Source: Manganibacter manganicus (GTDB lineage: Bacteria; Pseudomonadota; Alphaproteobacteria; Rhizobiales; Rhizobiaceae). Taken from it: a stretch of 64,000 nucleotides of DNA. The stretch covers positions 62,001 through 126,000 of the forward strand of contig NZ_MDET01000045.1 in assembly GCF_002075885.1 (NCBI RefSeq), written 5' to 3'. A program made the translations under genes and the position numbers. The notes under the pieces are model-generated. The model was not told the DNA's origin. It made no database searches and worked only from the letters and a program-made list of their open reading frames with translations. Positions 1-64,000 of this stretch are shown here, piece after piece. The first letter of the stretch is position 1; every line of letters starts with the position of its first letter.

Positions 1-1744
1 CCGGCACCGCGTCGAAGCTCTCGGGCGTGCCGATCTGCAAGCCGCGTTCTTCCGCCGCGGCAACGGTTGCCGTCGCAATGGGATGCTCGGACTTTGCTTC
101 CACGGCCGCCACAAGCGCCAGCACCTCGTCGTGCTCGAACCCGGCGGAGGGGGTGAGGTCGGTCAGTTCCGGCCTTCCCTTGGTCAACGTACCGGTCTTG
201 TCGAGCGCGACCATCGCCACATCGCGCAATGACTGCAACGCTTCGCCCTTGCGGAACAGCACGCCGAGTTCAGCCGCCCGGCCCGTACCGACCATGATCG
301 AGGTCGGCGTCGCCAGCCCCATTGCGCAGGGGCAGGCAATGATGAGCACGGCCACCGCATTGACCAGCGCGAAGGTGAGCGCGGGCGACGGACCGAAGAC
401 CAGCCAGACAAGGAAGGTGATCGCCGCGACCGCCATCACGGCCGGCACGAACCACGCCGTCACCTTGTCGACCTGCGCCTGGATCGGCAGTTTGGAGCCT
501 TGCGCCTCTTCGACCATGCGGATGATCTGCGCAAGCATGGTATCCGCGCCGACCTTGGTCGCCCGGAACGAGAAGGCGCCGGTCTTGTTGATCGTGCCGC
601 CCACGACTTCCGCCCCGGCCTGCTTGGCGACCGGCACCGGCTCGCCGGTGATCATCGATTCATCGACGTAAGAACTGCCCTCGACCACTTCGCCATCGAC
701 GGGCACCTGCTCGCCGGGCCGGGCCTGGACGATATCGCCGGTGCGTACCTCCGACAGCGACACTTCGATCGTCTGGCCATCACGCTCGACGCGCGCGGTT
801 TTTGGCTGCAAGCGGACCAGCCGCTTGATCGCCTCGGAGGTACGGCCCTTCGCCTTCGCTTCCAGATAGCGGCCGAGCAGAATCAGCGTGACGATGACCG
901 CCGCGGCCTCGTAATAGACATTGGCCGTGCCTGCGGGCAGCACCTGCGGCGCGAAGGTCGCGACCACCGAATAGCCCCAGGCTGCGGACGTGCCTACCAT
1001 CACCAGCGCGTTCATGTCCGGGGTGCCGCGCAGCATCGCCGGCACGCCCCGCTTGAAGAACAGGCGTCCCGGTCCAAACAGCACGGCTGTCGTGAGAACG
1101 AACTGGATCAACCAGCTCGTCTGCGTCCCGATCGTGTTCATCACCAGATCATGGATCGCCGGCACGAGGTGCGAGCCCATTTCGATGACGAAGACCGGCA
1201 GCGTCAGCACCGCTGCGATAAGAAGCGAGCGACGAAGGCCGTTCATCTCACGCTCGCGGGCCTCCCGCTCCCGGTCGGTAGAGGCTTTGCCTTCGATCCG
1301 GTGCGGCTCATAGCCGGCGCCGCGGATCGCTGCCTCGATATCTTCCAGCGAGGCGACGCCGGCGCGGTAGCGCACGCTCACCCGCTCGGTCGCGAGGTTG
1401 ACCGTGGCGGTCTCGACACCCGGCACGGCGTTGACGGCCTTTTCGACATGGGCGACGCAGGACGCGCAGGTCATGCCGGCCACGCCCAGTTCGACCGTCG
1501 TTTCCCGTACGCCATAGCCCGCGCCTTCGATAGCGCGGACGATTACAGCCGCATCGGGCTTGCCCGTGAAAGCGACATCGGCGCGCTCCGTGGCCAGATT
1601 GACGCTCACTTTCGCCACATCCGGCAGTTTGGCGATCGCCTTTTCCACATGGGAAACGCACGACGCACACGTCATTCCCTCAACGGGAATGCTGAGCGTG
1701 GAACTGGCACCGGCTCCTTTCTGCAATGGAACGACATTGGTCAT
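1..1744 (-). CDS. copA: Copper-exporting P1B-type ATPase, partial (C-terminus beyond window)
   Basis: Inner-membrane pump that exports Cu(I) using ATP. The 581 visible residues hold two N-terminal heavy-metal-binding domains, each with GMTCASC (Cys26/29 and Cys93/96). A transmembrane region follows with the CPC ion-binding motif (Cys471-Pro-Cys473), then the phosphorylation motif DKTGTLT (Asp515) and the SEHPIA motif of the nucleotide-binding domain. The frame is still open at base 1, so the rest of the N domain and the hinge motif are missing because of the window edge, not decay. The ATG at 1744 is chosen because AAGGAAG lies just upstream. Transcription should come from the MerR-type promoter at 1776-1806. 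The gene is divergent from a CopZ-like chaperone gene. The family is certain; Cu(I) rather than Ag(I) as the main substrate is inferred from CPC and the neighbours. Confidence 0.95.
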
Positions 1745-1775
1745 GGCAGTCTTCCTTCTCAAATCCATTGCACCC

Positions 1776-1806
1776 CAGATAAGGCTTCCAACAATGGGAA
1801 GGTCAA
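1776..1806 (-). promoter_or_regulatory. CueR/MerR-type promoter-operator for the copper ATPase gene
   Basis: On the minus strand a -35 box TTGACC (1801-1806) and a -10 box TATCTG (1776-1781) are separated by 19 bp, the overlong spacer typical of MerR-family activated promoters. The spacer contains the dyad CTTCC-N7-GGAAG (1785-1801). The arrangement matches the sites at 1843-1873 and 55531-55561, which also precede copper genes. No cueR gene lies in the window, so the regulator is inferred. Confidence 0.75.
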
Positions 1807-1842
1807 GGCTTGCGAACAAGATCTTTTTTCTGGCGGCCACGC

Positions 1843-1873
1843 TTGACCTTGCCATCGTGGCAACGTCCATATC
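1843..1873 (+). promoter_or_regulatory. CueR/MerR-type promoter-operator for the copper chaperone gene
   Basis: The plus strand has TTGACC (1843-1848), a 19-bp spacer containing the perfect dyad TTGCCA-TCG-TGGCAA (1849-1863), and a weak -10 CATATC (1868-1873). It lies about 30 bp before the chaperone start and is back to back with the ATPase promoter. The -35, spacer length and dyad position agree with the other two copper promoters; the -10 is the least convincing element. Confidence 0.65.
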
Positions 1874-1905
1874 AGGCAGCGGACACACCATCGAGGAGAG
1901 TTCGC

Positions 1906-2112
1906 ATGTTCCAGTTCACCATCCCCGGCATGACCTGCGGCGGCTGCGCCCGCAGGGTTACGAATGCGATCCTGAGCGTCGATCCGCAGGCGCAGGTCGT
2001 CACCGATCCACCGTCGCGCGATGTAAAGGTCATCTCAAAGGCAAACGAGCAGGCGCTGCTCGCCGCGCTCGGCGAAGCCGGCTATCCAGCGGAGCAGCCA
2101 GCAGCCGCATGA
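1906..2112 (+). CDS. Copper chaperone, heavy-metal-associated domain protein (CopZ-like)
   Basis: A 68-residue single-domain protein that should carry Cu(I) in the cytoplasm and pass it to the P-type ATPase. The metal-binding loop is GMTCGGC near residues 8-14, and the rest fits a ferredoxin-like HMA fold without signal or membrane segment. ATG 1906 is preferred over upstream in-frame starts because GAGGAGAG sits at 1893-1900 and because the start then lies downstream of the MerR-type promoter. It is divergent from the ATPase gene. The two glycines between the cysteines differ from the Ala-Ser of the ATPase domains but occur in the family. Confidence 0.9.
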
Positions 2113-2130
2113 TCAGACTGGCCGCGCCCC

Positions 2131-2260
2131 TCAGCAGGCGTGGCCGAAACGCTGGCGGTATTCGCCGGGCGTCAGCCCGATGAACCTTGCGAAGATCTTG
2201 CGGAAGGCCCCCGGATCAGCATAGCCCGTTTCCCAGGCGATCAGCTCGACGGCGAGCGCG
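2131..2260 (-). pseudogene. AraC-family regulator remnant (C-terminal helix-turn-helix only)
   Basis: Reading the minus strand to the TGA at 2131-2133 gives the end of an AraC/GlxA-type DNA-binding domain. It includes AWETGYADPGAFRKIF, RFIGLTPGEYRQRF and a short tail ending HAC. Only about 45 residues remain. The frame closes upstream at a TGA (2296-2298) with no plausible start, and the N-terminal domain and first helix-turn-helix are absent. The break coincides with the 10-bp inverted repeat at 2278-2306. This is a gene fragment left after a deletion or rearrangement. Confidence 0.7.
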
Positions 2261-2277
2261 CTGAACCTCAACCAATC

Positions 2278-2306
2278 CGCCACGGTGGCGCACAGTCACC
2301 GTGGCG
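2278..2306. repeat. Perfect 10-bp inverted repeat (hairpin)
   Basis: CGCCACGGTG (2278-2287) and its exact complement CACCGTGGCG (2297-2306) flank a 9-nt loop. No T-run follows on either strand, so it is not a standard intrinsic terminator. It sits at the broken end of the AraC remnant and about 70 bp before the phosphatase gene. It could be a rearrangement scar or an operator; I cannot tell which. Confidence 0.5.
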
Positions 2307-2378
2307 TTATATCCCTACGATAGACATGCCCGGCCAAAGCGCTTTCTCAAACCAACGCTATAGCCAGGGATAGAGACT

Positions 2379-4379
2379 ATGGACCATACGCAGGTCGAGG
2401 CTGAGTTCCGTACCAGCCTCCTTGAAGAAAATGACGGACCGGGAACCAATCCCACCGACAATCGCACGATGGGCGAAGTCATCGCCGCCCGCTTTTCCCG
2501 CCGGGGCTTCCTGAAGGGCTCCCTCGCCGTTTCCGCCATCGCCGCGACCGTCAGCCCCGTGGCACTCCTGACCGCGGAGAAGGCGCATGCTGCCGGAGCG
2601 TCCGCCTTCGTGTTCGACGAGGTGGAAACAGGTATCGACGACAGGCATCATGTCGCCGCCGGCTACGACGCCGACGTGCTGCTGCGCTGGGGCGATCCGA
2701 TCTTCGCCAACGCGCCGGAGTTCGATCCGGCCAACCAGTCGGCCGCCGCCCAGGCGAAGCAGTTCGGCTACAACAACGACTATGTCGGCTATATCCCGCT
2801 CGAGGGCTCGTCGGAGCATGGCCTTCTCGTCGTCAACCACGAATACACCAACCCGCACCTGATGTTCGCCGGCCTGGTCACCATCGGCGAGAAGGACGGC
2901 AAAAAGATGCTCCAGCAGGCCCCGCTCAGCAAGGAGCAGGTCGACATCGAGATCGCCGCCCATGGCGGCGCCGTCGTCGAGATCCGAAAGGTTGACGGCA
3001 AGTGGCAGGTCGTGCGCGACGGCAAGCTCAATCGCCGCATCACTGCCGGCACCGAGATGCAGCTTTCCGGACCGGTCGCCGGCCATGATCGCGTCAAGAC
3101 CAATGCCGATCCGTCCGGCCTCAAGGTTCTCGGCACCGTCAACAACTGCGCCGGCGGCGTGACTCCCTGGGGCACCTACATCATGGCCGAAGAGAATATC
3201 CACGGCTATTTCTCTGGCGAGCTGCCGGCCGATCACCCGGAAGCGGCAAACTACAAGCGCATGGGTATCCCCGAGGGCGCCTATGAGTGGGCGGCCCATT
3301 ACGACCGCTATGACCTCGCCAAGGAGCCGAACGAGCCCAACCGCTTCGGCTGGATCGTCGAGGTCGACGTCGATGATCCCACCTCGACGCCGAAGAAGCG
3401 CACCGCTTTGGGCCGCTTCAAGCACGAGGGCGCGGAATCGATCGTGGCGAAGGACGGGCGCGTCGTCTTCTATCTCGGCGACGACGAGCGCTTCGACTAT
3501 GTCTACAAATTCGTCACCGCCGGCGCGTTCAACCCAGACGACCGTGCGGCCAATATGGACCTGCTCGACGAGGGCACGCTCTACACCGCCCGCTTCGACG
3601 AGGACGGCTCGGTCGAATGGCTGCCGCTGACCTTCGGCGAAGGCCCGCTGACGGCCGAAAACAGCTTCAGTTCGCAGGCCGACGTGCTGATCGAGACCCG
3701 CCGCGCCGCCGACCTTCTCGGCGCGACCAAGATGGACCGCCCCGAAGACATCCAGCCCAACGGAGTCAACGGCAAGGTCTATGTCATGTTGACCAACAAC
3801 ACGCGCCGCACCGACGAGCAGGTCGACGCCGCCAACCCGCGCGCCAAAAACGCCTTCGGCCACATCATCGAGATCATCGAGGACGAGGCCGATTTCACCG
3901 CCACCAGCGGCAAGTGGGAAGTGCTGCTGAAGTGTGGCGATCCGTCGGTGGCGGAAATCGGCGCCTCATTCTCGACCTCGACCACGGAAAACGGCTGGTT
4001 CGGCATGCCCGACAACTGCGCCGTCGACACGGCCGGCCGGCTGTGGGTCTCGACCGACGGCAACAACGCCAAGGACACCGGCCGCACCGACGGTCTGTGG
4101 GCGGTGGACACGGAAGGCGAGGCGCGCGCAACCTCGAAGCTGTTCTTCCGCGTGCCGGTGGGCGCCGAAATGTGCGGCCCGCTGTTCACGCCGGATGACG
4201 AGACGGCTTTCGTCGCCGTGCAGCATCCGGGCGATGGCGGCGAGGAATGGGAAGGCTTCGGCCGCCCGTCCTATTACGAGGACCTGTCGACCCGCTGGCC
4301 CGATTTCCAGCCCGACATGCCGGTGCGTCCGGCAGTCGTGGTGATCACGAAGCAGGGCGGCGGCAAAATCGCGGTCTGA
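2379..4379 (+). CDS. PhoX-family (DUF839) alkaline phosphatase, Tat-exported
   Basis: A 666-residue periplasmic phosphatase of the PhoX type, a family that hydrolyses phosphomonoesters with Ca and Fe cofactors. A twin-arginine signal with SRRGFLK at residues 40-46 precedes a hydrophobic stretch ending in AHA near residue 71; the roughly 40-residue n-region is long but usual for PhoX. The family motif NNCAGG.TPWGT is near residues 254-266, and acidic blade-like repeats run through the rest. ATG 2379 has only a weak purine-rich site (CAGGGATAGAGA). I saw no convincing Pho box. It stands alone between two pseudogene remnants. Substrate specificity within the family is not predictable here. Confidence 0.88.
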   Translation: MDHTQVEAEFRTSLLEENDGPGTNPTDNRTMGEVIAARFSRRGFLKGSLAVSAIAATVSPVALLTAEKAHAAGASAFVFDEVETGIDDRHHVAAGYDADVLLRWGDPIFANAPEFDPANQSAAAQAKQFGYNNDYVGYIPLEGSSEHGLLVVNHEYTNPHLMFAGLVTIGEKDGKKMLQQAPLSKEQVDIEIAAHGGAVVEIRKVDGKWQVVRDGKLNRRITAGTEMQLSGPVAGHDRVKTNADPSGLKVLGTVNNCAGGVTPWGTYIMAEENIHGYFSGELPADHPEAANYKRMGIPEGAYEWAAHYDRYDLAKEPNEPNRFGWIVEVDVDDPTSTPKKRTALGRFKHEGAESIVAKDGRVVFYLGDDERFDYVYKFVTAGAFNPDDRAANMDLLDEGTLYTARFDEDGSVEWLPLTFGEGPLTAENSFSSQADVLIETRRAADLLGATKMDRPEDIQPNGVNGKVYVMLTNNTRRTDEQVDAANPRAKNAFGHIIEIIEDEADFTATSGKWEVLLKCGDPSVAEIGASFSTSTTENGWFGMPDNCAVDTAGRLWVSTDGNNAKDTGRTDGLWAVDTEGEARATSKLFFRVPVGAEMCGPLFTPDDETAFVAVQHPGDGGEEWEGFGRPSYYEDLSTRWPDFQPDMPVRPAVVVITKQGGGKIAV

Positions 4380-4429
4380 CACCCGCAAGGCCTGCGGAGA
4401 CGGCTGCTCGGCCGTCCCCGAGACCCGCA

Positions 4430-4740
4430 ACGCTGAGAACACACGGACGAGCATTGCCGCGACGATACTGTCGCGGCTCCCCCGAGAACGTCGCTAACAT
4501 AATGCGTTCCGATATAGACACGGGAGATCGTCACGAGGACGGCAGCGGCGAGGAACCACGGTCCCGTTCGCCGGCACAAGCAGCAGAAACGCCGCGGTAA
4601 TGGCGAAGGTCGCAGTGGCATGATCGGAGGGGAAGATGGATCAGCGCTGCGGTGGATCAGCAGATGCGTGACGCCGCCGTCATAGGGGCTGCATGCGATG
4701 AACGAACAGGAGGATCAACTGGTTGAGGTCAAGGCCCGGC
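4430..4740 (-). pseudogene. Decayed PAP2-family phosphatase (BcrC/undecaprenyl-diphosphatase type)
   Basis: Three minus-strand fragments in different frames line up as one PAP2 protein. LNQLILLFVHRMQPL comes from about 4685-4735, FPSDHATATFAITAAFLL from about 4580-4640, and SRVYIGTHYVSDVLGGA from about 4470-4535. The last two are the PAP2 signature motifs (SxxH region and SRxxxGxHxxxD). Going from one to the next requires frame changes near 4640 and 4550, and the first fragment runs into a TGA. The gene has therefore been inactivated, leaving this stretch without a functional gene. Confidence 0.7.
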
Positions 4741-4754
4741 GACGCCCCGAGGAA

Positions 4755-6545
4755 TCAGCTCACAAGCAGATCTGTCGGCTCGAACCGCGTTACGTCGATC
4801 AGGCCAATGTCGGAAATGCGGAGTTCGGGGATGACGACCAGTGCCAAAAGCGAATGCTGCATATAGGCGTTGTTGAGCGTGCAGCCGCAGTCGCGCATCG
4901 CCGTGATCAACGCGTCCGCTTCTTCCGCCACGATCTCGGCACGTTGATCCGACATCAGCCCGGCGATCGGCAGGCGGACCAGCGCCAACTCGCGGCCCTC
5001 GCTATAGACGACGACACCGCCGCCGACCTCCGCCAACCGATTTGCGGCGAGCGCCATGTCCTTTTTGTCGGTCCCGACCACGATCATGTGGTGGCTATCA
5101 TGCGCCACGGTGCTGGCGACGGCGCAAGGCTTGTCGTAGCCGAAGCCGGAGACGAAGCCGTTGGTGACGCCGCCGGTGGCGCGATGGCGTTCGACCAGCG
5201 CGATCTGGCAGACATCGCCCTCGCGGTCCATGCCGACCAGCCCATCCTGGACCGGCAATTCGCATTCCAGCGCCCTGGTCGGCGCCTGGTTTTCGATGAC
5301 ACCGATAACACGCGCCGTCACCTCATTAGCGCCTTCCAGCGCCGGTATGTCGAAATTCTCCGCCGTCAGCGACTTGCCAAGGCGGACCGTGTTCCTGGCG
5401 CTATCGGGATAGCCATAGGGGGGAATATCGGCAGTCAGCCGGCCGTCCTTGGCCATGACCTTGCCGCGCGCGATGACGAGCTCGACGGCCAGCGATGGCA
5501 GGTCGGAGGTCAGGATCAGGTCGGCGCGGCGGCCAGGCGTGATCGAGCCCAGTTCGCGCTCCAGCCCGAAATGCGAAGCCGTGTTGATGGTGGCCATCTG
5601 GATGGCCGTAACCGGGTTCAACCCCTGCGCGATGGCGTGGCGCACCACGCGGTTCATGTGGCCTTCATGCACCAGCGTGCCGGAATGGCTGTCGTCGGTG
5701 CACAACACGAAATGACGCGAGTCGAGTCCGCGCTCCGTCACCGCCTTCACCTGCGCGGCGACATCGTACCAGGCCGAGCCAAGCCTCAGCATGGCGCGCA
5801 TGCCCTGGCGCACACGCGCGATAGCATCATCGAGCGTGGTGCCCTCATGGTCGTCCGCCGGCCCGCCGGCGACATAGCCGTGGAAAGGCAGGCCGAGATC
5901 CTTCGAGGCGTAGTGGCCGCCGACGGTCTTGCCGGCCGCTTGGGTGGCGGCGATCTCGGCCAGCATGTTTGCGTCGCCTGCCGCGACGCCGGGGAAATTC
6001 ATCATCTCGCCGAGGCCGATAATGTTCGGCCATGCCATCGCCTCGCGCACCTCGTTCGGCCCGAGGCTCGCGCCGGCATGCTCCAGTCCGGGCGCGCTCG
6101 GCACGCAACTCGGCATCTGCACGAAAACGTTGATCGGCAGGCCGGCGGCCTCGTCATGCATCAGCTTGACGCCCGCCATGCCGAGCACATTGGCGATCTC
6201 GTGCGGGTCGATGAACATGGAGGTCGTGCCGTGTGGGATGACGGCGCGGGCGAACTCCGTCACCGTGATCATCCCGCTCTCGACATGCATATGCGCGTCG
6301 CACAGGCCCGGCAGCGCATAGCGGCCGGCGCCGTCGATCACCTCGGTTCCGTCACCGATCGCATGCGAGGCATCCGGCCCGACAAAAGCAAAACGGCCGG
6401 CGGAAATCGCCACGTCCGTGCCGGAAATGATCTCGCCCGAATGGACATTCACCCAGCGCACATTTCGCACCACCATGTCGGCGGGCGCCCTGCCCGTCGC
6501 CACGTCCACCAGTTTCGGCGCTCTCTCGGCCCAGCTTTTCATCAT
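4755..6545 (-). CDS. ade: Adenine deaminase
   Basis: A cytosolic metal-dependent amidohydrolase that converts adenine to hypoxanthine and ammonia for purine salvage. The 596 residues include the metal-binding HMHVES motif at the first barrel strand, the family motif DPHEIANVLG, GLGEMMNFPGV with the bridging Glu region, the DDHEG segment, FVLCTDDSH, and the C-terminal AHDSHHM. All hallmark motifs are intact. The start at ATGATG (6545 or 6542) follows a GAGAGGAGA site and overlaps the TGA of the upstream LysR gene, so the two are probably translationally coupled. Length is normal for the family. Confidence 0.92.
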   Translation of the reverse strand: MMKSWAERAPKLVDVATGRAPADMVVRNVRWVNVHSGEIISGTDVAISAGRFAFVGPDASHAIGDGTEVIDGAGRYALPGLCDAHMHVESGMITVTEFARAVIPHGTTSMFIDPHEIANVLGMAGVKLMHDEAAGLPINVFVQMPSCVPSAPGLEHAGASLGPNEVREAMAWPNIIGLGEMMNFPGVAAGDANMLAEIAATQAAGKTVGGHYASKDLGLPFHGYVAGGPADDHEGTTLDDAIARVRQGMRAMLRLGSAWYDVAAQVKAVTERGLDSRHFVLCTDDSHSGTLVHEGHMNRVVRHAIAQGLNPVTAIQMATINTASHFGLERELGSITPGRRADLILTSDLPSLAVELVIARGKVMAKDGRLTADIPPYGYPDSARNTVRLGKSLTAENFDIPALEGANEVTARVIGVIENQAPTRALECELPVQDGLVGMDREGDVCQIALVERHRATGGVTNGFVSGFGYDKPCAVASTVAHDSHHMIVVGTDKKDMALAANRLAEVGGGVVVYSEGRELALVRLPIAGLMSDQRAEIVAEEADALITAMRDCGCTLNNAYMQHSLLALVVIPELRISDIGLIDVTRFEPTDLLVS

Positions 6546-7513
6546 CTCTCCTCTCTCAAAACGGAAGCTTCCGCCGGCGGGCGGACGATCTCGACGCAAT
6601 AGCGCGGCACATTGTTGGCCTCCCGCCGCCGGTAATAGTCGAGGCAGAAATCGAGGAAGGCGGCGAATTTGCGCGAGACGTAGCGCCGGCGCATGTAGAG
6701 AAGGTTGATGGCCGTCGGCGGCGACTGCCACTCAGGCATCACAGGCACCAGATCGCCGTTCATACATTCGATCTCGGTGAAGAAGGCTGGCAGGTAGACG
6801 ATGCCTTCGCCGGCAACGGCGAAATATTTCAGCATCCAGTAGTCGTTCGCCATGCACAGCGCCGAGGGCTCGTGGCGTACGCTCTGGCCCTCGCGCTGCA
6901 GCAGCCAAGGCTCCAGCCCGTTCGGCTGGCGGAAGGCGACGGCATTATGGCGTGCCAGATCGACCGGAATCTTGGGGCTGCCGTGCCGCTCCAGATAGCG
7001 CGGGCTCGCATAGAGGCCGGAGGAGGCTTGGCCAAGCTTGCGCGCGATATAATCGGTGTTCGGCGGATCGCCCCAATAGAAAATGCCGTCGAAGCTCTGC
7101 TGCCGCTCCGGCGCCAGGAAATAGCCGAGCGACAGGAAGATTACCTCGACCCGGATCTGCGGATATTGCCGTCGAAAGGCGTAGAGCAGCTCGGAGGTGA
7201 AGGAGGTGCCGAACTCACCCGTCGAGGCAATGGTGAGCATGCCGGCGATGTCGTGGCGCGCCTCCACGATCGCCGCCTGCGCCCCTTCGCAGCTTTCTCG
7301 GATACGATAGGCATGCTCCAGGAACTCCGCGCCGGCGTCGCTGAGCAACAGGTCACGGCCATCGCGGACGAAGAGTTCGGCACCCAGCGAATCCTCGAGC
7401 TTGCGGACCTTATGGCTGAGGCTCGACTTGGGCAGGCCGAAGAGCTTCGACGCGCGCGACAGCGACTGCGCTTCCGCCACCTTCAGGAAATAGTCTATCG
7501 CTTCGAGGTCCAT
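6542..7513 (-). CDS. LysR-family transcriptional regulator of the purine salvage locus
   Basis: A 323-residue LysR regulator. Residues 1-60 form the winged helix-turn-helix, with YFLKVAEAQSLSRASKLFGL and SSLSHKVRKLEDSLGAELF. The rest is a type-2 periplasmic-binding-like effector domain. ATG 7513 is chosen because the HTH starts immediately after it. The gene overlaps ade in an ATGA arrangement and is divergent from the second deaminase and the transporter genes. Repeated GTCCAA/TTGGAC elements in the shared promoter are likely binding sites. A purine or purine nucleoside as co-inducer is inferred from context only. Confidence 0.88.
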   Translation of the reverse strand: MDLEAIDYFLKVAEAQSLSRASKLFGLPKSSLSHKVRKLEDSLGAELFVRDGRDLLLSDAGAEFLEHAYRIRESCEGAQAAIVEARHDIAGMLTIASTGEFGTSFTSELLYAFRRQYPQIRVEVIFLSLGYFLAPERQQSFDGIFYWGDPPNTDYIARKLGQASSGLYASPRYLERHGSPKIPVDLARHNAVAFRQPNGLEPWLLQREGQSVRHEPSALCMANDYWMLKYFAVAGEGIVYLPAFFTEIECMNGDLVPVMPEWQSPPTAINLLYMRRRYVSRKFAAFLDFCLDYYRRREANNVPRYCVEIVRPPAEASVLREER

Positions 7514-7520
7514 TCGCTTC

Positions 7521-7547
7521 GTCCAATATCTTGGACAAATCGTCCAA
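7521..7547. promoter_or_regulatory. Candidate LysR operator: three spaced GTCCAA/TTGGAC half-sites
   Basis: GTCCAA (7521-7526), TTGGAC (7531-7536) and GTCCAA (7542-7547) form two overlapping dyads with 4- and 5-bp gaps, starting 8 bp upstream of the LysR start codon. They lie in the 156-bp region that must control both the LysR-ade and the deaminase-transporter units. The array suits autoregulation plus divergent activation, but binding is inferred. Confidence 0.55.
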
Positions 7548-7669
7548 GAATTAATCGAAACCGCGTATTGCCTGAACGATGCTAATCCGACATTCTCTTC
7601 CGAGACAAGAGGCAATCGCGCCGGGACCACAGGGAGCAGCGGCTCCCCGGCGAAGGGACAGGGGGAGCC

Positions 7670-9439
7670 GTGACCGATATCCGCGATTTCATCCGCGCCG
7701 GCCGCGCCGAACTCAAGGCGACGCTGATCGTCAGCGGCGGGACGCTTGTCAATGTCACCTCGGAGGAAATCTATCCGGCGGATGTCGCAATCTACCAGGA
7801 TCGTATCGTTGCCGTCGGCGACGTGTCCGATTATCGCGGACCTGAGACCGAGATCGTCGACGCTACCGACCATTACCTTTGCCCCGGCATGATCGACGGC
7901 CATCTGCATGTCGAATGCTCGAAGATGTCGGTCACCAGCTTCGCCAAGGCGGTGGTGCCGCTCGGCACAACCTCGATCATCTCCGGACTCGACCAGATCC
8001 TCGTGGTGTCGGGGCTCGAAGGCGCGCGCGAATTCCTTGACGAGGCGAAAGCCTCGCCCCTGAAGATATTCTGGGGCGCACCCTGCAAGACGCCCTACAC
8101 GCTGCCGCGCTCCAATGTCGGCTATTATTTCGGCCCCGACGACCATCTCGCCACCCATTCCTGGCCCGAATGCGTCGGTATATGGGAGACGGTGCGCGAA
8201 TTCGTCGACACGATGGACGATGACGTGCTGGCCGCGATTGAGCTTGCGGAGAAGACCAGGCTCCCGATCCTCGGCTGCTCGCCCATGTGCCGAGGCCACA
8301 AGCTCAACAGCTATCTGCAGGCTGGCGTGCGCGCCGACCACGAGAGCTACGACGCCGAGGAGATGCTGGAGAAGCTGCGCAAGGGCATGCATGTCGTGGT
8401 GCGCGAATCCTCGATCTCGCATTTCCTGACCGAGAATCTGCGCATCGTCACGGAAATGGGCATCACCGCCACCGGCCGCATCAGCTTCTGCACCGACGAC
8501 GTCGTTGCCAGTGACATCCTCGAGCGCGGCCATCTCGACAACATGGTGCGCATGGCGATCCGCATGGGTGTGCCGCCGCTCACCGCGATCCAGATGGCGA
8601 CGATCAACGGCGCCGAGGCGCTGAAGATCGCAAACAAGGTCGGCTCGATCTCGCCAGGGCTTGCGGCCGACATATTGCTGGTCAAGGACCTCGATGATTT
8701 CCGCGTCTCGACGGTCATCGCCAAGGGCAAGCTGGCCGCCCGGAAGGGCGCGCTGGTCGCCGACCTGCCGCCACCACCGCGCAGCACGGCAATCACAAAG
8801 ACCTTCAAGGTCGATCGCGTGACGCGCGACGACTTGGTCGTGCGCGCCGATACTGCGGATGCCGAAATCCCGGTGCTGACGCTTGCCGTAACGCCTGACA
8901 AGATCTTCGTGCGCAAGCGCCGCGACGTCACGCTTCCCGTCCGCGACGGCATTGTCGAGGCCGATCCGGCAAAGGACGTGCAATATGTCTGCGTGGTCGA
9001 GCGCTACGGGAAAACGCGTAACCGACCGGTCGCCTTCACCTCCGGCTTCGGCCTGCGCTCCGGTGCATTGGCGACCTCGACCGCGCCCGACGACAACAAC
9101 ATCGTCTGCGTCGGCACCAATCCGGACGACATGGCGGCTGCCATCAATCACATCATCGACAATCAGGGCGGCCAGGTGGTCGTCGATGGCGGCAAGGTCA
9201 TTTCCTTCCTGCCGCTGCCCATAGGCGGCATCGTCTCCGATATCGAGCCACGGGAGATGGCCGGGAAGGAAAAGGCGCTGGACGAAGCTGCCAGGACCCT
9301 CGGCTGCGCCCTGCCCTGGCCCTTCATGTACATGTTCGTCCTGCAGATCACCGCAATTCCCGACTACGCCATAACCGATCTCGGGGCGATCGATTGCGTG
9401 CGGCTCAAGGTCGTGGACCCGCTAAAGCCTGCCGCCTGA
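7670..9439 (+). CDS. Adenine deaminase-family amidohydrolase, divergent paralogue
   Basis: A 589-residue protein of the adenine deaminase family with full-length architecture. It keeps the first-strand metal motif (HLHVEC), GIWET in place of GLGE, the LNSYLQAGVRADHES segment and FCTDD. It lacks the PHEIANV motif, where SGLDQILVVSG stands instead. It also lacks the C-terminal HDSH motif, which reads PDDN. The start is GTG 7670 behind CAGGGGGA. It is the first gene of the unit ending with the BMP-type importer. It probably deaminates a related base or nucleoside, or is a low-activity variant; true adenine deaminase activity should not be assumed. Confidence 0.82.
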   Translation: MTDIRDFIRAGRAELKATLIVSGGTLVNVTSEEIYPADVAIYQDRIVAVGDVSDYRGPETEIVDATDHYLCPGMIDGHLHVECSKMSVTSFAKAVVPLGTTSIISGLDQILVVSGLEGAREFLDEAKASPLKIFWGAPCKTPYTLPRSNVGYYFGPDDHLATHSWPECVGIWETVREFVDTMDDDVLAAIELAEKTRLPILGCSPMCRGHKLNSYLQAGVRADHESYDAEEMLEKLRKGMHVVVRESSISHFLTENLRIVTEMGITATGRISFCTDDVVASDILERGHLDNMVRMAIRMGVPPLTAIQMATINGAEALKIANKVGSISPGLAADILLVKDLDDFRVSTVIAKGKLAARKGALVADLPPPPRSTAITKTFKVDRVTRDDLVVRADTADAEIPVLTLAVTPDKIFVRKRRDVTLPVRDGIVEADPAKDVQYVCVVERYGKTRNRPVAFTSGFGLRSGALATSTAPDDNNIVCVGTNPDDMAAAINHIIDNQGGQVVVDGGKVISFLPLPIGGIVSDIEPREMAGKEKALDEAARTLGCALPWPFMYMFVLQITAIPDYAITDLGAIDCVRLKVVDPLKPAA

Positions 9440-9465
9440 GCCGTAGCAACAAAGGGAGGAACGAC

Positions 9466-10479
9466 ATGCTGAAGACAGTGGGACTTGCCCTCGCCATGCT
9501 GGCGGGACTGTCATTCGCGGCCGGCGATGCTTTCGCCGAAGAGCCGACGAAGCTGAAGATTGCCGGTATCCTTTCGGCCGGCAAGGAGGCGCCTTGGGAG
9601 ACCTCCTTCGTCAACTCGATGAACCGCGTCATAGCGGCCAAGCCGCATGGGCTCGACATCGAGGTGAACTACACCGAAAACGTCTACGACAATGCCGAGC
9701 AGGTCTTTCGCACCTATGCCCAGACCGGCGAATACGATATTCTTTTCGGCGATACCGCCTATGTCGACGCGATCGAGGCGTTGAAGGACGAATTTCCCGA
9801 AACCATGTTCGTGATGTCCGGCTCCGGCAATCACGGGCTCGGCGGCAATGCCTACTGGATCTTCATCCATGCGCACGAGCCGGCCTATGTCATGGGCCAG
9901 TTCGCAGGCAAGCTGACCAAGTCGAACGTCATCGGCGCCATATCGACCTTCCCGGCGGAGGACACGAACGACCAGATCAACGCCTTCTTCCAGGGTGCGC
10001 GCGACGTAAACCCGGAGGTCAAGGCGAAGATGACCTTCATCCAGTCGTGGTTCGATCCGACCAAGTCCAACGAGGCGACGTCAGCCCAGATTGCCGCCGG
10101 CGCCGACATGATCTACCAGATGTCGGGCGCCTTCGAAGTCTGCGAGGAACGGCAGATCGGCTGCTTCGGCAATTATGTCGACATGTCGAAGGTGGCGCCG
10201 AAATCGATCGTCGCGTCCACGATCGTCAAATGGGATCCGCACATCAACTGGATCATCGACCAATGGTGGAAGGCCAAGACCACCGATGCCGAGTTCGACG
10301 CGCCGATGAAGCCGAAATGGTTTCCCTGGTCCGAAGGCTCCGGCGACCTGGTCGTCAATCCGGCCTGGAAGGACAAGATTCCGGCAGACGTGCTCGCGCT
10401 TGCCAAAAAGACCGAAGAGGCGATCAAGAACGGCGAGAAGAAGATCGAACTCGACATGAGTGAGCCCAAGGCCGAATAG
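9466..10479 (+). CDS. BMP-family ABC transporter substrate-binding protein
   Basis: A 337-residue periplasmic binding protein of the basic membrane protein (BMP/Med) family, whose characterised members bind purine nucleosides. Residues 1-23 form a Sec signal ending in DAFA-EE. The mature domain has the GAISTFPAEDTNDQINAF segment and the two-lobe fold. ATG 9466 follows AAGGGAGGA at 9451-9459. Encoded 26 bp after the deaminase paralogue and before the ATPase and permease genes, it supplies the ligand-recognition component of the importer. The ligand is inferred to be a purine base or nucleoside because both deaminases are adjacent. Confidence 0.9.
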   Translation: MLKTVGLALAMLAGLSFAAGDAFAEEPTKLKIAGILSAGKEAPWETSFVNSMNRVIAAKPHGLDIEVNYTENVYDNAEQVFRTYAQTGEYDILFGDTAYVDAIEALKDEFPETMFVMSGSGNHGLGGNAYWIFIHAHEPAYVMGQFAGKLTKSNVIGAISTFPAEDTNDQINAFFQGARDVNPEVKAKMTFIQSWFDPTKSNEATSAQIAAGADMIYQMSGAFEVCEERQIGCFGNYVDMSKVAPKSIVASTIVKWDPHINWIIDQWWKAKTTDAEFDAPMKPKWFPWSEGSGDLVVNPAWKDKIPADVLALAKKTEEAIKNGEKKIELDMSEPKAE

Positions 10480-10501
10480 CCGGGCAGCGAGCGGGGTTCC
10501 G

Positions 10502-12028
10502 ATGGATACGACCACGCCGGCGAGGCTCTCCGTCCGCCACCTGACCAAGAGCTTCGGCCAGATGGTGGCAAACCAGGATATCTCACTTGATATCCTGGCG
10601 GGCGAGTTGCACTGCCTGCTCGGTGAAAACGGGGCCGGCAAGTCGACCCTTTCCTCCTGTCTTTACGGCCTCTACCAGCCGGATGAAGGCGAGATCCGGA
10701 TCGACGGCGCGCCCGTCGATCTCAACTCGCCGGGAGACGCGATCCGTGCCGGCATCGGCATGGTGCATCAGCATTTCGTGCTCGTGCCGACTTTCACGGT
10801 GCTGGAGAACATCGCCGTCGGCACCGGTTCCGGGCTTTCGCTCGACCGCCGCAGCGCACTGCGGCGCATCGCTGTGATCTGCGAAGAATACGATATCCCG
10901 CTTGCCCCCGACCGGTTGGCGGGCGACCTGTCGGTCGGCGAGCAGCAATGGGTGGAAATCGTCAAGGCGCTCTATACGGGCGCGCGGCTCCTGATCCTCG
11001 ACGAGCCGACGGCGGTACTGACGCCCGACGAGTCGCGCAAGCTTTTCGCCGTCATCCGCCGTCTGATCGATGACGGCATCTCGGTCATGCTCATCAGCCA
11101 CAAGATGACGGAGGTCATGCAGTCCGACCGCGTCAGCGTGTTGCGCAAGGGTCGGCTGGTTGCGACCGTCAAAACCGCGGAGGTGACGCGCGACAAGCTG
11201 ACTGCCATGATGATCGGCGGCCAGCCGCCTTCCGCCGCACGCGCCCAACGCGACACGGTAGGCAGCGGACAGGTCTTGTCTGTGCGCGATCTCACCCTCT
11301 CGCGCGACGGCAGACCGGCGCTCGGCGAGGTTTCCTTCGATCTCGCGGCAGGCGAGATTCTCGGCATAGCCGGCGTATCCGGCAATGGACAGGACGATAT
11401 CTTCGAATGCCTGGCTGGCCTGACGACGCCGGATTCCGGCTCGATCGCCATCGAGGGCAAGGCGCTTCTGCACGCCTCCCCCGCCGAGATGGCGGGGCGC
11501 GGCGTCGGCTACGTCCCAAGCGACCGCTTCCGCGACGGGCTGGTTTCGGATTTGACCATTGCGGAGAACCTGACGCTCGGCCAGCAATGGAGTTCGCGCT
11601 GGCGTAAGGGTCCTCTGCTCGACCGAACCGCACTCGATACAAACGCCGAAACCGCTATCGCCGATTACGCGATCGCCGCGCCCGGTCCCTCGGCGCGCTG
11701 CGGCAAGCTTTCCGGGGGCAACGCGCAGAAGGTGATACTGGCGCGCGAATTCGCCAAGGCGCGGCGCATCCTTCTCTGCAACCAGCCGACGCGCGGCCTC
11801 GATGTCGGCGCGGTCGGCTTCGTGCACCGTGAATTACAGCGCAAGCGCGACGAGGGCTGCGCCATCCTGCTCGCCAGCGAGGAACTCGACGACCTTTTCC
11901 AGCTCGCCGATCGCATTATGGTCATGTTCCGCGGCCGCGTGATGGCTACGCTCGACACACAGGCGGCGACCTATGAACAGGTCGGGCATCTAATGGCCGG
12001 GCAAGAAAAGCAGGCGGCCGCCGCATGA
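10502..12028 (+). CDS. ABC transporter ATP-binding protein, two fused ATPase domains (nucleoside type)
   Basis: A 508-residue double ATPase energising the BMP-type importer. The first domain has Walker A GENGAGKST (41-49), a signature LSVGEQQWVEI and Walker B LLILDEPTAV. The second has the degenerate Walker A GVSGNGQDD, a signature LSGGNAQKV and LLCNQPTRGLD. Asymmetry of this kind is normal for the sugar/nucleoside RbsA-like family. ATG 10502 is chosen because alignment begins there and GAGCGGGG precedes it. Its stop overlaps the next gene by 4 nt. Confidence 0.92.
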   Translation: MDTTTPARLSVRHLTKSFGQMVANQDISLDILAGELHCLLGENGAGKSTLSSCLYGLYQPDEGEIRIDGAPVDLNSPGDAIRAGIGMVHQHFVLVPTFTVLENIAVGTGSGLSLDRRSALRRIAVICEEYDIPLAPDRLAGDLSVGEQQWVEIVKALYTGARLLILDEPTAVLTPDESRKLFAVIRRLIDDGISVMLISHKMTEVMQSDRVSVLRKGRLVATVKTAEVTRDKLTAMMIGGQPPSAARAQRDTVGSGQVLSVRDLTLSRDGRPALGEVSFDLAAGEILGIAGVSGNGQDDIFECLAGLTTPDSGSIAIEGKALLHASPAEMAGRGVGYVPSDRFRDGLVSDLTIAENLTLGQQWSSRWRKGPLLDRTALDTNAETAIADYAIAAPGPSARCGKLSGGNAQKVILAREFAKARRILLCNQPTRGLDVGAVGFVHRELQRKRDEGCAILLASEELDDLFQLADRIMVMFRGRVMATLDTQAATYEQVGHLMAGQEKQAAAA

Positions 12029-13107
12029 GCGCCATCACGCTCGCCGCATGGCGCCTGGAACGCCGCCGCGAGCAACGGCCGGGCGCCCGCTTCGTCGGGC
12101 TTGCGGTGGCGCTTGCCGGCGCCCTTATCCTTTGCAGCCTGCTTTTCGTCGCGGCGGGCGCCAGTCCGCTGCACGCTTTCTCCGCTCTCCTGAAAGGCAG
12201 CTTCGGTTCGCTGCGAGCCACCGGCGAGACGCTGGTCAAGGCGACGCCGCTGATCTTCACCGGACTTGCCGCATGCGTCGCCTTCCGTGCCCGCATCTGG
12301 AACATCGGCGCCGAAGGCCAGGTCTTCGCCGGCGCCATGTGCGCATTCTGGATCCAGCACAATCTCGCCGGCTTCCCGGCGGCAGTTCAACTCCCGGTGA
12401 TCGTGATCGCCAGCATCGTCGGCGGCGCGCTCTATGCCGGGATCGCCGCGGTGTTGAAGACACGCTTCTCTGTCGACGAGGTGATCTCGACGGTGATGCT
12501 CAACTACATCATCGTCTATGTGCTCTCGCTCCTGCTGCTCAACGGTCCATGGAGCGAGGCCGGCGGCTTCTTCGAGCAGACGGCAAGGATAGACAAGAGC
12601 GCCTGGCTGCCGGTGCTCCTTTCCGGCACGCGGCTGCATGCCGGCTTCCTGCTGGCGCTGGCGGCCGCGGTGCTCGTGCAGATCCTGCTTTCGCGAACGC
12701 CGCTAGGCTATGAGATCAAGGCCGCCGGTTCCAATCTGCGCGCACTCGAGGTGCAGGGCACGAATGTCCGCCGCGTCATCCTCGTCGTGCTGCTGGTTTC
12801 CGGCGCGCTTGCCGGGCTCGCCGGCATCACCGAGGTCTATGGCGTACATCACCGGCTGAAGGCCGGCGCCATCATGGGATACGGCTATACCGGCATCATC
12901 GTCGCTATCCTCGGCCAGCTCCACCCGGCAGGCATCGTCGTGGCGGCGATCCTGTTCGGCGCGCTGGTCAACGGGGGGACTCTGATGCAGATCGAGACCG
13001 GCGTCCCCTCCGCCTTGATCTATGCCATCGAGGCGATCCTGCTGCTCTTCTTCCTCGGCGGCTGGTCGGCCTGCAATTTCCGCCTCAGGAGGGTGCGCCA
13101 TGCTTGA
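12025..13107 (+). CDS. ABC transporter permease (nucleoside/BMP-type system), first subunit
   Basis: A 360-residue inner-membrane permease of the BPD_transp_2 family. After a short basic N-terminus come eight or more hydrophobic segments. The conserved cytoplasmic stretch GYEIKAAGSNLRALEVQG, which contacts the ATPase, is near residues 230-247. ATGA overlap with the ATPase gene and an 8-nt overlap with the next permease gene indicate one operon with coupled translation. Confidence 0.9.
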   Translation: MSAITLAAWRLERRREQRPGARFVGLAVALAGALILCSLLFVAAGASPLHAFSALLKGSFGSLRATGETLVKATPLIFTGLAACVAFRARIWNIGAEGQVFAGAMCAFWIQHNLAGFPAAVQLPVIVIASIVGGALYAGIAAVLKTRFSVDEVISTVMLNYIIVYVLSLLLLNGPWSEAGGFFEQTARIDKSAWLPVLLSGTRLHAGFLLALAAAVLVQILLSRTPLGYEIKAAGSNLRALEVQGTNVRRVILVVLLVSGALAGLAGITEVYGVHHRLKAGAIMGYGYTGIIVAILGQLHPAGIVVAAILFGALVNGGTLMQIETGVPSALIYAIEAILLLFFLGGWSACNFRLRRVRHA

Positions 13108-14038
13108 CCAGCTCCTGCAGGCCTCGATTCTGGCCAGTATCGCCGCCGCCACCATCCGCATAGCCACGCCATTGCTTCTTGCCGCAATCGGCGAGCTCGT
13201 CGCAGAACGCAGCGGCGTCTACAATATGGGCGTTGAAGGCATGATGCTGATGGGCGCCTTCATCGGCTATCTGGCGGCCTATGAGAGCGGCTCGCTCTGG
13301 TTCGGCGTCTTCGCCGCTGCTCTCACCGGCGGCCTCATGGCCCTGGTCTTCGCGATCATGACAATCACGCTCAAAGTCGAGCAGATCGTAACGGGCCTTG
13401 CGCTCAACCTGCTCGGCGCCGGCCTTTCCAATTATTGGCTGCGCGCTGCCTTCGCCGGCGAGGGCAAGACGCCCGTAATCCCCCATTTCTCCGATGTGCC
13501 GATTCCGGGTCTGAGCGAGTTGCCGCTCGTCGGTCCGATCCTGTTCGACCAGCGCGTGCTCACCTATCTTGCCTTCCTGCTCGTCCCTGTGGTCTGGTTC
13601 TTCCTGTTCCGGACCCGCTACGGGCTGATCGTGCGCTGCGCCGGCGAGAACCCGAAGGCACTCGACGTAAAAGGCGTTGGGGTCGCTCCGGTGCAATATG
13701 CCGCCGTGATCTTCGGTGGGATCATGGCCGGAATCGGCGGCGCATTCCTGTCGGTCGGCTCCGCCGCCCGTTTCGTGCCGGACATGACCAACGGGCGCGG
13801 CTGGCTCGTGATCATCATCGTCATCGCCGGCCTGTGGCGGCCATGGCCGGTGCTTGTCGCGACGCTGGCCTTTTCGCTGCTCGATGCATTGCAACTCCAG
13901 ATCCAGGGCATCGGCCTAGACGTCCCCTATCAGTTACTGCTGATGATGCCCTATGTGGTGGCGATCGTCGCACTTGCGATCCGCCCCTCGCGCGGCGGTG
14001 CCCCCGCTACCCTCGGTGTGCCTTATCTGCGCGAGTGA
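13100..14038 (+). CDS. ABC transporter permease (nucleoside/BMP-type system), second subunit
   Basis: A 312-residue partner permease of the same family. The early segment VAERSGVYNMGVEGMMLMGA is typical of the second subunit of BMP-type importers, and RCAGENPKALDVKGV is the ATPase-contacting loop. ATG 13100 is preferred because AGGAGGG lies at 13087-13093 and the preceding gene ends at 13107. It is the last gene of the importer operon; the next gene is convergent. Confidence 0.9.
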   Translation: MLDQLLQASILASIAAATIRIATPLLLAAIGELVAERSGVYNMGVEGMMLMGAFIGYLAAYESGSLWFGVFAAALTGGLMALVFAIMTITLKVEQIVTGLALNLLGAGLSNYWLRAAFAGEGKTPVIPHFSDVPIPGLSELPLVGPILFDQRVLTYLAFLLVPVVWFFLFRTRYGLIVRCAGENPKALDVKGVGVAPVQYAAVIFGGIMAGIGGAFLSVGSAARFVPDMTNGRGWLVIIIVIAGLWRPWPVLVATLAFSLLDALQLQIQGIGLDVPYQLLLMMPYVVAIVALAIRPSRGGAPATLGVPYLRE

Positions 14039-14154
14039 CGGCTTCGGAATGAACCGTCAGCCGGCCCAGGCGTTACAGCACCGTTGGGAGACTGCCGGCG
14101 GAGCGACCGACATTGGGCGCGCAATAGCCAGGCGACTTCGTGTTCGGCTCCGGT

Positions 14155-15051
14155 TCAGCCGATGTCCAGCCGAGGCCTGATCGTCTCGATCAGCCAATCG
14201 ACGAACACGCGCACGCGCGGGGAAAGCTGACGGTTGCTCGGGTAAAGCACCGACAAGGGTGTCGGCGTCGGCGCAAAATCGGCGAGTACCTCGACCAGCG
14301 CGCCACTCGCCAGGTCGTCGGCAAAACGATAACCGGGCGCTTGGGAGAGCCCCAGGCCGAACCGCGCGGCCGCCGCGCTGGTATCAGCGCCACCGACCAG
14401 CACGCGCGCCGGCAAGGCTATCTCGATAACGCCGCCATCGCGCGTAAACTCGAGCGGAAGCGGCTGGCCCGTGCGTGACGAGACGAAGCCGATCATCCGA
14501 TGGCCATCCAGTTCGTCCGGGGTAAGCGGTGTCCCGTGTTTTGCGAGATAGGCAGGACTCGCGACGGTGATCTCCTCCATCATGCCCAGTCGCCGGACCA
14601 CCATGTCGCTATCGACCAACTCGCCGGCACGTACGACGCAATCCACGCCCTCGCGCACCAGATCGACGAAGCGCTCACCTTCGCCGAGATGGACGGTCAA
14701 CTTTGGATGTCGCGCCAGGAAATCGGGCAGTGCCGGCAGCAATACCGTGCGGGCGAGGTGGCCGACGACATCGACACGGACCACCCCGGCAACCGCGCCG
14801 CCGGCACCTCGATCCGCATCCTCGAGATCGGCGAGGATGGCGACGCAGCGATGGTAATAGGCTTCACCCTCGACCGTAGGCTGAACGTGGCGGGTGGAAC
14901 GCTGCAGAAGCCGTGTGCCGAGCCGCGCCTCCAGAGCCTTGATGGCGGCGGTCGCGACCGGCCGCGAAACGCCGCAATCCGCCGCGGCCGCGCTGAAGCT
15001 GCTTCGTTCGACGATGCGGACGAAAAGATTGAGCGTAGCGAGCCGATCCAT
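14155..15051 (-). CDS. LysR-family transcriptional regulator
   Basis: A 298-residue regulator of usual length. The N-terminal helix-turn-helix includes LFVRIVERSSFSAAAADCGV and VATAAIKALEARLGTRLL, followed by a LysR substrate-binding domain of the subgroup that often controls a divergent oxidoreductase. ATG 15051 is chosen over an upstream TTG because it begins at the standard MDRL start of the family. It is divergent from the SDR gene across about 100 bp and probably regulates it. The effector is unknown. Confidence 0.85.
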   Translation of the reverse strand: MDRLATLNLFVRIVERSSFSAAAADCGVSRPVATAAIKALEARLGTRLLQRSTRHVQPTVEGEAYYHRCVAILADLEDADRGAGGAVAGVVRVDVVGHLARTVLLPALPDFLARHPKLTVHLGEGERFVDLVREGVDCVVRAGELVDSDMVVRRLGMMEEITVASPAYLAKHGTPLTPDELDGHRMIGFVSSRTGQPLPLEFTRDGGVIEIALPARVLVGGADTSAAAARFGLGLSQAPGYRFADDLASGALVEVLADFAPTPTPLSVLYPSNRQLSPRVRVFVDWLIETIRPRLDIG

Positions 15052-15151
15052 GCGGATTATTCTATCCTGCAAAACAATGCTGACGGGAAGCGCGATCTAA
15101 TCATGGTTGGCATGAATATTACATTAGGATCCTGACAGAATGGAGATTCCC

Positions 15152-15910
15152 ATGCCAACATTCCCAATCGCGCTGGTCACCGGTGGCAGCCGCGGTCTCG
15201 GCCGCTCGACCGTGGAGGCGCTCGCGCGCCGCGGCGTATCGTCGATCCTGACCTACAACAGCAACCGAGCCGCCGCCGATGAGGTGGTGGCGGCAGTCCA
15301 GCAAGCCGGCGCACGCGCGGTCGCGTTGCAACTCGACACCGGCGACACGGGCGCGTTTCCCGGTTTCGCCGACAAAGTTCGGAGCGTTCTCGACGAATGG
15401 GTGGCGGAACGCTTCGACTTCCTCGTCAACATGGCCGGCACATCGCATAGCGGCCTGATCAACGAGGTGAATGAAGAGGATTTCGATGCGGCCTACCGCA
15501 TCCACCTCAAGGGCCCGTTCTTCCTGACGCAGACATTGCTGCCGCTGATCGCGGATGGAGGCAGGATCGTGAACATCTCCTCCGGCCTGACCCGCATCAT
15601 CTATCCCGGCCGCATCGCCTATGGCTCGATGAAGGGCGCGGTCGAGGTGATGACCCGCTACATGGCCAAGGAACTCGGACCGCGCCGCATCGCCGTCAAT
15701 ACCGTCGCGCCGGGCGCCATCCAGACCGACTTCTCAGGTGGCGCGGTGCGCGACAACCCGGAGGTGGCCCGGCACATTGCCGAGGCGACCGCGCTCGGTC
15801 GCCCTGGCCTCCCCGACGACATCGGTCCGATGATCGCGTCGCTTCTTTCGGAAGACAATCGCTGGGTGAACGCTCAACGTATCGAGGTCTCGGGCGGGCA
15901 GGCGATCTAG
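15152..15910 (+). CDS. SDR-family NAD(P)-dependent oxidoreductase
   Basis: A 252-residue classical short-chain dehydrogenase/reductase. The nucleotide-binding TGGSRGLG is near residues 10-17. NMAG replaces the common NNAG. A catalytic Ser (NISSG) and YxxxK (YGSMK) are present, and the C-terminal SGGQAI is usual. ATG 15152 is preferred because GGAGA lies 5 nt upstream; an ATG 12 nt earlier has no clear site. The substrate cannot be predicted. The stop codon TAG is built across the junction with the truncated repeat element that starts at 15910. It is probably controlled by the divergent LysR gene. Confidence 0.85.
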   Translation: MPTFPIALVTGGSRGLGRSTVEALARRGVSSILTYNSNRAAADEVVAAVQQAGARAVALQLDTGDTGAFPGFADKVRSVLDEWVAERFDFLVNMAGTSHSGLINEVNEEDFDAAYRIHLKGPFFLTQTLLPLIADGGRIVNISSGLTRIIYPGRIAYGSMKGAVEVMTRYMAKELGPRRIAVNTVAPGAIQTDFSGGAVRDNPEVARHIAEATALGRPGLPDDIGPMIASLLSEDNRWVNAQRIEVSGGQAI

Positions 15911-15990
15911 GGTCAGGACCATCAATATGATCGAAATGGCGCCTGAAACGGCAAAGAGATGCAAGAAGAAGCGCGAAGAGCGGGGGAGCT
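15910..15990. mobile_element. Truncated copy of the MITE-like element found at 32214-32477
   Basis: Starting directly after TA at the end of the SDR gene, these roughly 80 bp match the right-hand end of the complete element in inverted orientation. They include the terminal GGGTCAGGACC, the GATCGAAATGG motif and the purine-rich GCAAGAAGAAGCGCGAAG stretch. Similarity fades over the next 20 bp and the other end is absent. It forms the SDR/DUF1801 intergenic junction and supplies both flanking stop codons. Confidence 0.75.
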
Positions 15991-16396
15991 ATCTCCGCTT
16001 CGAGCGGCTTCGGGCGGTGTTCAGGGCCAGCGCTTCGCGGATAAGCGCCGTCAATGCCGGCTCGTCGATGTCGTCGCCTTCATGAAGATCGATGGCGCGC
16101 CTTGTGTTCCCCTCAAGGCTGGAATTGAACAGACCTGAAGGATCCGGCAGCGAGGCGCCCTTGGCGAAGGTGAGTTTGACGGCGGTCTTGTAGGTTTCGC
16201 CGGTGCAGATGATGCCGGCATGCTCCCACACCGGAACCCCTCGCCATTTCCACTCCTCGACCACTTCGGGGTCGGCCCGCCGGATGACGGCGCGAACCCG
16301 TGAAAGCATCTCGCCGCGCCAGTCGCCCAGTTCCCGAATCCTGCCGTCTATGCGTTTCGATGGGGAGATGTCATCGTCGCCGCCGCTCTTGCTCAT
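15989..16396 (-). CDS. DUF1801 domain-containing protein (YdhG/YobT-like)
   Basis: A 135-residue soluble protein of the DUF1801 family, whose biochemical role is not established. The recognisable core is EEWKWRGVPVWEHAGIICTGETYK followed by KLTFAKGASLPDP and LFNSSLEGNTRRAIDL. The C-terminal SRSKRR tail lies at the edge of the truncated MITE copy, so the last residues may derive from the element. It lies 29 bp downstream of the DUF190 gene on the same strand and may be read from the fluoride operon. Confidence 0.8.
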   Translation of the reverse strand: MSKSGGDDDISPSKRIDGRIRELGDWRGEMLSRVRAVIRRADPEVVEEWKWRGVPVWEHAGIICTGETYKTAVKLTFAKGASLPDPSGLFNSSLEGNTRRAIDLHEGDDIDEPALTALIREALALNTARSRSKRR

Positions 16397-16425
16397 GCTC
16401 TCTGTTCTCCGTTGATGACAAACCG

Positions 16426-16761
16426 TCAGGCTTTTGCACCGTATTGCAGCACCTGCAGCTTTTCCAGCGTCACCAGCCCGCTCGACATGATGCCTTCCAG
16501 AACCGGGAGGAAGGCGTTGATCCTTTCCTCGCTGTCGACGATCTCGACAATCAGCGGAAGGTCTTCCGACAGCCGCAGGATCTTGGCGGTGTGAAGCCGG
16601 CTCGAATGACCGAAACCCATGCCGCCGCGCAGTACCGTCGCGCCGGCAAGCTGCATTTCGCGAGCCTTGAGCACGATCGACTCGTAAAGCGGACGGCCAT
16701 CATCGCGGTCGTTCTCGCCAATGAATATCCGAAGAAGAACAGCTTGACGCGGGATCTGCAT
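16426..16761 (-). CDS. DUF190 (UPF0166) protein of the fluoride operon
   Basis: A 111-residue DUF190 protein, a small PII-like fold frequently encoded next to crcB. It carries RIFIGENDRDDGRPLYESIV, GATVLRGGMGFGH, SEDLPLIVEIVDS and a KLQVLQYG end. ATG 16761 is chosen because GGAGG is about 10 nt upstream and the family begins here. It directly follows the second crcB gene with 2 bp between them. A regulatory role in fluoride export is inferred from genome context. Confidence 0.87.
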   Translation of the reverse strand: MQIPRQAVLLRIFIGENDRDDGRPLYESIVLKAREMQLAGATVLRGGMGFGHSSRLHTAKILRLSEDLPLIVEIVDSEERINAFLPVLEGIMSSGLVTLEKLQVLQYGAKA

Positions 16762-16763
16762 GG

Positions 16764-17183
16764 TCAAAATCCTCCGAGACGATTGAAACGTGAGCCGAGC
16801 GCGTGGCCGAGCCAGACCGACAACAGCCATGCAGCAATCGAAACACCGACATAAAGGCCAGACAAGGCAAGATCGCCGGCGTTCAAGAATCTGAATGCCT
16901 CAAGGCTGAAGACCGAAAAGGTGGTGAAGCCGCCGCATATGCCCGTCATCACGAACTGACGCTGGTACACACTGGCGAAAATCCGCCCGTTCGGCCCGGT
17001 GATCGCCGCATAGAAGCCGATGATCAACGAGCCGGCAACATTGACGAACAGCGTGCCCCACGGAAATGCCGCTCCGATCCAGGCAAGCGCGGCCAGCGAC
17101 GCCAGGGCGCGCAGCACGCTGCCGATGACCGAGCCGATCGCGACGACAGCATAGAGGGACAATATTTCGCGCGAGCCGCTCAT
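16764..17183 (-). CDS. crcB: Fluoride ion channel CrcB/Fluc, second subunit
   Basis: A 139-residue membrane protein with four hydrophobic segments, one partner of a dual-topology Fluc channel that lets fluoride leave the cytoplasm. Family motifs are GSVLRALAS, FPWGTLFVNVAGSLIIGF and GICGGFTTFSVFSLE, the last containing the phenylalanine and threonine cluster of the pore. Its ATG at 17183 overlaps the TGA of the upstream crcB in ATGA. Paired crcB genes usually encode oppositely oriented subunits that form a heterodimer. Confidence 0.92.
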   Translation of the reverse strand: MSGSREILSLYAVVAIGSVIGSVLRALASLAALAWIGAAFPWGTLFVNVAGSLIIGFYAAITGPNGRIFASVYQRQFVMTGICGGFTTFSVFSLEAFRFLNAGDLALSGLYVGVSIAAWLLSVWLGHALGSRFNRLGGF

Positions 17184-17587
17184 CAAAGGCCGGCTCCCGG
17201 CAGGACGATGCCCGCGCCATAGCCGAGCGCCACGCCCGCGAGGCACAGGAGCAAAGACAGCGCAATATTGCCGCCGGCCTTGAGGAATTCACCGTCAAGC
17301 GCGAGCGCCATGGTTTGCAGGCTGAACGAGGAAACCGTGGTGTAGGCGCCGAGGAAGCCGGTGACGGCGAATTGCCATCCGGCCGGCATGGGCATCAATC
17401 CCTCAATCGTCGCGGCGGCAGCGAGAAGCCCGACGGCGAATGCGCCGCTGACATTGACCGCCATCGTGCCCCAAGGAAAGGTTTCGCCGACATGCCGCCC
17501 GATCAAGCCCGACACGAAGTAGCGCGCCGGGCCGCCGAGGGCGCTGCCGAGCGCCACCCAGATCATGACATGAAGCATGCTCTGCAT
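17183..17587 (-). CDS. crcB: Fluoride ion channel CrcB/Fluc, first subunit
   Basis: A 134-residue Fluc subunit with four hydrophobic segments. It carries GSALGGPARYFVSG, FPWGTMAVNVSGAFAVGL and GFLGAYTTVSSFSLQ, the signature regions of the family. The ATG at 17587 has a GAAGGG site about 8 nt upstream. A transcribed leader of about 190 nt separates it from the fluoride aptamer at 17778-17826, so expression should rise with fluoride. First gene of crcB-crcB-DUF190. Confidence 0.92.
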   Translation of the reverse strand: MQSMLHVMIWVALGSALGGPARYFVSGLIGRHVGETFPWGTMAVNVSGAFAVGLLAAAATIEGLMPMPAGWQFAVTGFLGAYTTVSSFSLQTMALALDGEFLKAGGNIALSLLLCLAGVALGYGAGIVLPGAGL

Positions 17588-17604
17588 ATGATCCAACCCT
17601 TCCC

Positions 17605-17686
17605 GGCAGGGCGCAAATCCCTTTTGCAACCCTGCCGCTCATCGTCTCGACCGACCCCATGGCATCACCTCGCGGTAATGCCATGG
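17605..17686 (-). promoter_or_regulatory. Two long hairpins in the crcB leader, candidate expression platform
   Basis: In the minus-strand RNA, CCATGGCATTACC and GGTGATGCCATGG (17686-17674 and 17669-17657) pair over 13 bp around a GCGA tetraloop, with one G-U pair that would be a mismatch on the opposite strand. A second hairpin pairs GGCAGGG with CCCTGCC (17605-17636), extended inside by GCAAA/TTTGC. It ends about 18 nt before the crcB start codon. Neither is followed by a U-run. The lower one could affect ribosome access. The link to the aptamer is inferred. Confidence 0.45.
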
Positions 17687-17777
17687 CGCGCTTTCATGTG
17701 GTGGAACAGGCCGGGACAACCCGCAACACTGTGGATGATTGCCAGACGACAAGACCCGACAGTGTGTTTCCACACAG

Positions 17778-17826
17778 CAGGAGTCATCAGCCCTTGTCGG
17801 GCGGTTTTGGGGAACCCCATCCCCTT
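17778..17826 (-). promoter_or_regulatory. Fluoride riboswitch (crcB motif)
   Basis: The minus strand reads GGGGATGGGGTTCCCC, then AAAACCGCC, a short connector and GGGCTGATGACTCCTG. These are the invariant blocks of the crcB-motif aptamer in the right order: GATGG.GTTC.CC, ACCGCC and CTGATGACTCC. It lies upstream of the crcB-crcB-DUF190 genes on the same strand, the classical target. A GTGTG-GAAA-CACAC hairpin follows immediately. The mechanism (terminator or translation control) is not resolved. Confidence 0.93.
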
Positions 17827-17953
17827 GTTTCCACCATAAGCAGGGACCGGCGGATCGGCAAGATCGCCTCAGCGGCCGGCAGCGCCCGCTTTTGCCTCTT
17901 GCGGCCGACAGAACTTCTTGCTTCAGTGAGTTGACCCAAGCGGAGGAACGGTC

Positions 17954-18079
17954 ATGGCCAAAGGTGCGATGAAGCCGGGCAGAGAAGCCCGCAAGCCGAA
18001 AAAGGACGCCAAGAAGCCGCCGGCGGCCGCTGCGCCCAAGCCGGCTCCGGTTGCCGCGATCCGCATCAAGGATAAATAG
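17954..18079 (+). CDS. Small basic Lys/Ala/Pro-rich protein, 41 residues
   Basis: An ATG at 17954 with a strong GGAGG site eight bases upstream opens a 41-codon frame ending in TAG at 18079. The product begins MAKGAMKPGREARKPKKDAK, continues with a Pro/Ala-rich middle and ends in IRIKDK. It is highly basic and probably disordered, with no membrane segment. It resembles short MAKG-type proteins I associate with Rhizobiales, but I know no function. It lies between the fluoride riboswitch (opposite strand) and the guanidine-II riboswitch. A nucleic-acid-binding role is speculation from charge alone. Confidence 0.7.
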   Translation: MAKGAMKPGREARKPKKDAKKPPAAAAPKPAPVAAIRIKDK

Positions 18080-18092
18080 CCGGGCTGGATCG

Positions 18093-18122
18093 AACGGCCG
18101 GTTGATCGGAAGGCCGGCCGTT
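18093..18122 (+). terminator. Possible terminator-like inverted repeat after the small basic protein gene
   Basis: AACGGCCGG and CCGGCCGTT form a perfect 9-bp stem with a 12-nt loop 14 bp after the stop codon at 18079. There is no T-run, so termination would be weak or factor-dependent. It separates the small gene from the guanidine-II leader. Confidence 0.35.
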
Positions 18123-18136
18123 GCTACATAGCCGGC

Positions 18137-18183
18137 GCGGGGACGACCCTGCATTTTTGTCAAAAAGGACGGGACGACCCGCC
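18137..18183 (+). promoter_or_regulatory. Guanidine-II riboswitch (mini-ykkC)
   Basis: Two hairpins each present GGG-ACGA-CCC. The first is at 18140-18149, with a stem extended to 6 bp by GCG/TGC (18137-18152). The second is at 18171-18180. Paired stem-loops with ACGR loops separated by a short A/T-rich linker are the defining structure of mini-ykkC RNAs, which bind guanidinium. The second hairpin ends about 8 nt before the GGAG ribosome-binding site of the SugE gene (ATG 18200), fitting translational control. Confidence 0.88.
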
Positions 18184-18199
18184 ACCGACGGAGCGTTCA

Positions 18200-18514
18200 A
18201 TGTCCTGGATATTCCTGTTCTTCGCCGGCCTGCTCGAAATCGGCTGGGCGATCGGCCTTAAATACACCGACGGCTTCACCCGGCCCGTACCGACAGTTCT
18301 CACCGTGTTCTCGATGATCGCCAGCATGATTCTGCTGGGTATTGCGCTCAAGGGATTGCCGGTAGGAACGGCTTATGCCGTATGGACCGGCATCGGCACA
18401 GTCGGCACCGCGCTGCTCGGCATCTGGCTTCTTGGCGAACCGGCGAGCGCGGTGCGGCTCGGTTGCATCGCCCTTATCGTATGCGGCATTCTCGGCTTGA
18501 AACTGGCGGCCTGA
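18200..18514 (+). CDS. sugE: SMR-family guanidinium exporter (SugE/Gdx type)
   Basis: A 104-residue four-helix small multidrug resistance protein of the Gdx subtype, which exchanges guanidinium for protons. The first helix has [18 protein letters not shown], with the essential Glu and the GxxxKYT element of SugE rather than EmrE. The middle has [20 protein letters not shown], where TGIG is characteristic of Gdx. The ATG at 18200 follows GGAG at 18190-18193. The guanidine-II riboswitch immediately upstream strongly supports guanidinium over quaternary ammonium drugs as substrate. Confidence 0.93.
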
Positions 18515-18590
18515 CAACAGCATTTGAAGCAGAAGCGGGCCGGCTTCCGGCCCGCTCCCTGAAATCGCAATGCGTTTGCGCCGGATAGCG

Positions 18591-19019
18591 TCAGCGAGCG
18601 GTGAAGCCCGGAGGTGTGCGGCCGACACGTGCCTTGCGCGCGGCATAGCGAGCGTCCCGCTTCGCCTTGCGTTCAGCCTCATCGGCAAGCACACGGGCGA
18701 TGCGTTCGTTCTCTTCAGCCTCGCGAATCTTGGCCTCAGCCGCGGCCTTGGCTTCCGCCTCGATCCGCGCGGCCTCTTCCGCTGCCTCACGCGCAGCCTT
18801 CTCGGCGGCCTCGCGGGCAAGCTTCTCCTGCTTCAGCCGCGCTTTCTCGGCGTCGCGAATCTTGCGTGCTTCGAGAATTTTCTGCCGTTCGGCCTTGCGC
18901 GCCAGAACCTGGGGGTCGTCTTCCGCCGGTCTTGCCTTGAAGCGCTCCAGAAGCGCCTTCTTTGCCTCGTTTGCGGCGTTGCGCCGCTCGAAAATATCTT
19001 TTTCCCTGTAAATAGCCAA
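18591..19019 (-). CDS. DUF6481-type coiled-coil protein
   Basis: A 142-residue charged protein, probably cytoplasmic. Residues 1-25 (YREKDIFERRNAANEAKKALLERFK) are the conserved family start. Residues 40-120 are an almost uninterrupted Ala/Glu/Lys/Arg helix expected to form a coiled coil, and the end is basic with VGRTPPGFTAR. No signal peptide or membrane segment. I know no function for the family. It is single-gene, convergent with sugE and divergent from the PerM-like gene. Confidence 0.72.
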   Translation of the reverse strand: MAIYREKDIFERRNAANEAKKALLERFKARPAEDDPQVLARKAERQKILEARKIRDAEKARLKQEKLAREAAEKAAREAAEEAARIEAEAKAAAEAKIREAEENERIARVLADEAERKAKRDARYAARKARVGRTPPGFTAR

Positions 19020-19246
19020 GTCTGTGTCTCTATATCCTTGCAGTCATTCGCGACGCTTACATACCCCTGCAAAGCCAGAGTTCAAGTACCAAATCGGTAT
19101 GCCAGCCATGAAAATCCGCAGCGTTGCGGCGTGGAGACAGTATTCGAGGCTGGAGTGCGGCTAAGGAACTTTACCGAAAGGTATGCGTTGCCTTGGGCGA
19201 TAGTTTGCCGATTGATGATCGCCACGATCGAGAGAGGGGGAGGCCG

Positions 19247-21241
19247 ATGACGACGAACTCCGGAAGTCGGCGTGAAATCGATGTCGTCCGACAGGAACCG
19301 GACGGGAACCTGACTCGCATTTCCCTGCCTCCGATCGTCTCTCTCATCGGCGTTACCGCGGTGCTCTATCTGGGCAGGGACGTGCTGCTGCCGCTGGCGA
19401 TCGCGCTGCTGCTGACCTTCGCGCTGGCGCCGATCGTCTCGGCCTTGCGCAAGATGTCCATCCCCAAGGTGCTCGCCGTCGTCATGACGGTCCTGATGGC
19501 CTTCATCGTCATTGCGTGTTTCACCTTTCTGGTGGCGAGCCAGATCTCCAACCTGGCGCAGAACATTCCGACCTATCAGGCCAACATCATCGAAAAAATC
19601 CATTCCCTGCGCGAACTGGGCACCGGCGGCGGCATCATAGAGCGCCTGACGGGAGCGGCCGAACGTGTCGGCCAGGAATTGCAGGCAGGCACGCAGGTTG
19701 CCGAAATATCCACCCAGAAGCCGCTTCCCGTGGAGGTCGTCTCGCATGAGAGTCCGATCGACATACTTCGCAATATCGTCGTTCCGCTGATCAGCCCGTT
19801 CTCGACGGCGGGCCTGATCATCGTCGTTGTGGTGTTCATGCTTCTGGAGCGGGAAGACCTGCGCGACAGGTTCATACGGCTGGTCGGCCATGGCGATCTT
19901 CACAAGACCACGGAGGCGCTTCAGGACGCCGGCAGCCGCGTCGGCCGCTACCTGCTGATGCAACTGGTCATCAACACGATCTATGCGATCCCGATCACCA
20001 TCGGCCTGTGGCTGCTCGGCATCCCCAACGCATTGTTGTGGGGAGGATTGACCCTGATCCTGCGCTTCGTGCCGTATATCGGCCCGGCAATCGGCATGAT
20101 GATGCCGCTGCTTCTGACGCTGGCGGTCTCTCCGGGCTGGATGCCGCTGATATGGACGGCGGCGCTGTTCCTGGTCATGGAACTGATCTCCGGCAATGTG
20201 CTGGAGCCCTGGCTTTATGGCTCCGAGACCGGGCTTTCGTCACTGGCCATCATCATCGCGGCGATCTTCTGGGCGTGGCTGTGGGGGCCGCTCGGCCTGG
20301 TCCTGTCGACACCGCTGACCGTTTGCCTGGTCGTGCTCGGCCGGCACGTCTCGCAGTTCGAATTCCTGGACGTCCTGCTCGGCAACGAACCGGTACTGGA
20401 GCCGCATGCGCGCGTTTACCAGCGATTGCTGGCCGGCGACCCCTACGAAGCAGCGGATTTCGCCGAGGATTACCTGGAGGACGAATATCTCGTCGATTTC
20501 TACGACGCGGTGGCGATGCCGGCGCTGGCTCTCGGGGAAACAGACCGGCAACGCGGTGTCATGACCAACGAACAGCGCGTGCGTTTTGCTTCCGCCGCCA
20601 ACACGCTGGTGCAGGAACTGGCCGATCTTGCCGAAGACGAGGAAGAGGAAAACGGCAACTCCGACGAACTCTCAAGGGATAGCGAGGCATCCGGCAGCGA
20701 GGACAGCGAGCCGGCCTTGCCCGGCGGCGAAGGCCGCAGGCTGATCTGCACCGGCGGACGCGGCGAAATCGACGACGCGGCCGCCGCCATGGTGGCGCAG
20801 GTGCTGGAAATCCAGGGCGCGGAGGCCATCGTCGGCAGCCACCAATCCTTCACGCCGGTGGGGCTCGCGGCATTGGACCTCGACGGGGTCGATACGATGG
20901 TCCTCGCCTATCTCAATCCAACTTCCCTGTCACAGGCCCGCCACGCCGTGCGCCGGCTCAAACGACGCAAGGCCGGCTTGCGTGTCGGCCTGCTGGTGCC
21001 GATGCTGCCGGACGGGCGCGGGCGCAATGCAATCACGGAAGACGGCGCGGGCGCCGATTTCATCACCACGACGGTGGCCGAGACGGTGCGCCGGGCACTG
21101 GCCGATGAAAGCGCCAAACCGTTGAAAGCCCTGCCCAAGCGCCATCCGGTGCGCCGCCGGCCGGCGCCGAAGGCGGTTGGCAAAAAAGCCGCTCCCAAAA
21201 AGCCGGGCAGGCGGAAGGCGCAGGAAGAGGCGCCGGCCTGA
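19247..21241 (+). CDS. AI-2E/PerM-family membrane protein with long C-terminal cytoplasmic extension
   Basis: A 664-residue protein. Residues about 25-385 form the AI-2E/PerM (TqsA-like) core with paired N-terminal helices, a soluble insert and the conserved GLTLILRFVPYIGPAIGM region. Members are proposed exporters or ion-coupled antiporters. Residues about 385-460 contain FEFLDVLLGNEPVLEPHARVYQRLLAGDP. An acidic linker (about 465-495) follows, then an alpha/beta domain (about 500-620), and a Lys/Arg/Pro/Ala-rich tail. Classical PerM proteins are about 350-380 residues, so the extension is the unusual part. ATG 19247 follows GAGGGGGAGG. Transport substrate unknown. Confidence 0.82.
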   Translation: MTTNSGSRREIDVVRQEPDGNLTRISLPPIVSLIGVTAVLYLGRDVLLPLAIALLLTFALAPIVSALRKMSIPKVLAVVMTVLMAFIVIACFTFLVASQISNLAQNIPTYQANIIEKIHSLRELGTGGGIIERLTGAAERVGQELQAGTQVAEISTQKPLPVEVVSHESPIDILRNIVVPLISPFSTAGLIIVVVVFMLLEREDLRDRFIRLVGHGDLHKTTEALQDAGSRVGRYLLMQLVINTIYAIPITIGLWLLGIPNALLWGGLTLILRFVPYIGPAIGMMMPLLLTLAVSPGWMPLIWTAALFLVMELISGNVLEPWLYGSETGLSSLAIIIAAIFWAWLWGPLGLVLSTPLTVCLVVLGRHVSQFEFLDVLLGNEPVLEPHARVYQRLLAGDPYEAADFAEDYLEDEYLVDFYDAVAMPALALGETDRQRGVMTNEQRVRFASAANTLVQELADLAEDEEEENGNSDELSRDSEASGSEDSEPALPGGEGRRLICTGGRGEIDDAAAAMVAQVLEIQGAEAIVGSHQSFTPVGLAALDLDGVDTMVLAYLNPTSLSQARHAVRRLKRRKAGLRVGLLVPMLPDGRGRNAITEDGAGADFITTTVAETVRRALADESAKPLKALPKRHPVRRRPAPKAVGKKAAPKKPGRRKAQEEAPA

Positions 21242-21303
21242 CATCGCTGCTTGCAGGGCCGGTGCCGTAAACCCATATGGGCGGGAGCACTGGAGATCCT
21301 GGC

Positions 21304-22305
21304 ATGCCTGTTCTTTCCGTCCTCGACCTGTCGCCCATAGTCGAAGGCGGCAGCGCCGCGCAATCGCTGGCCAATTCGCTCGATCTTGCGCGGCATGCCG
21401 AGCGACTCGGCTATCACCGCTACTGGATGGCCGAGCATCACAACATGCAGGGCATCGCCAGCGCGGCAACGGCGGTGGTCATCGCCCATGTCGCGGCGGG
21501 CACGAAAACGATCCGCGTCGGCGCCGGCGGCATCATGCTGCCCAATCATGCGCCGCTGGTCATCGCCGAACAGTTCGGCACGCTGGCGGCCCTTCATCCC
21601 GGCCGCATCGACCTCGGCCTTGGCCGCGCGCCCGGCACCGACATGCTGACGGCGCGGGCGCTGCGCCGCAATCTGGACGCCAGCGTCGACACATTCCCGC
21701 AGGATGTCGTGGAACTGATGGGTTATTTCCAACCCGCGAAAGAAGGCCAGCGCGTCCACGCCGTGCCGGGAGAAGGCGAAACCGTGCCGGTGTGGATTCT
21801 CGGCTCCAGCCTGTATGGCGCGCAACTGGCCGCGATGCTCGGCCTGCCCTATGCCTTCGCCTCGCATTTCGCGCCGGCGGAACTGGATCGGGCGCTCGAT
21901 GTCTACCGCTCGCGATTCCAGCCCTCCGAACACCTCGACAAGCCCCATGCCATGCTGGGGCTGAACGTGGTCGCGGCGCCAACCGACGAGGAGGCAAAGC
22001 TCCTGTTCACCTCATTGCAGCAGGCTTTCGTCAATTTGCGCAGCGGCCGCCCCGGCCGGTTGCCGCCGCCGGTCGAAAACTACGAGGCCGATCTCGACCC
22101 GATGGCGCGAGCCACGCTGGCGCAGGCGCTGTCGTGCGCGGTGGTCGGCTCGCCCGAAACCGTCAGGCGCGGCCTGGAAGCCTTCGTCGCCCGCACCGGC
22201 GCGGACGAACTGATGGTCACCGCGCAAGTATTCGACCATGCCGCGCGGGTGCGTTCGTTCGAGATTCTGGCCGACATACGCAAAGAGCTGGATCAGGCGG
22301 CGTAA
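21304..22305 (+). CDS. LLM-class flavin-dependent oxidoreductase
   Basis: A 333-residue luciferase-like monooxygenase fold protein (TIM barrel using FMNH2), of the group often named after MsnO8. Visible motifs include [54 protein letters not shown] and [19 protein letters not shown] 21304 has GGAG 8 nt upstream. It is preceded by the PerM-like gene with a 62-bp gap and may be cotranscribed. The substrate cannot be inferred; it stands without a partner reductase gene. Confidence 0.88.
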
Positions 22306-22324
22306 AGCCGAACATCGAAGCGGC

Positions 22325-22365
22325 AGAGTGTTCTTTGCGCGTTCAAGTGAACGCACGGCACTCTA
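22325..22365. repeat. Palindromic intergenic repeat, copy A
   Basis: An imperfect palindrome running from AGAGTG to CACTCTA with an inner GCGTTCAAGTGAACGC core. The same family occurs at 32479-32519 in inverse orientation with similar flanks. Its last three bases give the TAG stop codon of the MltB gene. Confidence 0.7.
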
Positions 22366-23631
22366 TCGCAGCGCCCGCACCAGTTCCTTGTCAGGAAAAC
22401 AGGTGGCGGCGCGGCCGTTCCTCGCCTGCCAATCGCCGATCGAGCGGCGCGTCTTGAAGCCGGGCAGGCCGTCTGCCGAGCCGACGTCGTAGCCCTTCTT
22501 CTCCAGCGCGCGCTGCATGGCGGCGATATCCGAGCGGTAAAGCCTGTCCACCTTCTGCCAGCCATGGCTGAACCGGCTGTCGCCATAGGCGATCCGGTCG
22601 GCGGCATGGCCGATGAACAGCGCATAGAGATCGCTCATATTGTAGTCTTTCAGCACGTAGAAATTGGGCGTGGCGATGAAGGCCGGCCCCAATCTGCCAG
22701 CCGGCATCAGCAGAAAACCTTCCCGGCCCGCCTCATGCGAGGGGAACGGCTTGCCGCTGACACGGGCGATGCCCATGCGCTCCCATCGGGAAATTTCCCG
22801 GCCGCGATCCGGCCCCTCCAAAGCGCAGGAAACATTTGCCGGCACCGTGACCTCAAACCCCCAGTCGCGGCCGCGCTGCCAGCCATAATGGGCCAGATAA
22901 CTGGCGATGGACGCCAGGGCGTCGGGGGCGGAATTCCAGATATCGGCGCGCCCGTCGCCGTCGCCATCGACGGCATGCTTGAGAAACGAGGTCGGCATGA
23001 ATTGCGGCTGGCCGAGCGCCCCGGCCCATGACGATTTCATCGCGCCGACCGGAGCCAGCCCGCGCTGAACCATTTCCAGCGCCGCCAGCAATTCGGTGCG
23101 GAACATTGCCTTGCGGTTCGACATGAAGGCTTTCGTGCCCAGAACCGTAAAGGCGTCATAGGGCAATTTGACCCGGCCGAAACCGGTTTCCCGCCCCCAG
23201 ATCGCCAGAACGACGGAACCCGGCACGCCGTAGCGTTTCTCGATGGCGGCGAGCGTGGCGGCGTATTTGCCGGCACGCGCGCGCCCGCCGGCGGTGACGG
23301 CGCCCATCGTCTTTTCGGAGAAATAGGCGCCCGGCGCGCCAAATTCGGCCTGATGCTGGGCCTTCGGCACTTTCGGCTTCTCGCCGGGCATGACGAGGCC
23401 CGGCAGTTCGAGATTCGGCGTCACGCCATCGAAGGCGGCATTGAACGTCGTTTGCGAAATCCCTTTCGCTTTCGCCTCCGGCCACAGATCATTGGCGAGC
23501 CAGGCACGGAACTGGTCGTCGATCCGCGCTGCGGAAGCGGGACGTGCCGAAGCGAAGCAGCCCAGCACCAATACAAGCAATGTCGCAAAGACGCCGAACA
23601 GCCAGGATTTCTTCGCTAGATTCCGAATCAT
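22363..23631 (-). CDS. Lytic murein transglycosylase, MltB/SLT_2 family with peptidoglycan-binding domain
   Basis: A 422-residue periplasmic enzyme that cleaves the MurNAc-GlcNAc bond of peptidoglycan to a 1,6-anhydro product. Residues 1-35 are a Sec signal (LLVLVLGCFASARPASAA). The catalytic domain includes AIWGRETGFGR with the catalytic Glu, WAGALGQPQFMPTSFLKHAVDGDGDGRADIW and the SIASYLAHYGWQRG stretch. A C-terminal PG_binding_1 domain begins around residue 365 with DIAAMQRALEKKGYDVGSAD. The Cys in LGCFAS might suggest a lipobox, but the context fits a signal peptidase I site better. Its stop is formed by the palindromic repeat. Confidence 0.92.
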   Translation of the reverse strand: MIRNLAKKSWLFGVFATLLVLVLGCFASARPASAARIDDQFRAWLANDLWPEAKAKGISQTTFNAAFDGVTPNLELPGLVMPGEKPKVPKAQHQAEFGAPGAYFSEKTMGAVTAGGRARAGKYAATLAAIEKRYGVPGSVVLAIWGRETGFGRVKLPYDAFTVLGTKAFMSNRKAMFRTELLAALEMVQRGLAPVGAMKSSWAGALGQPQFMPTSFLKHAVDGDGDGRADIWNSAPDALASIASYLAHYGWQRGRDWGFEVTVPANVSCALEGPDRGREISRWERMGIARVSGKPFPSHEAGREGFLLMPAGRLGPAFIATPNFYVLKDYNMSDLYALFIGHAADRIAYGDSRFSHGWQKVDRLYRSDIAAMQRALEKKGYDVGSADGLPGFKTRRSIGDWQARNGRAATCFPDKELVRALR

Positions 23632-23644
23632 GAATGCCTTGCAA

Positions 23645-24250
23645 TCAAAACGCCGTCCGCGATTTCAGCGCCGCAGCCAGCGTGCCGTCATCGAGATAAT
23701 CGAGTTCGCCGCCCACCGGCACGCCATGCGCCAGCCGTGTCACCTTGATGTCGAAGCCGGAAAGCTGGTCGGTGAGATAATGCGCCGTGGTCTGGCCTTC
23801 CACCGTGGCATTGACCGCCAGAATCACTTCCTTCACCTCGCCCGCCGCTATGCGATCCACCAGCGGACGGATGTTGAGCTGATCCGGACCAACGCCGTCG
23901 AGCGGCGACAGCGTGCCGCCGAGCACATGATAGCGCACGCTCATCGCCGCGGCGCGCTCCAGCGCCCAAAGGTCCGACACGTCCTCGACCACGATCAGCG
24001 TCGCCGGGTCGCGGCGCGGATCGGTGCAGATCATGCATGGGTCCGACGTATCGACATTGCCGCAGGTGGAGCACACGCGCACCTTGTCGACCGCATCGGT
24101 CATGGCGCCGGCCAGCGGCGCCAGCAATTGCTCTTTCTTCTTGATGAGATGAAGCGCGGCGCGGCGCGCCGAGCGCGGCCCGAGGCCCGGCACCTTGGCC
24201 AGAAGCTGAATGAGACGTTCGATCTCGGGGCCGGCGATTCGCTTGGACAT
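23645..24250 (-). CDS. recR: Recombination protein RecR
   Basis: A 201-residue DNA-binding clamp that acts with RecFO to load RecA at gaps. It has the N-terminal helix-hairpin-helix region ([15 protein letters not shown]), a four-cysteine zinc finger (Cys60, 63, 72, 75), and a Toprim domain starting [14 protein letters not shown]. The length is standard. The order recR, hydrolase, ybaB, dnaX on one strand is a variant of the widespread dnaX-ybaB-recR cluster, here with one gene inserted. Confidence 0.95.
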
Positions 24251-24311
24251 AACGCCGATATAAAGCGATTGGCGTCCGGCGGGTAGAGCGCAGGAGCGCC
24301 GATGCCTACGC

Positions 24312-25205
24312 CTATTCGCTCACCGGACGGCTTTCCGCCGCAATCAGCGCGCCGATGGAAGACGTATTTTCAGGCGTCTGCTCGAAAGCCATGACCGGCT
24401 GGTCGGAGGGCTCCGAATAGGATGCCTCGGTGACGCGGGCCGCCGTGACCGTTCCGAAGCGGGCGGGGTCGGGCTGGTTCACCTTTGCCGAAGCGACGCG
24501 ATCGCCGTCAGGCCGCGCCTTGGGCGTCGGGATGCCGGAAACCGCGGCGGTCGTCATCGTGTCGGTCTCTGCAGAAGCCAGTACCACCGGTTCGCTCCGC
24601 TCCACGCCGGGCAGAGCCTTGGCCTTTGTGGCCGGTGCGGCGTCGGCGACCATCACCGTCGATTCGGGCGGCAGGGGTTTCCAGTTGCGGGTGCGCTTTT
24701 CATAAAAGGCATTGCCGCCGGCAACCGCCACGTAATGCATGTTCTTGTAGGGGAATTTTAGGCCGGCCGTGTGGAAGAACATGGCGCTGCGCATCTTGGC
24801 ATGCCGCTCGCCCTTGAGCACTGCTTTGGCAGCTTCCTGAACGTCGGGCATGGCCTTGGAATTCATCTTGCGTGTCATCACGCCGGGCGCGAACTGGCCC
24901 TTTTCGCCGACGACGGCGCAAATCGAATCGCCATGCTTGCCCGAGCGAAGCCGGTTCATCACCACCGTTCCAACGGCGATCATGCCGTCGCGGCTCGAGC
25001 GGTTGGATTCGAAGAACATCACCCGCTCCATGCATTCCCGGTCCCGCGCGGTGTAGCGGTAAGGGCGCACCTTGGTGGAACCGAGCGAGTCGGTCAAAGC
25101 GGCGACCGACATTCCGTGTGAGGTGGTCTGGCTGCATCCAGCCAGCATGAAGGGAGTGAGAATGGCGCCAAGCACAAGCGGCACCCTCCATCGCGCGGCG
25201 ATCAA
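24312..25205 (-). CDS. Cell wall hydrolase, SleB/CwlJ family, probable lipoprotein
   Basis: A 297-residue exported hydrolase. Residues 1-24 carry a lipobox (FMLAGC), predicting an outer-membrane or inner-membrane lipoprotein. The Hydrolase_2 domain spans about 50-170 with [40 protein letters not shown] and [22 protein letters not shown]; the Glu in FFESNR is the likely catalytic residue. The C-terminal 120 residues are low complexity and probably disordered. It sits between ybaB and recR. In non-sporing bacteria these proteins are thought to remodel peptidoglycan. Confidence 0.85.
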
Positions 25206-25369
25206 CGAAAAACCCTCATCCTGTTGCTGCCGCCCCTGTCCCCGTTTATGGCCAGAATGAGAGGCTTTAGGGCAAAAAGATGGCTAAAGGCTTAGCAATT
25301 TCAACACGATGATTTAACGGGTTGAAACAATTGGTGAGGAAGGCTTTCGCGCGCCGGCCTCGCAGCCTG

Positions 25370-25693
25370 TTAGAACGGCAGCTTCATTCCGGGCGGCAGC
25401 GGCATGCCGGCGGTCAGTTCGCGGGTCTTGTCCTGCATGATCTGCTCGACCTTGACCTTGGCGTCGTTATGGGCGGCGAGGATCAGATCCTCGAGAATCT
25501 CGACCTCGTTTTCCTTGAACAGCGAGGGGTCGATCTTCAATGCCTTCATCTCGAACTTGCCGCTCAAGGTGACGCTGACCATGCCGCCGCCGGCCTGGCC
25601 GGAGGCCTCAAGATCGGCGATTTCCTCCTGCATGGCCTGAAACTTGGCCTGCATTTCCTTTGCCTTGCCCATCAGGCCGAGAAGATCCTTCAT
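25370..25693 (-). CDS. YbaB/EbfC family nucleoid-associated protein
   Basis: A 107-residue dimeric DNA-binding protein. Start [19 protein letters not shown] and the central [22 protein letters not shown] are typical. It lies 27 bp after dnaX on the same strand, the conserved arrangement, and likely shares its transcript. Confidence 0.93.
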
Positions 25694-25720
25694 CGCGCAA
25701 TCCTTTATCGTGTGTGAGTT

Positions 25721-27547
25721 CTAATCGTCAGCGTCAGCGGACGGATCGAGCGGCATTTCGCCATCGACCTCGGTTTCCGCGTCCGGCGCATCCGGAATGC
25801 GCACGTCGATGATCCTGGAGCCCGGAAAGCGCGACAGGACGGCAGCCACCGTCGGGTCGTTGCGGGCATCGAGAATGGCCGTTTCGCGGCGCGCCGTCTC
25901 CTGTTCGGCCAGCGTCGTGCCGCCCTCCTCCTTCGACAACGAGACCAGCCATGTCCGCCCGGTCCAGGCGCGCAGCCTGGTCGTCATGTCGTTGAGCAGC
26001 ATTTTCGGTGCGTCGTCGGTCAGATTGACGTCGATACGGCCGGGCTCGAAGCGCACCGGGCGCACGCAGCGCTTCAACAGCACCTTGAAGGTCATGTCGC
26101 GATGCGCATCGGCAAGCGCGACGATGTCGGCCAGCGATTCGACCGGCACTTCGGGCGCGACCTGCTGGGCCGGCGCGGGCGAAGCGGCGAGGTTTTCCGG
26201 TTCGGCTTCAACCAGCCGCATGGTCTGCCCGCCGCCCGGCGTCACGGGCATGCGAGCCTGCGCCTGCGCGGTCGCCGCCCCGCCATTGCCGCCGCCGGAT
26301 GCGGCCGAGGGCGCGGAAGGCCGCTTCCCGCCGGGCATGGCAGGCGCCGCACCGTCCTCCAGCGCCTTCAGCGCCTCGTCCAGCGTCGGCAGGTCGGCGG
26401 CATGGGCAAGCCTGATCAACACCATCTCGGCGGCGCTTACCGGGCGGTTCGATGTCTGCACCTCGGGTATGCCCTTCAACAGCATCTGCCAGGCGCGCGA
26501 CAGCACCTTGACCGAAAGCTTTTCGGCGAACGCGCCGCCGCGCCGGCGCTCTTCCTCCGACAACGACGCGTCGTCCGCCGCCGAAGGCACAAACCGCAGA
26601 CGCGTCACCAGATGGGTGAATTCGGCAAGGTCGGTCAGCACGGTGGCAGGGTCGGCGCCGGTGTCGTACTGGGCGCCGAACTCGGCAAGGGCGGCGGCCA
26701 CATCGCCCTTCATGATGTGCTCGAACAGGTCGACGATGCGCGCGCGGTCGGCAAGGCCGAGCATGGCGCGCACGGTGGCGGGATCGACGCGGTCGCCGCC
26801 ATGGGCGATCGCCTGATCGAGAATGGAAAGCGAATCGCGCGCCGAGCCTTCCGCCGCGCGCGCGATCATCGCCAGAGCGTCGTCGTCCACCGCGATGCCC
26901 TCGCTGGCGGAGATGGACGCGAGGTGCGAAACCAGCAGTCCGGCGTCGATGCGGCGCAAATCGAAGCGCTGGCAGCGCGACAGGACCGTGATCGGCACCT
27001 TGCGGATTTCGGTGGTGGCGAAGATGAATTTCACATGCGGCGGCGGTTCTTCAAGCGTCTTCAGCAGGCCGTTGAAGGCCTGTGTGGAGAGCATGTGAAC
27101 CTCGTCGATGATATAGACCTTGTAGCGCGCCGAGACCGGCGCGTAGCGCACCCGCTCGATGATGTCGCGAATGTCGTCGATGCCGGTGTGCGAGGCGGCG
27201 TCCATCTCGATGACGTCGACATGGCGGCCTTCCATGATCGCCTGGCAATGCTCGCCCGGCACCGAAAGATCGATGCTCGGCCGGTCCGTCTCGGCGGTCT
27301 TGTAATTGAGCGCCCGCGCCAGGATGCGCGCGGTGGTGGTCTTGCCGACGCCGCGCACGCCGGTCAGCATCCAGGCCTGGGCGATGCGCCCGGTGGCGAA
27401 CGCGTTGGTCAGCGTGCGCACCATCGGCTCCTGGCCGATCAGTTCGGAGAAGTTCGACGGCCGGTATTTGCGCGCCAGCACGCGATAGGCGCCAGAGGCC
27501 GCGCTGGAGCCGATCTTGTCCGTCCCGATATTTGCGGATTCGTTCAT
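25721..27547 (-). CDS. dnaX: DNA polymerase III subunit gamma/tau
   Basis: The clamp-loader ATPase of 608 residues. Walker A GVRGVGKTT is at 63-71, Walker B with YIIDEVHMLS near residue 125, and the sensor-1 region FIFATTEIRKVP near 155. The zinc module between Walker A and B, four cysteines in E. coli, is reduced to a single Cys (GEHCQAI), a loss I associate with Rhizobiales. A Pro/Ala-rich linker around 390-440 precedes the C-terminal tau region. I saw no obvious A-rich slippery heptamer for a gamma frameshift, but did not search exhaustively. ATG 27547 lies downstream of the 4.5S RNA gene. Confidence 0.95.
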   Translation of the reverse strand: MNESANIGTDKIGSSAASGAYRVLARKYRPSNFSELIGQEPMVRTLTNAFATGRIAQAWMLTGVRGVGKTTTARILARALNYKTAETDRPSIDLSVPGEHCQAIMEGRHVDVIEMDAASHTGIDDIRDIIERVRYAPVSARYKVYIIDEVHMLSTQAFNGLLKTLEEPPPHVKFIFATTEIRKVPITVLSRCQRFDLRRIDAGLLVSHLASISASEGIAVDDDALAMIARAAEGSARDSLSILDQAIAHGGDRVDPATVRAMLGLADRARIVDLFEHIMKGDVAAALAEFGAQYDTGADPATVLTDLAEFTHLVTRLRFVPSAADDASLSEEERRRGGAFAEKLSVKVLSRAWQMLLKGIPEVQTSNRPVSAAEMVLIRLAHAADLPTLDEALKALEDGAAPAMPGGKRPSAPSAASGGGNGGAATAQAQARMPVTPGGGQTMRLVEAEPENLAASPAPAQQVAPEVPVESLADIVALADAHRDMTFKVLLKRCVRPVRFEPGRIDVNLTDDAPKMLLNDMTTRLRAWTGRTWLVSLSKEEGGTTLAEQETARRETAILDARNDPTVAAVLSRFPGSRIIDVRIPDAPDAETEVDGEMPLDPSADADD

Positions 27548-27660
27548 CGGCCCTTCAATATCCTCGTGGACCGCGATGCGGCCGTTTGCCCAAAGCCAGT
27601 TTCCCCGCCGCGCGTGGCACCGTCAATGTCGGTGAGCGCAAGGAGGGTCGGGAAAGGCAA

Positions 27661-27769
27661 GGAGGCGGGAGGCTGGAACAATGACCCGTTCCGGGCTCGT
27701 TAGGGCTGCTTCCTTCCGGACCTGACCCGGTTGGCGAGTGGATCGTCCACCACCAACCTCCCGCTCCCC
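27661..27769 (-). ncRNA. ffs: Signal recognition particle RNA (4.5S, bacterial small type)
   Basis: The minus strand contains the universally conserved SRP domain IV: GGGTCAGGTCCGGAAGGAAG with CAGCCC following, giving the GGAA tetraloop and asymmetric internal loop. The flanks pair: GGAGCGGGAGGTTGG at the 5' end with CCAGCCTCCCGCCTCC at the 3' end. This gives a single long hairpin of about 109 nt. Ends are estimated from the pairing. It lies upstream of dnaX on the same strand, a common position. Confidence 0.93.
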
Positions 27770-27897
27770 ATATCGGCAATTCGCGACAAAAATGCAAGAG
27801 CGGCGGTGCAATCGGCAATGAATCGCTTGCAGCGGGTGGATCGGCGAAATAGCCTTCATCAAACTGCCATAAATGCCTCGAAACCGAGAGAACCCCC

Positions 27898-28317
27898 ATG
27901 CTGCCGAGCCTGAAGGCCGGATTTACGCTCGACTCCCGGCTGGAGGCGGACACCGAGCCCTTGATGTGGCTCGGCCTGTGCGAGTTGCGCATCATGAACG
28001 ATCGGCGCTGGCCGTGGCTGATCCTGGTGCCGCAGCGGCCCGACATCGAGGAGATCCACGATTTGACGCCGCTCGACCAGACGATGCTGACCTTTGAGGC
28101 CAACATGGTGGCGCAGGCCCTGAAACGCACCAGCGACTGCACCAAGATCAACAGCGGCGCGCTCGGCAATATCGTGCGCCAGCTTCACGTCCACGTCGTC
28201 GCCCGCTCCGACGGCGACCCCGGCTGGCCCGGCCCGGTCTGGGGCCATGGCCTGCGGGAGCCCTACCGGCCCGCCGACCTTCGCCTGTTTGCGCAACGGA
28301 TCAAGGCGGCGTTATAA
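27898..28317 (+). CDS. HIT-family protein (histidine triad hydrolase)
   Basis: A 139-residue nucleotide-binding protein with the triad HVHVVAR near residues 98-104. The N-terminal part holds LGLCELRIMNDRRWPWLILVPQRP, the substrate-binding half of the fold. This branch of short proteobacterial HIT proteins probably hydrolyses nucleoside phosphoramidates or dinucleoside polyphosphates; the substrate is not established. ATG 27898 follows a weak CGAGAG. The nudC gene follows after 34 bp, pairing two nucleotide-cleaning hydrolases. Confidence 0.9.
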   Translation: MLPSLKAGFTLDSRLEADTEPLMWLGLCELRIMNDRRWPWLILVPQRPDIEEIHDLTPLDQTMLTFEANMVAQALKRTSDCTKINSGALGNIVRQLHVHVVARSDGDPGWPGPVWGHGLREPYRPADLRLFAQRIKAAL

Positions 28318-28351
28318 GCATCCGGTTCATTCGCGTCCGCCCGGTTTTCCC

Positions 28352-29314
28352 ATGAGCTTCCGCCTTTTCGACTCGCCATTGCGCGAACCCAGCCAGCTTG
28401 TCGGCTTTTCCGGCAATCGGCTCGACCGGCAATCGGAAAACCGCGCCGACGATTGCGTCGAAATCGCGCTGGCCGATCCGCAAACCCGGCTGATGGCAAT
28501 GCATGACGGCCGCCTCTATCTGCGGCAAATCGGCGACGGCGCCTTCGGTCCATGGTTCGACCTTGCCGGCAGCACCATCCTGGAGCCTCTGCTCGACCAG
28601 GCGATCCTGCTTGGCGTCTCGGCGACGGGGCCGGTGCTGGCCGTGCCGGCCGGCCTGCTGCCGGAGGATCTGCCGGAGACCATCCACGCCATCGACCTTC
28701 GCTCGGTCTACAGCCAGGGCCTGATCGACGACGCGGCGCTCGGCGCGCTGGCGCAAGGCGCCGCCCTGCTGTCGTGGAATGCAACCCATCGTTTCTGCGG
28801 CCGCTGCGGCACGCGGAACGAAATGCGCGCCGGCGGCTATCGGCGGCACTGTCCGGCCTGCGGCGCCGACCACTTTCCGCGCACCGACCCAGTGGCGATC
28901 ATGCTGACGGTGACGAAGGAAAAATGCCTGCTCGGCCGCAGCCCGCACTTCGCGCCGGGCATGTATTCCGCCCTTGCCGGATTCATCGAGCCGGGCGAGA
29001 CGATCGAAAATGCGGTGCGCCGCGAAACGCTGGAGGAAGCCGGCATTCGCCTGGGCCGCGTCGTCTATCACGCCAGCCAGCCATGGCCCTTTCCCTATTC
29101 GCTGATGATCGGCTGCTTCGGCGAGCCGCTCAACGAGGACATCCAGTCCGATCTCAACGAACTGGAAGATTGCCGCTGGTTCGGGCGCGACGAAGTGCGG
29201 CAGATGCTGGAGCGCACGCATGCCGAGGGATTGATGACGCCGCCGAAAGGCGCCATCGCCCATCATCTCATCCGGGCATGGGTGGAAAGCGAGGACCAAA
29301 GCCCTGACGTTTGA
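28352..29314 (+). CDS. nudC: NAD(+) diphosphatase / NADH pyrophosphatase
   Basis: A 320-residue Nudix hydrolase that cleaves NAD(H) to NMN(H) and AMP and can remove NAD caps from RNA. A zinc ribbon is formed by Cys149, 152, 167 and 170. The Nudix box GFIEPGETIENAVRRETLEE (about 210-229) matches GX5EX7REUXEEXGU, and SQPWPFP at 242-248 is the NudC subfamily hallmark. ATG 28352 is chosen as the point where homology begins. Probably cotranscribed with the HIT gene. Confidence 0.94.
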   Translation: MSFRLFDSPLREPSQLVGFSGNRLDRQSENRADDCVEIALADPQTRLMAMHDGRLYLRQIGDGAFGPWFDLAGSTILEPLLDQAILLGVSATGPVLAVPAGLLPEDLPETIHAIDLRSVYSQGLIDDAALGALAQGAALLSWNATHRFCGRCGTRNEMRAGGYRRHCPACGADHFPRTDPVAIMLTVTKEKCLLGRSPHFAPGMYSALAGFIEPGETIENAVRRETLEEAGIRLGRVVYHASQPWPFPYSLMIGCFGEPLNEDIQSDLNELEDCRWFGRDEVRQMLERTHAEGLMTPPKGAIAHHLIRAWVESEDQSPDV

Positions 29315-29329
29315 GCCATTGTCGCTACA

Positions 29330-29455
29330 GTGCGTCCTTCGAGGCTCGCCCTGTAGGCGAGCACCTCAGGATGAGGACCGCTGGCGCAAGCTTCCCTTAT
29401 CCTGAGTGCCCGCGAACCGTCCACAACAGGGGGAAGAGGGCCTCGAAGGACGCAC
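29330..29455. repeat. Palindromic intergenic repeat element (about 126 bp)
   Basis: The arms GTGCGTCCTTCGAGGC (29330-29345) and GCCTCGAAGGACGCAC (29440-29455) are exact complements. The interior contains CACCTCAGGATGAGG and CCTTATCCTGAGTGC, themselves complementary in part. I recognise this as a common repeat type of rhizobial genomes. It fills the gap between the convergent nudC and pheA genes, and its RNA would fold on either strand. Confidence 0.8.
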
Positions 29456-29475
29456 CCAACGCAAGAGTTGGCGCT

Positions 29476-30339
29476 CTACTCCGCCGCGTTCCATTCTTCA
29501 CGCGCGTCGCTGCGCGGGTAGACGCCGAGAATGCGCACCTCTCGCGAGAAGAAGCGCAGTTCCTCGATGGCCAGCTTGACGTTCGGATCCTCCGGATGGC
29601 CCTCGATGTCGGCATAAAACTGCGTGGCGGTGAACGCGCCGAGCTGATAGCTCTCCAGCTTGGTCATGTTGACGCCGTTTGTGGCGAAGCCGCCCATCGC
29701 CTTGTAGAGCGCCGCCGGCACGTTGCGCACCCGAAAGACGAAGGTCGTCATCATCCGGGCATCCGGCGCGGGACGTTCCGCCCACTGCTTGCTCCTGGTC
29801 AGGACGACGAAGCGGGTAATGTTCGAATCGGTATCCTCGACATTGCTCTCGATGATGTCGAGACCGTAGAGGCCGGCCGCGAGCTTCGGCGCCAGCGCCG
29901 CCATCGAGCGGTTCTTTTCCTCGGCGACCAGCTTGGCGGCCCCGGCCGTATCGCCGGCGACGACCGGCTTCCAGCCATTCCTGCGGATATATTTGCGGCA
30001 CTGGCCAAGCCCGTGGATATGGCTGTGAACGGTCTTGATTTCCTCGCGCTTCACCCCCGGCAGCACCATCAGCTCGAAATGGATGGGCAGGAAATACTCG
30101 TCGATGATGTGCAGCTTCGATTCGGGCAGCAGATAGTGAATGTCGGCGACGCGGCCCGCGATCGTGTTCTCGATCGGGATCATGGCGAGATCGGCCTTGC
30201 CGGTCTCGACCGCATTGAAGGCATCCTCGAATGTCGGGCACGGCAGAGGCTGCATCGAGGGAAAGACATTGCGGCAGGCGGTGTCGGAATTGGCGCCGGG
30301 TTCGCCCTGGAATGAGATTTTATTGGTCTTGTCCGCCAT
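29476..30339 (-). CDS. pheA: Prephenate dehydratase
   Basis: A monofunctional 287-residue enzyme making phenylpyruvate from prephenate for phenylalanine synthesis. The catalytic part includes [32 protein letters not shown] and the NITRF motif with the key Thr. The C-terminal ACT domain (about 195-275) begins [21 protein letters not shown] and has ESYQ where many homologues have ESRP in the phenylalanine site. No chorismate mutase domain. ATG 30339 lies 20 nt inside the end of kdsB, so translation is probably coupled. Confidence 0.94.
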
Positions 30340-31081
30340 TTGCCTGGTCCTGCTGTCTGGAAAGTATCTCTCTGGCGCGCTCGAGGTCCTGAGGCGTATC
30401 GACGCCCAGCGGCACCGAGCGCACGATCTCGGCATCGATGCGCATGCCGGCCTCCAGCGCGCGCAATTGTTCAAGCCGCTCGCGCTGCTCCAGCGGCGAG
30501 GGTTTCATCGAAACGAACCGCTCGAGCGCGGCGCGTCGATAGGCGTAAAGCCCGACATGATGGTAGAGCGGCCCATCGCCATAGGGGGCGGTGGCACGGG
30601 TGAAATAGAGCGCCCTGAGACGATGTGGCGAAAGCGGCGAGCCGACGATCTTGACCACATTGGGATTGGTCTTTTCTTCCTCGCGTTCGATCTCGACGCC
30701 GAGCGTGGCGATATCGACGGATTCATTCTCGAACGGCCGCAGCGCGGCGCCGATCAGCGCCGGATCGATGGTCGGCAGGTCGCCCTGCACATTGACGATG
30801 GTTTCCACGTCGCGCTTCGGGTCCAGCGCAGACAGCGCCTCGAAAATGCGATCGGAGCCGCTTGCATGGTCGGCGCGCGTCATCAATGCCTCGAAACCAC
30901 GCGCACGCACCGCCACGGCCACTTCCTCCGTATCGGTGGCGACGACGACGCGGCCGAGTTTCGCCTCGCTGGCGCGGGCGGCGACATGCGCGATCATCGG
31001 CATGCCGGCTATATCGGCCAGCGGTTTTCCCGGCAGGCGGGTGGAGGCCATGCGGGCCGGTATGAGGATGAGCGTTGACAT
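30320..31081 (-). CDS. kdsB: 3-deoxy-manno-octulosonate cytidylyltransferase (CMP-KDO synthetase)
   Basis: A 253-residue cytosolic enzyme that activates KDO with CTP for lipopolysaccharide inner core synthesis. Motifs: [19 protein letters not shown] (nucleotide binding, residues 6-24), DHASGSDRI, and the Mg-binding VNVQGDLP. Also present are [11 protein letters not shown] and the [10 protein letters not shown] region. The length is normal. First gene of kdsB-pheA, divergent from the cytochrome gene over a 189-bp promoter region. Confidence 0.95.
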
Positions 31082-31270
31082 GAAGATGGGCCAAGAATTG
31101 AAAACGGATGCGCAAAAGTGTCAAAAAGTCTCACTGGCTGCGCACTTATAGGTGTTGCAAGGCCGGAGCAAAAGACCTAGTTTCCGCGCGATTTGACGCC
31201 CTGCGAGGCGCATGACTATACCAACGGACAGATGGACGGATCCGGCCGCTGGAAAAGGGAGTTGGGGCGT

Positions 31271-32116
31271 ATGGACTCATTCGAAATCAACAAGGTCCTC
31301 GGCGGCCTGCTCGGCACCTGCTTTATCGTCTTCTCGATCGGCATCGTGTCCGACGCGCTGTTCGCCTCGCCCGCTCCCGAAAAGCCGGGCTTCATCATCG
31401 AGGCGACGGAACCGGCCGAAGGCGGTGAAGCCGCCGCCAAGCCGGAAGCCAAGCCGATTGCCGAACTTCTGGCAACCGCCGACCCCAAGAAGGGCGAGGC
31501 CATCTTCAAGAAGTGCCAGGCTTGCCACTCCGGCGAGAAGGGCGGCCCCAACAAGGTCGGTCCCGACCTGTGGAGCGTCGTCGACCGCCCGGTGGCCGAG
31601 CATGAAGGCTTCTCCTATTCGGCCGGCATGAAGGAATTCTCCAATGGCGGCAAGGAGCATTGGACCTACGACAACCTCAACCATTTCCTGACCTCGCCGA
31701 AGGATTTCGTGAAGGGCACGGCAATGGGCTTCGCAGGCTTGAAGAAGGACGACGAGCGCGCCGACCTGATCGCCTTCCTGCGCACGCTTTCGGACAATCC
31801 GGTGCCGCTGCCCAAGGCCGAGCCGGCCGCCGACAAGCCCGCTGAAGGTGCCGCCCCGGCGGAAGGTGAAAAGCCTGCGGAAGGTGCCGCGTCAGCCGAA
31901 GACGCCAAGCCAGCCGAAGGTGCAAAGCCGGAAGAAGCAAAGCCGGCGGACAGCAAGCCCGCGGAAGCGGCGCCGGCACCTGCCGAGGACAAGCCAGCCG
32001 AGCCGGCCGCCGACAAGCCCGCTGAAGACGCGGCCCCGGCGGAGGGTGAAAAGCCTGCGGAAGGTGCCGCGCCAGCCGAAGACGCAAAGCCGATCGAGCC
32101 GGCACCGGCCCAGTAA
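31271..32116 (+). CDS. cycM: Membrane-anchored c-type cytochrome (CycM-like) with low-complexity tail
   Basis: A 281-residue electron carrier. Residues 10-32 are an uncleaved membrane anchor, followed by a Pro/Ala linker. The haem domain (about 70-180) has CQACH at 82-86 and [11 protein letters not shown] containing the axial Met. This is the class-I fold of CycM/cytochrome c552, which passes electrons from the bc1 complex to terminal oxidase. Residues 184-281 are a [11 protein letters not shown]-type repeat tail rich in Pro, Ala, Glu and Lys that contains a 92-bp internal duplication. ATG 31271 is chosen because the anchor begins there. Confidence 0.88.
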
Positions 32117-32139
32117 CGATTTCCCCATCGTCTTCCTTG

Positions 32140-32168
32140 AAAAAGCCGGGTTCGCCCCGGCTTTTTTG
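32140..32168 (+). terminator. Intrinsic terminator of the cytochrome gene
   Basis: AAAAAGCCGGG and CCCGGCTTTTT pair over 11 bp with a 5-nt loop and end in a T-run, 23 bp after the stop codon. A textbook Rho-independent terminator. Confidence 0.93.
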
Positions 32169-32213
32169 TTGTGCCGGCCCATTTGCCGGTTCTCACCGCC
32201 GAAGAATGCGGTA

Positions 32214-32477
32214 GGGTCAGGACCCATTAATCTGGTCGAAATGGTGTGAGGCCATCTGTTCGGATAGGCGGAGCGGAGGCGCAGGAAACCGTTCGGTTTT
32301 CAAGTCCTTCGCGACAAAGTAGCCGGGCAGATGGACCACATCCTGTGGACGCCAAAACGGCTGTGATCTGCTGCGTCGAACCGCTCGACCGGGGGAACTA
32401 CCCCGCTCTTCGCGCTTCTTCTTGCATCTCTTTGCCGTTTCAGGCGCCATTTCGATCATATTAATGGGTCCTGACCC
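32214..32477. mobile_element. MITE-like element, 264 bp, with long terminal inverted repeats and TA flanks
   Basis: The ends are GGGTCAGGACCCATTAAT on the left and the exact complement on the right. The inverted similarity continues through CGAAATGG for about 31 bp with two mismatches. TA lies immediately outside both ends (32212-32213 and 32478-32479), as expected for duplication by IS630/Tc1-mariner-type transposition. There is no transposase gene; the longest minus-strand frame inside is 80 codons and looks incidental. A truncated relative is at 15910-15990. The parent transposase is inferred. Confidence 0.8.
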
Positions 32478-32478
32478 T

Positions 32479-32519
32479 AGAGCGCCGTGCGTTCAATTGA
32501 AGGCACAAAGGACGCTCTA
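32479..32519. repeat. Palindromic intergenic repeat, copy B
   Basis: AGAGCGCCGTGCGTTCAATT and its continuation to CGCTCTA form a 41-bp imperfect palindrome that matches copy A at 22325-22365 in reverse complement, including the central GTTCAA-TTGAA and the GCACGGCGCTCT end. It abuts the right TA of the MITE-like element, so the element seems to have inserted at the TA of a TAGAGCG repeat border. Confidence 0.7.
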
Positions 32520-32529
32520 CACTTTGATG

Positions 32530-32579
32530 GAGCATCGGAATAACCCGAAAACCGGATTCCACTTTTCGGCTCGATGCTC
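32530..32579. repeat. Nested palindrome next to repeat copy B
   Basis: GAGCATCG (32530-32537) pairs with CGATGCTC (32572-32579), and inside it CCGAAAA (32545-32551) pairs with TTTTCGG (32563-32569). It lies 35 bp before the yejA1 start. Together with copy B it looks like one composite repeat family of rhizobial intergenic DNA. Its RNA could form part of the yej leader. Confidence 0.6.
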
Positions 32580-32613
32580 TAGGGTCGAGCGGCCAAACGC
32601 TCAAGGAGTTCGC

Positions 32614-34497
32614 ATGCGGGTTTTCCGGGCAACGGGACTGCTGAAACCGATCATTGCCGTCATCCTGCTTGCCGCGGGGCTGCACGGCGCTTCGGCGGAC
32701 GAATGGCTCACCTCCTCCTCGCTGACCGGCGAATCGAAATACGGTCAGGACTTCCAGCATTATGATTACGTCAATCCCGACGCGCCGAAGGGCGGCACGC
32801 TGAACTCGACCGTGCTCGGCACCTTCGACAGCTTCAACCCGTATATCGTGCAGGGTACACCGGCTGCCGGCTTCGCCGGATTCGGCGGCGGCCTGCTCTA
32901 TGACACGCTGATGGAGCAGGCGACCGACGAGGGCAGCGTCAGTCACCCGCTGATCGCCGACGCCTACAAGTTCGCGCCCGACTATTCGTCGGCGACCTAC
33001 CGGATCGACCCGCGCGCCAGATGGCATGACGGCAAGCCGATCACCGTCGACGACGTGGTCTGGTCGTTCAACGTGCTGAAGAAAAACAGCCCCCGCTACA
33101 ATCGCTATTTCGAGAATGTCACCGAGGCAAAGGCGATTTCCAACCATCAGGTCGAATTCAGCTTCAACCAGAAGGGCAATCGCGAACTGCCGAAAATCCT
33201 CGGCGATCTTCCGGTGTTGCCGAAGCACTGGTGGGAAGGCACGGACAAGAACGGCAAGAAGCGCGACGTCACCAGGCCGACGCTGGAACCGCCCTTGGGC
33301 TCGGCCGCCTACCGCATCAAGAGCTTCAAGCCGGGGACGGAGATCGTGTGGGAGCGCATGCCGGATTATTGGGCGGCGAAACTGCCGGTGAAGGTCGGCC
33401 GCGAGAATTTCGACATCCGCCACTACACCTACATTCTCGACGACAACGCCGCGTGGCTCGCCTTCACCAAGGGCGGGTTGCAGGACATCAAGCCGGAAAA
33501 CAGTTCGCGGCGCTGGGCAACCGCCTATGATTTCCCGGCGGTCAAGGCCGGCGATGTCATCAAGAAGGAATTCAAGACGACGTCGCCCGACCCGATGCAG
33601 GCTTTCGTGCTCAACACGCGCCGGCCCTTGTTCAAGGATCGGCTGGTGCGCGAAGCCCTGACCTGGGCATTCGATTTCGAGACGATGAACCGCACGCTGT
33701 TCTACGGCTACAACACCCGCACCAAAAGCTATTTCCAGGGCACGGAACTGGCATCGAGCGGCCTGCCGCAAGGCAAGGAGCTGGAAATCCTCGAACAGTA
33801 CAAGGACAAGCTGCCGCCGGAACTGTTTACCGAAGCCTACACCCTGCCGGTCTATGGAACCCCGCAGGCCGAACGCAAGAATTTGCGGCACGCCGTCGAA
33901 CTGTTCGCCAAGGCCGGCTGGGTGATCAAGGGTGGCAGGATGGTCAACGCCGAGACCGGCGAGCCGTTCAGTTTCGAGATTCTGGGCTGGAACGACACCG
34001 ACCAGATCATCGCCACGCCCTATATCAACAATCTGCGCAAGATCGGCGTCGATGCCAGGCTGCGCATCATCGACCAGACCCAATATATCAACCGGCTGAA
34101 CAATTTCGATTTCGACGTCACCACCTCGCTGTTCCAGCAGTCCGATTCGCCCGGTAACGAGCAGCGCGATTTCTGGAGTTCGAAGGCCGCCGGCACGCCC
34201 GGCTCGCGCAACCTGATGGGCATCGAGAACCCGGTGGTCGATGCGCTGATCGATCGCGTCATCTACGCCACCGACCGCGACGACCTGGTGGCCGCCACCC
34301 ATGCGCTCGACCGGGTGCTTTTGTGGAATTTCTACGTGGTGCCGCAATATTACCGCGCCGTGGTGTGGCTGGCCTACTGGAACAAGTTCGGCATGCCCGA
34401 CAAGCAGCCGTCCTATATCGGTGCGGACATCGATTCCTGGTGGATCGATCCCGAAAAGGAAAAGGCGCTGGCGGCGAAATACAAGAGCGTCGATTGA
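32614..34497 (+). CDS. yejA1: Peptide ABC transporter substrate-binding protein, SBP_bac_5 family (first copy)
   Basis: A 627-residue periplasmic protein of the YejA branch of the oligopeptide/microcin C binding family. Residues 1-28 are a Sec signal (IIAVILLAAGLHGASA-DE). The start motif HYDYVNPDAPKGGTLN, the IDPRARWHDGKPITVDDVVWSFN block and the YYRAVVWLAYWNKFGMPDKQ end are typical of YejA. ATG 32614 has AAGGAG at 32603-32608. Its stop overlaps the next gene's start (TGATG). Probably captures peptides and feeds YejBEF. Confidence 0.92.
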   Translation: MRVFRATGLLKPIIAVILLAAGLHGASADEWLTSSSLTGESKYGQDFQHYDYVNPDAPKGGTLNSTVLGTFDSFNPYIVQGTPAAGFAGFGGGLLYDTLMEQATDEGSVSHPLIADAYKFAPDYSSATYRIDPRARWHDGKPITVDDVVWSFNVLKKNSPRYNRYFENVTEAKAISNHQVEFSFNQKGNRELPKILGDLPVLPKHWWEGTDKNGKKRDVTRPTLEPPLGSAAYRIKSFKPGTEIVWERMPDYWAAKLPVKVGRENFDIRHYTYILDDNAAWLAFTKGGLQDIKPENSSRRWATAYDFPAVKAGDVIKKEFKTTSPDPMQAFVLNTRRPLFKDRLVREALTWAFDFETMNRTLFYGYNTRTKSYFQGTELASSGLPQGKELEILEQYKDKLPPELFTEAYTLPVYGTPQAERKNLRHAVELFAKAGWVIKGGRMVNAETGEPFSFEILGWNDTDQIIATPYINNLRKIGVDARLRIIDQTQYINRLNNFDFDVTTSLFQQSDSPGNEQRDFWSSKAAGTPGSRNLMGIENPVVDALIDRVIYATDRDDLVAATHALDRVLLWNFYVVPQYYRAVVWLAYWNKFGMPDKQPSYIGADIDSWWIDPEKEKALAAKYKSVD

Positions 34498-36386
34498 TGG
34501 CGATGACCGATCCCGGCCAGCCGTTGCTTCACCGCCGCGATTTCCTGGCGCTCAGTGCGGCTGCGGCGAGCGCGGCGCTGATGCCCGGCCGCGCCTTCGC
34601 CGCCAGCCCGACAGCGGTGAAGCTGCACGGGCTTTCGGTGTTCGGCGAACTGAAATACGGAGCCGATTTTTCCCGTTTCGATTATGTGAACCCACAGGCG
34701 CCGAAGGGCGGCACGTTCAATTTCCAGCCGCCCAACTGGGGCTACAACCAGAACCCGACCACCTTCAACACGCTGAATTCCTTTGCCCTGAAAGGCGATG
34801 CGCCGCCGCGCATGGAACTGTGCTTCGACAGCCTGATGACGCGCGCGCTCGACGAGCCGGACGCGGTCTATGGGCTGCTTGCCGAGAGCGTGACGATCTC
34901 GGACGACCGCAACAGCTTCGACTTCGCCCTGCGGCCGCAAGCGCGCTGGCACGACGGCTCGAAACTCAACATTGAGGACGTCGTTTTCTCGCTTATGCTT
35001 TTCAAGGAAAAAGGCCATCCCGACCTGCTGTTTCCGTTGCGGGAGCTGGAATCCGCGGCCGCCCTCGACGCCGGGACGCTGCGGCTGACCTTTAGCGGCC
35101 AACAATCGGCACAGACGATTCTCAACATTGTCACCATGCCCATTGTTTCAAAAAACTACTATGCCGCCCATGATTTCGATGCCTCGACCATGGCGCCGCC
35201 GCTCGGCTCCGGTCCCTACGAGGTCGGGCGGGTTTCGGCCGGACAATCCATAGAATTCAACCGCTTGGGAGATTATTGGGGCGCGGATTTGCCGGTCAAT
35301 CGCGGCCATTACAATTTCGGGCGCATCCGCATCGACTTCTACCGCAACCGCCAGGCGGCGTTCGAAGCCTTCAAGAAAGGCAACACAACATTCCGCGAGG
35401 AATTCACCGCCCGCATCTGGGCGACGGGTTACGATTTTCCCGCCCTGGACGCGGGCAAGGTGGTGCGGCGTGAGTTTCCCGGTGAGAAAACGCCCGCCAT
35501 GCAGGCCATGGCCATCAACCAGCGGCGCGCGCGCTTTCGCGACATCCATGTGCGGCGCGCCATCGACCTGTGCTTCGATTTCGAATGGATGAAGCGGACG
35601 CTGTTTTCCGGTTCCTATGACCGTTCGCAGTCAAACTTCGAACATTCGGATTTCCGTGCCAACGGACTACCGTCGCCAGCGGAACTGGCGCTGCTGGAGC
35701 CGTTTCGCGCCGAATTGCCCCCGGAAGTCTTCGGCGAGGCGGTGATACAGCCAATGTCCGACGGCTCGGGGCGCGACCGCAAGCTGCTCGGTCAGGCTGC
35801 CCGCCTGCTTAGCGGCGCAGGTTGGAAGCGTTCGGGAGATTTTCTCGTCAACGGCAAGGGCGAGCGCCTTAGTGCCGAGTTGCTTGCCAATGACGATGCG
35901 CTGACCCGTATCTTCCTACCCTGGGCAGAGAACATGAAGGCCATCGGCATCGATGCGTCCGTCAGGGTGGTCGATTCGGCGCAATATGCGCGGCGGCAGG
36001 ACGAATTCGATTTCGACATGATCCTGACGGCAGTCAATATCGGCGCGACGCCGACAATAGACAGCCTGGAGATGCTGTATCATTCGCACGCGGCGGACAG
36101 ACCCGGCACGCGTAACTATCCCGGCACGAAAAGCTCTGCCATCGACGCTTTGGTGGCGGCTGCGGGCCGCGCCACAAGCCGCGCCGAACTTGTCACCGCG
36201 CTTAATGCGCTCGACCGGGTCTTGCGCGCGCGTCTCGACTGGATTCCAACATATTATCTTGCGAATCACCGGGTCGCCTATTGGGATATGTTCGGCTTCG
36301 TGGAGCCCAAGCCCGATTTCGGCTTTCCGGTGGAGACGTTGTGGTGGTTCGACAGGAACAGGGCGAGAAAGATTGATAAAGCCTGA
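34497..36386 (+). CDS. yejA2: Peptide ABC transporter substrate-binding protein, SBP_bac_5 family (second copy)
   Basis: A 629-residue paralogue of the preceding gene, clearly diverged. The signal region HRRDFLALSAAAASAALMPGRAFA looks like a Tat signal, unlike the Sec signal of the first copy. It shares the FDYVNPQAPKGGTFN, ALRPQARWHDGSKLNIEDVVFS and ANHRVAYWDMFGF blocks. It overlaps yejA1 by one base and is followed by yejB after 33 bp. Two binding proteins for one permease imply a wider peptide range; I know the same layout from Brucella. Confidence 0.9.
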   Translation: MAMTDPGQPLLHRRDFLALSAAAASAALMPGRAFAASPTAVKLHGLSVFGELKYGADFSRFDYVNPQAPKGGTFNFQPPNWGYNQNPTTFNTLNSFALKGDAPPRMELCFDSLMTRALDEPDAVYGLLAESVTISDDRNSFDFALRPQARWHDGSKLNIEDVVFSLMLFKEKGHPDLLFPLRELESAAALDAGTLRLTFSGQQSAQTILNIVTMPIVSKNYYAAHDFDASTMAPPLGSGPYEVGRVSAGQSIEFNRLGDYWGADLPVNRGHYNFGRIRIDFYRNRQAAFEAFKKGNTTFREEFTARIWATGYDFPALDAGKVVRREFPGEKTPAMQAMAINQRRARFRDIHVRRAIDLCFDFEWMKRTLFSGSYDRSQSNFEHSDFRANGLPSPAELALLEPFRAELPPEVFGEAVIQPMSDGSGRDRKLLGQAARLLSGAGWKRSGDFLVNGKGERLSAELLANDDALTRIFLPWAENMKAIGIDASVRVVDSAQYARRQDEFDFDMILTAVNIGATPTIDSLEMLYHSHAADRPGTRNYPGTKSSAIDALVAAAGRATSRAELVTALNALDRVLRARLDWIPTYYLANHRVAYWDMFGFVEPKPDFGFPVETLWWFDRNRARKIDKA

Positions 36387-36419
36387 CAGGCAAAATGCGC
36401 AAATGCGGGGCAATGCCTG

Positions 36420-37523
36420 ATGGGCGCCTATATCCTTCGCCGCATCCTGCTGATGATCCCAACCCTGTTCGGCATCATGGCGATTTCCTTCGTCGTCGTG
36501 CAGTTCGCGCCCGGAGGCCCGGTCGAGCAGGTGATCGCCAAGCTCACCAATCAGGGCGGCGACGCCAGCGATCGGCTTGGTGGCGGCGGTGGCGGCGACA
36601 TGAGCGGTGGTGGCCTCGACGTCGGGACTGGCGGCGATTCGAAATATCGCGGCGCGCAGGGGCTTGATCCGGAATTCATCAAGAAGCTGGAAAAGCAGTT
36701 CGGCTTCGACAAGCCGCCGCTGGAACGCTTCGGCCTGATGTTGTGGAATTATGCCCGCTTCGATTTCGGCAACAGCTATTTCCGCGACATTTCCGTCGTC
36801 GATCTCATCCTCGAAAAAATGCCGGTATCGATCTCGCTCGGCCTATGGATCACGTTTCTTTCCTACCTGATCTCCATTCCCCTCGGCATCCGCAAGGCGG
36901 TCAAGGATGGTTCGGGCTTCGATATGTGGACCAGCGCCATCGTCATTGTCGGTTATGCCATTCCAGGCTTCCTGTTTGCCATCCTGCTGATGATTCTGTT
37001 TGCCGGCGGCTCGTTCTATAACTGGTTTCCGCTGCGCGGCCTCATTTCCGACAATTGGTGGGATCTGCCATGGCCGCAGCGCATCCTCGACTATTTCTGG
37101 CACCTGGTATTGCCGCTGACGGCGATGACGCTTTCGGCCTTTGCCACCACTACCCTGCTCACCAAGAACTCCTTCCTCGATGAAATCCGCAAGCAATATG
37201 TAGTGACGGCGCGCGCCAAGGGGCTTTCGGAACGGCAGGTGCTCTATGGCCACGTCTTTCGCAACGCCATGCTGATCGTCATCGCGGGCTTCCCCGGCGC
37301 CTTCATCTCATCTTTCTTCACCGGTTCGCTCTTAATCGAAAACATCTTCTCGCTCGACGGCCTCGGTCTCCTCGGCTTCCGCTCGGTGGTCGAGCGCGAC
37401 TATCCGGTGGTGTTCGCCAACCTTTACATCTTCTCGCTGATCGGCCTGTTCGTCAGTCTGATCTCCGATCTCACCTACACCTGGATCGATCCGCGCATCG
37501 ATTTCGAGCGCAGGGACGTGTGA
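36420..37523 (+). CDS. yejB: Peptide ABC transporter permease YejB
   Basis: A 367-residue permease of the DppB/OppB class. The N-terminal helix has [21 protein letters not shown] Gly-rich periplasmic insert occupies about residues 45-80 ([17 protein letters not shown]). The conserved [23 protein letters not shown] is the ATPase-contacting EAA loop. The long insert before the second helix is usual for YejB. It overlaps yejE by one base (TGATG). Confidence 0.93.
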
Positions 37524-38671
37524 TGTCGGATATCCAGATGAAAGCTGGGGTAGAAACCAGCATGGAAGCGCGCAGGCCCTTCCTGTCGCCACTCAACCAG
37601 CGCCGCTGGCAGAACTTCAAGGCCAACCGCCGCGGCTACTGGTCGCTGTGGATTTTTCTTATTCTGTTCGTTCTGTCGCTGTTTGCCGAATTCATCGCCA
37701 ACGACAAGCCGATCGTCGTTTCCTACAAGGGTGAAATCTTGTTTCCCGTGCTGGTGGATTATCCGGAGGAGAAATTCGGCGGCTTCTATGCCGTCACCGA
37801 CTATCGCGACCCAGTGATCCGCGACGAGATCGAGGCGCATGGCTGGATGATCTGGCCGCCCGTCCGCTATTCCTACCGCACCGTCAACAATGCGATCCCG
37901 GAAGCCGCGCCAGCCAAGCCGTCCTGGGAATACGACGAAAAAACACGCTGCAGCCAATATCCGAAGGGCGCCGACGATCCCGATTGCATTGTCGGCAACT
38001 GGAACTGGCTGGGCACCGACGATCAAGCGCGCGACGTGCTCGCGCGCGCCATATACGGTTTCCGCATCTCGGTTCTGTTCGGCCTGATCCTGACCCTTGG
38101 TTCAGCCATTCTCGGCGTTTCGGCCGGCGCCGTGCAGGGCTATTTCGGCGGCTGGACCGACCTTCTGTTCCAGCGTTTCATCGAAGTCTGGTCGGCGATC
38201 CCGGTTCTCTATTTGCTGCTCATCATTGCAGCGGTTTTGCCGCCGGGGTTCTGGATCCTGCTCGGGCTGATGCTGCTGTTTTCGTGGGTGGCGTTCGTCG
38301 GCGTGGTGCGGGCGGAGTTTCTGCGCGCCCGCAATTTCGAATATGTCAACGCCGCGCGCGCGCTCGGCGTGCCCAACCGCACCATCATTTTCCGACATCT
38401 TTTGCCCAACGCCATGGTGGCGACGCTGACGTTCCTGCCCTTCATTCTCAACGGGTCGATCTCGACGCTGACCTCGCTCGATTTTCTCGGTTTCGGCCTG
38501 CCGCCCGGTTCGCCCTCGCTTGGCGAATTGCTGAAACAGGGCCAGCGTAACCTCAACGCGCCGTGGCTCGGCATTACCGGCTTCCTTACCTTGTCCATCA
38601 TGCTGTCGCTGCTGATCTTCATCGGCGAGGCGACGCGCGATGCCTTCGACCCAAGGAAAACGTTTCGGTGA
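37523..38671 (+). CDS. yejE: Peptide ABC transporter permease YejE
   Basis: A 382-residue DppC/OppC-class permease. The N-terminus has SPLNQRRWQNFKANRRGYWSLW, then a large periplasmic region, the GTDDQARDVLARAIYGFRIS motif typical of this subunit, and the EAA loop NAARALGVPNRTIIFRHLLPNA. ATG 37523 overlaps the yejB stop. The gene ends with a GTGA overlap onto yejF. Confidence 0.93.
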   Translation: MSDIQMKAGVETSMEARRPFLSPLNQRRWQNFKANRRGYWSLWIFLILFVLSLFAEFIANDKPIVVSYKGEILFPVLVDYPEEKFGGFYAVTDYRDPVIRDEIEAHGWMIWPPVRYSYRTVNNAIPEAAPAKPSWEYDEKTRCSQYPKGADDPDCIVGNWNWLGTDDQARDVLARAIYGFRISVLFGLILTLGSAILGVSAGAVQGYFGGWTDLLFQRFIEVWSAIPVLYLLLIIAAVLPPGFWILLGLMLLFSWVAFVGVVRAEFLRARNFEYVNAARALGVPNRTIIFRHLLPNAMVATLTFLPFILNGSISTLTSLDFLGFGLPPGSPSLGELLKQGQRNLNAPWLGITGFLTLSIMLSLLIFIGEATRDAFDPRKTFR

Positions 38672-40296
38672 GTGCGCCCTTGCTTTCCGTCCATGATCTC
38701 TCTGTCGCATTCACGCAAGGCGGCCAGGTTTCGATCGCCGTTGACCGTATCTCCTTCGATATCGCCAAGGGCGAAACGATGGCGCTGGTTGGCGAATCCG
38801 GCTCCGGCAAGTCCGTCTCGGCGCTCTCGGTGCTGAAACTTCTGCCCTACCCACCCGCCAGCCATCCGTCAGGCAGCATAAATTTTGACGGCAAGGACCT
38901 GCTGTCGCTGGACGAAAAGGCGCTGCGGCAGGTGCGCGGCAACAAGATCACCATGATCTTTCAGGAGCCGATGACATCGCTCAACCCACTGCATACGATC
39001 GAGCAGCAGATTGTCGAGGTGCTTTCCCTGCATCAGGGCATGGGCGATGCTCAGGCCCGCGCCCGCACGCTCGATCTTTTCAGGGAAGTCGGCATACGCG
39101 ATCCGGAAAAGCGGCTTGGGGCCTATCCGCATCAACTTTCAGGCGGCCAGCGCCAGCGCGTCATGATCGCCATGGCGCTGGCTAACGAACCGCAACTCCT
39201 GATCGCCGATGAGCCGACGACCGCGCTCGACGTTACGGTGCAGGCGCAGATTCTCGAATTGCTGGCGAAGCTCAAGCAAAAGAACGGCATGTCGATGCTG
39301 TTCATCACTCACGATCTCGGCATCGTGCGCAAGATTGCCGACCGCGTCTGCGTGATGACCAAGGGCAAAATCGTGGAGACAGGGCCGACCGGTGCGATCT
39401 TCGACAACCCGCAGCACGAATACACCCGTCATCTGCTCGCCGCCGAACCCAAGGGCAAGCCACCGCAAGCCGACCCAGCCGCCAAGCCGGTGATGACAGG
39501 CAAGGACATCAAGGTCTGGTTCCCGATCAAGCAAGGCTTCTTCCGCAAGACCGTCGATCATGTGAAAGCGGTGGACGGCATCGACGTGACGGTGCGCGCC
39601 GGGCAGACGCTGGGCGTGGTCGGCGAATCAGGCTCGGGAAAGACGACTCTCGGTCTGGCACTCTCCCGTATGATTTCCTCGCAGGGCGCAATTCGCTTCG
39701 AGGGACGCGAGATTGATACGCTCTCCTTCAGCGCCATGCGCCCGTTCCGGCGCGAATTGCAGATCGTCTTCCAAGATCCTTATGGCTCGCTCAGCCCGCG
39801 CATGTCGGTGTCGGAGATTGTCGAGGAGGGATTGAAGATCCACGAGCCGAAGCTTTCAGCCGGGCAGCGCGACCAGCGCATTGTCGCCGTTCTGAAGGAA
39901 GTCGGTCTCGATCCGCAAACCCGCTTCCGCTATCCACATGAATTCTCCGGCGGCCAGCGCCAACGCATCGCCATTGCCCGCGCGATGGTGCTCAATCCGC
40001 GCTTCGTCATGCTCGACGAGCCGACCTCGGCGCTCGACATGAGCGTGCAGGCGCAGGTGGTGGACCTTTTACGCACGCTGCAGGCAAAGCACGATCTCGC
40101 CTATCTGTTCATCAGTCACGACCTCAAGGTGGTGCGCGCGCTTGCCAACGACGTCATCGTCATGCGCAATGGCCGCATCGTCGAAGCCGGGCCGTCGGAA
40201 CAGATTTTCGAAAATCCGCAAACCGACTATACTCGGGCGCTGATCTCGGCCGCCTTCCGTATCGAGACCGCGCCCGCGGGCGTCGTCAGCCAGTAA
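38668..40296 (+). CDS. yejF: Peptide ABC transporter ATP-binding protein YejF (two fused ATPase domains)
   Basis: A 542-residue double ATPase. First domain: Walker A GESGSGKS (42-49), signature [15 protein letters not shown], Walker [13 protein letters not shown]. Second domain: Walker [10 protein letters not shown] (about 318), signature [15 protein letters not shown], Walker [13 protein letters not shown]. Each domain carries the Opp/Dpp C-terminal extension. The start is GTG 38668 within the GTGA overlap with yejE. In related bacteria Yej systems import peptides, including microcin C, and have been linked to resistance to cationic peptides; that role is inferred here. Confidence 0.93.
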
Positions 40297-40311
40297 CGTT
40301 CAGGGGGAAAG

Positions 40312-41262
40312 ATGACCGAAATGGACAAGGGCCGCATCCTGCTTGCCGTCACTGCCTTTCATCCGCAGCACTGGCACGAACTGCTGTCGGCCGATCGCAC
40401 GGTGGTGAGCGAGCCGGACGGGCCGACTGATCCTTCCATCACCTATGCGGTGGTGTGGAAGCAGCGGCCTAACCTGCTGAGCAGACTGCCCAATCTGCGC
40501 GCCATCTTCTCCATCGGCGCAGGCGTCGATCACATCTTCGCCGACCGGACCATCCCCGACGTACCGATCGTCAAGATAGTGGCCGACAACCTCACGCAAC
40601 ACATGACCGAATATGTGGTCTGGCGCGTTCTCGACCATCACCGGCAAGGTTCGTTGCTTCGTGCCCAGCAAAACAAGAAAACCTGGCGCGACCCACCGCA
40701 GCGGCCTGCCAACGACATTTCCGTCGGCATTATGGGGCTGGGCACGCTGGGCAAGGCGGCGGCAACTGCACTTCTTTCGCTCGGCTTTCATGTCAATGGC
40801 TGGTCGCGCCGGGAAAAGACACTCGCCGGCGTCTCAACCTTTGCCGGCGAAGCCGAACTGATCCCCTTCCTCAACGCGACCGACATATTGGTGGTGCTGT
40901 TGCCGCTGACCCCGGCCACAACCGGTGTCATCAATTACGGCCTGTTGAAAGAACTTCGCCGCCGCAACGGGCTTGGTGGCGCAGTGCTGATCAATGCCGG
41001 GCGCGGGCGGCTGCAAAAGGACGCCGATATTGTGCGCACGCTCGACGACGGCACGTTGAAGGAGGCCAGTCTCGACGTGTTCGAGGTCGAGCCGCTGCCC
41101 AGAACCAGCCCGCTTTGGAACCATCCGAAGGTCTTTGTCACGCCGCATGCGGCCGCGACCTCGGACCCGAACCACCTCGTGCCGATCATGCTCAAGCAGA
41201 TGGACGCCTTTGAACGCGGCGAACCGCTACAGAATGTAGTGGACCGCGAAGCAGGCTATTGA
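40312..41262 (+). CDS. ghrA: 2-hydroxyacid dehydrogenase, glyoxylate/hydroxypyruvate reductase A type
   Basis: A 316-residue NAD(P)H-dependent D-2-hydroxyacid dehydrogenase. The nucleotide-binding motif is GIMGLGTLGKAAA (about 140-152). Catalytic residues lie in INAGRG (Arg), the DVFEVEPLP region (Glu) and VTPHAAA (His). The short N-terminal domain with IFSIGAGVDHIF matches the GhrA subgroup. Only 15 bp after yejF, so likely part of that transcript, though no metabolic link to peptide import is evident. Confidence 0.88.
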   Translation: MTEMDKGRILLAVTAFHPQHWHELLSADRTVVSEPDGPTDPSITYAVVWKQRPNLLSRLPNLRAIFSIGAGVDHIFADRTIPDVPIVKIVADNLTQHMTEYVVWRVLDHHRQGSLLRAQQNKKTWRDPPQRPANDISVGIMGLGTLGKAAATALLSLGFHVNGWSRREKTLAGVSTFAGEAELIPFLNATDILVVLLPLTPATTGVINYGLLKELRRRNGLGGAVLINAGRGRLQKDADIVRTLDDGTLKEASLDVFEVEPLPRTSPLWNHPKVFVTPHAAATSDPNHLVPIMLKQMDAFERGEPLQNVVDREAGY

Positions 41263-41280
41263 AGCCATGTTGGAAAGGGT

Positions 41281-41619
41281 TCAGCCCTTTTTCGCCGGTT
41301 GCTCGCACTGCCTGCGAGTGATCGAATTGTTCATCGCGGCAATCTCGCCAGTGGCATGGGCGATCTCGCGCTGTCGCTGCGAGCGAATATCGGGCAGCAC
41401 CGGCCCAAGTCCGAATGGCGTATTGGAGAAGGTCGGCGTGGCATCCTTGGACAGGCCATAGCGCCGCATGAGATCGTTGCGCTGGGTAATAAGGCTCGTG
41501 CAGGATACGGCATCATATTGCAGCGAGGACTGTACGTCCTGATCTTCCCGCACGGCCAGGGAACTCGCGCAGCCCGCAACCGTCGCGCAGACGGCCAGCA
41601 ACATCATTCCTCGCATCAT
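41281..41619 (-). CDS. Small putative lipoprotein, function unknown
   Basis: A 112-residue protein starting [17 protein letters not shown], with a lipobox VAGC giving Cys17 as the likely lipidated residue. The mature part has a [25 protein letters not shown] helix and an ending [10 protein letters not shown]; two cysteines remain after the lipobox. ATG 41619 is chosen because AAGGAG lies 8 nt upstream; a GTG 9 nt earlier is possible. It resembles small hypothetical lipoproteins of Rhizobiales, and I assign no function. It is convergent with ghrA and divergent from rpe. Confidence 0.72.
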
Positions 41620-41809
41620 CTCGAACACTCCTTACCGCCGCGATTTGAGCGAGCATAGCCCCGATCCAAGCTTATCCGCATCCCGTCTCGGCCGCAACTG
41701 GCCCGCGAAATCGGACTGGAAGGAATCAAGGCCGGTGAGGCCGCGCTCTCGACAAGCAGCGCCCAGGACAGTACGCATCACAACAGATCGAGCTATCGGA
41801 AAGACTGCC

Positions 41810-42490
41810 ATGAGCAACAAGACCCTGATCGCGCCATCCGTCCTTTCCGCGGATTTTTCCAGACTGGGCGATGAGGTGGAGGCGGTGGTGACCGCCGGCG
41901 CTGACTGGATCCATCTCGACGTGATGGACGGCCATTTCGTGCCCAACATTACCTTCGGGCCGCCGATCATCAAGACAATCCGCAGCCGCACCAAGGCGTT
42001 TTTCGACTGTCATCTGATGATTTCGCCAGCCGATCCCTATCTCGCCGCCTTCGCCGAGGCCGGCTGCGACGGCATGACTGTTCATGCCGAGGCCGGCCCG
42101 CATCTGGATCGCTCGTTGCAGACCATACGCAATCTCGGCAAGAAGGCCGGCGTGGCGATCAATCCCGGAACGCCGGAAAGCGCCATCGAATATGTGCTCG
42201 ACCGGGTCGATCTCATCCTGGTCATGACCGTCAATCCCGGCTTCGGCGGGCAGGCGTTCATTCCGGCGATGGTGGATAAGGTGCGGCGCGTCAAGGCGAT
42301 GATCGGCAACCGGCCGATCAATATCCAGATCGACGGTGGCGCGTCACCCGAAACAGCACCGCTTGTAACGGCAGCCGGCGCCAACGTGCTGGTGGCGGGC
42401 GCGGCAGTATTCAAGGGCGGCAGCGCAGAAGCCTATCGCGCCAACATCGAGGCAATCCGCGCGGCCGGCGATGCGGCGAATAAGGATTAA
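41810..42490 (+). CDS. rpe: Ribulose-phosphate 3-epimerase
   Basis: A 226-residue TIM-barrel enzyme interconverting ribulose-5-phosphate and xylulose-5-phosphate in the pentose phosphate and Calvin pathways. Motifs: [33 protein letters not shown] (metal-binding His and catalytic Asp), [19 protein letters not shown], and IDGGAS. The length is typical. It overlaps the end of the convergent nagA gene by 4 nt. Confidence 0.95.
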
Positions 42491-43647
42491 GCTGCACCGA
42501 AAACCGGCCGGCCGGCGATCCACACGCCTTCCACATCGAGACCGTCGGAAAGTGCCACAATGTCGGCGGCGGTTCCCTTGGCAAGATGGCCGAGCCGGTG
42601 TGCCTGGCCGACCGTCTCGGCCGGATAGAGCGACGCCATACGCAACGCCTCGCCGAGATCAAGGCCGAGCACGCCATGAACGAATCGGACGGCCGAGATC
42701 ATGTCGAGATCGGCGCCCGCAAGCGTGCCGTCGGCCAATCTCAGACTGCCGTCGCGCCGGTAGATGGTGCGGCCGTTCAGCGTAAACGAGGTCATGTCGG
42801 TGCCGATGGTCGCCATGGCGTCAGTGACCAACACAATGCGCCCCGGCCCCTTTTTGGCGCGCAGAGCGACACCCATCGCAGCGGGATCGACATGGATTCC
42901 GTCGGCAATGAGCCCGGCATGGAGCATGCTGCTATCCAGCACCGCCCCGACAAGGCCAGGCTCACGATGGCCGAGCGGGCTCATGGCGTTGAACAGATGC
43001 GTCGCCATGGAAGCACCGGCAGCGCCATAGGCAAGCGCCGTGGCGTAGGTCGCGTCGGTATGGCCGAGACTGACGACGATGCCGGCCTGAGCCAGTACCG
43101 AGACGCGCGCCGCCTCGGCCGATTCGGGTGCAATGGTGGTGAGCAGCACAGGCAATTGGCCGCGCAAGGCAACCAGCGCCGCCTGGTCGGCATCCGTCAT
43201 TGGCCGGATCAGCTTCGGATCATGCGCACCCTTGCGCGCGAGCGAAAGATGCGGCCCTTCCAGATGCAGACCGAGGAAGCCCGGCACCGCTTCGCGCGCG
43301 GCGGCAATGCCGGCGGCGTGCGCGGCCGCCGTGACCTGCGGCGTATCGGTAATCAGCGTCGGCAAAAGCGCCGTGGTGCCGAAGCGCGCATGCGCGGCAC
43401 AGATGGTGCGGATCGAGCCGACATCGGGATGGTCGTTCAGCATCACCCCGCCGCCGCCATTGACCTGAAGGTCGATGAAACCGGGGGCCAAAATGCCTTC
43501 CGTTTGCACGACCGGCACATCGGACGGAACACCAGCGGCGGGAACAAGCGCCTCGATATGGCCATTGGCGACGATGAGCGCTGTGTGCTCATGCCATAGA
43601 TCACCGTCGAAGATGCGGGTGGCGCCGAGGGCGAAACGATCGCTCAT
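42487..43647 (-). CDS. nagA: N-acetylglucosamine-6-phosphate deacetylase
   Basis: A 386-residue amidohydrolase converting GlcNAc-6-phosphate to glucosamine-6-phosphate and acetate. Motifs: [29 protein letters not shown] (metal-binding Glu), [31 protein letters not shown], and [10 protein letters not shown] with the catalytic Asp. Last gene of a four-gene run in which each start overlaps the preceding stop by 4 nt. Confidence 0.95.
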
Positions 43648-44672
43648 AGGGTTTCCGTGACCTTGCGCAGATTGCGCGGCGCGTCCGGGTTCAGCCCGCG
43701 ACAGCGAGCAAAGGCCTCAACGAATGCATAGAAGGAAACAACCAGCACCAGCGCATCGGTCAGCGGATGGCCGGTGGCGACATGCGGCAGCGTCGCGGCA
43801 TGGCGAACCTCATCGGTGGTGGCAAAGACCGGCGCGTCTTTTTGCGCCAGGGAATCGGCCGACTGGATAACTGAGCGTAACGCGGCGTCACGTGCGGCCA
43901 GCACCAGGATCGGGAAATCGGGACCGACCAGCGCCAGCGGGCCGTGCATCACCTCCGCCGCGCTATAGGCTTCGGCGTGCAGGCCGCATGTTTCCTTGAA
44001 TTTCAGCGCCGCCTCACTGGCAATGGCCAAGGCCGGGCCACGGCCGAGGATAAACAATGATTTGTGCCCCTCCAGCGCCCCGGCCAGCGACGCCCAGTCG
44101 CAATCGATGGCGGCGCGCAAATGATCGGGCAGCCGGCCGAGCGCCTCAAGCAGCCCGGCATCGTCGGTGCAATGCGCCATCAGTGCCAGCCCGGCGACCG
44201 CGGAATTGACGAAGCTCTTGGTTGCGGCAACTGCGCGCTCAGGTCCGGCTAGAATGTCGATGGCAAAGTCACAAGCCTGCGCGAGCGGCGAGGCGGCCGT
44301 ATTGGTAAGCGCAATGGTCAGCGAGCCGCGAGCCCGCGCCATTTCAGCCATAGAGACGATGTCCGGGCTTTTGCCCGATTGCGAGATGGCGAGACAGGCC
44401 GAGCCGTTGAGCCTGAGCTTTGCGCCATAGATCGAGGCAACCGAGGGGCCGACCGATGCGACGGCAAGGCCAGCCGTCAGTTCAACGGCATATTTCATGA
44501 AGGTGGCGGCGTGATCCGAGGAGCCACGCGCCACGGTGACGAGGAAATGCGGGTCGCGGTCGCGGATGCCGCGTCCAGCCTCGGTCAGCACCGCGCCGGA
44601 ATGCTCCAGCAGGCGGGCAACGGCTTGGGGCGTCTCCTCGATTTCGCGCCGCATGAAAGTCTTTTCGCTCAA
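43644..44672 (-). CDS. SIS-domain sugar isomerase, probable glucosamine-6-phosphate deaminase (NagB-II type)
   Basis: A 342-residue protein of two SIS domains, related to the isomerase half of GlmS but without the glutaminase domain. It begins FMRREIEETPQAVARLL, followed by VARGSSDHAATFMKY and AISQSGKSPDIVSMAEMARA in the first SIS domain, ATKSFVNSAVAGLALMA, and a C-terminal region with [20 protein letters not shown]. In this context it should convert glucosamine-6-phosphate to fructose-6-phosphate and ammonia, completing the pathway after NagA. No classical NagB is present nearby, which supports that role. Confidence 0.88.
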   Translation of the reverse strand: MSEKTFMRREIEETPQAVARLLEHSGAVLTEAGRGIRDRDPHFLVTVARGSSDHAATFMKYAVELTAGLAVASVGPSVASIYGAKLRLNGSACLAISQSGKSPDIVSMAEMARARGSLTIALTNTAASPLAQACDFAIDILAGPERAVAATKSFVNSAVAGLALMAHCTDDAGLLEALGRLPDHLRAAIDCDWASLAGALEGHKSLFILGRGPALAIASEAALKFKETCGLHAEAYSAAEVMHGPLALVGPDFPILVLAARDAALRSVIQSADSLAQKDAPVFATTDEVRHAATLPHVATGHPLTDALVLVVSFYAFVEAFARCRGLNPDAPRNLRKVTETL

Positions 44673-45457
44673 ACCCCGGTCTCCAAATCTTCGTCCGGTC
44701 CCGTCAGGCGCAGTTCCGCGACGAAATCATAGGCGTCGCCGCGATAGACGGACCGCGTGAACTCCACGACCCTGCCCCCGGCAAGGTAGGAAATACGTTC
44801 GATATGCAGGCCGGCAACCCCAGCCGGCACGTCGAGCAGTTTCGCATCAGCCGTACCGAGATTGGTGGCCGAGATGCGCTGCACCGCTCGCACCGGGCGC
44901 TTGCCCGCCGCCTCGAGCACCGCATAAAGCGACGTGGTGACGGCAAGAGGATCAGGCAGCACGCTGGCCGACAACGTGGCACGCTCGATCGCCAGCGGCC
45001 TGTCATCGGCAATGCGCAGGCGGGCAATGCGCGCCACCAGTTCCTTGGCGGACAGACCAAGCACCATCATCTCGTCCGGCGATGGCGCAAAGACGCCACG
45101 CTCCAGCAAGGTGGAGCGCGCGCTCATGCCACGCCGCGCCATGTCCTCAGTGAAGGAAGTCAGCCGCGACAGCGACTGCTCGACGCGCTCAATGCGAGGC
45201 GCAACGAAGGTGCCAGACCCATGGCGCTGGACAAGGATGCCGCCCTTGACCAGTTCCTGCACCGCCTTGCGCACGGTCACGCGCGAGATATCGGCCTTGA
45301 TAGCAATGTCGCGTTCCGACGGCAGGGCATCGCCGGGCGCAATCCGACCCCGATTGATCGCGTCCTCGATGCTGCGGCGCAAGCGCACATAAAGCGGCGC
45401 GGCACTCTGCCCGGATTCCCGCAAGCCGGCAAAGATCAGGTCGGCGCCGCCGCTCAT
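44669..45457 (-). CDS. GntR-family (HutC subfamily) regulator of the amino-sugar locus
   Basis: A 262-residue regulator. Residues 23-90 are a GntR winged helix with PLYVRLRRSIEDAINRGRI, ALPSERDIA, ISRVTVRKAVQELVKGGIL and GSGTFVAP. The remainder is a UTRA effector domain with FTEDMARRGMSARS and VQRISATNLGTADAKLLDVP. HutC-type GntR proteins such as NagR/DasR sense amino-sugar phosphates. ATG 45457 has GGAG upstream and overlaps the kinase stop by 4 nt. The TGGTAT direct repeats upstream of both transcripts are its likely operators. Confidence 0.88.
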   Translation of the reverse strand: MSGGADLIFAGLRESGQSAAPLYVRLRRSIEDAINRGRIAPGDALPSERDIAIKADISRVTVRKAVQELVKGGILVQRHGSGTFVAPRIERVEQSLSRLTSFTEDMARRGMSARSTLLERGVFAPSPDEMMVLGLSAKELVARIARLRIADDRPLAIERATLSASVLPDPLAVTTSLYAVLEAAGKRPVRAVQRISATNLGTADAKLLDVPAGVAGLHIERISYLAGGRVVEFTRSVYRGDAYDFVAELRLTGPDEDLETGV

Positions 45458-46335
45458 CGCGCTTGCTCCGCGATTTGCGTAAACAGGCGCATGGCCATGC
45501 GTACCGCACCGCCGAGCGCATCGTCCAGCGCCGGGCGCAACATGGCTCGGTGACGCTCGGAAAGGCGCGGTGCATAGAGCGGTGCCAGGCCGCCAAGCAG
45601 GCACAGCGGGTCTTGTGAAACCAGATTGAGCGCAGCAAGTGCGGCTTCGACATCGGCAACCGCCTTGTCGATGATCCACAGCGCCACCGCGTCCCCATCG
45701 GCGGCATATTCAAACACTTTCGGAGCGAAGCCACCGAAATCGCCGGGCACGGCGCGCGTGGTGAATTCCACCACGTCCTGCGGGTTGTAGCGGAATACCG
45801 CCAGCATTGCCTGGGTAAGCGGGGAGCCTTCGCGCACACCGTCATGGGCCAGCAGGGTTTGTTCCAGCAGGTCACGACCGATGCGCGCGCCGCTGCCTTG
45901 GTCGCCGACCTGAAAGCCCCAGCCGCCGATGGCGCGGGCCTTGCCGTTCTTGCGCGCCATATAGGCGGTACCGGTGCCCAGCACCGCAATCGCTCCATCA
46001 CCGGGACCGACCGCGCCTTCAAGCGCGATACCAGCGTCGCTCTCGACGCGGCTCGCGGCGAAAGGCAGGATCGCTTCGAGCTGTTGTGCATAGGTGCCGA
46101 CATTGGCCCCTGCGAGGCCGAGTATGGCGGGCGTCACCGCCATCAGGGCCGGATCATGACCGGCTTCGACGAAGGCAAGCCGGGCTGCCTCAACGATATT
46201 GTTGCGGGCGCCGGTCAGGTCGGTGCGGATATTGGCTGCGCCGCTCACGCTGCGCGCCAACACGACGCCATCCGCAGTTGCAAGGGCTGCCCTGCAACTG
46301 GTGCCGCCGCCATCGATGCCGAGCACGAAATTCAA
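45454..46335 (-). CDS. BadF/BadG-family ATPase, probable N-acetylglucosamine kinase
   Basis: A 293-residue ASKHA-fold kinase. Phosphate-1 motif LGIDGGGTSCRA is at residues 4-15, AILGLAGANVG and GDGAIAVLGTGTAYMA are the central motifs, and the phosphate-2-like GGWGFQVGDQGSGARIG follows. I take a TTG start at 46335, because GAGGAGGA lies 6 nt upstream and the fold begins at once; a GTG at 46326 is an alternative. It phosphorylates imported GlcNAc (or glucosamine), needed because entry by ABC transport, unlike PTS, leaves the sugar unphosphorylated. First gene of the overlapping operon. Confidence 0.85.
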   Translation of the reverse strand: MNFVLGIDGGGTSCRAALATADGVVLARSVSGAANIRTDLTGARNNIVEAARLAFVEAGHDPALMAVTPAILGLAGANVGTYAQQLEAILPFAASRVESDAGIALEGAVGPGDGAIAVLGTGTAYMARKNGKARAIGGWGFQVGDQGSGARIGRDLLEQTLLAHDGVREGSPLTQAMLAVFRYNPQDVVEFTTRAVPGDFGGFAPKVFEYAADGDAVALWIIDKAVADVEAALAALNLVSQDPLCLLGGLAPLYAPRLSERHRAMLRPALDDALGGAVRMAMRLFTQIAEQAR

Positions 46336-46646
46336 GGGAAATCCTCCTCGACGCCAATGATACCAATAAAATACCATTAGCCAAGAGTTTAATTTGCACG
46401 AGGCGTGGTCAGCGCGGTTTCGATTGAAATTTACTGGTATTCCAAGAGCTTCGGTGGAAAATTCAATCAAACGTTAATGCGTGTGGACAAGTGGTATTTT
46501 TTTGGTATTGTTTCATAAGTGGAGGATCTCAGATGCAGGAATGCGCACCGACATGCCGATCCTTTCATGCATTGAAGGGAGCGGGAGGTGCAGGCCTCCC
46601 ATCTCGTCAAAACCGAGCCTGACAAAGCTCAACAGGGAGACTGAGC
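46336..46646. promoter_or_regulatory. Divergent amino-sugar promoter region with two TGGTAT direct-repeat operators
   Basis: This 311-bp gap separates the kinase operon from the transporter operon. Reading toward each gene there is TGGTAT-N5-TGGTAT: TGGTATTTTATTGGTAT on the minus strand (46376-46360) and TGGTATTTTTTTGGTAT on the plus strand (46492-46508), identical in 16 of 17 positions. A lone TGGTAT lies at 46435-46440. The 11-bp period places both half-sites on one DNA face. The GntR protein encoded next door is the likely binder. No other feature was seen here. Confidence 0.65.
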
Positions 46647-47906
46647 ATGACCACCAAACTTCTCACGGCATTGCTTCTGGGCGCCAGTGTTCTGGGTTAC
46701 GCCGGCGCGGCCTATGCCGACGACGTGACGCTGACCATCGAGAGCTGGCGAAATGACGATACGCAGATCTGGCAGGAACAGATCATTCCGGCTTTCGAAA
46801 AGGCCAATCCGGGCATCAAGGTAACGTTTGCAGCAGCCGCGCCCACTGAATACAACGCCGCCCTCAATGCCAAGCTGGCGGCTGGCTCGGCCGGCGACCT
46901 CATCACCTGCCGGCCTTTCGACGCCTCGCTCGACCTTTATGACAAAGGCTATCTCTCACCCCTCAACGATCTGAAAGGCATGGCCAATTTCTCCGAGGTC
47001 GCCAAGGTCGCGTGGCAGACGGACGACGGCAAGACGACCTTCTGCGTGCCGATGGCATCGGTCATCCACGGCTTTATCTATAACACCGAAGCTTTCGACC
47101 AACTCGGCATCAAACCGCCGAAGACGCATGACGAATTCATGGCGGCGCTGAAGAAGATCAAGGATGACGGCACATTTATTCCGCTGGCCATGGGTACCAA
47201 GGACCAGTGGGAAGCCGCCACCATGGGCTGGGAGAATATCGGCCCTAACTACTGGCATGGCGAGGAAGGCCGCAAAGCGCTGATCGCTGGCACGGCCAAG
47301 TTGAGCGATCCGGAATTCGTCGAGCCGTTCAAGATTCTTGCCGGTTGGGCACCCTATATGGGCGACGGATTCCAAGCTCAGTCATACCCTGATAGCCAGA
47401 ACCTGTTCACGCTTGGCCGCGCCGCCATCTATCCGTCCGGTTCGTGGGAAATCTCGGTGTTCAACAAACAGGCTCAGTTCAAGATGGGCGCCTTCCCGCC
47501 GCCGCTGCCCAACGAGGGCGACAAGTGTTACCTTTCCGACCAGCCGGACCACGCAATCGGCATGAACGCCAAGACCAAGCATCCCGAGGAGGCCAAGAAG
47601 TTCCTGGAATGGGTCGCTTCCCAGCAGTTCGCCGAGCTTTACGGCAACGCACTGCCCGGCTTCTTCCCGCTGACCAATGAAAAAGTCGAGCTCAAGGACC
47701 CGCTGGCCAAGGAATTTTTGAGCTGGCGCCAAAACTGCGAGCCAACGCTACGCGCGACCTATCAGATCCTGTCGCGCGGAACGCCGAACCTCGAAAACGA
47801 GGTCTGGGTGGAATCGGCCAATGTCATCAACGGGATCGACACGCCTGAAGCAGCCGGCAAGAAACTGCAGGACGGCCTGGATAGCTGGTACAAGCCGGCG
47901 AAATAG
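46647..47906 (+). CDS. Sugar ABC transporter substrate-binding protein (amino-sugar locus)
   Basis: A 419-residue SBP_bac_1-family periplasmic protein. Residues 1-24 form a Sec signal (GASVLGYAGAAYA-DD). The mature part has LTIESWRNDDTQIWQEQIIPAFEKANPGI, the usual opening, and later RAAIYPSGSWEIS and the DHAIGMNAKTKHPEEAKKF segment. The ATG follows CAGGGAGA. It lies first in a CUT1-type import operon, divergent from the GlcNAc catabolic genes. GlcNAc or chitooligosaccharide as ligand is inferred. Confidence 0.9.
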   Translation: MTTKLLTALLLGASVLGYAGAAYADDVTLTIESWRNDDTQIWQEQIIPAFEKANPGIKVTFAAAAPTEYNAALNAKLAAGSAGDLITCRPFDASLDLYDKGYLSPLNDLKGMANFSEVAKVAWQTDDGKTTFCVPMASVIHGFIYNTEAFDQLGIKPPKTHDEFMAALKKIKDDGTFIPLAMGTKDQWEAATMGWENIGPNYWHGEEGRKALIAGTAKLSDPEFVEPFKILAGWAPYMGDGFQAQSYPDSQNLFTLGRAAIYPSGSWEISVFNKQAQFKMGAFPPPLPNEGDKCYLSDQPDHAIGMNAKTKHPEEAKKFLEWVASQQFAELYGNALPGFFPLTNEKVELKDPLAKEFLSWRQNCEPTLRATYQILSRGTPNLENEVWVESANVINGIDTPEAAGKKLQDGLDSWYKPAK

Positions 47907-47947
47907 GACGCGGCCTGCCTGCTCCCTTTGAAGAATTGTGAAAGAAT

Positions 47948-47994
47948 GAACGGGGCGGGGTCGGTGCCTCTCGACATTGACCTCCGCCCCGTTC
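47948..47994 (+). repeat. Stem-loop between binding-protein and permease genes
   Basis: GAACGGGGCGG (47948-47958) and CCGCCCCGTTC (47984-47994) form a perfect 11-bp stem around a 25-nt loop, 41 bp after the binding-protein stop. There is no T-run. Such hairpins in ABC operons commonly protect the upstream mRNA or attenuate readthrough, giving excess binding protein; that function is inferred. Confidence 0.6.
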
Positions 47995-48100
47995 GCAACA
48001 ACACTGTATCGGGTCGTATTCTCTCTCCTTGAAGGAGGTGGACAGGGCAGCGCCAAGCCGCCGGGATACGGCAAGACCTGATCGGCCGGGAACCAAGATC

Positions 48101-49033
48101 ATGGCTACAGAAGCGACAATGAAAAAGCCGCCCCGCCGGTGGCATATCGGCGTCTTCCTTCTGCCTGCCTTCCTGATCTATACGGCGATCATGATCCTGC
48201 CGCTGGCCGGCACGCTGCAGTTCTCGTTGTTCCGCAACATCGACCAGCACCAGACTTTTGTCGGGCTGGAAAATTTCCGCACGCTGTTCGGCGACCCGCG
48301 ATGGGCCGACGGTTTCTGGAACGCGCTCTACAACAATGTCATCTTCTTCATCATCAACATGCTGGTGCAGAACCCGGTCGGCATCCTTTTAGCGGCGCTG
48401 CTGTCGAGCTCGAAGCTCCGCTTCTCGGCGTTCTACCGCACGGCGATCTTCGTGCCGACGATACTGTCCTTCGTCATTGTCGGGTTCGCGTGGAAACTCA
48501 TTCTTTCACCCCTATGGGGCGTGGCGCCGGACCTGCTCAACATGATTGGCCTGAAAAGCCTGTTCTCCCCATGGCTCGGCATGGAAAAATCCGCGCTGGT
48601 TACGATCAGCCTGATTTCGGTCTGGCAGTTTATCGGCATCCCGATGATGTTGATCTATGCGGCGCTGCTGACCATTCCCGACGAGGTGATCGAGGCGGCC
48701 GAATGTGACGGCATTACCGGCATGTCGCAATTCTGGAAGATCAAACTGCCGCTGATCCTGCCTTCAATCGGCATCATCTCGATCCTCACCTTCGTCGGCA
48801 ATTTCAACGCCTTCGACCTGATCTACACCGCGCAAGGCGCGCTCGCCGGGCCGAATTATTCGACCGACATACTGGGCACCTTCCTCTACCGCGCCTTCTT
48901 CGGCTTCCAGTTGCAGATCGGCGATCCGAACATGGGGGCGGCGATTGCCACCATGATGTTCCTCATCATCCTCGTCGGCGTCGGCATCTATCTGTTCTTC
49001 GTCCAGACGCGGCTGCGCCGCTACCAGTTCTGA
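48101..49033 (+). CDS. Sugar ABC transporter permease, MalF-type (amino-sugar locus)
   Basis: A 310-residue CUT1 permease with six predicted membrane segments, starting RWHIGVFLLPAFLIYTAIMILPLAGTLQFSLF. The EAA loop is EVIEAAECDGITGMSQFWKIKLPLILP (about 205-231). ATG 48101 has only a moderate site (CGGGA). An earlier TTG at 48029 lies in the same frame, but its extension looks unlike the family. Partners: the following permease and ATPase genes. Confidence 0.9.
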   Translation: MATEATMKKPPRRWHIGVFLLPAFLIYTAIMILPLAGTLQFSLFRNIDQHQTFVGLENFRTLFGDPRWADGFWNALYNNVIFFIINMLVQNPVGILLAALLSSSKLRFSAFYRTAIFVPTILSFVIVGFAWKLILSPLWGVAPDLLNMIGLKSLFSPWLGMEKSALVTISLISVWQFIGIPMMLIYAALLTIPDEVIEAAECDGITGMSQFWKIKLPLILPSIGIISILTFVGNFNAFDLIYTAQGALAGPNYSTDILGTFLYRAFFGFQLQIGDPNMGAAIATMMFLIILVGVGIYLFFVQTRLRRYQF

Positions 49034-49076
49034 GGGTCGAGATGACGGCACTGCATCAACATTGCGAAGACGCCCC

Positions 49077-49916
49077 ATGAGCCGTGCGACCTCCTCCCTG
49101 CCGCGCACGGTGGCGGCACATGCCGTTCTCATCGCCTATACGGTGATTGCGCTGTTCCCGGTGCTGGTGATCGTCATCAACTCGTTCAAGTCGCGCGGCG
49201 CCATCTTCCGCACGCCACTGGCCTTGCCGGGACCGCAGACCTTCGACCTGATCGGCTATGCGACCGTGCTGTCGCAGGGCAATTTCCCGCTCTATTTCTG
49301 GAACAGCCTGGTGGTGACGGTCGTCTCGCTGTTCCTGGTGCTTTTGTTCGGCGCGATGGCGGCCTTCGCGCTGTCGGAGTATCGCTTCCGAGGCAACACA
49401 CTAATGGGCCTTTATCTAGCGCTCGGCATCATGATCCCGATCCGGCTCGGCACCGTCGCCATCCTGCAACTCATGGTCGCCAGCGGCCTGGTCAACACGC
49501 TGACGGCGCTGATCCTGGTCTATACCGCGCAGGGCCTGCCGCTCGCCATCTTCATCCTGTCGGAATTCATGAAACTGGTCTCGGCTGACCTGAAAGACGC
49601 CGGGCGCATCGATGGGCTATCGGAATATACGATCTTCTTCAGGCTGGTGCTGCCACTTGTAAGGCCATCCATGGCGACCGTCGCCGTCTTCACCATGATC
49701 CCGATCTGGAACGATCTGTGGTTCCCGCTGATCCTGGCGCCGGCAGAAAATACCAAGACGGTCACGCTCGGCGCACAGTTGTTCCTCGGCCAGTTCGTGA
49801 CCAACTGGAATGCCGTGCTGGCCGCGCTTTCACTGGCGATCCTGCCGGTGCTGATCCTCTATCTCATCTTCTCGCGACAACTTATCCGCGGCATCACCTC
49901 AGGAGCCGTCAAGTGA
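49077..49916 (+). CDS. Sugar ABC transporter permease, MalG-type (amino-sugar locus)
   Basis: A 279-residue CUT1 permease with six membrane segments. It carries [22 protein letters not shown] after the first helix, the conserved [14 protein letters not shown], and the EAA loop [27 protein letters not shown] 49077 is the first good start; the gene ends about 100 bp before the ATPase gene. Confidence 0.9.
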
Positions 49917-50013
49917 CCGGCAACCAAGGCCAGATGCGCACAACACCGCGCCATGCCGCCACCGATCCCGCGAATGGATCATGGTCGCGTCATCAAACTA
50001 TGGGAAACATGCC

Positions 50014-51012
50014 GTGGGCTCACTGAAAATCGAAAACGTCAAGAAGTCGTTCGGCCCGGTCGATGTGCTGAAAGGCATTGACCTTGACGTTTCCGACGGC
50101 GAATTCGTCGTCTTCGTCGGCCCGTCCGGATGTGGGAAATCGACGCTGCTGCGCGTCATCGCCGGGCTTGAGGATGCCAGTTCCGGGCGCGTGCTGATCG
50201 ATGGCGACGACGTCAGCACAACACCGCCCGCCAAACGCGGCATCGCCATGGTGTTCCAGACCTACGCGCTCTACCCGCATTTGACGGTGAAGAACAATAT
50301 GGGACTCGGCCTCAAGCAGGCGGCAACGCCGGCAGCCGAGATCGACAGGCGTATTTCAGCCGCCTCGGCCATGCTATCGCTAGAGCCCTATCTGGCGCGC
50401 CGGCCGGCCGAACTCTCCGGCGGCCAGCGCCAGCGCGTCGCCATAGGTCGCGCGGTGGTGCGTGAGCCGAAGCTTTTCCTGTTCGACGAACCACTGTCCA
50501 ATCTCGACGCGGCACTGCGCGTCAACACCCGCATCGAGATCGCGCAACTGCACCGCCGCCTCAAGGCGACGATGGTTTATGTCACCCACGACCAAGTCGA
50601 AGCGATGACGCTGGCCGACAAGATCGTCGTTCTGAACGCCGGACGCATCGAGCAGATCGGCGCGCCGATGGAGCTTTACAACTCGCCAGCCAACGAATTC
50701 GTCGCCGGTTTCATCGGTTCGCCGAAGATGAACTTCATCGACGGCGCGCGGCTGGGCGAAAGCGTCAAGACCATCGGCATTCGTCCGGAGCATCTTACGG
50801 TCGACACAAAAAAAGGCGCATGGAAGGGTACCGTCGTCCATGTCGAGCATCTGGGCGCCGACACCAATCTCTATCTCGACTGCGAGCAAGCCGGCCTGAT
50901 CACCGTGCGGCTGTTCGGCGCCTTTGAAGCTGCACCCGATGCCATGCTTTATGTTACGCCGACACCCGGCAAGACCTACCGCTTCGGCGAAGATGGCAAG
51001 GCGCTGACGTGA
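50014..51012 (+). CDS. Sugar ABC transporter ATP-binding protein (UgpC/MsmK-like)
   Basis: A 332-residue CUT1 ATPase. Walker [10 protein letters not shown] is near residues 35-43, Q-loop [12 protein letters not shown], signature [14 protein letters not shown], and Walker [14 protein letters not shown]. The C-terminal 100 residues form the OB-type regulatory domain ([12 protein letters not shown]). The likely start is GTG 50014, where family alignment begins and GGGAAA lies upstream; an ATG 33 nt earlier is possible. Last gene of the import operon, convergent with murJ. Confidence 0.9.
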
Positions 51013-51025
51013 ACCGTGTCGCGGC

Positions 51026-52597
51026 TTAAAGTTTCGAGCCGCGCCGCATGTTGCGGCGGATCATGGCGAGATCGGCGCCGCCAATGGCGAAGGCCAACAC
51101 AAAATAGATGACAGCCCCCGCGCCGCAGAGCAGGGCGAGCGCCGCACCCTTTGTCAGCAACCTTGCCGAAGACGACAATTCGGGCGCAAACCATTGCGCG
51201 CCGAAATAAAGCGCGGCCGCCATCACCGCCGTTGCCAGGAAAAGGCGCGGGATGCGCTTCATCAGTGCCGCATCGCGCTGCCAATGGCCACGCTTCACCA
51301 AACCGGCGAGCAGCATGGCCGCGTTGATCCAGCCGGCTAGCGCCGAAGCCACCGCAATACCCGGCGCCCCCATCGACGGAAACAGTATCAGCGCGGTGGC
51401 GAGATTCACCGCCACCGAAATCGCGGCGAAGATCATCGGCGTCTTCGTATCCTCACGCGCGAAATAGCCGGGCGTAAACGCCTTGATGAGAACGAAGGCC
51501 GGCAGGCCGATGCCGAAAATGGCGAGGATCGACGCCACCACTGGCGTCGAATTGTTGGCAGCGAAGGCGCCGCGCTCATAAAGCAGGCGCACGATCGGCT
51601 CCGAAATCACCAGCAGGGCCGCAGCCGCCGGCAGAGTGAGAAACAAAGTGAATTCCACGGAGCGGTTTTGAAGATTGTCGGCCTCGACGCGGTTTCCGGC
51701 CTTCAGCGCCCGCGCCAGTTCCGGCAACAGCACGATCGCCACGGCAATGCCGACCACGCCGAGCGGAAGCTGATAGACCCGGTCGGCGAGCGCTAGCGAG
51801 GAAACGGCGCTTGCTTGCGTCGAGGCGATGGCGGTACCAACCACCTGATTGATCTGGGTAATGCCGCCGGTGACGGCCGCCGGCAGCGCCAGCAGCAGCA
51901 AGCGCCGCACATTGGGTGTTATGCGCGGCCTTCGAAAGCCGATGCGCACGCCGGCATGGCGCACGGCGACCCAAAGGATGGCAAGTTGCACGACACCGGC
52001 CGCCAGCACGCCCCATGCCATGGCATGCCCTACCTCTAGCCCCTTGGCGCCGTTGCGCCAGGCATTATAGAGTACACCGATAAGAATCACATTGAGGAAC
52101 ACCGGCGCGATGGCCGCGGCGAAATAGCGGCGGAGCGAATTCAGCATGCCGGCCATCATGGCTCCCAGCGACATGCACACCAGATAGGGAAACATGATCG
52201 TCGCCAGCCGCACGGTCAGATCATATTTCTGGGGGTCGTTGGCGAATCCCGGCGCGATGATGGTGCTGACCAGGAGCGGCATGGCCAATTCCATGATGAG
52301 GGTCAGCCCCAGAAGCACGGTGAACAAGACGCCAAACACTTCTTCGGAAAAGCGCCGCGCGCCATCCAGCCCGCCGGCCTCGATTTCCTTGGCGAACAGC
52401 GGCACGAAAGCGGTATTGAAAGCGCCTTCGGCAAACAGGCGACGGAAGGTGTTGGGAAACTGGAAAGCAGCATAAAAAGCATCGGCGATCGGCCCGGTGC
52501 CAAGTGCCGCCGCCATCAACATCTCGCGAGTAAATCCGAGGATGCGGCTTGCCAGCGTGCCCGAGGCAACCGTGGCGAATTTCTTGATAAGGCTCAT
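51026..52597 (-). CDS. murJ: Lipid II flippase MurJ
   Basis: A 523-residue MOP-superfamily membrane protein with about 14 helices that moves lipid II across the inner membrane for peptidoglycan synthesis. Motifs: [50 protein letters not shown], and the later [27 protein letters not shown]. Conserved arginines of the central cavity are present in these stretches. ATG 52597 overlaps the glnD stop by 4 nt. Confidence 0.95.
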
Positions 52598-55401
52598 GGA
52601 GCGACGTTTTCCGCTGTCTTCGTTTTGGTGGTCCGCTCGGCTGCCGCGCCTTCCAGCGTGGCGAGCAGGCGTTTGCGGATAGCCGAGATGCGCGTCGGAT
52701 TCTCGATCTTCTGGCCAGTCAGATCGGTGACGTAGAACGTATCGATGATCTTCTCGCCAAATGTGGTGATGTGCGCCGAGGCGATGTCGAGTGAAAGATC
52801 GGACAGCACGCCGGTAATTTCAGATAACAGGCCGGTCCGATCCAACCCTTCGACCTCGATGACCGAAAAGCGATTGGACAGCGTGTTGCGGATCTCGGCA
52901 ACAGGCTGGATGCGGAAGGCCCGCGTGCCGCGCTTCGGCCGGGCGCGCTTCTCGATCATCTCCGGCAGCGAACTCTTGCCCGAAAGAACGCTTTCGATCA
53001 GCGTGCCAATCCGCTCGGCGCGGCGGCGCTCATCCTCGTCGCGGTCGAACTCCCGGCTAATCAGGATCGTGTCGAGCGCGCGGCCGTCCGCGGTGGTGAA
53101 GATTTGCGCATCGACGATATTGGCGCTGGCTGCGGCGCAGGCACCGGCAATGATCGACAACAGGCGCGGATGATCCGGCGCAAGCACGGTGATCTCGGTG
53201 ACGGCCTCGAATTCATGCGGGCGGACCATGGTGGCAAGCGCGCGGTCGGCCTTGTCGGTGTCGCGAATGAAGCCGGCATGACGAAGCTGGTCGGGGAGTT
53301 CGACGGTCAGCAGATAATTCTCGTAATGCAGTGCAACCAGCCGTTCGCGCTCGTCACCCGGCCAACCGGCAAGCGCATCGCCAAGCTGATTGCGCGCCTC
53401 GATCGCGCGCTGGCCACGCGACATCTCCGAAAAGCCGCCGGTCAGCAGAAGCTCCGTCTCGAAATAAAGATTGCGGAGGAGCTGGCCCTTCCAGCCGTTC
53501 CATACGCCCGGCCCGACGCCGCGTATGTCGCAGACAGTGAGAATAAGCAGCAGTTTCAGCCGCTCGACCGACTGCACGACATCGGCGAAATCCTCGATGG
53601 TCTTGCGGTCGTTGAGGTCGCGCGTCTGCGCCGTCATCGACATCACCAGATGGTTCTCGATGAGCCAGGCGATCAGCCGTGTATCGGCAGCGGAAAAACC
53701 CATATGCGGGCAGACGCGCCGGGCGATGCGCGCGCCGGCCACGGAATGATCCTCCGGGCGTCCCTTGGCAATGTCATGCAGGAGCACGGCGACATAGAGC
53801 GCGTCGCGATGTTTCCTCAGGCTTGGCATCAGCGAATGCGACAGCGGATGCACCTTTGCATCGTCGCCGCGCTCCAGTTCCGCCAATATGCCGACGCAGC
53901 GGATGAGATGCTCGTCCACCGTATAGTGATGGTACATGTTGAACTGCATCATGGCGACGATCTTGCCGAAATCGGTAATCAGCCTGCCGAGCAGCCCGGC
54001 CTCGTTCATGCGCCTGAGATTATGCTCGGCGAATCGGTCGGAGGTTAAGATGTCGAGAAACAGCCGGTTGGCCTCGGCATTGCGTCTGAGCGTCTTGTCC
54101 ACCAGCCGCAGCGAGCGGGTCAGCAGCTTCAGCGCGTCGGGATGGAACTCCAACCCGTGCCGGTCGGCAAACCAGAACAGGCGAAGAAGATTGACCGGGT
54201 CACGCTCAAAAACCTGACCATCGGCAACGTTGATCCGATGATTGTCGATAACGAAATCCGATGTTCCGGCCAGCTTGCGGCGGCGGCGCTGGAAGGTGAG
54301 GAAAATGCGGTTGAAGCCCGGAACGTGCTTGGCCTGCTCTTCTTCCAGTGCGGCGCAGAAGATGCGCGTCAGATTGCCGACATCCTTGGCGACGAGGAAA
54401 TAGTGTTTCATGAAGCGTTCGACCGCCGAAAGGCCGGGATGGCTGGTGTAGCCCAGCCGGTCGGCGATATCGCGCTGAATGTCGAAATGCAGCCGCTCCT
54501 CGGCCTTGCCGGTGAGGAAATGCAAATGACAGCGCACCGCCCATAAAAAGTCTTCGGCCTTGCGAAACTGACGATACTCGCCGGCCGTGAACACGCCCTT
54601 GCCGACCAGTTCCTCGGCAGTGGGAACCCGATAGAAATATTTGCCGATCCAGAACAGCGTGTGCAGATCGCGCAACCCCCCCTTGCCGTCCTTGACGTTG
54701 GGCTCGACCAGATAGCGACTCTCGCCGCCCTTGGCGTGGCGGGCATCGCGTTCGGCCAGCTTCGCCTGGACATATTCGGGCCCGGTCTCGCTCACCACTT
54801 CCTGATCGAAGCGCGCGACCAGTTCGTCATAAAGCACTTCATCGCCCCAGACATAGCGCGCTTCCAGCACCGCCGTGCGGATGGTGATGTCGTCGCGGGC
54901 AAGACGCAGGCATTCGCCGATGTTTCGGGTGGCGTGGCCGACCTTCAGCTTCATGTCCCACAACATATAGAGCATGTACTCGACGATCTGCTCGCCCCAG
55001 GGCGTCTGCTTGTAGGGCAACAGGAACAGGAGATCGATGTCGGACCCCGGCGCCAGTGTGCCACGGCCATAGCCGCCGACCGCCACCACCGCCATGCGCT
55101 CGGCGGCGGACGGGTTGCGCGCCGGATAAACATGAGCGACGGCGAAATCGTAGAGCGCACGAATGATCTCGTCCATGACGTGGGAGAGGCGCGCGGCACA
55201 GGCGCTGCCGCTGCCATCCTGTCCAAGCAGGGCTTGCGCCGCCTTCATGCCGGCAGCGCGATAATCCTTGAGGATATTCAGCACGCCGGCCCTGACGCCG
55301 GAAGACCCCGCCGCGTCCTTCACGCCGGGCAAGGCGGCAAGCGCGGCGCGCAAGGCCGCGCCGTCGATTATCTCATCCAGCTTGAGTGCGATCCTTGCCA
55401 T
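52594..55401 (-). CDS. glnD: Bifunctional uridylyltransferase/uridylyl-removing enzyme GlnD
   Basis: A 935-residue nitrogen sensor that uridylylates PII proteins when glutamine is low and removes UMP when it is high. The nucleotidyltransferase domain has [19 protein letters not shown] (about 109-127) with catalytic GSDID. The HD hydrolase domain has [14 protein letters not shown] near 540. Two ACT domains, about 731-800 and 843-915, bind glutamine ([13 protein letters not shown]-like and [14 protein letters not shown]). The length is typical of Rhizobiales. glnD-murJ is a conserved pair. Confidence 0.96.
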
Positions 55402-55530
55402 TCCTGCCTTTCGCCCGTTCCAGTCTTAGAACCCGGCGCGCCGGCGGCGTCTATAGCCTGTTTTCATCGTGCTGTGTATGACCCCCTCCCGCGTGAATTC
55501 ATCCGATGGCGGGCCTGCACGCTTTGCCCC

Positions 55531-55561
55531 TTGACCTTCCAGTTACTGGAAGCCCTATCTC
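55531..55561 (+). promoter_or_regulatory. CueR/MerR-type promoter-operator for the second copper ATPase gene
   Basis: TTGACC (55531-55536) and TATCTC (55556-55561) are separated by 19 bp containing the perfect dyad CTTCCAGTTACTGGAAG (55536-55552). The -35, the dyad arms CTTCC/GGAAG and the -10 TATCT are almost identical to the copA promoter at 1776-1806, some 54 kb away. It lies 28 bp before the ATPase ATG. Confidence 0.8.
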
Positions 55562-55589
55562 TGCCCCAACACGAGATTCGAGGCATCAA

Positions 55590-58124
55590 ATGGCACGCAA
55601 CGAACCACACACCCACGACCATTCGCATCATCATCATGAGCATCATGGCCATTCCGGCTCCTGCTGCGCGGCACATGACAGTGGGTCGGCGACCGACGCG
55701 GTGGTCCGCGATCCCGTCTGCGGCATGACAGTCGATCCTGGCGCCGGCAAGCCAAACCTGGAGCATGACGGTCGTACATTTCATTTCTGCTCCGAGAACT
55801 GCCGCACGAAATTCGAGGCGGCACCGCAAGACTATATCAGCGCCACCGACCCGGTTTGCGGCATGCAGGTCGATCGTGCCACGACGAAACATTTCGCGCG
55901 GCGTGAGGGCCAGGGCTTCTATTTCTGCTCGACAGGCTGCAAGGAGAAATTCGAGGCAGATCCTGAAAAATATCTTGGCGACAGGCCGGTACCCGCGCCC
56001 ATGCCGAAGGGCACACAATATACCTGTCCGATGCACCCCGAAATCATAAGCGACAAGCCCGGCGCCTGCCCGCTCTGCGGCATGGCGCTGGAGCCAATGG
56101 GCATACCGACGGGCGATGAAGGCCCCAATCCCGAACTGGTCGATTTCACCCATCGCTTCTGGGTGAGCGCGGCACTGTCCTTGCCACTGCTGGTGCTGAC
56201 CATGGGTTCCATGCTCGGCCTGCCTGTTCGACAATGGATGGGCGAACAGACGGCGATCTGGCTCGAACTCGTTCTGGCGACGCCGGTGGTGCTGTGGGCG
56301 GCCTTGCCCTTCTTCGAGCGCGGCTGGCATTCGATCCTCAACCGCAGCCCGAACATGTGGACGCTGATCTCGCTCGGCGTCGGCGCGGCTTTCATCTACA
56401 GCGTTATCGCCACGCTGTTTCCGGGCATCTTTCCGCATCAGTTCCGCGGCCATGACGGCACGGTGCCGGTCTATTTCGAGGCTTCGGCGGTAATCGTCGC
56501 GCTAGTCTTTCTCGGCCAGGTGCTTGAATTGCGCGCCCGAGAAAAGACCGGCTCGGCAATCCGTGCCCTGCTCGACCTCGCGCCGAAGACCGGGCGCTTG
56601 ATCGGCGAGGACGGCACGGAGAGAGACGTACCGCTGGACGAGGTGAAGGCCGGCGATCGGCTGCGCATCCGCCCCGGCGAGAAGGTGCCGGTGGATGGCG
56701 TTGTGTTGGAAGGCCGCTCCTCAATCGATGAATCGATGATCACCGGCGAACCGCTGCCGGTAGAAAAGGACGAAGGCGCGGCGCTGACCGGCGGCACGCT
56801 GAACGGGAACGGCTCGCTCATCATGCGCGCCGAAAAGGTCGGCTCAGAGACGACGCTGTCGCGCATTGTCGAGATGGTCGCCAGAGCGCAGCGCAGTCGC
56901 GCACCGATCCAGGGGCTGGCCGATCGTGTTTCATACTATTTTGTGCCGGCGGTGGTACTGGTCGCCATTGCTGCCTTCATCGCATGGTCGATCTTCGGGC
57001 CTGAGCCCAGTCTTGTCTTCGCCATCGTCTCGGCCGTCTCGGTGCTGATCATCGCCTGCCCTTGCGCGCTGGGGCTGGCAACGCCAATGTCGATCATGAC
57101 GGCCACCGGGCGCGGCGCGCATGCCGGCGTCCTGGTCAAGGATGCTGCCGCACTGGAGCGTCTGGCCGCCGTCGATACGCTGGTTATCGACAAGACCGGC
57201 ACGTTGACCGAAGGCAAGCCGAAACTGACGGACGTGATAGCGGACGGCATCGAGGAGAACGAACTGCTCACCCTCGCCTCCGGACTTGAAAAAGGCTCGG
57301 AACATCCGCTGGCCGAAGCCATCGTGGACGGCGCCAAGGCGCGCGGCATTGCCGTCCCCGGCAGCGCCGATTTCGAAGCTGTAACCGGCAAGGGCGTCAG
57401 CGGCACCGTATCCGGAAAAAAGGTCGCTCTGGGCAATACGGCGATGATGGCCGATCTCGGCCTTGATCCGGCAGCACTGGAGGACAGAACCGAAGCACTG
57501 CAAAACGAAGGCAAGACGGCGATGTTCGTTGCCGTCGAGGGCAGGATCGCCGGCATCGTCGCCGTCGCCGACCCGGTCAAGGAGACGGCTGCCGAGGCGA
57601 TCCGGGGATTGCAGGCCATGGGCATCACCATCGTGCTTGCCACCGGCGACACTGAGCGCACCGCAAAGGCAATCGCGAAAAAGCTGGGCATCGACCGTTT
57701 GCGCGCAGGGCAATTGCCGCAAGACAAGGGCGGTTTCGTGGAGGATTTGCGTCGGCGAGGCGCGGTGGTGGCGATGGCCGGCGATGGCGTCAACGACGCA
57801 CCGGCGCTGGCGGCAGCCGATGTCGGTATCGCCATGGGAACGGGCGCCGACGTGGCGATGGAAAGTGCCGGCATCACGCTGGTCAAGGGCAACCTCACCG
57901 GCATCGTGAGGGCGCGGCGGCTGGCTGAAGGAACGCTGTCCAACATCCGCCAGAACCTGTTCTTCGCTTTCCTCTACAATGTGATCGGCGTGCCGGTCGC
58001 GGCTGGCGTGCTGTATCCGATCACCGGCATGCTTTTGTCACCGATGCTCGCGGCGGCGGCGATGAGCCTGTCATCGGTTTCGGTCATCGGCAACGCTCTC
58101 AGGCTACGCACGTTGAAACTCTGA
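55590..58124 (+). CDS. Copper/silver P1B-type ATPase with His-rich N-terminus and two YHS domains
   Basis: An 844-residue heavy-metal pump. The N-terminus is His-rich ([15 protein letters not shown], residues about 7-21). Two YHS metal-binding domains follow (DPVCGMTVD and DPVCGMQVD, about 40-130), then a CPMHPE...CPLCGM heavy-metal-binding motif. The pump core has CPC at 490-492, DKTGTLT with Asp534 and GDGVNDAP near 731. There is no GMTCxxC domain, unlike the ATPase at the left edge. ATG 55590 has GAGG six bases upstream. It lies behind a CueR-type promoter and before a DUF305 gene. Its likely role is periplasmic metal export or loading; Cu versus Ag is unresolved. Confidence 0.93.
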
Positions 58125-58163
58125 ATTTGTAGCCGGACCCCGCTTAACCCAAAGGAGATACCA

Positions 58164-58556
58164 ATGACTCATATCCGCAAAACCACACTGGCGTTGGCCG
58201 CCTCGGCCCTGCTCGCCGCTCCTCTACTGGGGAGCCTTTCCGCGCAGGCGGAGGAGATGAACCACGACATGAGCACAATGAGCATGAGCGCCGAAAGCCC
58301 AGCGACCAAGGGCTATATGGCGGCCATGGACAAGATGCATCAGGAGATGATGGGCATCGATTATAGCGGCGACGCCGACAGGGATTTCGTGCTCGGCATG
58401 ATTCCGCATCATCAGGCCGCAGTCGATATGGCCAAGGTACTGCTCGAAAACGGCAAGGATCCGGAACTGCGCAAGATGGCGCAAGACATCATCGCCGCGC
58501 AGGAAAAGGAAATCGCCGTGATGGAGAACTGGCTCGCCGCCCACCCGGCGAAGTAA
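58164..58556 (+). CDS. DUF305 family periplasmic copper-associated protein
   Basis: A 130-residue exported protein. Residues 1-29 form a Sec signal (AASALLAAPLLGSLSAQA-EE). The mature N-terminus is Met/His-rich (MNHDMSTMSMS), and the DUF305 core has MHQEMMGIDYSGDADRDFVLGMIPHHQAAVDMAKVLL. The HHQ and Met-rich segments suit Cu(I)/Ag(I) binding, as in CopM-type members. It follows the ATPase gene by 39 bp with its own AAGGAG, so both should respond to copper together. Confidence 0.88.
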   Translation: MTHIRKTTLALAASALLAAPLLGSLSAQAEEMNHDMSTMSMSAESPATKGYMAAMDKMHQEMMGIDYSGDADRDFVLGMIPHHQAAVDMAKVLLENGKDPELRKMAQDIIAAQEKEIAVMENWLAAHPAK

Positions 58557-58576
58557 CCGGGCTCCTGTTTACAGTA

Positions 58577-59014
58577 TCAGTCGTCCGCAATCCGACCGCG
58601 CAGCTTCTTGACCGTTGCACGGCCAGCCTTTGCCTTCAGCCGCCGTTCGACCGCACCCTTGGAAGGCCTCGTCTTCTTGCGCGGCTTGGGCGGTGGCTCC
58701 GCTGCTCTAGCCAGCAGCGCCGTCAACCGGGCGCGCGCATCGGCGCGGTTCTGTTCCTGGGTACGAAAGCGCGCGGCCTCAATGACGATGACGCCGTCCT
58801 TGGTGGCGCGCTGGCCGGCCAACCGGATCACCCGCTCGCGCACACGCTCGGACAGGCCTTCGGCATTGGCGGCGTCGAAGCGCAACTGGACCGCCGTCGC
58901 CACCTTGTTGACGTTCTGGCCACCCGGCCCGGAGGCGCGGATGAAATCCTCGCGCAGGTCACCCGGCCGAACGATCGCCTCTGCGCTCACTGTGATGATG
59001 TCTTCCGCTGCCAT
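58577..59014 (-). CDS. arfB: Alternative ribosome-rescue factor, peptidyl-tRNA hydrolase
   Basis: A 145-residue release-factor-like protein. GGQ at residues 31-33 (GPGGQNVNK) hydrolyses peptidyl-tRNA on stalled ribosomes. The C-terminal part is Lys/Arg-rich (KPRKKTRPSKGAVERRLKAK), the tail that enters the empty mRNA channel. ATG 59014 is chosen because an upstream GTG-type extension lacks homology. It lies downstream of pckA and its terminator, convergent with the DUF305 gene. Confidence 0.92.
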   Translation of the reverse strand: MAAEDIITVSAEAIVRPGDLREDFIRASGPGGQNVNKVATAVQLRFDAANAEGLSERVRERVIRLAGQRATKDGVIVIEAARFRTQEQNRADARARLTALLARAAEPPPKPRKKTRPSKGAVERRLKAKAGRATVKKLRGRIADD

Positions 59015-59040
59015 GGCGCAGTCATGCCGCGCGCGGGGCC

Positions 59041-59067
59041 AAAAGAAAAGACCCGGCAAGAGCCGGG
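59041..59067 (-). terminator. Intrinsic terminator of pckA
   Basis: On the minus strand CCCGGC-TCTT-GCCGGG is followed by TCTTTTCTTTT, a stem with a T-rich tail 28 bp after the pckA stop codon. It separates pckA from arfB. Confidence 0.85.
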
Positions 59068-59094
59068 CCTTTCAGAAGGCAGTTCTGGAAGCAC

Positions 59095-60720
59095 CTACTC
59101 GGCAGCCTGCCGCAGATGCGGGGCGGCATTGCGCACCCTGGCGTCGACATGGTTTTCGAACTTCCCGAAATTCTCGATGAACATGCCGACGAGCCTGGCC
59201 GCCTGCCGGTCGTAGGCAGCGGGATCGGCCCAGGTCGCCCTTGGATCCAGGATCGTCGGATCGAGGGTGACGCTGTCCATGCCCGCCACCGCAACCGGCA
59301 CCTCGAAGCCGAAATGCGGGTCGGTGCGAAACTCGACCTGTCGCAACGTTCCGTCAAGCGCGGCAGCAAGCAGAGCGCGCGTCGCCTTGATCGGCATGCG
59401 CGTGCCGGTGCCATAGGCGCCGCCGGTCCAGCCGGTATTGACCAGCCAGCAATCGACGCCGTGCTCGGCGATCAGCTGGCGCAGCAGATTGCCATATTCC
59501 GACGGATGACGCGGCATGAAGGGCTCGCCGAAGCAGGTCGAGAAGGTTGCTTCCGGCTCGGTGACGCCTTTTTCGGTACCGGCTACCTTGGCGGTATAGC
59601 CGGACAGGAAATGATACATGGCCTGCGCCGGGGTAAGCCGCGCGATCGGCGGCATGACGCCAAAAGCGTCCGCCGTCAGCATGACAATGTTCTTTGGATG
59701 GCCGGCGCGGCCGCTGCCGCTGGCATTGGCGATATAATCGAGCGGATAGGCACAGCGGGTGTTTTCCGTCAGCCGCGCATCGTCGAAGTCGGGCGCACCG
59801 TGTTCATCGATGACGACATTTTCCAGCACCGTTCCGAAACGCTGCGTGGTGGCGAAAATCTCCGGCTCATGCTCTGCCGAAAGCCGGATCGTCTTGGCAT
59901 AGCAGCCGCCCTCGAAATTAAAGACACCCTGCGGTCCCCAGCCGTGCTCGTCGTCTCCGATCAGCGTGCGCGCGGGATCCGCCGAGAGCGTCGTCTTGCC
60001 GGTGCCCGACAGCCCGAAGAAGATCGCCGTGTCGCCCTCGGGACCCTCATTGGCCGAGCAATGCATTGGCATGACGTTCTTTTCAGGCAGGAGATAATTG
60101 AGCACGCTGAACACGGACTTCTTCATCTCGCCGGCATAGGAAGTGCCGCCGATCAGCACGATCATACGTGTCAGATCGACCGCAATCACCGTCTCGCTGC
60201 GACAACCGTGCCGGACCGGATCGGCGCGAAAGGTCGGCAGGTCGATTATGGTGAGTTTCGGTACGAAGCTCTCCAGCGCCTTGGCGTCCGGACGGATCAG
60301 GAGATTACGGATGAACAGCGAGTGCCAGGCAAGTTCATTGACGATCCGCACCGGCAGGTGGTGCTCGGGATCGGCGCCACCGACCAGATCCTGCACATAA
60401 AGGTCCTTGTCGGCGGCGTGAGCCAGGAAATCAGCCAGCAACGTGTCGAAATGCTCGACCGACATCGCCCTGTTGGCCTCCCACCAGACATGCGGGCGAG
60501 TGTGTTCATCATTGACGACAAATTTGTCCTTGGCCGAACGCCCGGTATGCCGGCCGGTTTCGGCAACAAGGGCCCCCTGCGCAGTCAGCCGTGCCTCGCC
60601 GCGCCGGATCGCCTCTTCGGCGAGCGCAGCGGCACGCAGATTATAGCGCACAAAACCTATCGTCCCGAGACCGATGCGGTCGATTCCATAGGAAGAATTG
60701 CGTTTGCCGAGTTCCGACAT
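59095..60720 (-). CDS. pckA: Phosphoenolpyruvate carboxykinase (ATP)
   Basis: A 541-residue gluconeogenic enzyme making phosphoenolpyruvate from oxaloacetate and ATP. P-loop [11 protein letters not shown] is near residues 233-243, the kinase-2 and metal region near DDEHGW, and [12 protein letters not shown] and the [11 protein letters not shown] substrate-binding element are present. ATP rather than GTP type follows from these motifs. ATG 60720 is chosen as the usual MSELG-type start. It is divergent from chvI and is preceded by an AT-rich control region with paired TTTAAATCG elements. Confidence 0.95.
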
Positions 60721-61052
60721 GGTGCTCCCTTTTACGATCCTGCTGTGTCTGCCGGTAATATTGAGGTCTCTCTTTTTGGCAGGACTTGGGCGCTCAGAAA
60801 CAGAAAAGATGAAAGATATCAAATCATTAATCGATTTAAAAAATTTGAAAGTTGTTTAAATCGTTTATATGTGCAAAAACCCGCCAGTGGCCAAGGATTG
60901 GCGGACCTGTTGCGTCCCGGTCATTCCAGATGGGCGATGCAGGGTCGCCTTCGGGCGGTTGCGGAGCCGCGCCACATTTTGTACCTAATTTGTCCTGCAA
61001 AGCCCTTCTTCGAAGAACGAAGGGATACCCGCTCATGAGGGAGCCGCTGGAA
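60721..61052. promoter_or_regulatory. pckA-chvI divergent regulatory region with AAATCG inverted repeat
   Basis: Within this 332-bp gap an AT-rich patch contains CGATTTAAA (60832-60840) and its exact complement TTTAAATCG (60855-60863), 14 bp apart, about 115 bp upstream of pckA. The first arm is part of TTAATCGATTTAA, close to a LacI-type palindrome. Nearer chvI, TTCTTCGAAGAA sits inside a CCCTTC/GAAGGG hairpin (about 61002-61023). A LacI-family PckR regulator is known for pckA in Sinorhizobium; its use here is inferred. Confidence 0.45.
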
Positions 61053-61754
61053 ATGGCGACAATCGCGCTAGTCGACGACGACCGCAACATTCTGACATCG
61101 GTTTCAATCGCACTGGAATCGGAAGGCTACCGCGTAGAAACTTACACGGACGGTGCCTCGGCGCTGGAGGGGCTGACGGCGCGGCCGCCGAATCTTGCCA
61201 TTCTCGACATCAAGATGCCGCGTATGGACGGAATGGAGCTTCTGCGCCGCCTGCGACAGAAAACCGATCTGCCGGTGATTTTTCTGACCTCGAAGGACGA
61301 GGAAATCGACGAGCTGTTCGGCCTCAAGATGGGCGCGGACGATTTCATCAAGAAGCCGTTCTCACAGCGCCTACTGGTCGAGCGCGTGCGTGCGGTGCTG
61401 CGCCGCGCCAATGCCCGCGAAGCGGCGGCCAAGCAGCCGAACCAGCAGTCGCGCTCGCTGGAGCGCGGTCAATTGGTTATGGATCAGGAGCGCCACACCT
61501 GCACCTGGAAAGGCGAGCCGGTGACGCTCACCGTCACCGAGTTCCTGATCCTGCATTCGCTGGCGCAGCGGCCAGGCGTAGTGAAAAGCCGTGATGCGCT
61601 GATGGACTCGGCTTATGACGAGCAGGTCTATGTCGATGACCGCACCATCGACAGCCATATCAAGCGCTTGCGCAAGAAGTTCAAGCAGGTCGATGATGAA
61701 TTCGAGATGATCGAGACGCTTTACGGGGTAGGCTACCGCTTCCGCGAGATTTAA
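61053..61754 (+). CDS. chvI: Two-component response regulator ChvI
   Basis: A 233-residue OmpR-class regulator. The receiver has the acidic patch DDD (8-10), phosphoacceptor Asp52 in [10 protein letters not shown] and FIKKPFS. The C-terminal winged helix has [26 protein letters not shown] and [16 protein letters not shown]. In rhizobia ChvI controls envelope stress, succinoglycan, motility and symbiosis or virulence. The start at 61053 ([10 protein letters not shown]) follows the family; an ATG 18 nt earlier is also in frame. Confidence 0.94.
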
Positions 61755-61780
61755 GCTTCGCGGGCAGGACCTGTCGATCG

Positions 61781-63562
61781 ATGGCAACAGAGGCAGAACG
61801 GCGAAGGCCGGCAACGGCCGCAAGGCGGGTTTCCCGCAGGCCCGGACTTCTTTCCCGGATCACGGTGCCGTTACGCCGTTTTCTCGGCCATCACATCTTC
61901 TCCAGTCTGACCCGGCGAATCCTGTTTCTGAACCTTGCCGGCTTGGCGGTGCTGGTCAGCGGCATCCTTTATCTCAATACCTTCCGCGCCGGGTTGATCG
62001 ACGCGCGCGTGGAAAGCCTGATGACGCAGGGCGAGATTATCGCCGGCGCCATCGCCGCTTCCGCCACTGTCGAGACAGATTCGATCTCCATCGATCCGGA
62101 GAAACTGCTCGAACTTCAGGCCGGCGAAAGTGTCGGCCCTAGCAGTGACCAACTCGACAATCTCGATTTTCCGATTAATCCCGAGCGCGTCGCCCCGGTA
62201 TTGCGCCGATTGATTACCCCGACGCGCACGCGCGCACGCATTTACGACCGCGACACCAATCTGTTGCTCGATTCGCGCCACCTGTATTCGCGCGGCCAGA
62301 TTCTGCGTTATGATCTGCCGCCGGTGGACGAAGAAGAGCCAAACCTGCTGGAACGGTTTGATCGCTATATTTTCTATTTGTTCCGAAATCGAGACTTGCC
62401 GATCTATCACGAACAGCCCGGCGGCAGCGGGTCAGCCTATCCCGAAGTGATCCGGGCGCTGACCGGCAGCCCTTCGACGATCGTACGTATCAGCGAGCAG
62501 GGCGAGCAGATCGTCTCCGTCGCAGTGCCGATCCAGCGCTTCCGTGCCGTGCTCGGCGTGCTGCTGCTTTCCACCGAAGGTGGCGACATCGACAAGATCG
62601 TCACTGCCGAGCGCAAGGCGATCCTGCGCGTCTTCGGCGTGGCGGCGCTTGTGACGGCGCTTTTGTCTCTGCTGCTCGCCTCGACCATTGCCAATCCGTT
62701 GCGCCGCCTCGCGGCCGCGGCTGTTCGGGTGCGCCGCGGCCTCAAGGATCGCGAGCAGATCCCCGACTTTTCCAATCGTCAGGACGAGATCGGCAATCTT
62801 TCCATTGCCGTACGCGACATGACCAATGCGCTTTACGATCGCATCGAGGCGATCGAAAGTTTCGCCGCCGATGTCAGCCATGAGTTGAAGAATCCGCTGA
62901 CCTCGCTGCGCAGCGCGGTTGAAACACTGCCTCTGGCAAAGAACGATGCTTCGCGCGCCAGATTGATGGAGGTGATCCAACATGACGTCAGGCGCCTTGA
63001 CCGGCTGATTACCGACATTTCGGATGCCTCACGGCTGGACGCCGAATTGGCGCGCGATGACGCCGGCCGGGTGGACCTGGCCAAATTCATTACCGATCTC
63101 GTCACCATTTCGCAGGAGGCTTCCCACCACAAGAAACGCGTCGAGATCGAATTCAAGGCAGCCAAGCTGCCACAGGGCGCGAAGGGTTACTTCGTGCAAG
63201 GACACGATCTGAGACTTGGCCAGGTCATTACCAACCTGATCGAAAATGCGCGCTCCTTCGTGCCGGAAGGGCATGGCAGGATCTCTGTATCGCTCACGCG
63301 ATCGGGCAAGTTCAACATCATCACCATCGATGATAACGGCCCAGGGATCAGGACGGACGCCATCGAGCGTATATTCGAGCGCTTCTATACCGACCGTCCC
63401 GCAAGCGAGGCATTCGGGCAGAATTCCGGTCTCGGCCTCTCTATCAGTCGCCAGATCGTCGAAGCACATGGCGGCACCCTGACAGCGGAAAACATTCCTG
63501 GCACCAAGCCCGGCGAGATCAAGGGCGCACGGTTTACCATGACGCTGCCGGCGGAAAGCTAG
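61781..63562 (+). CDS. chvG: Sensor histidine kinase ChvG (ExoS)
   Basis: A 593-residue inner-membrane kinase partner of ChvI. It has a basic N-terminus, membrane segments near residues 45-65 and 285-305, and a periplasmic sensor between them. A HAMP linker follows (IANPLRRLAAAAVRVRRGL), then the dimerisation domain with His367 in FAADVSHELKNPLTSLRSA, and an ATPase domain with NLIENARSF, DDNGPGI and GLGLSISRQIVEAHGG. In relatives, periplasmic ExoR represses it; no exoR lies in the window. It starts 26 bp after chvI. Confidence 0.94.
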   Translation: MATEAERRRPATAARRVSRRPGLLSRITVPLRRFLGHHIFSSLTRRILFLNLAGLAVLVSGILYLNTFRAGLIDARVESLMTQGEIIAGAIAASATVETDSISIDPEKLLELQAGESVGPSSDQLDNLDFPINPERVAPVLRRLITPTRTRARIYDRDTNLLLDSRHLYSRGQILRYDLPPVDEEEPNLLERFDRYIFYLFRNRDLPIYHEQPGGSGSAYPEVIRALTGSPSTIVRISEQGEQIVSVAVPIQRFRAVLGVLLLSTEGGDIDKIVTAERKAILRVFGVAALVTALLSLLLASTIANPLRRLAAAAVRVRRGLKDREQIPDFSNRQDEIGNLSIAVRDMTNALYDRIEAIESFAADVSHELKNPLTSLRSAVETLPLAKNDASRARLMEVIQHDVRRLDRLITDISDASRLDAELARDDAGRVDLAKFITDLVTISQEASHHKKRVEIEFKAAKLPQGAKGYFVQGHDLRLGQVITNLIENARSFVPEGHGRISVSLTRSGKFNIITIDDNGPGIRTDAIERIFERFYTDRPASEAFGQNSGLGLSISRQIVEAHGGTLTAENIPGTKPGEIKGARFTMTLPAES

Positions 63563-63568
63563 GTTGTA

Positions 63569-64000
63569 GTGACGAATCTTCACGGCACCGCAATTATCAT
63601 CGGCGAACGCGGCCTGCTGATTACCGGCCCTTCCGGTTCCGGCAAGACGACGCTGGCACTGGCGCTTATCGAGCAATTTGCTGGCCGGGGCCTGCTTTGC
63701 CGGCTGATCGGTGATGACCAGCTTCTGACCGCGAACCATAGCGGCCGTCTGGTCTGTACGGTGCCGGAAACCCTCGCCGGGCTGGTCGAGGTGCCGGGTA
63801 TCGGCCCGCAGTCGCTTGCATACGAACCGGCAGCGGTGATCGACCTGCTTGTGCGGCTGGTGCCGGCTTCCGTCATGGCACGCTTTCAGGAGCCCGGCAT
63901 GGAGATGGTCGCAGGCTGCCGAATATCGCAGCTCGATCTGGCTGCGCGCAATGTCACCGCGGCTGTTCCAGCAATCGCCGCCCGCCTTGCTCTGGATCAT
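63569..64000 (+). CDS. hprK: HPr kinase/phosphorylase, partial (3' end beyond window)
   Basis: GTG 63569 opens a frame still running at base 64000 (144 codons). It begins VTNLHGTAIIIGERGLLITG and has Walker [12 protein letters not shown] (20-30), then LIGDDQLLT and the VPGIGPQSLAYEPAAVIDLLVRL region. This is the short HprK of alphaproteobacteria, consisting of the kinase domain only; it phosphorylates HPr in the incomplete nitrogen/carbon PTS. Its position after chvG is conserved in Rhizobiales. It starts 6 bp after the chvG stop. Confidence 0.9.
   Translation, partial: MTNLHGTAIIIGERGLLITGPSGSGKTTLALALIEQFAGRGLLCRLIGDDQLLTANHSGRLVCTVPETLAGLVEVPGIGPQSLAYEPAAVIDLLVRLVPASVMARFQEPGMEMVAGCRISQLDLAARNVTAAVPAIAARLALDH

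Follow-up and report, generated by a model that had tools for sequence, protein, structure and literature searches.

A COG1001 amidohydrolase lineage, apparently separate from adenine deaminase and from YerA, that probably handles a modified purine base

The closest described systems lie within COG1001. One is adenine deaminase (Ade or AdeC), with Atu4426 (PDB 3NQB and 3T81) as a solved example; its adenine contacts, as given in an excerpt of PMC12133300, are Arg260, His94 and Asp289/290. The other is subgroup 2, where a portion of PMC13296781 places YerA and Bh0637, deaminases of N6-methyladenine and N6-methyladenosine. These two use N6-methylated adenine rather than adenine (excerpts of PMC12133300 and PMC13296781); E. 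coli AdeC does not use N6-methyladenine, according to the same portion of PMC13296781. In the excerpt of PMC12133300, YerA prefers the nucleoside over the base, and its two metals are held by H87, H89, E179, H210, H231 and D283. More widely, enzymes of the amidohydrolase superfamily (AHS) that prefer alkylated bases provide precedents (PMC13054789, in extract). The cytokinin deaminase Patl2390, of COG1816 group 3, is described in part of PMC13296781 as an AHS deaminase that prefers N6-alkyl adenines over adenine; it belongs to a different COG from the protein considered here, and is likened to it by described activity, not by sequence.

That protein, designated X, is a COG1001 amidohydrolase paralogue of 589 aa, encoded from a GTG start at 7670-9439 (+) in the window, by which is meant the whole 64,000-nucleotide stretch of Manganibacter manganicus DNA that was analysed. 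Upstream on the minus strand lie a LysR-type regulator (6542-7513), divergent from X, and a canonical adenine deaminase of 596 aa (Ade, 4755-6545), the Ade ATG overlapping the LysR stop by four bases. Downstream on the plus strand follow a BMP-family substrate-binding protein (PF02608; 9466-10479), an ABC ATPase of the tandem type (10502-12028, scanned for domains over 10508-12028), and ABC permeases 1 (12025-13107) and 2 (13100-14038, scanned over 13097-14038), both PF02653. With a PF02608 binding protein, a tandem ATPase and two BPD_transp_2 permeases in one operon (9466-14038), this is a BMP-type ABC importer. The gap from X to the BMP gene is 26 bases and that from the BMP gene to the ATPase gene 22 bases; the later importer genes overlap. 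X is therefore, as a reading of the sequence alone had it, the first gene of an importer operon, which in the window reaches 14038.

The divergent region between the LysR gene and X holds a putative operator (7521-7548, +), made of the perfect palindrome GTCCAATATCTTGGAC (7521-7536) and a third half-site. The palindrome has one match in the window when one mismatch is allowed, with 0.10 expected and at least one match in 9 of 100 shuffles. When upstream regions are aligned, related boxes can be picked out by eye at nine other loci; at eight of the nine, the gene after X is an NCS2 permease, not a BMP gene.

X shares with Ade/AdeC the two-domain full-length fold, the HxH pair, the bridging Glu, DHE, the Arg and TDD; it differs in having Cys for the beta-5 His, in the replacement of DPHE and HDSH, and in its score with the adenine deaminase equivalog TIGR01178 (375.5 bits, under the curated cut-off of 472.5; the neighbouring Ade scores 493.9). 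Identity between X and Ade is 33% over 561 aligned columns. COG1001 membership is clear from Pfam, with 83.4 bits for the PF01979 barrel (cut-off 25) and 183 bits for the PF13382 C-terminal domain (cut-off 27). An AlphaFold2 model of X (mean pLDDT 95.7) finds 3nqb as its best fold match (Z 44.9, 571 residues, 29% identity), followed by 3T81; the best entry that is not an Ade reaches Z 22.6. In the model, then, X has the full-length fold of 3NQB.

The earlier reading had pointed to two altered motifs in a full-length Ade relative, and this observation stands, in stronger form than it was stated. At residues 106-109 (7985-7996, +) the alignment places GLDQ where Ade has DPHE, the wider match being GLDQILVV (from the codon at 7985) against DPHEIANV; in the C-terminal domain PDDN, at residues 473-476 (9086-9097, +), replaces HDSH. 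X thus lacks the DPHE and HDSH pair that marks adenine deaminase. A scan of genome contigs supplied the best 80 loci for comparison, not as a census; 66 of these belong to the X clade. They were aligned with the window protein, two loci being cut by contig ends (the N-terminal part is missing from L065, and L061 breaks off after the Pro). Among the matches listed, every one of the 66 covering rows has GLD at 106-108, followed at 109 by Q in 40 rows and E in 26; PDDN likewise fills 473-476 in all 66 rows that cover it. Changes fixed in every covering row of the clade are neither chance nor sequencing error.

The remaining active-site landmarks, all on the plus strand, are largely retained, as had also been noticed before. 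Strand beta-1 carries HLHVEC (7901-7918), with metal ligands H78 and H80 and a clade-specific C83; beta-4 carries W172 and E173 (8183-8188), E173 being at the bridging Glu position; H224 and E225 form the DHE of beta-6 (8339-8344), and D276 and D277 the TDD of beta-8 (8495-8500). Between the last two lies the segment from R245, which is kept, to S247 (8402-8410), a position that is Gly in canonical Ade and Ser in YerA-type rows. At the end of beta-3 runs a segment from W135, common to YerA-type rows, to K140, which is clade-specific (63 of 66; 8072-8089). H78, H80, E173, H224, E225, R245, D276 and D277 are invariant both in the X rows (49 after deduplication) and in 41 canonical rows, and the same eight catalytic-type residues appear in 66 of 66 covering rows of the clade alignment, among the matches listed. 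This invariance argues that X hydrolyses something.

The claim that went further, to a working metal site with its ligands kept, is not supported as worded. Cys203 (8276-8278, +), the last residue of beta-5, takes the place of a metal-ligand His; alignment and model agree on this, and in the AlphaFold2 model Cys203 ends the strand 200-203 where the beta-5 His belongs. Among the matches listed the residue is Cys in 65 of 66 covering clade rows and Ser in one (L041); of the 58 non-X rows of the tree alignment, 57 have His there and one (L060_A) has Gln. Set against the six YerA ligands from the excerpt of PMC12133300, the equivalents are H78/H87, H80/H89, E173/E179, Cys203/H210, H224/H231 and D276/D283, so that by alignment X keeps five of the six ligands of the binuclear site (HxH, Glu, beta-5 His, beta-6 His, Asp). 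This change and the clade-specific Cys83, Lys140 and Trp172 were missing from the earlier reading. Comparison of the 49 X rows with the 41 canonical rows gives the diagnostic positions, listed here as the X residue with the canonical one in brackets: C83 (S), G106 (D), D108 (H), K140 (C; 46/49), S148 (E), W172 (G/A), V175 (M), E177 (P), S247 (G; 48/49), R415 (T), P473 (H), D475 (S), N476 (H) and I560 (L). Judged from these alignments the metal site is a rebuilt one, with no visible sign of being dead.

A tree of 108 rows (a quick IQ-TREE run without bootstrap, several long branches flagged) places the 49 X rows on one side of a branch with SH-aLRT 99. In it a wide distance separates X from the alphaproteobacterial Ade, and X as a local duplicate of the neighbouring Ade was rejected. 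Membership in the YerA clade was rejected as well: nine YerA-type rows form a clade of their own (support 100) and 14 X rows another (support 99), although only L134 of the nine is tied directly to a YerA structure (9JQL, of the C-terminal domain; 235.5 bits). The YerA type is like X in its COG1001 architecture, in also lacking DPHE and HDSH, and in W135 and S247; it differs in retaining the beta-5 His and D106 and in reading TDG or NDG where X has TDD. A special convergence of the two is weak, since at the thresholds set only two positions (W135 and S247) are common to X and YerA alone, against five common to Ade and YerA alone. As the X clade is separate from both in the trees, X would represent a third COG1001 lineage, neither Ade nor YerA. 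The branch occurs in Alphaproteobacteria, Bacillota, Actinomycetota and other phyla; no description of it turned up in searches of the open-licence PMC library, and the annotated records examined label X-type proteins adenine deaminase.

Just outside X in the tree lie the protein of L060 (row L092), that of L066, and then those of L069 and L070. L092 has K140, FDQ and PDDE, yet retains the beta-5 His; these residues and the order of the outgroups suggest that the loop changes preceded the change of His to Cys. The four intermediate proteins (L060:10001-11737, L066:2515-4221, L069:10001-11737, L070:10001-11701) carry FDQ or DLHE/DLME with the beta-5 His retained, and possibly represent further specificities; those of L066, L069 and L070 adjoin TRZ/ATZ-type hydrolases.

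Being first gene of the operon, X had been supposed to act on the main ligand of the BMP importer. Its neighbours weaken this. X is monophyletic, and among the matches listed the importers adjoining it at the 66 loci are BMP ABC in 14, NCS2-type in 28, a permease of unassigned family in nine, NCS1 in eight and none seen in seven (at two of the seven, L022 and L038, an ABC/BMP set lies some kilobases off on the other strand). BMP-importer dependence as a general rule, the co-occurrence that had been proposed as a check together with a COG1001 tree, was rejected on this count. Wherever a Pfam family was found, it assigns the transporter adjoining X to a nucleobase or nucleoside type; two permease-like proteins of about 520 aa (L027:13575-15140, + and L024:11785-13344, +), from a kind found beside X in Clostridia, Sphaerochaeta and relatives, have no Pfam or NCBIfam match in either copy.

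The more constant neighbour of X is a deaminase gene, not the BMP importer. Among the matches listed, a COG1001 Ade lies within 6.5 kb at 37 of the 66 loci and a COG1816 deaminase relative at 20; the adjacent Ade partners in the tree retain DPHE, the beta-5 His and HDSH. Sinorhizobium meliloti offers an example of such a pairing: the pSymA record of strain 1021 (L093) contains both X and an Ade ORF, and the annotation of strain ml28 reads X, NCS2 permease, Ade. Neither lies within 6.5 kb at nine of the 66 among the matches listed (L001, L003, L020, L041, L052, L055, L058, L061 and L065, several on short contigs), and whole-genome searches recovered another COG1001 protein or a COG1816 gene in eight of these nine. 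The candidate in the L020 genome is of a divergent DSHE type, and the L058 genome has a COG1816 gene 14 kb from X; the search of the L065 genome, a MAG in which X is cut by a contig end, found neither a COG1001 relative nor a COG1816 gene. In three genome samples, set out below, each of the 13 carriers of X has such a gene no more than 5 kb away. X thus belongs to a recurrent module, in which the importer is of purine type but varies in family and the deaminase-type gene is a canonical-type Ade or else a COG1816 variant; which of the two it is changes at least four times on the X tree.

The COG1816 partner has its own nearest solved relatives: for the copy at L114 these are 3ou8 (316 bits) and 3rys (269 bits), both of which we take to be adenine deaminases, 3ou8 presumably being the structure of Pa0148. 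They belong to the type 2 adenine deaminases of COG1816 and are relatives of the partner, not of X. Pa0148 is called an adenine deaminase in a title within a reference list. A plain adenine-deaminase reading of the partner, drawn from 3ou8 and 3rys, was qualified once the HAGE motif proved absent: where 3ou8 has HAGEE the partner has H[CA]D[VI]D, and a HAGE-like match was absent from 27 of 27 partner hits (25 distinct, L096/L114 and L097/L115 being the same genes). The partner may be an adenine deaminase, but the assignment is uncertain. Examples of the variant beside X are L043:7085-8104 (-) and L114:4666-5655 (+); a Companilactobacillus strain is among those that carry the HAGE-less gene. 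It occurs also without X in the order of G213 (the genome of L054, Loigolactobacillus), with HCDIDQ in seven of the eight copies looked at; in seven X-less genomes of that order whose COG1816 gene was inspected, no neighbour was common to all.

The distinct branch, the rebuilt metal site and the usual adenine-deaminase-type neighbour together make it probable that X handles a modified purine base. The earlier inference of a changed pocket, and so probably of a different substrate, agrees with this, given a clade of its own, a score under the Ade cut-off and the persistence of X beside Ade; its interpretation was half right, and a new specificity is likely. As to what X binds, R245, H80 and D276/D277 correspond to Arg260, His94 and Asp289/290 of Atu4426, which are said to contact the purine ring, so a purine is likely; a small base is suggested by the small-base permeases that many X genes have as neighbours, and an aminopurine related to adenine by the deaminase gene nearby. 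There is also one purine riboswitch, at L061:1666-1768, about 180 bases ahead of an ABC-BMP-X operon and the only one at 24 loci searched; by eye, from the Rfam alignment and position numbering, it is of the guanine/hypoxanthine class. This single case fits salvage better than breakdown. These points, joined with the likeness to YerA, favour with modest confidence hydrolysis at the C6 amine of an N6-substituted adenine.

The proposal, held tentatively and a little short of evenly, is that X is an active hydrolase with a remodelled metal site, that its substrate is a small modified aminopurine, with N6-substituted adenine the leading candidate, and that it works in a purine-salvage module with the importer and an adenine-deaminase-type partner. 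The importer would take up small aminopurine bases; the partner would deaminate adenine; X would act on a related base closed to Ade, and the likeliest reaction would be hydrolysis of the C6 amine in N6-methyl-, N6,N6-dimethyl- or a larger N6-alkyladenine, giving hypoxanthine for salvage. Cys203 might take the place of His at the second metal, or the site might turn mononuclear, and the altered loops would give room to the N6 group. The fuller claim commands less assurance still: that X is a new class of purine amidohydrolase with Cys at beta-5 of a binuclear site, perhaps helped by Lys140 of beta-3, and that, joined by interchangeable importers and by either canonical Ade or the COG1816 deaminase without HAGE, it makes up a salvage pathway for a modified purine base, so far undescribed, in several bacterial phyla.

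Several observations weaken the choice of N6-substituted adenine. X departs from YerA exactly at the beta-5 ligand and D106; the COG1816 partner lacks HAGE, and nine of 66 loci, among the matches listed, have no partner within 6.5 kb; the riboswitch stands at one locus in 24; YerA favours the nucleoside over the base; and in L041 residue 203 is Ser.

One alternative sees X as an isozyme of adenine deaminase, its Cys site suited to another metal or resistant to oxidation, and kept beside Ade for different conditions. The residues said to contact adenine (R245, H80, D276/D277) are indeed retained, and X adjoins Ade and purine importers. This account is nevertheless rather unlikely. Beyond DPHE and HDSH, ten diagnostic positions are near-fixed across phyla, more than a metal swap needs; and at many Bacillota loci X and Ade are directly tandem, with alignment ends 42-172 bases apart, so that they are probably co-expressed rather than alternates.

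A second perspective supposes that X acts upstream of its partner, freeing adenine from an N6-acyl or otherwise conjugated adenine, which the partner then deaminates. The dependence is one-sided, as this would have it. In the sample of the window's order, X occurs in 5 of 199 genomes (the window's own, G000, among them), and each of the five has a COG1001 Ade at a distance of 1.1-4.7 kb, whereas some COG1001 match occurs in 97 of 199 and X is absent from 92 of those 97. In the order of G213, X occurs in 6 of 295 genomes, one with Ade about 70 bases away and five with a COG1816 gene about 1.6 kb away; the COG1816 gene itself is in 17 of 295 (E 1e-70), and 12 of the 17 lack X (five of six X carriers having the gene: hypergeometric p = 2.0e-6, ignoring relatedness). 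The class sample has X in 3 of 385 genomes, G000 again among them, and its two new carriers have a COG1816 gene about 40 bases away. Taken together the three samples give 13 distinct carriers, the window's genome included, and every one has a deaminase-type gene no more than 5 kb off, Ade in six and COG1816 in seven. However, many X genes adjoin NCS2 or NCS1 permeases, which by family carry small bases, the known COG1001 reaction attacks ring C6 and not an exocyclic carbonyl, and we know of no common N6-acyl or conjugated adenine that could serve as substrate; adenine release is accordingly unlikely.

The substrate might instead be another small purine (isoguanine, 2,6-diaminopurine or 8-oxoadenine), or X might open the purine ring. 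AHS members span many such reactions, and with K140 and C203 the remodelled site could suit a different chemistry. The salvage-type riboswitch ahead of the operon, in its one case, speaks against this, as does a most constant partner of adenine-deaminase type; lactobacilli, which carry X, have to our knowledge little purine breakdown. Such a role is distinctly improbable. A deaminase gene lies within 6.5 kb of X at 57 of the 66 loci, among the matches listed, and so frequent a pairing might suggest that X serves adenine deaminase as a subunit, either non-catalytic or regulatory. This is highly improbable, since eight catalytic-type residues are invariant in the covering rows and a fixed heteromer sits poorly with a partner that, on the X tree, passes from one sequence family to another at least four times (44 labelled rows, 26 Ade and 18 COG1816; five X rows without an adjacent partner, and L092, left unlabelled).

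If, as modified-purine hydrolysis would imply, X-type proteins are not adenine deaminases, then proteins encoded on rhizobial megaplasmids and others as distant as those of gut Clostridia and lactobacilli are mislabelled, and the misnomer may conceal an unrecorded way of recovering modified purines, for example from RNA turnover or plant cytokinins. A metal-ligand change across a whole clade, with the rest of the active site retained, is also a natural test of how far an amidohydrolase site tolerates Cys; and the tie to a deaminase partner of switching family opens the pathway to genetic tests. Elsewhere in the window, two adjoining small membrane ORFs at 16764-17629 (-) resemble, by eye only, a tandem fluoride-channel (CrcB/FluC) pair.
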